A stretch of DNA of 29,851 nucleotides from positions 1-29,851 of the IMG/VR virus record IMGVR_UViG_3300044470_000192. One strand, given 5' to 3'. Positions within the stretch are counted from its first letter, which is position 1, and each line of letters opens with the position of its first letter. This document shows, one piece after another, positions 1-29,851 of this stretch. This stretch comes from a virus. The notes beneath the pieces are model-generated. The model searched no databases and had not been told where the DNA came from. It saw nothing but the letters and a program-made list of their open reading frames with translations. The position numbers and the translations under genes were made by a program.

Positions 1-1
1 T

Positions 2-118
2 CCTATAAGTCCTGGTTATACGCTTGGCTCTCTCATATGGGCAGTAATTTGGTTTACCTACTTTAACTCTTCTATAAGAGTAAAAAATACCTATACAGAA
101 GATATAGAATCTACTTGA
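2..118 (+). CDS. C-terminal end of an upstream gene (partial)
   Basis: An open frame enters from the left edge and ends at a TGA (116-118), giving about 38 residues. The visible part has a hydrophobic, Trp-rich stretch (LIWAVIWFTYF), so it could end near a membrane segment. Its stop codon lies inside the TTGACA of the next promoter. The function cannot be told from this fragment, and the reading frame is chosen only because it is the longest one entering the window. Confidence 0.4.
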   Translation, partial: PISPGYTLGSLIWAVIWFTYFNSSIRVKNTYTEDIEST

Positions 119-143
119 CATTTCAATCCAAAAGCAGTATCCT
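115..143 (+). promoter_or_regulatory. sigma-70-type promoter
   Basis: TTGACA (115-120), a 17-bp spacer and TATCCT (138-143). It precedes the gene at 163, leaving a short leader with the ribosome site AGAGGAG. The TTG of the -35 box is not a sensible start codon. Confidence 0.75.
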
Positions 144-162
144 TTTTAATAGAGGAGTAAAT

Positions 163-495
163 ATGAAAGGACTTAGAACTTTGAACCTCTCTGCCATTGT
201 AAGGGTACCTACCAAGGATCGTCCTATTCAAGATGCATTTGAGGAATTCCATGAAAGGAACCCTCATATCTATGCCAACCTAAAGCTGCTTGCTGATCAG
301 GCATACAGAGCAGGTCGTAGGCGCATCGGTATGAAGTTCTTTTTCGAGCGGCTCCGATGGGAGTACATGATGGGCATAGAAAACCCAGTAAATGTATTCA
401 GGCTCAACAATAGCTATACGGCATTGTATGCCCGCAAGCTCATCAAGAACAACAAGAAGTTTAAGGAGTTATTCTGGACGAGGGAGAAGGAGTAA
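163..495 (+). CDS. conserved phage-type hypothetical protein, basic, 110 aa
   Basis: Starts at ATG 163 because AGAGGAG lies 5 nt upstream and the promoter -35 box occupies the possible upstream TTG start. The protein is rich in Arg, Lys and Phe (RAGRRRIGMKFFFERLRW in the middle, a Lys-rich tail) and is probably helical and nucleic-acid binding. It has no signal peptide or membrane segment. I recognise the general look of a small protein found in many phages but know no function for it. tRNA-Asp begins 8 nt after the stop, so both may share one transcript. Confidence 0.8.
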   Translation: MKGLRTLNLSAIVRVPTKDRPIQDAFEEFHERNPHIYANLKLLADQAYRAGRRRIGMKFFFERLRWEYMMGIENPVNVFRLNNSYTALYARKLIKNNKKFKELFWTREKE

Positions 496-502
496 GGTAC
501 AG

Positions 503-579
503 GGCTCTTGGGACTGCTAGGTGTGGTCGTCAGCCTGTCACGCTGAAGTATTAGGAGGGTTCGAACCCCTCAAGAGTCG
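503..579 (+). tRNA. tRNA-Asp(GTC)
   Basis: Cloverleaf: acceptor GGCTCTT/AAGAGTC with one G-T pair, D stem GAC/GTC, anticodon stem TCAGC/GCTGA with loop CTGTCAC (anticodon GTC), T arm GAGGG-TTCGAAC-CCCTC, discriminator G579 as expected for Asp. The variable region is about 8 nt, a little long. No CCA is encoded, so the host or phage must add it. Confidence 0.88.
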
Positions 580-582
580 AGA

Positions 583-664
583 GCAGGGAGATGTGGGATC
601 GACGCCCATGAGTGTAGGTACCTACCAGTCGTCTAAGTACGGAATAGGATACCCTGCGTTTTTT
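583..664 (+). ncRNA. structured RNA or branched terminator after tRNA-Asp
   Basis: GCAGGG (583-588) pairs with CCCTGC (652-657), which is followed by GTTTTTT. Inside are a small hairpin GTGGG/CCCAT (593-597/605-609, 7-nt loop) and the perfect palindrome GTAGGTACCTAC (614-625). It does not fold as a normal tRNA because there is no T arm. It may simply terminate transcription after tRNA-Asp, but the branched interior is more than a terminator needs. Confidence 0.45.
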
Positions 665-713
665 ATGAAGAATCTGATTATTCAAGTCCACCAATTTATT
701 TAGGAGTATAATT

Positions 714-1052
714 ATGGAAAAGCCGAGAACCCCTTGTGGTCCCCTTGAACATTGCAGAAGACCAGGAACCACTAGTGTGTCGATGGGCTACTATTCCCCT
801 GAAAAGTGTTCTATGCTAGGCCCAAGAAAAGACGGTAAACAGGGATACTATTGTGCTTTGTATCAAGACAATGTAGAATGGGATTATCCTGAATTAAAAG
901 CAGTAGATAGTTTCCATATATATCCTAGACCTGATGGTTGCTGGAAATGTAAGCATGGCATCAGGGAGGGGAATGAAATTAATTATTGTGATATAGATAA
1001 AACTATGGTTTTTCCTAATGCAGTCTGTATCAGGTTTAAAGAGATAATATAA
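714..1052 (+). CDS. cysteine-rich hypothetical protein, 112 aa
   Basis: Starts at ATG 714 behind TAGGAG. The protein has nine cysteines in spaced pairs, including CGPLEHC near the N terminus, CWKC near residue 78 and further single Cys, plus many Pro, Tyr and Gly. This suggests a small zinc-binding fold. It has no membrane segment. The next tRNA-like gene begins directly after the TAA. I do not recognise the family. Confidence 0.75.
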   Translation: MEKPRTPCGPLEHCRRPGTTSVSMGYYSPEKCSMLGPRKDGKQGYYCALYQDNVEWDYPELKAVDSFHIYPRPDGCWKCKHGIREGNEINYCDIDKTMVFPNAVCIRFKEII

Positions 1053-1142
1053 GGCCGGTGTTCTCTACGGGGGTCTGTAAAACCCTTACGCTTACAGCAT
1101 GTAGAGTGGTTGCGTGGTTGGGTTCAATTCCCTCACTGGTCA
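1053..1142 (+). tRNA. tRNA-Tyr(GTA)-like gene, unusual shape
   Basis: Acceptor GGCCGGT (1053-1059) pairs with ACTGGTC (1135-1141, two G-T pairs), discriminator A1142. The anticodon arm is GGGGT-CTGTAAA-ACCCT, a textbook Tyr loop with anticodon GTA (1077-1079), followed by a long variable region as in bacterial tRNA-Tyr. Only about 10 nt lie between acceptor and anticodon stems, too few for a normal D arm, and the T stem has only three strong pairs around TTCAATT. It is either a degenerate tRNA or one with an alternative core, for example CTCTAC (1063-1068) pairing with GTAGAG (1101-1106). Confidence 0.5.
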
Positions 1143-1155
1143 ATAAGGAATATCA

Positions 1156-1257
1156 CTAATATAAAAGGAGAAAGTATGAAGTAGATTACAATAAATGGTC
1201 CTCCTTAATTTGTCACAAATAATAATTAGTTTATGTGACACTTAAAAGGAGAATACA
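1156..1257 (+). promoter_or_regulatory. leader with amber-containing mini-ORF and RBS-sequestering hairpin
   Basis: CTAATATA (1156-1163) is followed by AAAAGGAG and the mini-ORF ATG AAG TAG at 1176-1184. If the amber codon is read through, it continues for eight more codons to TAA (1206-1208). The last codons contain CCTCCTTA, an anti-Shine-Dalgarno sequence. CTCCTTAA (1201-1208) can pair with TTAAAAGGAG (1242-1251), the ribosome site of the next gene, and TGTCACA (1211-1217) with TGTGACA (1234-1240), forming one long hairpin. A ribosome that passes the amber codon would cover the anti-SD and free the downstream site. Confidence 0.55.
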
Positions 1258-1728
1258 ATGAGTGAAGTTATTGAACAGACGGTACTTAGGGACTATATTG
1301 TTAGTCATCAAAAATATGTAGAGTTGAAAGCCCTACAGATACAAATTGGAACATTCAGTAAAGAAAACCGAAAAAGCATCAAACAGTTTTATCAAGCTCG
1401 TCGTAAATTCTATCATGATAAAGGTATATCTATACCGAATGATGATAGTTATTATAAATATGATGAGAAAACCCATCATTATACTTCACGGGATACTTAT
1501 GAAGGCTTTGAGTTTGAGGATACAGTACAACCATATACTATTGAACCAGAAGAAGCCCGATACCTAAATATTATTTATGGTATTATCAAAGGGCAGCCTT
1601 ATAATGCTATTGAGTATACTTTTCGTGAAGGCAATAGACCTATAAGGGAGAATGTTCAATACTATGGACAAAAGTATAAATTATTGTCAAAAGAGATTGA
1701 CATTATCTGGGAAAAGGTGGACCTATAA
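1258..1728 (+). CDS. hypothetical protein, 156 aa, first gene of the Pth2 operon
   Basis: Starts at ATG 1258, 6 nt after AAAAGGAG. It is Tyr-, Lys- and Glu-rich with a helical N-terminal half, and has no motif I recognise. Its TAA overlaps the ATG of the peptidyl-tRNA hydrolase gene (TAATG), so the two are translationally coupled. Its ribosome site can be hidden by the leader hairpin described just upstream, which would put both genes under that switch. Confidence 0.8.
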   Translation: MSEVIEQTVLRDYIVSHQKYVELKALQIQIGTFSKENRKSIKQFYQARRKFYHDKGISIPNDDSYYKYDEKTHHYTSRDTYEGFEFEDTVQPYTIEPEEARYLNIIYGIIKGQPYNAIEYTFREGNRPIRENVQYYGQKYKLLSKEIDIIWEKVDL

Positions 1729-2090
1729 TGGTAAAACAAATTATTATTATAAACCCTAATACTGGATATAGCAAGGGTAGGATGATGGCTCAATGCGCTC
1801 ATGCATCTATTATGAGTATACTTAATTTAGGGGTGTATAAAGGAAATTCTTTTTATATTGATAATATAGACCCTGATATGCTTTATTGGATGAAGGAATC
1901 CTTTACAAAAATAGTTTATAAAGCTTCCTCTTTTCTAGAGCTTAAAACTATTATTGAGGAGGCTAAATTAAATAATATTCCTACCTTTTCAATGATAGAA
2001 GATGATACTATTCTGACTGCTGTAGCCTTAAAGCCTTCTGAAGAATCTAATTTGTTATTTCTAGACTCTTATAATCTTAGATTAGCATAA
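1728..2090 (+). CDS. peptidyl-tRNA hydrolase, Pth2 family
   Basis: 120 residues, the usual Pth2 length. KGRMMAQCAHAS (residues 16-27) matches the Pth2 signature G-K-x-x-A-Q-C-x-H-A. The later part (NNIPTFSMIEDD, then TAVALKPSE) follows the family's order of a turn region and a final strand. Pth2 enzymes cleave peptidyl-tRNAs that fall off ribosomes and so recycle tRNA. Bacteria normally use the unrelated Pth1, so a phage Pth2 supplements the host enzyme. It is coupled to the gene before it and lies near several tRNA genes. Confidence 0.85.
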   Translation: MVKQIIIINPNTGYSKGRMMAQCAHASIMSILNLGVYKGNSFYIDNIDPDMLYWMKESFTKIVYKASSFLELKTIIEEAKLNNIPTFSMIEDDTILTAVALKPSEESNLLFLDSYNLRLA

Positions 2091-2114
2091 TCTATGTATT
2101 TTAGATGGCTTATA

Positions 2115-2145
2115 GCCCACCTATACTAATTATATAGGTGGGCTT
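2115..2145 (+). promoter_or_regulatory. hairpin hiding the RBS of GIY-YIG gene 1, with CTAATTAT in its loop
   Basis: GCCCACCTAT (2115-2124) pairs perfectly with ATAGGTGGGC (2134-2143). The loop is ACTAATTAT. The ribosome site AGGTGG is inside the 3' arm and the ATG is 2 nt after the stem. The loop motif CTAATTAT (2126) lies 20 nt before the ATG, the spacing shared with other genes here. A transcript started at the loop motif would lack the 5' arm. Confidence 0.7.
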
Positions 2146-2979
2146 ATGTTTGGTATAGTCTATTGTGCTACAAATAAAATAAATAATAAAGTATATATTG
2201 GTCAAACTACACAAAATCTTAATAAAAGAATTAAACAACATTTTAGAGACTGTTATAGAAGAAAAACTTATTTTTACTCTGCTCTTTTACTATATAAAGC
2301 TGAAGATTTTTTATGGGAAGAAATAGATCAAGCTTCCTCAAAAGAAGAATTAAACCAAAAAGAAATATATTGGATTACAAAATATAAAGCTAATGATAGG
2401 AGTCTTGGATATAACACTCATGAAGGAGGCTGTGGAGGGGCGCAAACAAATCCTGAAGTTTTGTTAGCAATGAGCATTGCTACTAAAGGAAAAATTCTAT
2501 CAGAAGAGATAAAGAAAAAAATATCTATAGCAAATAAAGGTAAAAGAATAGGAAAAGAAAATCCTATGTATGGAAGAGCCGGGTGGAATAAAGGATTAAA
2601 AACTGGACCTTTATCAGCAGAGCATAAAAGAAAAGTGGGTAAAGCCCACAGAGGTATTAAAAAATCTGAAGAATGCAAAGAAAAAATAAGACAAAAAGCA
2701 ATAGGAAGGATAGTATCTAGAGAAGTAGTTGAAAAAATAAGGCAAAAAAAGATAGGTAGTCATGTTTCTCCCCAAGCTTTAATAAATCTTCAAGAATCAA
2801 AAAAATGTAAAAGAAAACCTGTTCAATGTGTTGAATCAAGAAGGATTTATTCTTATGTTAATGATGCAGAAACGGAAACAGGAATAAATAAAGAAGTTAT
2901 ACGTCAATGTTGCCTTGGACATTACAAAACCGCAGGTAACTTTCATTGGCAGTGGGTTGACATTACTATAAGAAAGTAG
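2146..2979 (+). CDS. GIY-YIG homing endonuclease 1 with NUMOD-type DNA-binding repeats
   Basis: 277 residues. The GIY-YIG nuclease domain is at the N terminus (GIVYCATN, then KVYIGQT near residues 18-24, followed by a conserved Arg and a QKEIYWI helix). From about residue 110 to 210 there are NUMOD3-like repeats of the type S-E-E-x-x-K-K-I. The C terminus (YSYVNDAETETGI to GNFHWQWV) resembles a NUMOD1-like helix-turn-helix. It lies free-standing after pth2 and nicks or cuts DNA to spread itself. The stop TAG is followed at once by TAA. Base composition is even more AT-rich than its neighbours. Confidence 0.92.
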   Translation: MFGIVYCATNKINNKVYIGQTTQNLNKRIKQHFRDCYRRKTYFYSALLLYKAEDFLWEEIDQASSKEELNQKEIYWITKYKANDRSLGYNTHEGGCGGAQTNPEVLLAMSIATKGKILSEEIKKKISIANKGKRIGKENPMYGRAGWNKGLKTGPLSAEHKRKVGKAHRGIKKSEECKEKIRQKAIGRIVSREVVEKIRQKKIGSHVSPQALINLQESKKCKRKPVQCVESRRIYSYVNDAETETGINKEVIRQCCLGHYKTAGNFHWQWVDITIRK

Positions 2980-2985
2980 TAATAT
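2957..2985 (+). promoter_or_regulatory. sigma-70-type promoter inside the end of GIY-YIG gene 1
   Basis: TTGACA (2957-2962), 17-bp spacer, TAATAT (2980-2985). The -35 box encodes part of the last residues of the endonuclease. Transcription should begin near 2992, inside the following hairpin, and serve the genes at 3027 and beyond. Confidence 0.65.
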
Positions 2986-2986
2986 A

Positions 2987-3016
2987 ATAGGGAGGAGTAA
3001 TCCTCCCTATCTTTTT
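2987..3016 (+). terminator. intrinsic terminator
   Basis: ATAGGGAGGA (2987-2996), loop GTAA, TCCTCCCTAT (3001-3010), then CTTTTT. It would stop transcripts from GIY-YIG gene 1. The promoter just before it would start inside the stem and so escape it. Confidence 0.75.
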
Positions 3017-3026
3017 GGAGTAAACA

Positions 3027-3218
3027 ATGGAACAAGCAGAGAAAGAATGGTTAGAAAAAAGATGGCCTCAATTACAAGTTATGGAAATAGCCCATAAATT
3101 ACAAAAAGAAATTTTTGAATGGGAAGAAATAGTAGGGAATGAAATTTTTGGAGCAAAGATTGATCCTATCAGAAAATCTGAAAAACGATATAGAAGACCT
3201 TTGGAGAAATCACTATGA
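3027..3218 (+). CDS. hypothetical protein, 63 aa
   Basis: Starts at ATG 3027 behind TTTGGAG. It is a small, charged, mostly helical protein (Trp, Glu and Lys rich, basic C-terminal third). Its TGA overlaps the ATG of the NADAR gene (ATGA), so it is translated together with it. A coupled partner role for the NADAR protein is possible but nothing in the sequence proves it. I do not recognise the family. Confidence 0.75.
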   Translation: MEQAEKEWLEKRWPQLQVMEIAHKLQKEIFEWEEIVGNEIFGAKIDPIRKSEKRYRRPLEKSL

Positions 3219-3640
3219 TATATGGTTTTTTTAATAACTACAGATTTTTAAGTAATTTTCATCTTTGCTCTATTCCCTATGAAGGACTTATGTACCCTTC
3301 GACTGAACACGCATTTCAAGCAGCTAAGACCCTAGACCCTAAGGAACGAGAGTTTATTTTAGAAGCTTCAACTCCTGGTAGAGCTAAACGAGCAGGAAGA
3401 CTAATAACTCTTAGACCTGATTGGGAAGAAGTAAAATTAGGAATCATGTATGAAGTCAATATGACTAAATATGACTCATACCCTGAACTTAAAGAAATGT
3501 TATTAGCTACAGGGGATGAGAAACTTGTAGAGGGCAATACATGGGGTGATACATTCTGGGGCCAAGTAGACGGGGTTGGAAAGAACTACTTAGGGAATAT
3601 CCTAATGCAGATTAGAAAAGAGCTAAGAGAGGGCCTATAG
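3215..3640 (+). CDS. NADAR (YbiA-like, DUF1768) family protein
   Basis: 141 residues. Family landmarks in order: FFNNYRFLSNF near the N terminus, PSTEHAFQAAK near residue 30, PGRAKRAGR near 55, W-x-x-V-K-x-x-I-M near 70, a TGDEKLVEGN turn and DTFWGQVDGVGKNYLG before the C-terminal helix. NADAR/YbiA proteins are N-glycosidase-type enzymes acting on nucleotide or ADP-ribose derivatives, and some remove ADP-ribose from guanine made by DarT-type toxins. In a phage this suggests reversal of a host ADP-ribosylation defence (inference). Its amber stop (3638-3640) lies inside the amber-suppressor tRNA gene. Confidence 0.88.
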   Translation: MIYGFFNNYRFLSNFHLCSIPYEGLMYPSTEHAFQAAKTLDPKEREFILEASTPGRAKRAGRLITLRPDWEEVKLGIMYEVNMTKYDSYPELKEMLLATGDEKLVEGNTWGDTFWGQVDGVGKNYLGNILMQIRKELREGL

Positions 3641-3702
3641 CTCAGAGGTTAGAGCACCGTATTCTAAACACGGGAACTAGGGTTCGAATCCCTATTGGCT
3701 CA
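3631..3702 (+). tRNA. amber-suppressor tRNA (anticodon CTA)
   Basis: Acceptor GGGCCTA (3631-3637) with TTGGCTC (3695-3701; one G-T pair and one T-T mismatch), D arm GCTC/GAGC, anticodon stem CCGTA/CACGG (A-C at the loop end), loop TTCTAAA, T arm TAGGG-TTCGAAT-CCCTA, discriminator A3702. With 5+7+5 nt in the anticodon arm and T at position 33, the anticodon is CTA, which reads UAG. A shift to Arg TCT would destroy the stem. The amino acid carried is unknown. The 5' end overlaps the NADAR coding sequence. No CCA is encoded. Confidence 0.8.
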
Positions 3703-3716
3703 AAAGGAGATTCAGT

Positions 3717-3968
3717 ATGATTAAAGTATATCATTGGTGGACAGAGTGGTGTTCCCCTTGCAAAGTAGCAGAGCCTATATGGGTAAAATTCAAGTCATTA
3801 CATCCAGAGATTGAGTTTCATGATATCAATGCTGATATAGATGATCCTATTACTCGTAAGTATACAGTAATGTCTATCCCTAACTTTATTGTAGAAAAAG
3901 AGGATGGCACTACAAAGCAGCATATAGGTGTACCTAAACTTGAGGATTTAGAGGCATTATTATCCTAA
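3717..3968 (+). CDS. thioredoxin/glutaredoxin-like protein
   Basis: 83 residues with a thioredoxin fold: a first strand, then W-C-S-P-C (Cys 12 and 15), and a cis-proline region SIPNF near residue 61, followed by the last strand pair and helix. Short phage thioredoxins of this kind keep ribonucleotide reductase or other thiol enzymes reduced. Starts at ATG 3717 behind AAAAGGAG, 15 nt after the suppressor tRNA, so it may be co-transcribed with it and with the NADAR gene. Confidence 0.87.
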   Translation: MIKVYHWWTEWCSPCKVAEPIWVKFKSLHPEIEFHDINADIDDPITRKYTVMSIPNFIVEKEDGTTKQHIGVPKLEDLEALLS

Positions 3969-3986
3969 AGTAGTTTATTACTCTAT

Positions 3987-4004
3987 CTTCTAACTAATTA
4001 GAAG
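3987..4004 (+). promoter_or_regulatory. small hairpin with CTAATTA loop before the SH3-repeat gene
   Basis: CTTCT (3987-3991) pairs with AGAAG (4000-4004), with AACTAATT between. CTAATTAG starts at 3994, 22 nt before the ATG at 4016. It is the same motif position as at GIY-YIG genes 1 and 3, but here the ribosome site (AGGAAG, 4006-4011) lies just outside the stem. Confidence 0.5.
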
Positions 4005-4015
4005 TAGGAAGACTA

Positions 4016-7000
4016 ATGAGGATACAAGAAATATTTTCTCAATTCGTATATGTACAACCCAAAGACCCAGAAAAAATAATGATAGATTTCTATTTCATGG
4101 TAGGGTATGTCTATGGTACTGAATTTAAGGATGATGTTGTTGACTGGGTGATGAAAGAAGCGGTAAAAGACTGTGTTGAGGCCCATCGAAAGCATATGGT
4201 TAAGGCACTAAAATACTGTTGTGCTGCTGAATTTAAACATATTGATAAGTATTGTCTCACATTAAAAAAGGCTTCAAGTGCAAATAATTTAGGTGCAGCT
4301 TTGAACATATTAAAAGAGCATTATTCCCCCCTAACATATAGATTCCTAGTTGAGTACCTATCAATAAAACCATTATATTTTAGTTCCTCTGGTTCTAGCA
4401 TAGACAATGACAATCCTCGGTTAGGCTTAGATAAACGTAATTCTAAATATCCGGTGAACCCTGATAGTGGTAAGTATCTGAATCAATTTAAGGCTTTAGT
4501 AAAAACGCAACGATTATTAAAGTATTCAAATGAAGATATAGCAAAGGTAATGATTGAGATGTTTGACAGTAAGGAAGGATGGAAGTCTGCTTATGGTGGT
4601 ATAGCCTGGAAGAATATTTCTGAGTGCCTATTAAAATTATTACAAGCAAAAACCTTAGATGATAAGGTAGTATACTGTGATCATGCTTATGATCTTGAAC
4701 ATAATACTGGTGTAGTCTTCAACAAGATGGAAAGCTATGCTGGTTATGATGATTATAGATGGATAAAAAAAGACTTAGACTGGAAAAGGGATAACAGATC
4801 ACTTAAAGATTTCTATGATAAGGTTTCAACACAACTACAGAAAGTTGTAGCATATGTAAGTAAATATAAATATGATGATCCTCTGTTGCCTCCAGAGCGA
4901 ACAAGTAAAGAAATAGAAAAGATAAAGCAAGAAGTACAAGGTACAATACAACAAGGTTGGTTTTCAGTTAGTAGCGTAGACCAAATTCATGTTGGAGATA
5001 CAGTAAAGCTAGTTAAGGATTCTACTGATACTCTTCATAAAAAGGGAGAAGAAGGAAAAGTTATTAAAGTTGGTGGGGCTACTCTAACCCATGAGTATTC
5101 TATAAAGATAGAGTATTCTAATGGAAGCAAATTTTGGGAGCCCTATTATAATGTAGTTGTAAAGAAGGAGGAGCAACAAACTACTAAAAATAATACTCCT
5201 ATAGGTCCTAAAGTTCCTGTTACTCTCTCTAATGCTACTTTAGCTACAGATTTAGATAATCTAAAAGTGGGAGATGAAGTACAGATAAAGAAGAACCTTA
5301 GTACGATTATACAGTCTGTTAGTTCGAACATGACTGGGTATAAAGGTGAAATAGCTACTATAACCGAGGTACTTCCTAACCTCCAAGATGAACCTACATA
5401 TAAAATTAACTTAGATAGTGGTGAATGGTATTGGACTAAAAAAATGTTTGAAGACCCTAGCAACCCTACTAAATCTGCCTCTACAGCCTCTACTGATAGT
5501 TGGAAACTATTTGATGATATATATCAATTAAAAGTAGGGGATAAGGTTAAAGTAATAGTAAAACCTACATCAGGAAGTAAAGCACATATAGGGGATGTAG
5601 GGGTAATAACTTCTATTAATAAAGATAGCAACGATAATATAGTAGATTATAAAGTTGAATATGGTAATGGTGATGAATGGTATGAGTATGAGGATGAAAT
5701 AGAATTAGTATCAAAGGATACTGATACTCAGGAACTAAAAGTAGGAGATGAAGTACAAATAAATCCTGATTTACATGTAGATTCTAAGCTCTTTATTGTA
5801 AATGATATGGTTGCCTTTGCCGGTACTATAACCAAGATAGATCATCTTTATTCCGCCACTCAAAATAGTAAAGCAGAATATTTTTTTCTAGACCTTCCTC
5901 CTCCTGGTGATAAATATTTTTGGACAACGGATATGTTTACTCCTATTAAAAAAGTAGATACTAAAAGTAAGGATTTTACTTATGGCAGTGTGGGTATAGG
6001 AGATAAGCTCTATTTTACATATAGTAGTGGTAATATTATAACAGGTACAGTTATGTCTAAAGATTTATCATTACTGGTTGTCAAGTGGAGTGATGCTAGT
6101 ACACCTATCTCTTATACCCCTGAAGAGTTTAATAGTCTAATTAAAGATAGTAAATTAGAATTAGAAACTGGTAAACCTAAGGAAGATAATGATGGTTGGA
6201 TAAATTTAACTTCAGTCTCACAATTAAGTGGTGGAGAAAAAATAAAAAAAGAAGGTTATACTGGTGAAGTTATAGGCACAGATTCAGTAAATTCATATAC
6301 CGTAGAATGGGAGTATAACCCTGGTATTGCTACTCCTTATTATCAGGATGATATAGATGGAGAGAACTGGAAATATATACCTAATACCGAAGATTCTGAC
6401 AATAAATATGCAGAATTAGTAAGAAAACAGATTTATACTATTGATGAGTTCGAAGTTGGCAAGAAAGTTATATTTACTAACATACAGGGAATGGAATACC
6501 CAGGTACAATAACAAAGAATACAGGATTAAGTGTATGTATTAACTATGATAATGGTGGGGATAGTTTGTATGATGCTGAAAGTATAAAAAGCTTGCTAGA
6601 GAAAGGAAGAAGAAAGTTTGAATTACTGGTTCCTGAAGAAGAATTTTCAATAGAAAAAAAGAACGGTAACTCTAATCCTAAAGAATATAAGTTAGGCAAG
6701 TGGGTTCAAGTTAGACAAATAGATATGCTATACCCTGGATTAGATATAACAGCAGGAGTAGACATAGTTGGAACTATTTCTGAAATAAATACTACTGCTG
6801 TAGAGCCATATTTAGTTGTTGATAATCAAAAGTATTATTTTCCAGAGATTAAAGAGCTTATTTCTAGTGGTGATATGTATATGTATGTAATTCTTGGTAA
6901 AGATGAAGAGCCTGTCCATAGCGAGCTAGAAGATTTTAGTGATGACGGTGAAATAGAGCACGATGAAGATGTAGAAGAGGGTGACTATGGTGGACCTGTT

Positions 7001-7192
7001 CAATGGACACCAGTGAATATAAAAGAAGTAGTTGAAGGAGACCTAATACGAGATGCTAATCAGAAGCAATATGAAGTTTTAAAAATATATAGAGAAGGAT
7101 TATCTTTACAAAAAGAAAATGAAAATGAAAGTTATATAGATTTTGATCATTTGTTTAAAATGGGACCATGGGAGAAAGTGGCTGGACATTAA
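4016..7192 (+). CDS. large protein with repeated SH3-like barrel modules, 1058 aa
   Basis: Residues 1 to about 310 form a mostly helical domain of unknown type (AYDLEHNTGVVFNK near 225 is a distinctive stretch). From about 320 to the end come eight or nine modules that each begin like LKVGDEVQI or LKVGDKVKV and end in a Y/W-rich strand such as YKVEYGNGDEWY. They resemble KOW or Mib/HERC2-type SH3 barrels. Linkers are Ser/Thr- and Asp/Glu-rich, and the C-terminal part is very acidic. It is probably a virion or nucleic-acid or protein-docking scaffold (inference). It has the presumed late motif upstream. Confidence 0.82.
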   Translation: MRIQEIFSQFVYVQPKDPEKIMIDFYFMVGYVYGTEFKDDVVDWVMKEAVKDCVEAHRKHMVKALKYCCAAEFKHIDKYCLTLKKASSANNLGAALNILKEHYSPLTYRFLVEYLSIKPLYFSSSGSSIDNDNPRLGLDKRNSKYPVNPDSGKYLNQFKALVKTQRLLKYSNEDIAKVMIEMFDSKEGWKSAYGGIAWKNISECLLKLLQAKTLDDKVVYCDHAYDLEHNTGVVFNKMESYAGYDDYRWIKKDLDWKRDNRSLKDFYDKVSTQLQKVVAYVSKYKYDDPLLPPERTSKEIEKIKQEVQGTIQQGWFSVSSVDQIHVGDTVKLVKDSTDTLHKKGEEGKVIKVGGATLTHEYSIKIEYSNGSKFWEPYYNVVVKKEEQQTTKNNTPIGPKVPVTLSNATLATDLDNLKVGDEVQIKKNLSTIIQSVSSNMTGYKGEIATITEVLPNLQDEPTYKINLDSGEWYWTKKMFEDPSNPTKSASTASTDSWKLFDDIYQLKVGDKVKVIVKPTSGSKAHIGDVGVITSINKDSNDNIVDYKVEYGNGDEWYEYEDEIELVSKDTDTQELKVGDEVQINPDLHVDSKLFIVNDMVAFAGTITKIDHLYSATQNSKAEYFFLDLPPPGDKYFWTTDMFTPIKKVDTKSKDFTYGSVGIGDKLYFTYSSGNIITGTVMSKDLSLLVVKWSDASTPISYTPEEFNSLIKDSKLELETGKPKEDNDGWINLTSVSQLSGGEKIKKEGYTGEVIGTDSVNSYTVEWEYNPGIATPYYQDDIDGENWKYIPNTEDSDNKYAELVRKQIYTIDEFEVGKKVIFTNIQGMEYPGTITKNTGLSVCINYDNGGDSLYDAESIKSLLEKGRRKFELLVPEEEFSIEKKNGNSNPKEYKLGKWVQVRQIDMLYPGLDITAGVDIVGTISEINTTAVEPYLVVDNQKYYFPEIKELISSGDMYMYVILGKDEEPVHSELEDFSDDGEIEHDEDVEEGDYGGPVQWTPVNIKEVVEGDLIRDANQKQYEVLKIYREGLSLQKENENESYIDFDHLFKMGPWEKVAGH

Positions 7193-7221
7193 TGTAATTA
7201 TACTGTAGAATTAAATTTCAA

Positions 7222-7343
7222 GGGGGTGTGTTGATTCGAGTAGGCTAGTGATAAGGTTCGACGGACATGCCTAAAACACGAAAGAACCTGTTCCTTAAAC
7301 GGATGCATTGGACTGCGACGGGAAGTCAAATTCCCCACCTCCA
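7222..7343 (+). ncRNA. tRNA- or tmRNA-like structured RNA, about 122 nt
   Basis: GGGGGTG (7222-7228) pairs with CACCTCC (7336-7342; one G-T), with A7343 as a possible discriminator. A T-arm-like hairpin GGGAA-GTCAAA-TTCCC (7320-7335) directly precedes the 3' acceptor strand. Between them TAGGC (7241-7245)/GCCTA (7269-7273) and AGGTTC (7254-7259)/GAACCT (7284-7289) interleave as an H-type pseudoknot. GGTTCGACGG resembles a conserved tmRNA 5' core. No normal D or anticodon arm and no clear tag ORF are seen, so the class is uncertain. Confidence 0.5.
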
Positions 7344-7361
7344 AAAATGTAAAAATATCAC

Positions 7362-7390
7362 TTGACATTTATTCTTTTTATCTATATACT
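7362..7390 (+). promoter_or_regulatory. sigma-70-type promoter giving a leaderless mRNA
   Basis: TTGACA (7362-7367), 17-bp spacer, TATACT (7385-7390). The expected start point, 7 nt after the -10 box, is 7397, which is the A of the ATG. No ribosome site precedes the gene. Confidence 0.75.
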
Positions 7391-7396
7391 ATAAAT

Positions 7397-9199
7397 ATGA
7401 AGATTATAGTGACAACTGACACCCATTGGGGTTTCTCTACCAAGGGAGATCAAGCCAATGTAGTATTACTCAACAAAATAAAAGATGAGAAGAAGGATGC
7501 TCTTATCCATTGTGGAGACTGGGGCTCAACTTCTTTTGCTGATCGCTATAACTATTGGAAATTAGTTAGAGATATACTTGGTAAGGATTTGCCTATAGGT
7601 ACCATCATGGGTAATCATGATTGTCTTGATGCAGAAACAGAACTCTTAACTAAGAGAGGGTGGATAGCATATACAGAGATTAAAAAAGATGATTCTGTTT
7701 ATAGCTATAACATTCAAGAAGATAGAGGTCAGTGGGACAAAATAAAGAATATCCTTATTAAAGAAACTGATAAAGTACTATCCACTCAAGTAAAACAATA
7801 CTCCTTTACTGGAACCGAGGGCCACAGAGTATTGTGTTCTACTAGAAAGGGGGGAGAGTTTAAAGAATATGACTACCTTCCTGCAAAGGACGTAAAGGGG
7901 AGAATAAAAATAAAATCTTGTGCTTCAGAAAAAAAAGAAAATTATAATATTCCTAATGGTATAATTCAATTAGCTGCATGGATACTTACTGATGGATATA
8001 TTGGAAGAAAAAAAGATACACATACAGGACAATATAGTATTTATCAATCTAAGTCTATACAGAATATTATTAATATTCTTCATGAACTTAATTTTACTTA
8101 TACTATTTATGAAAGAAATAGGGACATACAAGAAATATGTGGTAAAAAATTAGTTAAAAAATGTTTACCACAAAAAGAGATTGTTCTTAGTAATGAATCA
8201 GCTAAAATATTTTCTAAATATTTATATAACAAAAAATTTCCTGAATGGGCATATAAATTAAGTGATAAACAATTTGAATTATTTTTATTCTCTATTCTGG
8301 AAGCAAACGCCTCTAAGGCTACTTATGGCACTAGCCATATTTTATATGGAACTAAAGAATTTCTGGAAGAATTTCAAATTTTATGTCTTCTTCACAATAA
8401 AAGAACTCTCTATAAAGAAGATAATAGAGGTGATCCAAGACTTTATATTACTAATAAGGATTCAGTCCAATATGATGCTTCCTATCATAATATTATTATT
8501 GAGCAGAAACAAATAGTATGGTGTTTGGAGGTCCCTTTAACAAATTTTATGGTAAGAAGAAAAGGAACAACTTATTTCACTGGAAATTGTTGGGCAGGTA
8601 AATTCTTTAGACTCTCTCTACCTTCAATTATGTCTATTAAATATACTACTCCTATTTCTCCTTATGAAGTATATGTACAGAATATGGCTATACTAAGAGA
8701 ATTCGACATTGTTAATCTTTTTAATGAAATGGAGATTCAAGGGGGGAGTAAGACCCTTTACATTCGGGGATTTGATGGATGGTACAGAGATGATGTGAGA
8801 ACCAATGACCAACATTACATCCCTGGCTTTAGGCCCGTAGGTTTAGAATGGCTCCAGAAGCGTTCCCATAATCAATTTGAAGAAGTAATAAAGAGTTTAG
8901 GAGAAGCCAAAGACAAAGGGAAAATTACTATGCTTGTTACTCATTTTGGGTTCATAGAAGAGGATGCCAAGAATGATTGGAAAGCACGATCTTCTGCTAT
9001 GAATACCTTTGGTCGAACTATAGAGCCTCAATACTTCGGTGCTAATCTAAAGTATGAGGATTTCCTTGACAAAGTTGATTATATGTGTTATGGTCATAGT
9101 CATAGTGCTTTTGCTGGTGTTGCTAAGAATGGTACCACAAAAGTATTGAATGTGGGAAGTGATTATGACTTACCTTTATATAAAATACTAACTATATAG
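7397..9199 (+). CDS. calcineurin-like metallophosphoesterase interrupted by an intein
   Basis: The 600-residue precursor consists of N-extein 1-75, intein 76-397 and C-extein 398-600. The spliced 278-residue protein has the metallophosphoesterase motifs in order: TDTHWG (D-x-H), HCGDWG, GNHD (ending exactly at the intein), VTHFG and GHSHS near the C terminus. Such enzymes hydrolyse phosphodiesters or phosphomonoesters with two metal ions. The substrate is unknown, though RNA or DNA end processing would fit the repair genes nearby. The mRNA appears leaderless. GIY-YIG gene 2 follows 17 nt after the TAG stop. Confidence 0.9.
   Translation: MKIIVTTDTHWGFSTKGDQANVVLLNKIKDEKKDALIHCGDWGSTSFADRYNYWKLVRDILGKDLPIGTIMGNHDCLDAETELLTKRGWIAYTEIKKDDSVYSYNIQEDRGQWDKIKNILIKETDKVLSTQVKQYSFTGTEGHRVLCSTRKGGEFKEYDYLPAKDVKGRIKIKSCASEKKENYNIPNGIIQLAAWILTDGYIGRKKDTHTGQYSIYQSKSIQNIINILHELNFTYTIYERNRDIQEICGKKLVKKCLPQKEIVLSNESAKIFSKYLYNKKFPEWAYKLSDKQFELFLFSILEANASKATYGTSHILYGTKEFLEEFQILCLLHNKRTLYKEDNRGDPRLYITNKDSVQYDASYHNIIIEQKQIVWCLEVPLTNFMVRRKGTTYFTGNCWAGKFFRLSLPSIMSIKYTTPISPYEVYVQNMAILREFDIVNLFNEMEIQGGSKTLYIRGFDGWYRDDVRTNDQHYIPGFRPVGLEWLQKRSHNQFEEVIKSLGEAKDKGKITMLVTHFGFIEEDAKNDWKARSSAMNTFGRTIEPQYFGANLKYEDFLDKVDYMCYGHSHSAFAGVAKNGTTKVLNVGSDYDLPLYKILTI
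7622..8587 (+). other. intein with LAGLIDADG endonuclease, 322 aa
   Basis: It begins at Cys76 (CLDAETELLTKRGW, splicing block A), has block B TGTEGH (138-143, His143), and ends at Asn397 before Cys398 (TYFTGN|C). Block F is IVWCLEVPLTNFMV, with Cys where Asp is common. The penultimate residue is Gly instead of the usual His. Endonuclease motifs are LAAWILTDG (about 192-200, intact acid) and LFLFSILEANAS (about 295-306, degenerate with Glu). It sits directly after the GNHD active-site motif, so only the spliced host protein should be active. Confidence 0.88.
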
Positions 9200-9216
9200 A
9201 GGTATGATAAAGATTT

Positions 9217-10158
9217 ATGATAGAAAATAGAGAGTGCTATGGATATATTTATAGGGTTATGAATAAGAAATCTGGAAAGCTTTATATAGGACAAACAATA
9301 AAAAAAGGGTATAAATTTCATAGATATCTAGGATCGGGTCAGGCTATTGTAGCATTAGTAAAAAGAGAAGGAAAAGAAAATTTTTCTAAAGTAATTTTGG
9401 ATTATGCATTTAGTGAGAGGGAATTGAATTATTTGGAAAAATTATACATAGAGATGTTTTCTACTTCTTTTCCAGAAATAGGCTATAACTTAACTTTGGG
9501 AGGGCATAATGGAATTCCTAATGAGGAAACAAGAAAAAAAATAAGTATGGGAAATAAGGGAAAAAAGCTCTCAGAAGAAACAAGAAAAAAAATAAGTGAA
9601 TCAGAATCAGGAAAAAATCATTATAACTGGGGTAAACACCCTTCAGAAGAAACCAGAAAAAAACAAAGTATATCTCATTTAGGGCACTCTCCTTCTAATA
9701 AAGGAATACCTCATTCTCAAAATACTAAAAATAAAATAAAAGAAAAAAGAAGTCATCAAATAATGACAAATAGAAAAAAAGTTATAAATTTAGATACAAA
9801 AGAAATATTTGCAAGCATGAAAGAAGCCTGTAATAAATATGATATAATGCCTTCAGAGTTAACCTCCCATTGTCAACGAAAAGAAAATATTAGATATGTT
9901 AAAAAGTTTCGTTGGGCATATTATTCAGACTCTATAAATATAGAGGAGGAAATTAAATCTTCTTTTTTTATACAAAGAAATAAAGGATGTAATCATCCCA
10001 AATCTAGAATAGTTTTGAATATAGAAACAGGAAGAATATATAATACTGTTACAGAAGCTGCTTTATCTTGTGGCAAGCACCACTCTGGCATCATTGATTC
10101 TTGTACTAATCCTATATACACTTGTGGGGGTTTTCATTGGAAATACCTTGACAAATAA
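9217..10158 (+). CDS. GIY-YIG homing endonuclease 2
   Basis: 313 residues. Nuclease domain: GYIYRV and KLYIGQT in the first 30 residues, then a conserved Glu/Leu-rich helix near 75-85 and GYNLTLGG. There are several NUMOD3 repeats of the E-E-T-R-K-K-I-S kind (about 100-160) and two C-terminal NUMOD1-like segments, the second ending GGFHWKYLDK. There is no hairpin before it and only a weak, distant ribosome site (AGAGGT), so it may depend on coupling to the metallophosphoesterase gene. Its 3' end contains a promoter -35 box. Confidence 0.92.
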   Translation: MIENRECYGYIYRVMNKKSGKLYIGQTIKKGYKFHRYLGSGQAIVALVKREGKENFSKVILDYAFSERELNYLEKLYIEMFSTSFPEIGYNLTLGGHNGIPNEETRKKISMGNKGKKLSEETRKKISESESGKNHYNWGKHPSEETRKKQSISHLGHSPSNKGIPHSQNTKNKIKEKRSHQIMTNRKKVINLDTKEIFASMKEACNKYDIMPSELTSHCQRKENIRYVKKFRWAYYSDSINIEEEIKSSFFIQRNKGCNHPKSRIVLNIETGRIYNTVTEAALSCGKHHSGIIDSCTNPIYTCGGFHWKYLDK

Positions 10159-10176
10159 TATAATATGTAGTATATT
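10148..10176 (+). promoter_or_regulatory. sigma-70-type promoter for tRNA-Ser(GCT) and following genes
   Basis: TTGACA (10148-10153), inside the last codons of GIY-YIG gene 2, 17-bp spacer, TATATT (10171-10176). Predicted start is near 10183, one base before the tRNA, so the primary transcript has almost no 5' leader. Confidence 0.75.
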
Positions 10177-10183
10177 CTATTAT

Positions 10184-10267
10184 AGAGTAGAGAACCCAAG
10201 GGGATTGGGGTCTGACTGCTAATCAGAACGTGACGTAAGTCATGGGGCTCGAAACCCCCTTACTCTG
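10184..10267 (+). tRNA. tRNA-Ser(GCT)
   Basis: Acceptor AGAGTAG/TTACTCT (one G-T), anticodon stem TCTGA/TCAGA with loop CTGCTAA (anticodon GCT), long variable arm TGAC-GTAA-GTCA as in tRNA-Ser, T arm GGGG-CTCGAAA-CCCC, with C instead of T at the first loop position, and discriminator G10267 as required for Ser. No encoded CCA. Confidence 0.87.
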
Positions 10268-10282
10268 AATAAAGGAGTGAAT

Positions 10283-10657
10283 ATGGAAAAGAAAGAAGTT
10301 ATCCTTTGTAGTATTATACTCTATTCAGATAGGGAAACTCCCTATATAGAAAGATATCTGGCTACAGAAGGAAAGGAGCTATATTCAGTAAAGAGCTCTT
10401 ACTCCATATCAAGGATTAATAAGAAAAGGCTTATGAAGCCCTGTAGGAGCTATCTTACCTACGAAATTTGGTGCTTAGAAAAAGACAAAAAGCAAGCCAT
10501 AGAAATACTATATAACTTTGCAGTTCTTGATAGTAAGCAGAACCTTGAGGAAATAAAAAAAGAAATAGAGGGTATTGAAAAAATAGATATTACTCGTTAT
10601 ACTTTAAGGGATTATACTATTCCTATTAAGCCTTTTGAAGGAGATATAAAATTATGA
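10283..10657 (+). CDS. hypothetical protein, 124 aa
   Basis: Starts at ATG 10283 behind AAAGGAG; the GTG at 10277 is part of the ribosome site and is not used. A mixed alpha/beta protein, rich in Lys, Glu and Tyr. ILCSIILYSD at the N terminus could be a first beta strand, and the C-terminal third is helical. No motif is recognised. Its stop overlaps the next ATG (ATGA). It is expressed behind tRNA-Ser(GCT) from the promoter at 10148. Confidence 0.78.
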   Translation: MEKKEVILCSIILYSDRETPYIERYLATEGKELYSVKSSYSISRINKKRLMKPCRSYLTYEIWCLEKDKKQAIEILYNFAVLDSKQNLEEIKKEIEGIEKIDITRYTLRDYTIPIKPFEGDIKL

Positions 10658-10968
10658 AAGTAGAATTAGTACAATTTTATATTCGTAAAGAAGCAGTAGG
10701 TTTTTATAACCCTACCTATAGAGAAGAGGATAGGACCCTTGGTATCTATCTTGGGGAAGATGAGGATCATGTATGGATACATCCTATCAATATGGGATAT
10801 AGATTTGAGGATGCACAGCATAGCACAAACAAAAAGCCTATTATATTCCTATCACTATTTAGAGGCATGATACATGATGTTGTTATGCAAGAACCTGATG
10901 AAGATTTTAATATAGTTGATTTTGGTTTTGGTGATATGAAATATCAGGGTAAATCCCTGCTAGACTAA
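10654..10968 (+). CDS. hypothetical protein, 104 aa
   Basis: Coupled to the preceding gene by ATGA and read behind AAGGAGAT. It is acidic, with Asp/Glu/Tyr-rich strands (LGIYLGEDEDHVWIHPINMGY). It has no membrane segment or known catalytic motif. tRNA-Cys starts 7 nt after the TAA, so processing of the tRNA would define the 3' end of this mRNA. Confidence 0.75.
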   Translation: MKVELVQFYIRKEAVGFYNPTYREEDRTLGIYLGEDEDHVWIHPINMGYRFEDAQHSTNKKPIIFLSLFRGMIHDVVMQEPDEDFNIVDFGFGDMKYQGKSLLD

Positions 10969-10974
10969 ATAAAG

Positions 10975-11057
10975 GGTTCCATAGCCAAGTGGTAAGGCCC
11001 CCGGCTGCAAACCGGAGGGTTCCGAAAGGATCGGGGGTTCAATTCCCTCTGGGACCT
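10975..11057 (+). tRNA. tRNA-Cys(GCA) with a long variable arm
   Basis: Acceptor GGTTCCA/TGGGACC (one T-G), D arm GCC/GGC, anticodon stem CCGG/CCGG with loop CTGCAAA (anticodon GCA), T arm GGGGG-TTCAATT-CCCTC, discriminator T11057, the base used by tRNA-Cys. Between anticodon and T stems are about 16 nt that form a small hairpin TCC-GAAA-GGA. Normal tRNA-Cys has a short variable loop, so this is an unusual type II form. Confidence 0.8.
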
Positions 11058-11069
11058 AAGGGAGAGAAA

Positions 11070-11633
11070 ATGAGAGTTCTGGTGGATATGGATGGTGTTT
11101 TAAATCTCTGGAATGATCACTTCATAGCCTGGGTGAAGAAGCTAGGCTATGACTTTGATGAGTATGAATATATCCACAATGGAAGCTGGGAGATAGAAAA
11201 ATTTATTATAGCCTCGGAGAGTGGTAAAAAGATAATGGCTGATATCTGTGATGATATGAATTTTTGGGCTACAATACCTCCTGATAAAAATGCTATTCCT
11301 ATCATGAAGGAACTGAACAAGAAATACGATATTAATATTGCCACTGCTCCTTGGAATGAGGAAAACAGATATAAGATTGACAAGACAAAGTGGATGAAAA
11401 AATATTTTGGCTTTATTGATTCGAGACAGATTATATTTTGTAAGGAGAAGTGGGAATTGGATGGACAGGTGATTATTGAAGATAAAGACAAGACTATTGA
11501 CAAATGTAATAGTAAGATGTATACTCTATGTAGGGATCAGCCTTACAATAAAGAGTGTAATCCTGACTATAGGTTTACCAATTGGAACGTAGTTCCAGGG
11601 ATATTGCTAAAAATTGAAAAGGAACTAAAATGA
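11070..11633 (+). CDS. HAD-superfamily 5'(3')-deoxyribonucleotidase-like protein
   Basis: 187 residues from ATG 11070 (GGGAGAG upstream; the longer frame would run through tRNA-Cys). VDMDGVLNLW (Asp6, Asp8) is HAD motif I. NIATAPWNEE near residue 91 supplies motif II (T-A-P), a Lys-rich segment near 107 motif III, and VIIEDKDKTI near 138 motif IV (D-K-D). This matches the NT5C group, which dephosphorylates deoxynucleoside monophosphates, giving a role in phage nucleotide metabolism. Its TGA overlaps the ATG of the membrane protein (ATGA). Confidence 0.82.
   Translation: MRVLVDMDGVLNLWNDHFIAWVKKLGYDFDEYEYIHNGSWEIEKFIIASESGKKIMADICDDMNFWATIPPDKNAIPIMKELNKKYDINIATAPWNEENRYKIDKTKWMKKYFGFIDSRQIIFCKEKWELDGQVIIEDKDKTIDKCNSKMYTLCRDQPYNKECNPDYRFTNWNVVPGILLKIEKELK
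11497..11525 (+). promoter_or_regulatory. sigma-70-type promoter inside the nucleotidase gene
   Basis: TTGACA (11497-11502), 17-bp spacer, TATACT (11520-11525), in the 3' part of the nucleotidase coding region. It could drive the membrane protein, tRNA-Ser(TGA) and the methyltransferase/Nudix genes downstream. Confidence 0.5.
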
Positions 11634-11821
11634 GAGAATCTATATTACGAGTATTTGAGTATCTGGTTATTATCCTTGTTTTAGTTTTATTTGTAATTCC
11701 ACAGCTTATGGAATTCGAAAGTCTTATTGTAAGATTCTGTGGACTAATTCTATTAGTACCAGTATTTTTATTTGTAGTAGCTACAATGAAGGAACTAAAG
11801 GGTATTTTGACTAAGAAATAA
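11630..11821 (+). CDS. small membrane protein, 63 aa
   Basis: It has two hydrophobic segments: about residues 11-25 (YLVIILVLVLFVIPQ) and about 31-52 (LIVRFCGLILLVPVFLFVVA), with a Lys-rich C terminus that should face the cytoplasm. It is coupled to the nucleotidase by ATGA. Small two-helix proteins in phages can be superinfection-exclusion, lysis or regulatory factors, and nothing here decides between these. tRNA-Ser(TGA) begins 3 nt after the stop. Confidence 0.75.
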   Translation: MRESILRVFEYLVIILVLVLFVIPQLMEFESLIVRFCGLILLVPVFLFVVATMKELKGILTKK

Positions 11822-11823
11822 AT

Positions 11824-11915
11824 AGAGGGTCACACCGATGGGCGACGGGAACTGACTTGAAATCAGTCGCTACCATGAATAATGGGGCTTGTGGGTTCAA
11901 CTCCGACACCCTCTG
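11824..11915 (+). tRNA. tRNA-Ser(TGA)
   Basis: Acceptor AGAGGGT/ACCCTCT is fully paired, D stem CCG/CGG, anticodon stem ACTGA/TCAGT with loop CTTGAAA (anticodon TGA), long variable arm with CCAT/ATGG, T arm GTGGG-TTCAACT-CCGAC (one G-G mismatch), discriminator G11915. Position 8 is C where T is usual. Confidence 0.87.
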
Positions 11916-11927
11916 TAAGGAAGTACT

Positions 11928-12128
11928 ATGGAAGTAGTAGATTTAAATCCTAATGATGCTATTATTATTTTAGCATCCTGTGTTGCTACATTTCTAACTC
12001 ATTTTAAGGCTGATGGTATTGTTGTCGAGCATAAAGATGTGAGATATAATATTATGACAATTGATGGGGTATTTACTGTATGTAAGGATGAGTATCCTGA
12101 TGAACCTGTAGGACAGTTAATTCGATGA
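11928..12128 (+). CDS. hypothetical protein, 66 aa
   Basis: Starts at ATG 11928 behind AAGGAAG, 13 nt after tRNA-Ser(TGA). A small acidic protein with a hydrophobic stretch (AIIILASCVATFL, residues 11-23) that is short for a membrane span and may be a buried helix. Its TGA overlaps the methyltransferase ATG (ATGA), so it is probably made together with that enzyme. Family unknown. Confidence 0.72.
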   Translation: MEVVDLNPNDAIIILASCVATFLTHFKADGIVVEHKDVRYNIMTIDGVFTVCKDEYPDEPVGQLIR

Positions 12129-12640
12129 ATAGTAAAGATTTAGATAAATTTTATACAAAAAAAGAAACAGCTTTATACTGTATACACAAAATAGAAAATA
12201 TAGAATCTTATGATAAGATAATTGAACCTTCAGCAGGTAATGGTTCTTTTTCTCTACAATTAACTAATTGTGAAGCTTATGATATTGAACCTGGGGACTC
12301 CAGTATAGCTAAAATTGATTTTTTTACTATTAGAGAAAATATTAGTAAACGTATTCTTGTTATAGGTAATCCTCCTTTTGGAAAAAAGGCTAAATTAGCT
12401 ATAGATTTTTTTAATCATGCTTCCTTTTTTGCTACTACTATTGCTTTTATTGTTCCATTGCAATTTAGAAAGTGGTCCGTACAAAAAAATTTAGATTTTA
12501 GATTTAAATTAGTATTAGATATTGATATTCCCAAGAATTCGTTTTATATTGATAGTAAGGAAGTTGATGTTAATTGCTGTTTTCAAATATGGACATTGGA
12601 AGAGCCCACACCAGAAGATATGTTGGCATTACTAATTTAG
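12125..12640 (+). CDS. N6-adenine DNA methyltransferase-like protein
   Basis: 171 residues. EPSAGNGSF (34-42) is the S-adenosylmethionine-binding motif and GNPPFG (81-86) the N-P-P-F catalytic motif of amino-methyltransferases. A FYTK segment near the N terminus also fits this class. It is short, with little room for a target-recognition domain. No endonuclease partner is adjacent, so it looks like an orphan phage enzyme that may protect DNA from restriction or mark it for packaging or regulation. Its TAG stop is 1 nt from the next ATG. Confidence 0.78.
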   Translation: MNSKDLDKFYTKKETALYCIHKIENIESYDKIIEPSAGNGSFSLQLTNCEAYDIEPGDSSIAKIDFFTIRENISKRILVIGNPPFGKKAKLAIDFFNHASFFATTIAFIVPLQFRKWSVQKNLDFRFKLVLDIDIPKNSFYIDSKEVDVNCCFQIWTLEEPTPEDMLALLI

Positions 12641-12641
12641 T

Positions 12642-13079
12642 ATGGACGTAAGCTGTGGTTTTCTAATTACCTATCAAAATACCCTTCTTTTGGGGAGAGT
12701 AACCCATCATGATTTTTGGGATATTCCTAAGGGTATGAAAGAGAAGAACGAGGACTACCTTACAGCAGCCCTTAGAGAGCTGTATGAAGAAACTACTATA
12801 AAGATTAAAAATAAGAATGCTATTGAAGAAATAGGTTTTAGAGACTATGAACGTCATAAAGTTCTATTTCTTTTTAAGTATGAAGCCCCACAACAATATA
12901 AAAATCTTCGCTGCATCTCTATGGTAGAGTATGATCCTAAAATGGACCCTGATGGAGACCGAGGCTACTTTGACCCCTTCCCTGAGGTTGATAAATTCGA
13001 ATGGGTTGACTTCTCTGAAGTAAGGGAGTATACTATACCTAGATTGTATGAGGCAATTAGACCATACTTGACTAAATAA
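12642..13079 (+). CDS. Nudix hydrolase
   Basis: 145 residues. The Nudix box is present at residues 31-50: Gly31, Glu37, then R-E-L-Y-E-E (45-50), i.e. G-x5-E-x7-R-E-x-x-E-E. FWDIPKG just before it is typical. Nudix enzymes cleave nucleoside diphosphates linked to another group, such as dinucleoside polyphosphates, NAD-like compounds, ADP-ribose or capped RNA ends. The substrate cannot be told here. With no ribosome site of its own, it is likely coupled to the methyltransferase gene. Confidence 0.88.
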   Translation: MDVSCGFLITYQNTLLLGRVTHHDFWDIPKGMKEKNEDYLTAALRELYEETTIKIKNKNAIEEIGFRDYERHKVLFLFKYEAPQQYKNLRCISMVEYDPKMDPDGDRGYFDPFPEVDKFEWVDFSEVREYTIPRLYEAIRPYLTK

Positions 13080-13089
13080 GAAAGAGGTG

Positions 13090-13219
13090 AGCCCTGAGAA
13101 TTAACCTTATTAAATAGCTAATCCTTACCTTCAATGGTAGCTAATAGGATTAATGGCTGCGGGGGCAGAAAAGGTAAAATCAGGGCTTAATACCTTATAT
13201 TTATTCTGCCCCCATTTTT
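13090..13219 (+). ncRNA. pseudoknot-capable RNA ending in a terminator-like stem
   Basis: This 157-nt gap holds several pairings: AGCCCTGA (13090-13097) with TCAGGGCT (13180-13187); TAATCCT-TACC (13119-13129) with GGTA and AGGATTA (13136-13139, 13146-13152), flanked by AGC/GCT; and the strong stem GGGGGCAGAA (13161-13170) with TTCTGCCCCC (13204-13213), followed by ATTTTT. AAGGTA/TACCTT (13171-13176/13191-13196) extends the last stem. TCAGGGCT is its loop, so the first pairing makes a pseudoknot. It could be an attenuator of the gene at 13237 or a separate small RNA. Confidence 0.5.
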
Positions 13220-13236
13220 ATTTGTAAGGATGCTAT

Positions 13237-13491
13237 ATGATAGAAACTAAACTTAAAATAGCACAGAGCTTCATTGGTAAAAAAGTTATATATTATATGC
13301 CTCTACCTACAGGTGGAGTTCAGCAGCAAGAATTGACAGTAAAATCAGCTCGAATAGCAAAGGATATGGTAGTACTTGACTTTAATGAATATGAGAGCTA
13401 TGTTGTAAATATGGATGTGGTAGGTACAATGACAAATGGGAAATATACTCCACTCTATGAGGAGCCTGTAATTGGTGAACAAGGAACATAA
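13237..13491 (+). CDS. hypothetical protein, 84 aa
   Basis: Starts at ATG 13237 behind TAAGGA, right after the structured RNA and its terminator-like stem, which may control its expression. The pattern of short beta strands (KKVIYYMPLP, QELTVKSARIA, MVVLDFNEY, YVVNMDVVGTM) suggests a small barrel. There are no catalytic motifs. The 3' end overlaps the next small gene in another frame. Family unknown. Confidence 0.7.
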   Translation: MIETKLKIAQSFIGKKVIYYMPLPTGGVQQQELTVKSARIAKDMVVLDFNEYESYVVNMDVVGTMTNGKYTPLYEEPVIGEQGT

Positions 13492-13645
13492 TGAAAGTTT
13501 TGTTTTAGCAATGGGAAATGCTGGTATAGATTTTAATAAATTTGATATTAAAGTTATACTTGATGCCCATCAAGCATATCTATTGGCACCAGTACCAGAC
13601 AATCGTGCAGACTATGCACTGAGAATTTTCAATAAGAATAAATAA
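13475..13645 (+). CDS. small hypothetical protein, 56 aa, GTG start
   Basis: An open frame that overlaps the end of the previous gene. GTG 13475 is preferred because GAGGAG (13460-13465) lies upstream; ATG 13511 lacks a ribosome site. The middle has a regular coding pattern (KFDIKVILDAHQAYLLAP), then a basic end. The gap it fills would otherwise be 160 nt without a gene. Function unknown. Confidence 0.6.
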   Translation: MNKEHNESFVLAMGNAGIDFNKFDIKVILDAHQAYLLAPVPDNRADYALRIFNKNK

Positions 13646-13654
13646 GGGGTAAAT

Positions 13655-13942
13655 ATGAAACAGTTAGATGAACAGATGCAAACAGAAGTAGTAGATTTAT
13701 TTAGGGGTATTTATACCTCAGATGAACAAGTGGAGGAGCTAAAAGAATCTATTAAAGTATTTAATGCTTCTAAAAAAGAGATGATAGTAAATACCGCTGA
13801 AAAGCTAGAAGTAAAACCGTTACATCTTCGTAAGGCATATAAACAATGGCTTAACTCTATTCAGAAGCCGGAAGAGGTTCAAGAGGTTGATGGCATTGTT
13901 GCCTTCATTTTGGAATTCGTTGCTGATAAGATAGAGGAGTAA
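13655..13942 (+). CDS. small helical DNA-binding-like protein, 95 aa
   Basis: Starts at ATG 13655 behind AAGGGGT. It is helical throughout, with a basic central segment (EKLEVKPLHLRKAYKQWLNSI) and an acidic tail. The order of a long helix, an E-x-L-x-V segment and a basic helix recalls small phage double-stranded DNA-binding proteins such as T4 DsbA, but that is only a weak resemblance by eye. Its stop touches the next ATG (TAAATG). Confidence 0.6.
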   Translation: MKQLDEQMQTEVVDLFRGIYTSDEQVEELKESIKVFNASKKEMIVNTAEKLEVKPLHLRKAYKQWLNSIQKPEEVQEVDGIVAFILEFVADKIEE

Positions 13943-14704
13943 ATGTATACATTTATTTATTCTGAAGAAGAGCTACATAAATTCTTCGATGTAGTTTTGC
14001 CTCCTTTGACTGATAATGAAGTATATTTTGTTTCATTGTCTGCCAGAAAAAAATATCTTAGTGATGAAACTAAAAACATTCTTGATGGTAGTTCAGAAAT
14101 GTTTGAACGAAGACTTATCGAGAAAAAAGACTGGAATTTATTTTTAAGAACTATTAGACGTTATGAATGTAATGATGGTGCTTATATGTCATTAAAGGGC
14201 GAAGCATACCCTAATGCTGCTATGATGATCTATCTAAGCTTTAATCCCTGCGATGTAATCAAAGCCTATGAAGAGTTCATCATGGACTCAACTCGTAACA
14301 TGATGGCGCTTGCCTTAGGTAGAGGTTCCTCACCGGATTACTTCAAAAGAATACAACATAATCTAATGACTGCCATGCACCACTCACGGGGTACTAAACA
14401 TTATGTGGATATAGATATTGATTTTTTTGAAGGGACAAAGAATTTAGTTTCTTTAGACTTGATTCTAACCCCATTAAGGGAAAAGAATGTAAAGTTCTAT
14501 GTTATTGAAACCCATGGGGGTTATCATGTTTTAATGAAGGTGGATACGCTTCATTTTGATTACATGAAAGAAATGAAAGAAATACAATCTAATTCTACAA
14601 AAATACAAGATATTATGAACAATGGTCGAGGCATGTGCCCACTTTGTGGAACTCTCCAAGCAGGTTTTCCTGTAAAATGCCTTTTTAAAATTTCTAATTA
14701 TTAA
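13943..14704 (+). CDS. possible primase-fold (AEP-like) protein, 253 aa
   Basis: Starts at ATG 13943 behind GAGGAG. HYVDIDIDFF (near 153) offers a D-x-D pair after a strand, and YVIETHGGYHVLMKV (near 194) has a glycine turn followed by H-V, an arrangement like motifs I and II of archaeo-eukaryotic primases and related nucleotidyltransferases. A late CPLCGT segment could bind zinc. This assignment is tentative. The C-terminal end (PVKCLFKISNY) is abrupt and GIY-YIG gene 3 follows after 48 nt, so the tail may have been altered by that insertion. Confidence 0.55.
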   Translation: MYTFIYSEEELHKFFDVVLPPLTDNEVYFVSLSARKKYLSDETKNILDGSSEMFERRLIEKKDWNLFLRTIRRYECNDGAYMSLKGEAYPNAAMMIYLSFNPCDVIKAYEEFIMDSTRNMMALALGRGSSPDYFKRIQHNLMTAMHHSRGTKHYVDIDIDFFEGTKNLVSLDLILTPLREKNVKFYVIETHGGYHVLMKVDTLHFDYMKEMKEIQSNSTKIQDIMNNGRGMCPLCGTLQAGFPVKCLFKISNY

Positions 14705-14716
14705 GTATCATTCTAT

Positions 14717-14751
14717 GAGTATTACCTACACTAATTATGTAGGTAACACTC
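14717..14751 (+). promoter_or_regulatory. hairpin hiding the RBS of GIY-YIG gene 3, with CTAATTAT in its loop
   Basis: Left arm 14717-14729, loop ACTAATTAT (14730-14738), right arm 14739-14751, with 12 pairs and one A-C mismatch. The only ribosome site, AGGTAA, is in the right arm and the ATG follows 1 nt later. The loop is identical to that before GIY-YIG gene 1, while the stems differ in sequence yet both pair. Confidence 0.72.
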
Positions 14752-14752
14752 A

Positions 14753-15448
14753 ATGTATTATATTTATTTAATAACTTTTCCTAATGATAAAGTTTATGTA
14801 GGTCAATCTAAAAATATAAAAAAAAGATGGTATGAACATAAAAGATTAGGAAAAAAAGGAAATGAACGAATTATACTTTATGAGGCAATACATAAATATG
14901 GAGTTGATTCCATTTCATTTGATATTATTGATAAAGCAGAAACATTAAAAAAAATTAATCAAAAAGAAATTCAGTATATAGTTCAGTATCATTCTTATAT
15001 TCATGATCTTGAATGTAATGGGTATAATATGACATTAGGTGGAGAAGGAACTGAAGGCCATATAGGTTTAAAGGGTCAAGCAGCTTCAATGTCATTAACT
15101 TCTATAGCAAAACGTAATAATTGTTCTTTAGAAGAAGCAAAAAAGTTAACCCCTATGTATGGTAAAGTAAGAGATGAATATACTAAACAAAGAGCCTCGG
15201 AAACTCATAAGGGAAAAATATTATCAGAGGAAACTAAGGAAAAAATTAGAGCAAAAACTATTAAATATTCTTATACCTTAACTAATACTGAAACTGGAGA
15301 GATATTCATAACTACAAGTTTAAATCAATGGTGTAAGGATCATAAAATAGAAAGGTCCATTCTCTCCAAAAGAGTGAATACCTTAGAGCAAAGACCTAGA
15401 AAAAAATTAAAAGAATGGAATATACAGAAAATTGATCTAACCTCTTGA
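14753..15448 (+). CDS. GIY-YIG homing endonuclease 3
   Basis: 231 residues. The nuclease domain starts at the N terminus: YYIYLI, KVYVGQS near 14-20, KRWYEH, then QKEIQYI near 76 and GYNMTLGGEG. A single NUMOD3-like stretch (KILSEETKEKIRAK, about 165-178) and a C-terminal helix-turn-helix-like part (TSLNQWCKDHKIERSIL) follow. Its TGA lies inside the -35 box of the next promoter. Translation is predicted to be blocked in read-through mRNA by the hairpin before it. Confidence 0.91.
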   Translation: MYYIYLITFPNDKVYVGQSKNIKKRWYEHKRLGKKGNERIILYEAIHKYGVDSISFDIIDKAETLKKINQKEIQYIVQYHSYIHDLECNGYNMTLGGEGTEGHIGLKGQAASMSLTSIAKRNNCSLEEAKKLTPMYGKVRDEYTKQRASETHKGKILSEETKEKIRAKTIKYSYTLTNTETGEIFITTSLNQWCKDHKIERSILSKRVNTLEQRPRKKLKEWNIQKIDLTS

Positions 15449-15473
15449 CAACAAACTTATTATATAGTATACT
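15445..15473 (+). promoter_or_regulatory. sigma-70-type promoter at the end of GIY-YIG gene 3
   Basis: TTGACA (15445-15450), 17-bp spacer, TATACT (15468-15473). It drives the gene at 15506, with a leader of about 25 nt that contains AGAGGAT. Confidence 0.78.
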
Positions 15474-15505
15474 CCTTATATCTAACTTACTAATAAGAGG
15501 ATATT

Positions 15506-16030
15506 ATGGAGTATATGAGTGAAAGAAAACTAGTTGAAATGGAGAATGAGCAGGGATACTGGGTTTATGGAACCAAAGTTTGGAATGTAACTGGTAGCCA
15601 TCATGTAGAATTCATGATAAATCATCCTGACTATTTTAATATGACAATTCAAGAGATTCTTAATATGTTTACGGCTAATCGGGAAACCATAGAGCATGAT
15701 GCTACAACCCGAGATCAATTGATACGTATTGCCTGTAAACAAGGTTGGATTAGAATAAGACATTATGTATCTAAATTAGATTTTTGGAATATATCCTGTG
15801 ATAGAATTAAATTAAGAGAGAAAAATATTAGGGAGTTTATTGAAGACTTTGCCCTGAAAAATAAATTAATGCAATATAATACTAAATTGATGATTATAGG
15901 CTTAGACTCTGAGGATGAGATGGATATCTATGAGCCAAAAGATGGTGGTGTTTTTGCATTCTTAAGAAAGGTAGGTATGGAAGAAGGAACAGAAGTAAAG
16001 CTAGAAGATTTGATCAGGGAGTATAAATGA
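15506..16030 (+). CDS. hypothetical protein, 174 aa
   Basis: Starts at ATG 15506 behind AGAGG. Soluble, alpha/beta, with aromatic-rich segments near the N terminus (GYWVYGTKVWNV) and a Lys/Arg-rich helix in the middle. RDQLIRIACKQGWIRIRHY (about 67-85) resembles a small helix-turn-helix but lacks a clear family signature. ATGA overlap with the next small gene. It has its own promoter, so it is probably expressed early. Confidence 0.75.
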   Translation: MEYMSERKLVEMENEQGYWVYGTKVWNVTGSHHVEFMINHPDYFNMTIQEILNMFTANRETIEHDATTRDQLIRIACKQGWIRIRHYVSKLDFWNISCDRIKLREKNIREFIEDFALKNKLMQYNTKLMIIGLDSEDEMDIYEPKDGGVFAFLRKVGMEEGTEVKLEDLIREYK

Positions 16031-16146
16031 AATTCTATGGGAGAATAGATAACATCAAAGGACTTAGATTTAAAACTGATGCACACCTTAAAGGATACTG
16101 CAAATGGTGCCTTTACCGGAAACCCTACAGGCAGGATTTGAAGTAA
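16027..16146 (+). CDS. very small basic protein, 39 aa
   Basis: Begins at ATG 16027, overlapping the previous stop (ATGA), and ends at TAA 16146. It is strongly basic, with a C-x-x-C near the middle (YCKWCLYRKPYRQ). It could be a tiny nucleic-acid-binding or zinc-binding peptide. Support comes from the overlap, the clean end before the next promoter and the otherwise empty interval. Confidence 0.55.
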   Translation: MKFYGRIDNIKGLRFKTDAHLKGYCKWCLYRKPYRQDLK

Positions 16147-16186
16147 AAGTTTTGTATGATATATCTAATATATCTAACTTTTAGAC

Positions 16187-16215
16187 TTGATATTTACTTA
16201 TTTTTATAGTATACT
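16187..16215 (+). promoter_or_regulatory. sigma-70-type promoter
   Basis: TTGATA (16187-16192), 17-bp spacer, TATACT (16210-16215). It serves the amber-containing leader ORF at 16236, the gene at 16281 and probably the RNA ligase gene. Confidence 0.75.
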
Positions 16216-16235
16216 TCTGTTAGGAGGTGTAAAAA

Positions 16236-16280
16236 ATGAAATGTGTGTGGCTATTTTAGAACTCCAGAAAGGAGAAATAA
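16236..16280 (+). promoter_or_regulatory. leader ORF with in-frame amber codon before the 16281 gene
   Basis: A very strong ribosome site (TAGGAGGTG, 16221-16229) precedes ATG 16236. Seven codons (MKCVWLF) are followed by TAG (16257-16259). If this is read through, six more codons (NSRKEK) cover the ribosome site AAAGGAG of the next gene and end at TAA directly before ATG 16281. Termination or read-through at the amber codon would place ribosomes differently over that site. Confidence 0.5.
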
Positions 16281-16475
16281 ATGTGTAAACAATTTGTAAT
16301 AAAAGTCCAGAATGGTAGAGCTAAACGCTATGACACTCAAGGTAATAGCTATAATACCTATAGCACTGATAAGGTTCAATCAGGATTGATTCAAGAGAAT
16401 GAAGCTGTATTGACTTTATTGGATGGACATGTTAAGATATTCTCTCTAGAAGGAAGCCTGAAAAAAACAATATAA
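16281..16475 (+). CDS. hypothetical protein, 64 aa
   Basis: Starts at ATG 16281 behind AAAGGAG. KVQNGRAKRYDTQGNSYNTY followed by a hydrophobic strand and VKIFSLEGS suggests a small beta barrel. Short proteins with an N-G-R-A-x-R-Y-D core occur in other phages, without a known role that I can name. It sits 10 nt before the RNA ligase gene and shares its promoter. Confidence 0.75.
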   Translation: MCKQFVIKVQNGRAKRYDTQGNSYNTYSTDKVQSGLIQENEAVLTLLDGHVKIFSLEGSLKKTI

Positions 16476-16485
16476 GGAGTTTTAG

Positions 16486-17745
16486 ATGGAAAATAACCAA
16501 GCATTCGTAGCGTATCTTGAGAATATTCAGGCTATACCTGGAGCGGATAAGATTGTCCAGGCTGATGTAATGCTTCAAGGCATTAAGATTACTCAAGTAG
16601 TAGTGGGTGTAGATACTAAACCCCATACCAAAATTGTATATTTTGATTCCAATATGTGCCTCTCTCAAAAGGTGCTCGAAGATTATCCCGACTTGAATAT
16701 CTATCTTGCCAAAAATGGTAGAGTTAGGGTAATCAAACTCAGGGGAGTTATCAGCAATGGGCTTGCTGTAGAAGTAGAGAAATTTACTTGTTATACCACT
16801 GATAGAGATATGGAAGGTTTACCTATGCTTCCAGATTCCTTTATCTCCTTAGGGGGTACTGAAATCTGCCATAAGTATCAGCCCCCAGTGAAGCAGGTGC
16901 AAGTTCAGGGCAAAAAGGGCAGAAAGGTTAAGAAAACCTCTCGTCTCATTCCTGATCAATTCCATTTTCACATTGATACTAGCCAACTATTGCGAAACGT
17001 GCATAAGCTGGACCCCGATCAGATAATCAGTATCAGCAGGAAAATTCATGGCACTTCTGCTATCTGCTCCAATGCCCTCGTCAAGAGGAAATTGAATCTT
17101 ATAGAGAAGATAGCAAAGGTTATAGGTATTCGGATTAAAGATACCGAGTATGATTACCTTTATGCTTCCCGTACCGTAGTCAAAAATGATGCTACTACTT
17201 CAGGGTTCTATAAGGAGGATATCTGGAGTGAAGCAGGAAAAAAGAATTTTCTAACGAAACTTCACCAGGGAGAAACTGTTTACTATGAGATCGTAGGTTT
17301 CCTACCCTCTGGTGGTGCTATTCAGAAGGGCTATCGCTATGGCTGTACTCCTGGCACCTATAAGATAGCAGTCTATAGAATCACTATGACTTCCCCTGAT
17401 GGTACTGTGATAGAGTATAGCTGGCAAGCAATGAAGCAGCGCTGTCAAGAACTATGGGTTCCTATGGTGGAAGAATACTACTATGGTAGAGCTTTAGGGA
17501 TAAATACCCCTGTTGGGGATACTCCAGAACTTATTGGTAACTGGAGACAATGCTTTGTAGATAATCTTAAAGCAATGTACCTAGAAAAGAAAGCCGAAGA
17601 TTGTGATGGAAACCCTGATGAGGGTATTGTCATTCGCATCGAAGGCTTGAACATCGAAGCCTATAAACTCAAGTCGGAAGCTTTTCTTTTGAAGGAGTCT
17701 AAAGCCCATGAAGAGGAAGTAGTGGATATAGAAGAACAAGCATAG
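16486..17745 (+). CDS. ATP-dependent RNA ligase, DRB0094 (Rnl5) type
   Basis: 419 residues. It has an N-terminal OB-fold-like region (about 1-130) and then the nucleotidyltransferase domain with motif I RKIHGT (Lys186 the expected AMP acceptor), ETVYYEIVGFLPSGG (motif III area, about 263), DEGIVIRIEG (motif IV, near 385) and AYKLKS (motif V, near 396). The acidic end may be disordered. Ligases of this group seal nicked RNA duplexes or RNA in RNA/DNA hybrids. A tRNA-repair role fits the other RNA ligases in the window. Confidence 0.85.
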   Translation: MENNQAFVAYLENIQAIPGADKIVQADVMLQGIKITQVVVGVDTKPHTKIVYFDSNMCLSQKVLEDYPDLNIYLAKNGRVRVIKLRGVISNGLAVEVEKFTCYTTDRDMEGLPMLPDSFISLGGTEICHKYQPPVKQVQVQGKKGRKVKKTSRLIPDQFHFHIDTSQLLRNVHKLDPDQIISISRKIHGTSAICSNALVKRKLNLIEKIAKVIGIRIKDTEYDYLYASRTVVKNDATTSGFYKEDIWSEAGKKNFLTKLHQGETVYYEIVGFLPSGGAIQKGYRYGCTPGTYKIAVYRITMTSPDGTVIEYSWQAMKQRCQELWVPMVEEYYYGRALGINTPVGDTPELIGNWRQCFVDNLKAMYLEKKAEDCDGNPDEGIVIRIEGLNIEAYKLKSEAFLLKESKAHEEEVVDIEEQA

Positions 17746-17763
17746 AAGGTTCCCCTGTTCTTA

Positions 17764-17794
17764 GGCTACCAGGTGATACTGGTAGCCTTTTTTT
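17764..17794 (+). terminator. intrinsic terminator after the RNA ligase gene
   Basis: GGCTACCAG (17764-17772), loop GTGATA, CTGGTAGCC (17779-17787), then seven T. It is strong and complete. Confidence 0.92.
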
Positions 17795-17798
17795 ATTA

Positions 17799-17806
17799 CT
17801 AAATAA
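17799..17806 (+). promoter_or_regulatory. CTAATTA-like motif, presumed late promoter element
   Basis: CTAAATAA starts 22 nt before ATG 17821, right after the terminator. The following row of genes has no sigma-70 promoter, so some start signal is needed here. Confidence 0.45.
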
Positions 17807-17820
17807 GTAGAGGTATAATT

Positions 17821-18036
17821 ATGATCGATGCTATGTTTGTAACTGCTTTACAGGCAAATTTTTCTAATAACGATATTGGGACTTTAGATGAAACTACTTT
17901 ACTTGTAGATGGAACTCCTTACAATCCTACTCGTTGGATAAATGAAATTGGTATGTATCTACAGTTAACTCCTGGCTTACAAGAACAAGTCCTGAATGAT
18001 ATTACTAGTGATGTCATCATATTTATGAATAGATAA
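17821..18036 (+). CDS. small paralog family member 1, 71 aa
   Basis: Starts at ATG 17821 behind AGAGGT. The plan is shared with the next two genes and the start of the gene at 19174: a short helix (FVTALQANF), a T-T-L-L-V-D-G strand and turn, W-I-N-E-I, then L-x-x-x-L-Q-x-Q-V and a final amphipathic helix. It has the shortest form of this unit. Role unknown; tandem copies beside packaging genes suggest a small virion component (inference). Confidence 0.72.
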   Translation: MIDAMFVTALQANFSNNDIGTLDETTLLVDGTPYNPTRWINEIGMYLQLTPGLQEQVLNDITSDVIIFMNR

Positions 18037-18050
18037 GTCCATTCTACCCA

Positions 18051-18058
18051 CTAATTAT
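18051..18058 (+). promoter_or_regulatory. CTAATTAT motif, presumed late promoter element
   Basis: Exact CTAATTAT 27 nt before ATG 18078, with AAGAAGGAG between. Confidence 0.45.
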
Positions 18059-18077
18059 ACATAAGAAGGAGATTATA

Positions 18078-18428
18078 ATGGTTTCAGCAGGATTTGTTCG
18101 TGCGTTAAGAAATAATGGTAATACTGCATATACATTTAAGATAAATTTTAGTGGTACTACTATGTTGGTTCAGAATGGTACTTACTCACCAGTGGCTTTT
18201 ATTCCCCAGAAGTGGATTACAGAGTTGGAGAACTGGAATAACTTACAATCTGCTTTACAGACAGTAATTCTAATCGACTTCACTACTACTATCACTTCAG
18301 CAAACACTTCTAACTACTTTACCTCATCCCAGGCATCTATCAATGCTCCTGTCTTAGTCAACAACTCTTTATTGGTTGTTAATAACGGTGTTGATGGTAT
18401 TACTGGTGACCCTATGACTATTCAATAA
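18078..18428 (+). CDS. small paralog family member 2, 116 aa
   Basis: Starts at ATG 18078 behind AAGGAG. It shares F-V-R-A-L, G-T-T-M-L-V-Q-N-G, a V-A-F-I-P segment, E-L-E-N-W, L-Q-x-x-L-Q and T-x-I-T-x-A-x-T-x-N-Y-F-T with the next gene. The C-terminal 35 residues are Asn-, Val- and Gly-rich, with a beta-like stretch ending GDPMTIQ. Codon choice and the Asn/Thr-rich composition look like a virion decoration or fibre-type protein, but that is inference. Confidence 0.75.
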   Translation: MVSAGFVRALRNNGNTAYTFKINFSGTTMLVQNGTYSPVAFIPQKWITELENWNNLQSALQTVILIDFTTTITSANTSNYFTSSQASINAPVLVNNSLLVVNNGVDGITGDPMTIQ

Positions 18429-18436
18429 GATATTAA

Positions 18437-18769
18437 ATGATGATAAGTTTAACGTTTCTATACAGAATAAAAAACTCATTTCCTACTTATACAGTAAAGG
18501 TAATAAATCATGGCACTACCTTCGAGTTACAATCAGGAAGCAATACTCCTATAGTATTTATTCCTACTGTATTACAATCTGAAATAGAGAATTTTATAAA
18601 CTTGACTCCATTATTACAAATACAAGTTGTAGCTGCTGTTTCTACTGACATCAATGCAGCAATAACAGCAAACTATTTTACAAAGGCCCCTACTGCTGTT
18701 ACTACGCTAATGCATAATACTCAAGTGTATGGAAACAAAATATCGGGAGATACTATAGTCATTCAATAA
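18437..18769 (+). CDS. small paralog family member 3, 110 aa
   Basis: Closely related to the preceding gene: H-G-T-T-F-E-L-Q-S-G, P-I-V-F-I-P, E-I-E-N-F, L-L-Q-I-Q-V, I-N-A-A-I-T-A-N-Y-F-T and the same ending (GDTIVIQ against GDPMTIQ). It lies 8 nt after gene 2 without a clear ribosome site, so it is probably translated by coupling. Two adjacent ATG codons (18437 and 18440) could serve as starts. A product of local gene duplication. Confidence 0.75.
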   Translation: MMISLTFLYRIKNSFPTYTVKVINHGTTFELQSGSNTPIVFIPTVLQSEIENFINLTPLLQIQVVAAVSTDINAAITANYFTKAPTAVTTLMHNTQVYGNKISGDTIVIQ

Positions 18770-18771
18770 GG

Positions 18772-18795
18772 CTCCCATACTAAGTATGGGAGGAG
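18772..18795 (+). promoter_or_regulatory. hairpin hiding the RBS of the zinc-ribbon gene, with CTAAGTAT
   Basis: CTCCCATA (18772-18779) pairs with TATGGGAG (18785-18792), loop CTAAG. The ribosome site GGGAGGAG begins inside the 3' arm. CTAAGTAT at 18780 is 21 nt before ATG 18801, so the motif overlaps loop and stem as at the GIY-YIG genes. No T-run follows, so it is not a terminator. Confidence 0.55.
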
Positions 18796-18800
18796 ATTTC

Positions 18801-19034
18801 ATGTATACAATCACAGAGTACAATTATGAAGGCATGGCAGAGGTATATTGTAAAAAATGTGATACTTCCTTTAGTATAGAATTTAGCGGAGATGATAGTA
18901 GAAAAATACGAGATTCAATAAAAGAGTCTTTATTAGAACTAGGATGGACTACTAACTATTGTCCACAGTGCTCCGAGGAACTAATTGAAAATGGAGACTC
19001 AGACGAGCCAGACAATTTTGACACCGATTATTAA
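18801..19034 (+). CDS. zinc-ribbon protein, 77 aa
   Basis: Starts at ATG 18801 behind GGAGGAG (the ATG at 18786 is inside the hairpin). Two C-x-x-C pairs (YCKKCD near residue 17 and YCPQCS near 58) with about 38 residues between them make a typical small zinc ribbon. The tail is very acidic (NGDSDEPDNFDTDY). Such proteins bind nucleic acids or act as adaptors to polymerases. Its last 44 nt overlap the next gene in another frame. Confidence 0.78.
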   Translation: MYTITEYNYEGMAEVYCKKCDTSFSIEFSGDDSRKIRDSIKESLLELGWTTNYCPQCSEELIENGDSDEPDNFDTDY

Positions 19035-19152
19035 AGGTCTTCTTGAAGATAAAGGGGATATTCTAGACTACCAGAGCCCCAAATTCAACTGGGATAGTGT
19101 AGATGAGGGTAGCCAAACCATAGACGAGAATAATCCATTTTCAGGGCTATAA
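18991..19152 (+). CDS. small hypothetical protein, 53 aa, overlapping the zinc-ribbon gene
   Basis: ATG 18991 in another frame within the zinc-ribbon gene, with CGAGGAA about 12 nt upstream, running to TAA 19152. The frame fills a gap that would otherwise be empty. The product is acidic and hydrophilic (KGLLEDKGDILDY, then DSVDEGSQTIDENN), likely disordered. The late-type motif of the next gene begins immediately after its stop. Confidence 0.55.
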   Translation: METQTSQTILTPIIKGLLEDKGDILDYQSPKFNWDSVDEGSQTIDENNPFSGL

Positions 19153-19160
19153 CTAATTAG
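19153..19160 (+). promoter_or_regulatory. CTAATTAG motif, presumed late promoter element
   Basis: Exact CTAATTAG 21 nt before ATG 19174, followed by GCAAGGAG. Confidence 0.45.
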
Positions 19161-19173
19161 GCAAGGAGATTAT

Positions 19174-19674
19174 ATGTTTATTAGTCATGAATTAGTCACA
19201 AGGCTTAAAGCCGATCTAGACAAAGATTTAGTAGAGCTTACAGATGGAGGTAGGACCCTTTTAGTCAATGGTAAAAGTTTAGCCATTCATCTTTGGGGAG
19301 AGGTAGCAGAGAGGTTTCATCTTCTAACCAAAGAAGCCAAGGACGAACTCTATGTCAAGATCAAGGCAGAGGCGTTAAAGTTATCAAATGAGTCTAAGGC
19401 TAAGATTGATTCTATTGATGCTACACTAAAAGCTGATGAGGCTAAAGTTGCGGCTGATGTAGACAAGGGTATAGCTGAAGCTGCTGCTGGTATTGATAAG
19501 GGTGTAGCCGCTGTAGCCGCTGATGCGGATAAGGGTGCTGCTGCCCTGGCTGCTGATGCTACAAAAGAGGTTGATAAAGTTGCTGTAACGACAGAATCTG
19601 CTACTGCTCAGGCAGGAGCTGCTGTAGATCAGACTGTAACCCAGGCTGATGCTGCTGTTCAAACTATAAAGTAG
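19174..19674 (+). CDS. paralog-type head with alanine-rich coiled tail, 166 aa
   Basis: Residues 1 to about 70 follow the plan of the three small proteins upstream (L-V-T-R-L, R-T-L-L-V-N-G, L-W-G-E-V). From about 85 the protein is an Ala/Asp/Lys/Val repeat with a period of roughly 11-14 residues (units such as VAAVAADADKGAAALA), which should form a long amphipathic helix like those of late-embryogenesis or tail-fibre coiled coils. A domain fused to a repeat rod suggests a structural protein. A terminator follows at once. Confidence 0.78.
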   Translation: MFISHELVTRLKADLDKDLVELTDGGRTLLVNGKSLAIHLWGEVAERFHLLTKEAKDELYVKIKAEALKLSNESKAKIDSIDATLKADEAKVAADVDKGIAEAAAGIDKGVAAVAADADKGAAALAADATKEVDKVAVTTESATAQAGAAVDQTVTQADAAVQTIK

Positions 19675-19680
19675 AATAGA

Positions 19681-19705
19681 GCCCTTCGTTATGAAGGGCT
19701 TTTTT
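19681..19705 (+). terminator. intrinsic terminator between convergent genes
   Basis: GCCCTTC (19681-19687), loop GTTAT, GAAGGGC (19693-19699), then six T. It ends the plus-strand row. The minus-strand gene ends 2 nt away, and in that direction the T-run is poor. Confidence 0.9.
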
Positions 19706-19706
19706 A

Positions 19707-20951
19707 TTACAATCCAAAATCTAAATCTAACTGATGATCATAGGCTCTTTGTGCGGGAGTTGATACCCAGTCATTTCCTGAATACTTATCAGGAGTTTCC
19801 CAGTCAAATTCATCAATATAGTACACTCGGTATTCTACCCCAGCGGAATCATAGAGAGTAGTGTTTTCTCCTTTCCTAGTACTAATAAAATCCCCGAGAG
19901 CATCCTCTAAGTAATCATCCAAATTAAAATCATTTTTTATTAAAAGATAATCATATTGAGTATATTCCCCTTTTACTCGACCCCATTCTGACGTACCTGT
20001 GTGTAATAACTCTACTAAAGCTCTTTTAAAATCAGAGTCGTCATAATCATCTTCCCACTCTCCCTGAAGTATACTACTTGCTCTTATTTGAGCATTATCA
20101 GGGGTAAAATCATCATAATACTCAATATATATACCTTTACCCCGCATAGTATAAAACTTTCTATCATCCGAAGTTTCAAGTTCAGTCATAAACCCTAAGT
20201 CTGCATTACTAAAAGGGTCTACCCCCTGCCCTACTTTCTGTATAGTAAAAGAAGAGCCTACACTTTCATCCAAATCATAGTCATCACCAGCAACAGTATA
20301 ACTATATTGATCAAAATTGACGCTACCCTCTAAAATATCATTTTTATCCACCTCACCATAAATACTCGTTCTAACTGAATAGTACCGTACACTCTCACCA
20401 GCGTCAACATAAGAAAGAGGCTTTACTTGCCCCAGTCTATAGGCTACTAATGTAAGACCATCATGCCTACCAGTGAACACTATGCCTGCACAAAGAAGGG
20501 TAAAATCTTTTATTTCTTTAGTACAACGATGGGCTGCATCAGAGGTGAATTTACTATCATTAACTAATTCTTGATATTCTTGTCTTTGACTAGCAGAAAC
20601 TTTCATTTTATAATAAAAAAATTGATAGTTAACAAAATTTAATTTATTAAAAGGACGTTGTGGGTATTTCTTATTGTGCTCTCTGAATAGGGGGGTCTTT
20701 ATAAACTCACTATAGTCAAAGAAAAAGAAATGACTTAAATTTACCCCAAACTTAACCACATACTTCCCATAATTAGACTCCATATTTGCTGTTAATTGTG
20801 ACTCTAAATCATAGGTAGCATAGAACCCTTTACCATAAGTAGCACCATATCCTGCCTTAAATCCTTTCTTATTTATAGAGTCTATTAGGTTTTCTTCACT
20901 AGTTCTATGAAATACAGTAGCTACATTACCATAGATATCTTCATTAAGCAT
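19707..20951 (-). CDS. PARP-like ADP-ribosyltransferase-domain protein, 414 aa
   Basis: VFHRTSEENL (His15) and YGKGFYATYDLE (Tyr44) with the G-x-x-x-G spacing between them match the H and Y of the H-Y-E class of ADP-ribosyltransferases, including the F-G-K-G-I-Y-like turn. YGKYVVKFGV and FFFFDYSEF continue the fold. I could not place the catalytic Glu with confidence. Residues from about 200 on are acidic and of unknown fold. The start is ATG 20951 behind AGGAAC. Placed after terL, it may be a virion-carried effector that modifies host proteins (inference). Confidence 0.72.
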   Translation of the reverse strand: MLNEDIYGNVATVFHRTSEENLIDSINKKGFKAGYGATYGKGFYATYDLESQLTANMESNYGKYVVKFGVNLSHFFFFDYSEFIKTPLFREHNKKYPQRPFNKLNFVNYQFFYYKMKVSASQRQEYQELVNDSKFTSDAAHRCTKEIKDFTLLCAGIVFTGRHDGLTLVAYRLGQVKPLSYVDAGESVRYYSVRTSIYGEVDKNDILEGSVNFDQYSYTVAGDDYDLDESVGSSFTIQKVGQGVDPFSNADLGFMTELETSDDRKFYTMRGKGIYIEYYDDFTPDNAQIRASSILQGEWEDDYDDSDFKRALVELLHTGTSEWGRVKGEYTQYDYLLIKNDFNLDDYLEDALGDFISTRKGENTTLYDSAGVEYRVYYIDEFDWETPDKYSGNDWVSTPAQRAYDHQLDLDFGL

Positions 20952-20965
20952 GGATGTTCCTATGT

Positions 20966-20973
20966 CTAATTAG
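20966..20973 (-). promoter_or_regulatory. CTAATTAG motif, presumed late promoter element
   Basis: The palindrome CTAATTAG lies 22 nt before the minus-strand ATG at 20951, the same distance as before the plus-strand late genes. Confidence 0.45.
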
Positions 20974-20975
20974 TC

Positions 20976-23060
20976 TTAGATAAAGCCTAATTTTTTGATC
21001 AAATCTTCAGTGTTTTTCTTTATATCATCATTGGTTAGAGTGATTTTGTTATCGTCCCAAACCTGCAATAGAGACTGTCCATCAGTAGCTAAATACTTAT
21101 GGGCTAGATAGACAGCCCCAGCAATGGCATCAGAACAGTCTTTGGCGTTTATACCCAATAGTGAGGTTTCCCACGCATAGTCAGCAGTGGCAGGATTAGG
21201 CGAATCCCCTATAGTATGGTCTATCTTTAGGCTCTTTGTTCGAGGACGTTGGGTGATTCTTAAAGACTTTAGGTTATTCTTGATAAAAACATTCCTTCCC
21301 ATCTTCAAGTTCCCTTGTTCAATCTGTTGCGCTAAAAATAAATAAGGGTCCATAGTTTCATCTACTGATATATGGTCCATTTCAATCTCTGCTCTCTCTA
21401 AGTGTTGTAATGCTGCTTCAGATTGATATGTGTCATATGAACCCATTATGATTGGTATTTGGCCCTTAGTAAATACATCAAAGATAAACTCTTTTATGGC
21501 ATCTAGGTTGATTCTACCACCAAAGGGATGAATAGGTATAACCATGTCTACTACATAAATAATATCATGTTCTAAATCTAATGCCTTATCGGTTTTCTTT
21601 CTCTCTACGTGAGCAAAAGCTATAGCGGACATATCATTCGACAAAGACTGGTCAATATGGAATACTCGTGGAACCCCTGGTTTATAGTAGAAATGGTACC
21701 CAAACCCAGACTTAATAAATAAATCATCTCTAATTTTTTTCCATATCAATTCATGTGGTTCCATTCGAGCATCGATATGTAAGCAAAACTCTACTGATTT
21801 CATTTGTGGTATAAAACAATTATTTATTTTAGTATAGTCATAAAATAATTTATCTAAAGAACCTTGTGGTATTCCAGCTAAATCTTTTAGTGATTTTTGT
21901 AAATCATCATGAAACATCTGATACAATTCTTTAGGAACCATAAGAATGTCAGAAGCCTCATACCCCTCTGAGGAACCTAATATTTGGGGAGGTTTTCCAT
22001 TGCTCCCCTTAAAAATAGGAAATCTATCATCAACATTTTTATAATCACCTGGAACCCAGTCCCAATGGGCACCCTTGATAACAAAATTAGATGGGTCTTT
22101 ATCCGCATCAAACATACAATATTGGTCTATAGGGGATTCCATATCATTAGGACTGCTATCCAATATTGTACGGGCGAAATAATTTAATCCATGTTTGCTA
22201 GTAGGGTCCTTCATTCTTGACCATACTCTTTTTTTAGCATCATTATAAAATCTTAAAATATAATCATCTGTTTTACCGTTTTCTCTAAAGAAATTCAATT
22301 CAGTAAAAGTGCAACATACTATGGTTAATCCTAATAATCTTCCAGGAGTTGATGCTAATTTATAATTAACTCCATTTGAAAATTGTAGAGAAGAAACCCC
22401 ATTTCTTGAGGCTGTTGTCCAATAAAGCTTATTCACAGTTCTTTTTTCTTGATATTCTTTTTGTTTTTTAGCAATATCTTTTTTAGTTCTAACTTGTTCA
22501 AAAAATTCTGAACCTTCAAGAATGTTTATCATAGGATTTAATAATACCTCTGAACTCTTTTTAAGGTTAAAGGAGCAAAATACTTGTGCTAAATCCCCAC
22601 CTATATTTTTCTCCATTAATGCTTTTTTAGCATCATACATTAAAGCTAAATGTATAGTTGTGTATAAATTCCATAAAACAGCCAATACTGATTTTCCAAA
22701 ACCTATAAAAGGAAAAAGAATAGCATTTCTATAATTATCACTAGAAAATTTAATAAAAGAATCATACACCCAGGGGTATAAAGAGGATGCAGTGTACTCC
22801 CCTAAATATTTTGCTGATAAAAACTCTTCGGGGGTTGGGGGTTTTACTCTATATTTTACCCTCCAAGAATTATTTATTAATTCTATTTTCTCACTTTCAT
22901 CTAGTTTATCATTACTAATAATGAATTCTAATGCTTTTTGTATTTTTTCTATGCTAATATCATCATATATTTGAAATAAATCTATTAAATCAACATCTCC
23001 TTCAAGTACATCCAATAAAATAGAATTTAAATTTTCTGATTTATTAATATCTATTTCCAT
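20976..23060 (-). CDS. terL: terminase large subunit
   Basis: 694 residues from the ATG at 23060 (GGGAG 8 nt upstream; the TTG at 23075 would sit in the ribosome site). FIGFGKS (about 118-124) is a Walker A P-loop. LTIVCCTFTE (about 245-254) is the Walker B strand, with Thr before the Glu where most have an acid. FHIDQSLSND (Asp470) starts the RNase H-like nuclease, and SDAIAGAVYLAHKY near 650 supplies its last acid. TerL pumps DNA into the prohead and cuts it. The gene overlaps GIY-YIG gene 4 by TAATG. Confidence 0.9.
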   Translation of the reverse strand: MEIDINKSENLNSILLDVLEGDVDLIDLFQIYDDISIEKIQKALEFIISNDKLDESEKIELINNSWRVKYRVKPPTPEEFLSAKYLGEYTASSLYPWVYDSFIKFSSDNYRNAILFPFIGFGKSVLAVLWNLYTTIHLALMYDAKKALMEKNIGGDLAQVFCSFNLKKSSEVLLNPMINILEGSEFFEQVRTKKDIAKKQKEYQEKRTVNKLYWTTASRNGVSSLQFSNGVNYKLASTPGRLLGLTIVCCTFTELNFFRENGKTDDYILRFYNDAKKRVWSRMKDPTSKHGLNYFARTILDSSPNDMESPIDQYCMFDADKDPSNFVIKGAHWDWVPGDYKNVDDRFPIFKGSNGKPPQILGSSEGYEASDILMVPKELYQMFHDDLQKSLKDLAGIPQGSLDKLFYDYTKINNCFIPQMKSVEFCLHIDARMEPHELIWKKIRDDLFIKSGFGYHFYYKPGVPRVFHIDQSLSNDMSAIAFAHVERKKTDKALDLEHDIIYVVDMVIPIHPFGGRINLDAIKEFIFDVFTKGQIPIIMGSYDTYQSEAALQHLERAEIEMDHISVDETMDPYLFLAQQIEQGNLKMGRNVFIKNNLKSLRITQRPRTKSLKIDHTIGDSPNPATADYAWETSLLGINAKDCSDAIAGAVYLAHKYLATDGQSLLQVWDDNKITLTNDDIKKNTEDLIKKLGFI

Positions 23061-23734
23061 TATACATACTCCCAATGTAATTTATTCCAGGTTTTTCTTT
23101 GACCTAGACAACACTCGGATATATGATTTGAATTTTTATTAAATATTTCTTGGGCTTGGCGAGAGGAATCATATATTTTATTAGTCTCTATACAAATAAT
23201 TTTTTTTTCTTTTCCATTGGTTTTCCCATATAATAAATTATTTTTTCCTCTTATTCTTTCTTTTTGTTCCTCTGTTCTTTTTTTACCTTTTAGTTTAAGT
23301 ATTCTTTTATTTATTGTTTCTTGGGATTGCTTTCTACCTAATGCTGCTATTCTCATTAATATTCTTGTTTCTTTAGAAACAGAATGCCCTTTTTGAGCTA
23401 AACTCATTTTTCTTTTTACTTCCTCGGAAAGTTTTCCATCAGCACCAGGGAATTTAATATTATAGCCCTTTTGGTAATTCATAGTATCATAGTAAAATAC
23501 AAAATAAGTTTCATAAAAATTTAATAATTGCTTTGTCCAATTATCATCAGTAATCTCTATTAGAACTTCTTTATCAAAGTTTCCCCATTCATATTTATTA
23601 ATAGCATTATAAAAATAAGTGTTTTCTTTTTTATACCAAAATTTGTGTTCTCTCCATCTACTTTTAATATTTCTACTTTGGCCTATGTATATTTTTCCAT
23701 TTATTTTATTAGTAAACTTATAAATTCCTATCAT
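23060..23734 (-). CDS. GIY-YIG homing endonuclease 4, directly before terL
   Basis: 224 residues. GIYKFTN and KIYIGQS in the first 20 residues, RWREH, then NFYETYFV and GYNIKFPGADG, are followed by NUMOD3-like repeats (SEEVKRKMSLAQKG, SQETINKRI; about 108-145) and a NUMOD1-like C terminus (KIYDSSRQAQEIF to NKLHWEYV). The stop overlaps the terL ATG and the last codons supply terL's ribosome site, so the insertion has kept terL translation coupled to the endonuclease. A CTAACTAA motif lies 26 nt before its ATG. Confidence 0.92.
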   Translation of the reverse strand: MIGIYKFTNKINGKIYIGQSRNIKSRWREHKFWYKKENTYFYNAINKYEWGNFDKEVLIEITDDNWTKQLLNFYETYFVFYYDTMNYQKGYNIKFPGADGKLSEEVKRKMSLAQKGHSVSKETRILMRIAALGRKQSQETINKRILKLKGKKRTEEQKERIRGKNNLLYGKTNGKEKKIICIETNKIYDSSRQAQEIFNKNSNHISECCLGQRKTWNKLHWEYV

Positions 23735-23752
23735 ACTGGGGTAGTTCCTTTT

Positions 23753-23760
23753 TTAGTTAG
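23753..23760 (-). promoter_or_regulatory. CTAACTAA motif before GIY-YIG gene 4
   Basis: A variant of the CTAATTA motif, 26 nt upstream of the minus-strand ATG at 23734, followed by AAAAGGAA. In the flanks, CATACTGG and CCAGTATG (which includes the start codon) are inverted repeats that could pair around it. Confidence 0.4.
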
Positions 23761-23772
23761 TGCTATAAATGC

Positions 23773-24288
23773 TTATATCCTCCAGTATGTATCTTTATAA
23801 AATACAATATTATCATTACACACTCTTTTTATTAAACTAGATTTGAAATAAGGACTAACATTAGTAGAATGTAATTTATGCGCTTGTTTTCTATAATAAA
23901 TGGTATGTTCGGGTAAAGTAGTAATATTAGTACAATTAAATTCTAAAATCCCATAATCTTTATTAATCTCTGAGCAAAATCCTTTTGTATAGTCTAATAG
24001 ATAGGGAGGAACAGCAAAATAAAATTTATTTGGAGTAGGGTATGAATCATTCTCATGTATTTCTTCTTTCAATGCTTTATGCTTTACTTCTTTATGCTTA
24101 TTTTCATTTAATAAATCTGATTTTGATATCTTTACTTCTATTTCTATAACTTCTCCTGTTTTATCATTAATAGCAATAATATCAGCTATTCCATAAGCAT
24201 ATGAGAGTTCAGTACAAGCTAAGTATCCTTTTTTGAATCTATAGAAACTCATTACAGCACATTTGATAACATTACTATTAACTTCCAT
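23773..24288 (-). CDS. PD-(D/E)XK nuclease-like (MmcB-type) protein, 171 aa
   Basis: ATG 24288 is chosen because TGGAG lies 7 nt upstream; the TTG codons before it are less suitable. YGIADIIAINDKTGEVIEIEVKISKSDLL (about 30-57) carries an Asp after a hydrophobic strand and then E-x-E-V-K, the arrangement of the PD-(D/E)XK nuclease core. PNKFYFAVPPYLL follows as a further core strand. Similar proteins act in DNA repair or recombination. Just upstream of GIY-YIG gene 4 and terL, so part of the same minus-strand unit. Confidence 0.65.
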   Translation of the reverse strand: MEVNSNVIKCAVMSFYRFKKGYLACTELSYAYGIADIIAINDKTGEVIEIEVKISKSDLLNENKHKEVKHKALKEEIHENDSYPTPNKFYFAVPPYLLDYTKGFCSEINKDYGILEFNCTNITTLPEHTIYYRKQAHKLHSTNVSPYFKSSLIKRVCNDNIVFYKDTYWRI

Positions 24289-24304
24289 CAACAAACTCCA
24301 CTAA

Positions 24305-24312
24305 TTATTTAG
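24305..24312 (-). promoter_or_regulatory. CTAAATAA motif before the minus-strand unit
   Basis: CTAAATAA on the minus strand, 24 nt before ATG 24288. On the plus strand the overlapping sequence reads CTAATTAT (24301-24308), so the site is nearly symmetric and might fire both ways. Confidence 0.4.
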
Positions 24313-24344
24313 TTGAAATAGGAAATTTTATATGGATAAGTTTG

Positions 24345-24364
24345 TCCCTTTGTATATAAAGGGA
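24345..24364. other. hairpin in the divergent intergenic region
   Basis: TCCCTTT (24345-24351), loop GTATAT, AAAGGGA (24358-24364) with no T-run, inside the 145-nt gap between the divergent genes at 24288 and 24434. I see no sigma-70 promoter in this gap. The rest of it holds no recognisable feature beyond the CTAATTA-type site. Confidence 0.4.
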
Positions 24365-24433
24365 TGGCTAGTGCCTAACATGGGCTACAAACTTTGTATG
24401 ACCTACTTACAATAAGATCAAATGGAGGATTTT

Positions 24434-25831
24434 ATGAAGATTGAAGAGAGAGAAGTCACTCACCTTTGGTGGATGAATGAGGGTGAAGAAAAACTTCACA
24501 ATGGTTCCAAGCTGGAAGAGGCTTATGACCCTAAAAGACTAAAACCAGGATATGATGGACGTAATGGTCCTGATGTAAAGACTCTTTATGCCAAGAAGGG
24601 TGAAGCTCGTTTTGACAAGCTTGGTGCTGATGGTGGAGATAATCAGGGAGTTTCGAAGCCAAAGAAAGGTGCTGCTGATACTGCTGAACTTAATGTAAAA
24701 GAAAAAAGAATCAGAGAGTTTGAAGATGAGCAAGGCATGGACAATCTTGAAAGTGATGGTGGAATGGACGACGATGTTCCTCCAGAGATGGAAGAGCCCA
24801 TGGATGATGAGTTTGGCGACGAAGAGGGGATGGAAGGTGGAGATGAGGTAGCCGATGAGGTTACTGTAGAGATTCAAGGCCAAAGATTCAAGCTTGTTCC
24901 TGAAGAGCCTGAGGAGGGCATGGGTGACGAGTTTGGAGATGAGGAAATGGGAGACGAAGGATTTAGTGACGAAGGTGGACAGGGACTCAATACAGAAGGT
25001 CCTCCTACTGAAGGAATGGGAATGGAACCCGAAGAGGATGATGTTGAATTCCCTCACAATGAATCCGCACCTAGAGCCCGTAGACGAGTAAAAGAAAGTG
25101 CAAGTTCAAAGAAAGAGGCTGCTGACTATGTTAGAAAACTTTTGAAAATGAAAGCCTTTGCTGAAAGTGAACTTAATGAACTTTTCACTGGTGACTATGT
25201 TGTAACCAAGGGTGAGAATGGTGGACTAGCAGGACTGGACTTTAAGCCTGTAACAGGTGATACAAAGTATGCTGTTGTTGCTCGTGCTGCTTCTGGTGAT
25301 CAATACACTGTTACTGATTCCAAGTCTCCGTATGAGCCTGGATCAGAATCAAAGGGACAGACTGGTGGTGGAAAGGTTAATAAACTAGCTGCTGCTTCGA
25401 AAGAATCCTTCAAGAGATGGCTTCAACAATCATATTTGAATGAAGAAGAAGTTGGAACAGAGGATAGTCAAAATGATCCTGGAAAGGATTCTGATGATTT
25501 TAATAAAGAGGATTTGTTTGGACAGGTAACACCTATATCCCCTTTAGACCCAAAGGATTACCCAGCACAACCAGAAATGGTAGGAATGGGAAACCCTGGA
25601 AAGCAGTCTAAACAGGATGGTAACCCGGTATCAGATACTACTGTAATGACGATGGCTAAAACAGCTCGGGCAGGTGAGAGCACTGCTACCACAAAGGCCC
25701 GTTTAGAAGCAGTTAAGAGGGCTCGCATTGCTCGTAGACAGCAAGAGTCGGCAGCAGTAAAACCTGATGGAAAAGTAGAAATACTGAATGAAGAGCTGGA
25801 TTTTAAGAAATTGCTAAACGGTGAGTATTAA
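24434..25831 (+). CDS. acidic, mostly disordered scaffold-like protein, 465 aa
   Basis: Starts at ATG 24434; the ATG at 24422 overlaps the ribosome site GGAGGA. Residues about 95-205 are a low-complexity acidic run with repeated units such as DDEFGDEEGMEGGDE and GDEFGDEEMGDEG. This is followed by an R-R-x-R basic spot, a helical Lys/Ala segment (about 218-240), and a C-terminal Ala/Arg-rich helix (ARLEAVKRARIARRQQ). Such acidic helical proteins serve as prohead core or scaffold proteins in large phages. The neighbouring terL unit supports a morphogenesis role, but the assignment is inferred. Confidence 0.7.
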   Translation: MKIEEREVTHLWWMNEGEEKLHNGSKLEEAYDPKRLKPGYDGRNGPDVKTLYAKKGEARFDKLGADGGDNQGVSKPKKGAADTAELNVKEKRIREFEDEQGMDNLESDGGMDDDVPPEMEEPMDDEFGDEEGMEGGDEVADEVTVEIQGQRFKLVPEEPEEGMGDEFGDEEMGDEGFSDEGGQGLNTEGPPTEGMGMEPEEDDVEFPHNESAPRARRRVKESASSKKEAADYVRKLLKMKAFAESELNELFTGDYVVTKGENGGLAGLDFKPVTGDTKYAVVARAASGDQYTVTDSKSPYEPGSESKGQTGGGKVNKLAAASKESFKRWLQQSYLNEEEVGTEDSQNDPGKDSDDFNKEDLFGQVTPISPLDPKDYPAQPEMVGMGNPGKQSKQDGNPVSDTTVMTMAKTARAGESTATTKARLEAVKRARIARRQQESAAVKPDGKVEILNEELDFKKLLNGEY

Positions 25832-25860
25832 TAATAGCTAAAAATACAATGTAAAAATTA

Positions 25861-25888
25861 AGGAGTAGGTTAGCCTACTCCTTTTTTA
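25861..25888 (+). terminator. intrinsic terminator
   Basis: AGGAGTAGG (25861-25869), loop TTAG, CCTACTCCT (25874-25882) and a T-run. It separates the scaffold-like gene from the RNA-repair genes. Confidence 0.92.
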
Positions 25889-25894
25889 TTTATC

Positions 25895-25923
25895 TTGACA
25901 ATGTTAAAAATATAAAGTATATT
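25895..25923 (+). promoter_or_regulatory. sigma-70-type promoter giving a leaderless mRNA
   Basis: TTGACA (25895-25900), 17-bp spacer, TATATT (25918-25923). The start point 7 nt later is the A of ATG 25930. There is no ribosome site. Confidence 0.75.
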
Positions 25924-25929
25924 ATTTTT

Positions 25930-26580
25930 ATGGACTTTATGAAATATCCCCGGACCCCACACCTCCCTTTCTCTGAGGGGGGAACTGACGATGATAGACG
26001 ATTAGAAAATATAGATCATTTCCTTGGCATGGAGGTAGTTGTAACCCTTAAGATGGATGGGGAGAATACTTCTATTTATGGTCCTGAGAATGACAATCGT
26101 GTCCATGCTCGATCTATAGATTCTAACAATCATCCATCTCGTAATTGGATAAAGAAAAAGGCTACAGAATTTCAATATGGTCTAGGTGGACAGCGAGTGT
26201 GTGGAGAAAATTTGTATGCCAAACACTCCATTAAATATACAAATTTAGATTCTTATTTCTACGCATTTTCTATCTGGTGGAAAGATTTATGCTTCTCATG
26301 GGAATATCTAAAATGGTGGTGTAAAGAATGGAATATTCCTCATGTCCCTGTGCTATATGAAGGAAAATTCGACTTAAATGTATTGACTAATCTATGCACT
26401 CCTTACTATAATGGTAATGAGATGGAGGGGTTTGTAGTTCGTAACAAAGGTATCTTTGAGTATAAAGATTTTGATAGGAATGTAGCTAAATTTGTTCGTC
26501 ATAATCATGTACAGACTGATGAGCATTGGATGCTAAAGGCCATAGAAAAGAATGAATTAAGGGAGGATATATGCTACTGA
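25930..26580 (+). CDS. RNA ligase, Rnl2-like family
   Basis: 216 residues. Motif I is KMDGEN (Lys41 the expected AMP acceptor), followed by an Arg/Asn-rich segment, SYFYAFSIW (motif III area, 108-116), EGFVVR (motif IV, 166-171) and AKFVR (motif V, 186-190). It lacks room for a large C-terminal domain, so it is near the minimal ligase length. It seals RNA nicks, most likely in cleaved tRNA. The mRNA appears leaderless. The next gene starts inside its last codons (ATATGCTACTGA), and rtcB follows in the same unit. Confidence 0.87.
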   Translation: MDFMKYPRTPHLPFSEGGTDDDRRLENIDHFLGMEVVVTLKMDGENTSIYGPENDNRVHARSIDSNNHPSRNWIKKKATEFQYGLGGQRVCGENLYAKHSIKYTNLDSYFYAFSIWWKDLCFSWEYLKWWCKEWNIPHVPVLYEGKFDLNVLTNLCTPYYNGNEMEGFVVRNKGIFEYKDFDRNVAKFVRHNHVQTDEHWMLKAIEKNELREDICY

Positions 26581-26786
26581 ATGAAAAGAAAGAGTTCATA
26601 TCAAATTTCTTGAATCAAATGAAAGATGTTTTTTTGGAGGAAGCAGAAAAATATCCTGAGGAGTGGGATGGAATAGAATTACGGGAATACATAGCAGGAG
26701 CCTTCGATTTCGAAAGATATACTCTGGACAAAGGAAGAAAAAGAAGATATAATGATGAAAGGATGATAAACAACTTGAAGTATTAA
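26571..26786 (+). CDS. hypothetical protein, 71 aa, between two RNA ligases
   Basis: Starts at ATG 26571 behind GGGAGGAT and overlaps the ligase stop by 10 nt. Small, helical and charged. The N-terminal half is acidic (FLEEAEKYPEEWDGIE) and the C-terminal end basic (DKGRKRRYNDER). Its place between two RNA-sealing enzymes suggests an accessory role in RNA repair (inference only). I do not recognise the family. Confidence 0.75.
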   Translation: MLLNEKKEFISNFLNQMKDVFLEEAEKYPEEWDGIELREYIAGAFDFERYTLDKGRKRRYNDERMINNLKY

Positions 26787-26796
26787 GGAGACTAAA

Positions 26797-27921
26797 ATGA
26801 TAGAATTGAAGGGTTATTACAATTCCTGTATTGTCTATAATGACAATGTTGAGCAATCAGCAATATCCCAAATATACTCTATGCTCAATTGTAAGGCATT
26901 TGAAGGAGAAAAGATTCGTATCATGTCAGATGTTCATGCTGGATCAGGATGCGTCATTGGGTTTACTTCTACCTATTCCACAAAATTAATTCCATTTCTC
27001 GTGGGTGTAGATATTTCATGCGGTGTTATGGGGGTGAACTTAGGGAAATTAGATCATATTGATTTAGAAAAATTAGATACTTTTGTTAGAAACAATATTC
27101 CTTGGGGGCATTCTATTAGGCAGACACCTCATGCTTTTTTAGGTTTGCTAAATAGAGATGAACTCTATAAAGTTGCTAAAGAAACTAATCAAAACTTAAA
27201 CTATGTAGAAAGGTCATTAGCCTCGGGGGGCGGAGGCAACCATTATCAAGAATTATCTATTGATGATAATGGAAATTACTGGTTAACAGTTCATTCTGGG
27301 TCTCGTAATTTTGGGCTAAAAATAGCTAATTTTTTTCAAACACTGGCAAAGAAAAATATGGCTCATTCCGAGGGTACAATGAATGGACTTGAGTACCTTG
27401 AGGGCGAAGCAATGGAAGACTATATTCATGCTTCAGAGATAGCAGCAGATTTTTCACATTACTCTCGGTTAGGAATGCTTACTGATGTAGTAGAAGGATT
27501 TTTCAAAATGAAAATGAATAGATTAGAAAAAATAGAGTCTATTCATAACTATGTTGATACCAAGAATAAAATAATTCGTAAAGGGGCAGTAGCAGCATAT
27601 AAAGATAAAGATGTTATAATCCCTTGGAATATGCGAGATGGCACTATTATATGTAAAGGAAAAGGAAATGATGCTTGGAACCAGTCTGCTCCTCATGGTG
27701 CTGGTAGGGTTATGGGACGAGGGGAAGCAAAAAGAACCCTACAGATTGGAGATTTCGAGGACTCTATGAAGGGTATATATTCTACTTGTATTTCTATGAA
27801 TACCATAGATGAATCCCCTATGGCATATAAAAATCCTGTAGATATAATGGAGTATATCACAGATACTGTAGATATAGTATTGAAAATGTTACCTCTTTGG
27901 AATTTTAAGGCGAGTGAGTAA
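26797..27921 (+). CDS. rtcB: RtcB-type RNA-splicing ligase
   Basis: 374 residues. RtcB motifs in order: SDVHAG (44-49), GVDISCG (70-76, metal-binding Cys75), GGNHY (146-150), VHSGSR (165-170), HNYVD (250-254) and APHGAGR (298-304, His300 the expected GMP acceptor). RtcB uses GTP and manganese to join 2',3'-cyclic phosphate or 3'-phosphate ends to 5'-OH ends, the ends left by anticodon nucleases. It is therefore complementary to the ATP-dependent ligases here, which need 5'-phosphate. Shorter than many host RtcB proteins, with all key motifs intact. Behind TTAAGGAG. Confidence 0.95.
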   Translation: MIELKGYYNSCIVYNDNVEQSAISQIYSMLNCKAFEGEKIRIMSDVHAGSGCVIGFTSTYSTKLIPFLVGVDISCGVMGVNLGKLDHIDLEKLDTFVRNNIPWGHSIRQTPHAFLGLLNRDELYKVAKETNQNLNYVERSLASGGGGNHYQELSIDDNGNYWLTVHSGSRNFGLKIANFFQTLAKKNMAHSEGTMNGLEYLEGEAMEDYIHASEIAADFSHYSRLGMLTDVVEGFFKMKMNRLEKIESIHNYVDTKNKIIRKGAVAAYKDKDVIIPWNMRDGTIICKGKGNDAWNQSAPHGAGRVMGRGEAKRTLQIGDFEDSMKGIYSTCISMNTIDESPMAYKNPVDIMEYITDTVDIVLKMLPLWNFKASE

Positions 27922-27931
27922 GGAGGATACT

Positions 27932-28096
27932 ATGGAAGACCGAGACAAAGCTAAAGAGTATCTGGAAACTATTCTTGACGAGTATGGAACACAATGGGTG
28001 ATAAGTGAAGAAGCTGAAGATATTCTTATTGATATGCTCAGAAAAGAAAGAGGTGAAATACCTCTTTTTACTAATAAGTCCTATAATGGTGTGTAA
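27932..28096 (+). CDS. small acidic protein, 54 aa
   Basis: ATG 27932 behind AAGGAGGA; the GTG at 27914 precedes that ribosome site and is unlikely. Helical, Glu/Asp-rich (DEYGTQWVISEEAEDILIDML). It is the first of two genes with the same AAGGAGGATACTATG start region, a sign of duplication of the leader or of strong shared selection. Function unknown. Confidence 0.7.
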   Translation: MEDRDKAKEYLETILDEYGTQWVISEEAEDILIDMLRKERGEIPLFTNKSYNGV

Positions 28097-28106
28097 GGAG
28101 GATACT

Positions 28107-28415
28107 ATGTATAAGCTTACTAAGGATCAATTTGATACTCTCTGTGTTTTTACAGAATTTGTTAGGAGTACTCCTGCCTCTGCCATTACTGAATGGCAAT
28201 TTAAAGAAAAAGCAAAAGAGATAGAGCAGATTCTAATAGAAATAGAAGCAAAGAAAAAGGAAGAGGAAATTATATGCCCTGCTATAGTTTGTCATGGTCC
28301 AGGACACCAATCTAGGACCCATTGCCAAGCAATAGGACCCCATACTGTACATCATGCTACTTTTGGGGAGTTTGATGACTATCTGGGGTGGACAGGAAAT
28401 ATCGTCTTTTTTTAG
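28107..28415 (+). CDS. hypothetical protein with a Cys/His cluster, 102 aa
   Basis: ATG 28107 behind AAGGAGGA. The first 60 residues are helical with a Lys/Glu coiled segment. The last 45 carry Cys and His in close order (CPAIVCHGPGHQSRTHCQ, then HTVHH), which could bind a metal ion. It ends at TAG directly before the next promoter region. Family unknown. Confidence 0.72.
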   Translation: MYKLTKDQFDTLCVFTEFVRSTPASAITEWQFKEKAKEIEQILIEIEAKKKEEEIICPAIVCHGPGHQSRTHCQAIGPHTVHHATFGEFDDYLGWTGNIVFF

Positions 28416-28437
28416 ATGAAAATAATAAAAATAGTGC

Positions 28438-28466
28438 TTGACATACTCTTATAGAAGTAGTATATT
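28438..28466 (+). promoter_or_regulatory. sigma-70-type promoter of the DUF932-type gene
   Basis: TTGACA (28438-28443), 17-bp spacer, TATATT (28461-28466). Confidence 0.8.
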
Positions 28467-28477
28467 CTAACTAAGAA

Positions 28478-28490
28478 AGGTTGACAACCT
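28478..28490. promoter_or_regulatory. short palindrome just after the promoter
   Basis: AGGTT-GAC-AACCT begins about 5 nt after the expected start point at 28473. It may be an operator or a 5' leader mini-hairpin. The TTGACA inside it has no -10 box at the right distance, so it is not a second promoter. Confidence 0.4.
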
Positions 28491-28510
28491 AAACAGTCGA
28501 AGGAGACACT

Positions 28511-29437
28511 ATGAGCACGAACATCAGGATTCCGATGCGGACCAGGACTGACAAGGCCAAGAATATGTCCGCTTTCTTCCCTGTGGAGGAACAGAAGTAC
28601 TACAGAGAGGACGGAACTTTCGATGGCTACAAAGCCATCGTCCATGGTGAGACCAAGGAGACCTTGGGTAGGGTTTCCGAGGGATACAAAGTTGTTACCC
28701 ATAAAGAGGTTAGTGATACCGTAACGAACCTCTTCTCCAAGCTCGGGATCAAGTACACCACGACCCCTGAGGACACCAGGGTGGGAGCCAAGGGTTCCCG
28801 CTTCTTCCAGACCATCTACTTCCCCGACCTTGCTTTTGATCCTGCCAAAAACCTTGGCATTCCTAGCACGGCCTTGGATGTGGGGGGACACCAGAGAATT
28901 GGAGAAGAAGAGATTCACATTCCCTTCGTCAAGGCCCGCAATAGCTATAACAAGTCCGAGAGGCTTGGCTTTGGGTATGGAGTTGGGCGACTCTGGTGTA
29001 CCAATGGCTGCGCCCTCCTCGTTTCCGAAACCAATCTTTTCTACCGCCATAACCAGGAGTTTGATCTGGAGAAGGTCAAGGACGTGCTCTTTGAGAGGCT
29101 CCAGGAAAACTCTAGCCTTATCGAGCGGGTGTATGCTCGTCTCAACCAGGAGAAGGGCATTGACTACCTTCAGAATCTCATCGATGGTGATTTTCCTTCC
29201 AAGTTCAAGCTCGCTGTCCTGGAGAAGGTAGCTCCCTTCGCCACGATCAAGAGTGTAACTCGGCCCCTGGTCGAGGGGGAAAAGCAGGAAGTCATGGAGA
29301 TCGAGTCCATCAAGACCAATGTTTCCGGCTGGGCGATTTACAACCTCGCTACTGACGTAGCTTCCCACCAGATTTCCTCTCCCATCGAGCAGGACATCGT
29401 GGATCACAAAATCGCCAAGGCTTTCCAGGTCAAGTAA
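28511..29437 (+). CDS. DUF932 / phage-plasmid-like (TIGR03299-type) protein, 308 aa
   Basis: Starts at ATG 28511 behind GAAGGAG. The order VSEGYKVVTHKEV (about 55-67), GSRFFQTIYFP (near 95), a central H-I-P-F-V-K-A-R-N-S-Y strand, a G-R-L-W-C-T-N-G-C-A-L turn (about 160-170) and a helical C-terminal half is the DUF932 layout. Copies occur on phages and plasmids, and the function is not established. Unlike every neighbour it is GC-rich at third codon positions. It has a strong promoter, strong ribosome site and strong terminator, so high early expression is likely. Confidence 0.8.
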   Translation: MSTNIRIPMRTRTDKAKNMSAFFPVEEQKYYREDGTFDGYKAIVHGETKETLGRVSEGYKVVTHKEVSDTVTNLFSKLGIKYTTTPEDTRVGAKGSRFFQTIYFPDLAFDPAKNLGIPSTALDVGGHQRIGEEEIHIPFVKARNSYNKSERLGFGYGVGRLWCTNGCALLVSETNLFYRHNQEFDLEKVKDVLFERLQENSSLIERVYARLNQEKGIDYLQNLIDGDFPSKFKLAVLEKVAPFATIKSVTRPLVEGEKQEVMEIESIKTNVSGWAIYNLATDVASHQISSPIEQDIVDHKIAKAFQVK

Positions 29438-29445
29438 GCAATAAA

Positions 29446-29471
29446 AGGGGGAGGAAACTCCCCCTATTTTT
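29446..29471 (+). terminator. intrinsic terminator after the DUF932-type gene
   Basis: AGGGGGAG (29446-29453), loop GAAA, CTCCCCCT (29458-29465), then ATTTTT. A very stable stem with a GNRA loop. Confidence 0.92.
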
Positions 29472-29483
29472 AAGGAGAATACT

Positions 29484-29660
29484 ATGTTAAACGATAAAGA
29501 CAAGCACTTTTTAAGCAGGATCAAAGAGGCTGCTGATAGTCATTATCCTTTTTTAGTATCTAAAGAAGAGGGAGATAAACTAGATGAACTGATAGAGAGG
29601 GGATACCTAAACCCCGTAACATTGATTCAAAAAAGATGTAGAATTATAGTAAAAGCATAA
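29484..29660 (+). CDS. small hypothetical protein, 58 aa
   Basis: ATG 29484 behind TAAGGAG, ending at TAA 29660. Charged and helical (DKDKHFLSRIKEAADSHYPF), with a basic end (QKRCRIIVKA). Good ribosome site and tight spacing to the next gene support it. Function unknown. Confidence 0.68.
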   Translation: MLNDKDKHFLSRIKEAADSHYPFLVSKEEGDKLDELIERGYLNPVTLIQKRCRIIVKA

Positions 29661-29673
29661 GGAGGATGAGAAT

Positions 29674-29851
29674 ATGATTATTTTGAATAAATTTGATTCT
29701 GCTCTAGTATATCTTTCCAAAGGATGGTATGATACTGGCATTACTCAGGAAGGTACCTATGAAGCTCTTCGTACTCTCTATAAACATTACTATATATTAT
29801 CTTTTGCTGAAGATGAATATATAGCAAAACATCTTTTTGATCTTACCTTTG
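29674..29851 (+). CDS. hypothetical protein, cut by the window end
   Basis: ATG 29674 behind AAGGAGGAT, open to the right edge (59 complete codons seen). Aromatic-rich helical start (FDSALVYLSKGWYDTG, then LRTLYKHYYILSF). The true length and function cannot be told. Confidence 0.65.
   Translation, partial: MIILNKFDSALVYLSKGWYDTGITQEGTYEALRTLYKHYYILSFAEDEYIAKHLFDLTF

Follow-up and report, generated by a model that had tools for sequence, protein, structure and literature searches.

The question raised by this locus is whether translation of a phage operon encoding a peptidyl-tRNA hydrolase could be governed by the decoding of a stop codon. The window (the whole 29,851-nt stretch of the IMG/VR virus record analyzed here) carries a ribosome site followed by ATG AAG TAG upstream of the operon, which the initial annotation described as a two-codon ORF whose frame, if the amber codon were read, would continue to TAA across a mimic of the 16S anti-Shine-Dalgarno (anti-SD) sequence, CCTCCTTA. 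All of these elements were found at the base level (ATG AAG TAG, 1176-1184; ATT ACA ATA AAT GGT CCT CCT TAA, 1185-1208; CCTCCTTA, 1200-1207). G001 and G010 in the following list of features are IMG/VR phages described below.

1163-1170, plus strand: SD1, AAAAGGAG, the ribosome site of the leader ORF, read from the sequence; AAGGAG is kept in G001 and G010.
1176-1208, plus strand: leader ORF MK[UAG]ITINGPP-stop, read from the sequence; its plan is repeated in other carriers.
1182-1184, plus strand: amber codon, the putative gate of the leader; UAG is codon 3-5 in all leaders, and a CTA tRNA is present in every carrier.
1200-1206, plus strand: Pro-Pro codons and the first T of TAA (CCTCCTT); the Pro codons, not the bases, are kept in G010 and XbC2.
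1211-1240, plus strand: inner hairpin TGTCACA...TGTGACA, 7 bp; G001 retains the stem with one compensatory pair.
1244-1251, plus strand: SD2, AAAAGGAG, the sequestered ribosome site of ORF156, from the sequence and the computed opening cost.
1258-1728, plus strand: ORF156, a small, mostly helical protein; a homologue precedes Pth2 in G001 and G010.
1728-2090, plus strand: Pth2-type peptidyl-tRNA hydrolase (PF01981, E=1e-13; 72% identity to the G001 copy).
3631-3702, plus strand: tRNA with anticodon CTA, a presumed UAG suppressor (ARAGORN; Rfam tRNA, 59.2 bits).

The proposed pairing of the anti-SD bases with the ribosome site of the next gene, together with an inner 7-bp stem, was confirmed. 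CTCCTT at 1201-1206 is complementary to AAGGAG at 1246-1251 in the ORF156 ribosome site, the arms of the inner stem lie at 1211-1217 (TGTCACA) and 1234-1240 (TGTGACA), and the whole hairpin (1199-1253) folds at -15.1 kcal/mol (z=-4.5), with none of 200 shuffled sequences as good. The two-codon ORF and the 16S mimic are thus both present, but neither is the conserved part as such: comparison with relatives points to the Pro-Pro codons and the start point of the hairpin as what is kept, rather than 16S mimicry, and the mini-ORF is better seen as a 10-12-codon leader ORF interrupted by UAG.

The leaders were folded with a 30-nt ribosome footprint, a simple model. With UAG in the A site, freeing SD2 costs 2-9 kcal/mol across the leaders, near the cost in free RNA, from which the window and G001 depart in that the cost is higher with the ribosome at UAG (3.2 to 6.8). 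Placing Pro-Pro in the P and A sites lowers the opening cost to ~0.1-2 in seven leaders and frees SD2 fully or partly in eight of nine, the release being partial in that of Serratia phage BF and the gain absent in that of Xanthomonas phage XbC2; the window itself goes from 6.8 kcal/mol at UAG to 0.4 at Pro-Pro. The mean gain across six lineages is 5.0 kcal/mol, against 1.0±0.55 kcal/mol after shuffling of the stretch that separates Pro-Pro from SD2 (0/200). A ribosome halted at UAG is in this model predicted to keep SD2 shut, and one reading on to open it. Three features of a translational attenuator are accordingly visible in the leaders: all have an SD and ATG and keep the in-frame Pro-Pro, so that they are translatable; a structure hides the next gene's ribosome site (weakly in XbC2); and a defined ribosome position opens that structure by computation.

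A search of INPHARED by DNA similarity returned no relatives of the window. In IMG/VR, two near-identical phages, G001 and G002 (loci L001 and L002), carry ORF156 (65% identity) and Pth2 with the element in front, and their leader reads MK[UAG]ISNRSPP-stop. The ORF, the amber codon and the hairpin (z=-5.3) are all kept in G001, as are ATGAAGTAGATT, the 15-nt spacing and CCTCCTTAATT, and the pair C1216-G1235 of the window is replaced there by G-C. Many other gene leaders of the window/G001 pair are also 70-87% identical, so this pair alone is modest evidence. Forty-two loci came from a terminase search; among 26 records searched for ORF156, the only homologue was that of G010 (305,833 bp; 40% terminase identity), where it lies immediately ahead of Pth2 and a CTA tRNA. 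Its leader reads MKK[UAG]TRATQPP-stop. The anti-SD bases are lost in G010 (CCG CCC), Pro-Pro-stop stands at an unchanged codon distance, and a different hairpin, beginning at the Pro-Pro stop, covers the ribosome site.

Further carriers came from a scan of all IMG/VR contigs with the pattern GGAG-ATG-AAR-(0-6 nt)-TAG-N15-CCNCCNTAA. The nine loci obtained were G001, G002, G010, three chance matches and the new G030 (L086), G031 (L087) and G032 (L089), each of which has the leader before a small KExYL ORF, a Pth2-like gene downstream and a CTA tRNA in the record. ORF122 of L089 led in turn to the cultured phages BF, CBB, GAP32, XbC2, Kaldavass and pEa_SNUABM_19; the leaders of this BF clade read ML[UAG]NPSTGPP or MML[UAG]KFSTGPP, again with five codons between UAG and Pro-Pro. 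Candidates rejected from the viral scans were L088, L090 and L092, which have no valid in-frame leader before such a gene, and L004, L005 and L008, obtained with a first pattern in which ATT was fixed, which are chance matches in coding DNA. A looser regular expression run over 1.37 Mb of fetched phage DNA found one place per carrier and one chance site.

The complete plan (SD, ATG, one to three codons, UAG, exactly five codons, Pro-Pro) is present in the window, G001, G010, G030, G031, G032, BF, CBB, GAP32, XbC2 and Kaldavass, and leaders stand before small-ORF/Pth2 operons in the near relative, in G010 and in four further phages or clades. G010 and the BF clade were reached through a downstream protein and not through the leader pattern, and the Pro codons differ at wobble positions across leaders (CCTCCT, CCGCCC, CCACCG). 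The probability of finding CCNCC by chance at the exact place in both G010 and BF is ~2e-6, a rough figure that is based on local base composition and ignores shared ancestry. It is these distant phages that, on sequence comparison, make the case for the leader strong. The idea that the mini-ORF and CCTCCTTA are fortuitous deserves hardly any credence: other leaders of the window/G001 pair are similarly conserved and the matches to the pattern in cellular DNA (see below) look accidental, but chance is contradicted by the distant phages, by the single regular-expression site per carrier, by the shuffling result and by the UAG codons within Pth2-like genes.

Scanning 257 Gb of cellular genomes with the pattern gave 18 matches, none with a nearby CTA tRNA or Pth2-type gene. 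The Acinetobacter matches were rejected since they are a set that represents a conserved inverted repeat; in L112, L116, L120 and L124 this repeat, GGAGGGATTT...AAATCCTCCC enclosing ATGAAGTAG, resembles a structured intergenic element and seems unrelated to the phage leader.

The proteins encoded directly behind the leaders are less readily classified. ORF156 had no match in Pfam and no convincing match in PHROG, and no fold could be usefully matched to the AlphaFold models of ORF156 (pLDDT 64) and ORF122 (pLDDT 67). At 24-36% identity, the KExYL ORFs of G030, G031, G032 and the BF clade can be aligned among themselves, and share with ORF156 and its G010 homologue only a short motif, which suggests, tentatively, one common family.

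The phage-encoded tRNA with a CTA anticodon, also part of the original description, was called by ARAGORN, and an Rfam scan of the window found tRNAs only. The anticodon sits in a cloverleaf, as in natural UAG suppressor tRNAs, and the gene is separated from Pth2 by a GIY-YIG gene, a small ORF and a NADAR gene. All leader carriers possess a CTA tRNA, with very different bodies and a constant TCTAAA anticodon loop (that of CBB straddled a sequence-piece border and was read separately), and the tRNA is presumed to be charged and to read UAG. The carrier genomes are not recoded: UAG ends 1-22% of their genes, the extensions beyond it are short and none is systematic, and genome-wide UAG recoding of the code 15 type was therefore rejected. 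The control relative G008 has 27 tRNAs, no CTA tRNA and no true leader.

A second kind of UAG is found in the Pth2-like genes themselves. In BF, CBB, GAP32, XbC2, Kaldavass, G030, G031 and LR756511 the gene has a UAG at codon 3-4, the starts being MRN[UAG]TPYTYCFIRKD (G030), ME[UAG]KVYTYAFIRRD (G031), MTH[UAG]VETPYLYCFVRKD (LR756511), MTH[UAG]NDKTWIYVFVRTD (BF), MAQ[UAG]NEKTWIYVFVRTD (CBB and GAP32) and MAH[UAG]NEKTWIYVFVRTD (XbC2 and Kaldavass). Between the UAG and the conserved first strand of the core, none of the eight genes has an NTG codon, save for a CTG in LR756511, and the gene of GAP32 has no obvious Shine-Dalgarno site. The Pth2-like gene of G032, located behind the leader, lacks a UAG of its own. 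Scores against PF01981 exceed the curated cut-off of 23 in the window (51.9), G010 (54.1), LR756511 (28.0) and XacN1 (25.3), and fall below it in BF (17.2), G030 (15.0) and G031 (18.1). ORFs with an N-terminal UAG arise by chance in the control G008 at a rate similar to those with TAA or TGA, and our claim is therefore limited to Pth2-like genes. The sequences suggest that UAG gating of Pth2-type genes takes two forms, one in a leader and one at an early codon of the gene.

CTA tRNAs also occur in LR756511 and in XacN1, which has two. In XacN1, MK[UAG] opens a 286-codon ORF that ends in a PTH2 domain and contains internal ATGs. This ORF (L190:3735-4595), with its UAG at codon 3 and a KExYL gene directly after it, possibly fuses a Pth2-like domain to one bearing HD-like motifs and is a candidate target of the two orphan CUA suppressor tRNAs. 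A UAG-x5-Pro-Pro leader was sought at the right place in XacN1, Atu_ph07, SCTP-2, LR756500, LR756511, Astolliot and Myrna, and none was found; its absence from XacN1, which has two CTA tRNAs, counts against gating, as do the internal ATGs of the XacN1 ORF, the missing folding gain of XbC2 and the partial one of BF.

Taken together, we consider it probable (roughly 0.78) that translation of the operon depends on readthrough of UAG by the suppressor tRNA and that, in the window, this occurs by translational attenuation with a ribosome dwelling at Pro-Pro on the hairpin. Ribosomes would initiate on the leader and meet UAG at codon 3. Where release factor 1 (RF1) wins, the ribosome would leave, the hairpin ~18 nt downstream would stay intact and the ribosome site of ORF156-Pth2 would be closed. 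Where the suppressor tRNA wins, five further codons would be translated, bringing the ribosome to Pro-Pro-UAA on the 5' arm of the hairpin, where dwelling would hold the hairpin open and expose the ribosome site of ORF156, which would also permit translation of Pth2. Dwelling is expected there because ribosomes terminate slowly when Pro-Pro precedes the stop; termination is hampered by a C-terminal Pro-Pro, and elongation stalls at Gly-Pro-Pro (PMC3985003). In related phages, the Pth2-like gene may carry the gate within its own frame, as the UAG at codon 3-4. The earlier proposal that amber readthrough opens the ribosome site and that the output reports on the CTA tRNA is supported by the in-frame UAG-x5-Pro-Pro plan of the distant phages, the CTA tRNA of every carrier, the modeled folding switch and the UAG within Pth2-like genes.

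Suppressed ribosomes might instead run to or into the downstream gene, hairpin opening being secondary. The BF leader has a stop-start overlap, UAG occurs within Pth2-like genes, and in CBB, GAP32 and XbC2 the leader enters the gene in frame, no further stop intervening, so that direct fusion or coupling may act in these three. As a general explanation we find this unlikely: the frame stops at TAA after Pro-Pro, 38-59 nt before the ribosome site, in six leaders (window, G001, G010, G030, G031 and G032), which makes plain run-through impossible and hairpin opening necessary there.

Less support was obtained for the alternative raised in the initial annotation, a feedback loop through peptidyl-tRNA released at the mini-ORF. 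In the form considered here, ATG-AAG-UAG would shed a short peptidyl-tRNA, and Pth2 expression would follow the load of peptidyl-tRNA or the depletion of tRNA-Lys, with no readthrough involved. The window, G001 and G032 do have two-codon mini-ORFs with UAG, it is established that Pth recycles peptidyl-tRNAs which drop off early (PMC10192219), and axe-txe is regulated by a two-codon minigene (PMC8708949). Release at such a minigene nevertheless predicts neither the conserved frame nor UAG-x5-Pro-Pro, the CTA tRNAs or the UAG of Pth2-like genes. The sense codons before UAG are variable (AAG; AAG AAG; AAA CGA; AAA AAG CTT; CTA), and in the folding model the hairpin lies beyond the reach of a ribosome placed at ATG, AAG or UAG. 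We regard it as quite improbable. Very improbable, too, is a purely structural device, in which a protein (e.g. ORF156) or temperature opens the hairpin hiding SD2 and the mini-ORF does no more than shield the mRNA or bring in ribosomes. The structure is indeed strong and conserved, and protection of txe mRNA has been attributed to the axe-txe minigene (PMC8708949), but such a device leaves the in-frame UAG, the five-codon spacing, Pro-Pro and the CTA tRNAs unexplained, and the in-frame entry of the CBB, GAP32 and XbC2 leaders into the gene without a second stop also speaks against it.

The proposed gating possibly serves sensing or feedback of the balance between suppressor and RF1: suppression near start codons or at normal stops would yield short or stalled peptidyl-tRNAs, which Pth2 would clear. 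We prefer this purpose by analogy with RF2 autoregulation, in which a protein responds to the same decoding step on which its synthesis depends (PMC12421855); alternatives are late timing and surveillance of the integrity of the tRNA pool. More speculatively, and with the balance somewhat against it, UAG-gated leaders and Pth2-like genes may represent a widespread phage regulatory class with the suppressor tRNA as signal, a homeostatic loop that senses the RF1/suppressor balance or tRNA-pool damage and responds by making Pth2 and a helper protein, which would remove peptidyl-tRNAs arising at UAG or keep their number down.

The leaders resemble the ermC, cat and secM attenuators in having a short upstream ORF, a stalling motif on a structure and a ribosome position that controls the next ribosome site. 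Unlike those systems, where the input is a drug or secretion, the phage leader is broken by UAG at codon 3-5 and its input would be stop decoding by a suppressor tRNA. As in RF2 (prfB), an early in-frame stop would tie expression of a translation factor to termination at that stop (PMC12421855), but the phages use UAG, a codon that the prfB study did not find in this premature position (PMC12421855), the frame is unchanged where prfB has a programmed +1 frameshift at an in-frame UGA, the product is of the Pth2 type and a tRNA would read the stop. Code 15 crAss-like phages likewise encode CTA suppressor tRNAs and genes with in-frame UAG (PMC9523058, PMC10879173), whereas the carriers keep UAG as a normal stop and would gate one operon or gene set at codon 3-5. 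The axe-txe minigene is also a cis-acting two-codon ORF upstream of a gene, with TAA as its stop, no suppressor tRNA and no strong leader structure reported (PMC8708949), and an engineered feedforward loop, in which a gene with nonsense codons is expressed only with a suppressor tRNA, is synthetic and has neither attenuator nor Pth2 (PMC7969014). Our literature search, whose coverage mostly excluded subscription journals and preprints, found no account of such a leader.

Many large phages carry CTA suppressor tRNAs without genome recoding. The authors of the XacN1 study could not identify the genes targeted by its suppressor tRNAs (PMC5852040), and the putatively UAG-gated leader and Pth2-like genes offer a specific, conserved target and hence a candidate job for such orphan tRNAs. 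Stop-codon decoding by a suppressor tRNA would be a new input for translational attenuation, and the cultured carriers, which include Serratia BF, Pectobacterium CBB, Cronobacter GAP32 and Xanthomonas XbC2, make the gating idea directly testable. The findings also suggest that early-UAG genes, such as the Pth2-like genes of BF, CBB and GAP32, are mis-annotated or missed.

Several other elements were observed in the window. A tRNA-Tyr(GTA)-like sequence (1053-1141), not called by ARAGORN, lies just 5' of the leader, and G001 has a tRNA-Tyr at the matching position (L001:4283-4367). A terminator-like GGGAGGAGTAATCCTCCC with a T-run (2990-3016) is conserved in G001. Homing-endonuclease-like ORFs with a GIY-YIG-type N-terminus are found at 2146-2979, 9217-10158, 14753-15448 and 23060-23734 (minus strand), the first of which, the one checked against Pfam, follows Pth2, ahead of the next gene, and has no counterpart at that place in G001. 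Finally, a metallophosphoesterase (PF00149; 7397-9199), with a homologue in G001, appears to be split by a LAGLIDADG-type intein that starts with Cys-Leu-Asp-Ala-Glu-Thr and ends with Thr-Gly-Asn-Cys.

Follow-up and report, generated by a model that had tools for sequence, protein, structure and literature searches.

Hairpins around a promoter-like motif probably gate the translation of homing endonuclease genes in an uncultured phage lineage

The window analysed here is a 29.9-kb virus contig (29,851 nt), and Pfam and PHROGs assignments identify four GIY-YIG homing endonuclease genes (HEGs) in it (Table 1). HEG protein relatives elsewhere are distant only, mostly at 25-50% identity, and megablast found no match in phage records to the first 20 kb of the window. 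Three of the four HEGs (HEG1, HEG2 and HEG3) overlap at their 3' ends a strong promoter-like site of the next gene, with TTGACA followed by a 17 nt spacing; the TGA stop of HEG3 sits inside the TTGACA itself. Promoters of downstream genes are also embedded in the HEGs of phage T4, an arrangement thought to favour HEG retention (PMC2988022). We rejected this overlap as a clade-wide trait, since it is absent from the rest of the clade described below.

The leaders of three HEGs (with ATGs at 2146, 9217 and 14753) have their ribosome site in the stem of a hairpin and ACTAA(T/C)TA in the loop. The HEG1 hairpin consists of AGCCCACCTATA, the loop CTAATTA and TATAGGTGGGCT, and ends 1 nt before the ATG; the 5' side of the HEG3 hairpin is TGAGT followed by TTACCTACA. 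The original prediction, that these two genes are preceded by hairpins that bury the ribosome site and share a loop while differing in their paired stems, is borne out, with 12 perfect pairs for HEG1 and 14 pairs with one mismatch for HEG3; ACTAATTAT is common to both, and the remaining stem sequences differ, yet pair (in HEG3 with the one mismatch). The hairpins it listed are real, but it overlooked the one before HEG2, composed of TACCTTTATATA, AAATACTAAC and TATATAGAGGTA and carrying ACTAACTA, the 5' arm of which lies within the final codons of the preceding gene (7397-9199). The evidence for the HEG2 hairpin is weaker because its Shine-Dalgarno site is far (~14 nt) from the ATG. RNA folding gave z scores of -2.96, -4.6 and -2.27 for the long leaders of HEG1, HEG3 and HEG2, respectively. 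The stem is gone from the RNAs predicted to start at motif+11, and weaker residual structure over the start region is still possible in the short HEG1 RNA.

Perfect stems of at least 9 bp occur six times in the whole window, versus a mean of 1.95 and a maximum of 7 in shuffled sequences. Three of the six are terminator-like and lie at gene ends (2987, 17763 and 25860); the other three are the hairpins of the original prediction, all of which have a start codon shortly after them and contain ACTAA in the loop. Relative to shuffled 5' flanks, pairing of the ribosome site was significant in 3 of 11 HEG leaders, namely those of the three window HEGs, and not for most others. No exact copy of the hairpin was found elsewhere in IMG/VR. 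The bare nine-mer, allowing one mismatch, is present 30 times in the window versus 26 expected by chance, which is no excess; it is unusual in position, strand and structural context, not in frequency. As had been claimed, the motif also precedes other genes of the window (4016, 17821, 18078, 19174 and, on the minus strand, 20951), although the supposedly fixed distance is a range of 22-28 nt. Two ordinary genes have a motif-associated stem in their leaders: in the G2 ortholog of the 4016 leader the stem is stronger and some of its pairs differ, and the ortholog of the 18801 leader has only a weak version of the hairpin.

Table 1. Features of the window and of related contigs (prefix L).
Feature	Position	Strand	Description
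HEG1	2146..2979	+	free-standing GIY-YIG homing endonuclease, 277 aa; PF01541, E 1.1e-10
HEG2	9217..10158	+	GIY-YIG/NUMOD3 homing endonuclease
HEG3	14753..15448	+	GIY-YIG homing endonuclease; PF01541, E 2.9e-9
HEG4	23060..23734	-	GIY-YIG homing endonuclease
HEG1 leader hairpin	2114..2144	+	5' arm 2114-2125, loop 2126-2132, 3' arm 2133-2144 with ribosome site AGGTGGG
HEG2 leader hairpin	9171..9204	+	TACCTTTATATA / AAATACTAAC / TATATAGAGGTA
HEG3 leader hairpin	14716..14752	+	14 pairs, one A.C mismatch; loop CTAATTA; abuts ATG 14753
ACTAATTA motif in HEG1 loop	2125..2132	+	motif statistics, logo, spacing; putative start A2136
ACTAACTA motif at HEG2 loop	9187..9194	+	putative start A9198
ACTAATTA motif in HEG3 loop	14730..14737	+	putative start A14741
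ACTAACTA before HEG4	23754..23761	-	ribosome site exposed; no clear hairpin
Motif 3993-4000 with flanking stem	3980..4010	+	precedes 1058-aa gene at 4016
Hairpin CTCCCATAC/TAA/GTATGGGAG	18772..18792	+	ACTAAGTA at 18779-18786; precedes non-HEG gene, ATG 18801
TTGACA promoter-like site, HEG1 3' end	2957-2985
TTGACA promoter-like site, HEG2 3' end	10148-10176
TTGACA promoter-like site, HEG3 3' end	15445-15473
Apparent leaderless gene	L288:18051-18064	+
Apparent leaderless gene	L316:13839-13852	+
Apparent leaderless gene	L327, gene 3144-685	-
Sigma-like protein	L322:690-1301
Sigma-like protein	L326:6977-7618	-
Sigma-like protein	L353:1320-2033	-

Relatives of the window, found through the major head protein (itself a weak phrog_138 match), amount to ~1 Mb of contigs. 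Among the strand-specific 7-mers that lie before genes, ACTAATT ranks first in G2 (18 versus 3) and in the distant 285-kb contig G10 (35 versus 3), and is one of the top words in G5 and G9; it is not a top upstream 7-mer in G7 and G8. The aligned motif sites give the consensus ACTAATTA, with no -35 element and with enrichment of A at motif+11 (66% of aligned sites). For the spacing between motif and start codon we counted ATGs that open frames of at least 60 codons, without a gene caller; gene starts used elsewhere came from a simple caller. The distances are bimodal: 30 ATGs lie at exactly 11 nt and 10 at 12 nt, no ATG falls at 16-17 nt, and a second, broader peak covers 21-30 nt (82 genes if taken as 20-32 nt); overall, the motif has 185 downstream ATGs versus 36 for the reversed motif. 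A Shine-Dalgarno site precedes 2 of the 40 genes in the 11-12 nt class and 69 of the 82 in the 20-32 nt class, and no alternative in-frame ATG with such a site was found within 60 nt in the 11-12 nt class. Most simply read, both classes have their transcription start at motif+11/12: an ATG located there would yield a leaderless mRNA, and other genes would have leaders of ~9-20 nt. The motif lies upstream of genes for terminase (G5), head maturation protease (G3), baseplate wedge (G9), and tail and tail-fibre proteins (G10), and this association with virion genes suggests that ACTAATTA is a late promoter. Thus, upstream enrichment, logo, ATG spacing and virion-gene association across the clade all favour the original view of the loop motif as promoter-like, and support its use as such an element throughout the clade. 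Among the papers covered by a full-text search, none has ACTAATTA together with phage and promoter, and the promoter motif appears to be previously undescribed. The apparent leaderless class, with an ATG exactly 11-12 nt after ACTAA(C/T/A)T(A/T), comprises 40 genes in the clade contigs (examples in Table 1), among them genes for a baseplate wedge protein, a transposase-family protein and HEGs.

Two of the related contigs, G1 and G2, overlap (99.98% identity over 49 kb) and are syntenic with the window, with 60-90% protein identity to it for most common genes. Both lack all four window HEGs at the corresponding positions. At site 1, the alignment with G2 breaks at 2092 and restarts at 2953; therefore, the HEG1 hairpin and gene form one inserted block of ~860 bp. 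The empty sites 1 and 3 of G2 (L208) keep the downstream TTGACA promoter and have no hairpin, supporting the idea that the HEG1 and HEG3 hairpins belong to the HEG insertions. Insertion of HEG2 seems to have altered the final codons of the phosphoesterase gene before it, the coding end of which now provides both the promoter and the 5' arm; in the window this gene ends ILTI* (9171-9199), and in the relative it ends ILEV*. The same metallophosphoesterase gene (7397-9199) has a weak LAGLIDADG_3 match, below the cut-off, and may contain an intein; its G2 ortholog aligns over the full length.

We propose that translation of these HEGs is gated by their hairpins, each of them formed around a late promoter of the phage itself, a reading that we consider probable. 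Transcripts reading in from upstream would hold both arms and would fold, hiding the Shine-Dalgarno site, and no endonuclease would be made. Late in infection, RNA polymerase would start 11 nt downstream of the first base of ACTAA(T/C)TA, and the resulting RNAs would have their 5' end at the Shine-Dalgarno region, without the 5' arm, and would be translated. By the motif+11 rule, the late RNAs of HEG1, HEG2 and HEG3 would lack the entire 5' arm, with predicted 5' sequences of AGGUGGGCUUAUG for HEG1, AGGUAACACUCAAUG for HEG3 and, for HEG2, a sequence beginning AGAGGUAUG. The original prediction that messages started at the loop are free of the 5' arm agrees with this, in that the start deduced from the spacing to leaderless ATGs falls after the arm. 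The proposal draws on features of the DNA sequence: the hairpins, the motif, its promoter statistics across the clade, the spacing from which the start was placed, and the lack of hairpins in HEG-free alleles; the late timing is suggested by the association with virion genes, and the likely size of the translational silencing by the T4 precedents.

The hairpins could instead be DNA operators, used by the endonuclease or by some other protein to repress its own late promoter, with RNA folding being secondary. I-TevI represses its own expression by way of an operator that overlaps its late promoter (PMC2988022), and the arms in the window are symmetric around the promoter. Nonetheless, the arms of the HEG1 hairpin have no obvious match, by eye, to the HEG1 insertion site, and the 3' arm repeatedly falls on the ribosome site, which an operator does not need; we consider operators very unlikely. 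It is highly unlikely that the hairpins serve the preceding genes as intrinsic terminators and lie beside an ATG only incidentally. A terminator scan lists 2114-2144 owing to its T-containing tail, TATGTTTGGT; however, neither this tail nor that of HEG3 (ATGTATTA) is a U-tract directly after the stem, and none of the HEG1, HEG2 and HEG3 hairpins is followed by a U-tract, in contrast to the clear terminators of the window (17763, 19678 and 2987). Moreover, termination would leave the common loop motif unexplained, and the HEG-free alleles lack the hairpins even though the upstream genes are conserved.

It is extremely unlikely that the window hairpins are AT-rich leaders that fold by chance around a genuine promoter, even though the motif flanks are AT-rich, the motif is partly self-complementary, and most motif leaders have no excess folding. 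Once terminators are set aside, the three strongest perfect stems in 30 kb all belong to motif hairpins beside start codons, and two of the window hairpins are among the best of 169 motif sites. The stems differ at each gene, suggesting repeated selection for late-only endonuclease expression.

A gate of this type has precedents, as was originally supposed from T4. In I-TevI, I-TevII, I-TevIII and segB of T4, and in mobE of Aeromonas phage Aeh1, the ribosome site is hidden in read-through RNA and freed in late RNA (PMC2988022, PMC3014915), and the same device silences the non-HEG late genes e, soc and 49 of T4 in early read-through RNA (PMC3014915). Like the window HEGs, I-TevI, I-TevII and I-TevIII are homing endonucleases with the ribosome site hidden in read-through RNA and a promoter placed such that the late RNA lacks the 5' arm; they are intron-encoded, however, and use T4 middle/late promoters, whereas the window HEGs are free-standing and have the motif ACTAATTA. 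T4 segB and Aeh1 mobE are, as in the window, free-standing HEGs that have late promoters and a hairpin over the ribosome site (PMC2988022, PMC3014915), but the phage lineage and promoter differ, and the window has three such genes within 13 kb. T4 e, soc and 49 are genes of the host phage and are not mobile; the 4016 and 18801 leaders of the window are possible counterparts. The late promoters of T4 have the consensus TATAAATA and are gp55-dependent; with its different consensus, ACTAATTA does not belong to this type. In the window leaders, a homing endonuclease is encoded, a promoter-like motif lies in or next to the hairpin, and the ribosome site is predicted to be paired in the long RNA and free in the short RNA. 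By function, the window switch would therefore be of the same kind as the T4-type gated HEGs, with the effect of the hairpin on translation being predicted.

In the core clade, the motif is carried by 15 of 20 HEGs and by 152 of 1016 other genes (odds ratio 17, p 5e-9, an optimistic value because the members are related). Hairpins with different stems surround the motif before further HEGs in G5 (78788) and G3 (1234). The general cassette suggested in the original prediction needs correction. Several clade HEGs have an exposed ribosome site; others have their ATG 11 nt after the motif and appear to be leaderless (G2 26059-, G1 27139, G4 6727- and G10 104475-), in which case translation would be equally tied to their own promoter. 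Stems around the motif are also found before ordinary genes (window 4016, its G2 ortholog and 18801). Flanking stems reach p<0.05 at 18 of the 169 motif sites, versus ~8 expected, which is a modest excess. Given this modest excess, the exposed sites in some HEGs and the stems at ordinary genes, the hairpin is no obligatory HEG cassette; rather, it is a device open to late genes and strongly used by three window HEGs.

GIY-YIG genes on unrelated viral contigs have leader stems scoring at least 26 in 7 of 139 cases, versus 2 of 314 controls. TATAAATA is over-represented before these HEGs (8 of 139, versus 13 of 932), and stems specifically flanking it are not significant there, where start codons are uncertain. 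Three of the strong stems have TATAAATA inside or at their loop; they form very long hairpins before the GIY-YIG genes of L117 (~276-340; RNA folding z -6.0), L090 (before 2860) and L148 (4918-4965; z -4.4).

It is quite possible, although we hold this more tentatively than the gate itself, that the clade has a single late promoter without a -35 element and two modes of translation, one leaderless at the AUG and the other with a short leader, its ribosome site hidden in read-through RNA. Both modes would tie translation to transcripts from the gene's own promoter, and HEGs using either would be insulated from read-in transcription wherever they are inserted. The gate itself would be an HEG control device of the T4 type in an apparently unrelated phage lineage, rebuilt on the late promoter of that lineage. 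The switch logic is already known from T4 and Aeh1; the phage clade, the promoter and the apparent leaderless class, HEGs included, are new. More broadly, sequence alone yields a putative late promoter and predicted transcription starts for large uncultured phages, and the leaderless class is directly testable.

Searches for a gp55 homologue matched neither phrog_234 in G1/G2 nor phrog_12791 in eight contigs, which are incomplete, and RNA polymerase searches gave no clear match. A candidate late sigma factor is weakly detectable in G5 (120690-121301), G9 and G10 (Table 1), as a small and divergent sigma-like protein that has a helix-turn-helix at its C-terminus; its AlphaFold prediction (pLDDT 46) is too poor for confirmation. 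A contig from a rumen Bacilli metagenome-assembled genome (L376, JAGBLL010000030.1) encodes a 42% relative of the clade head protein, a weak hint as to the host group.
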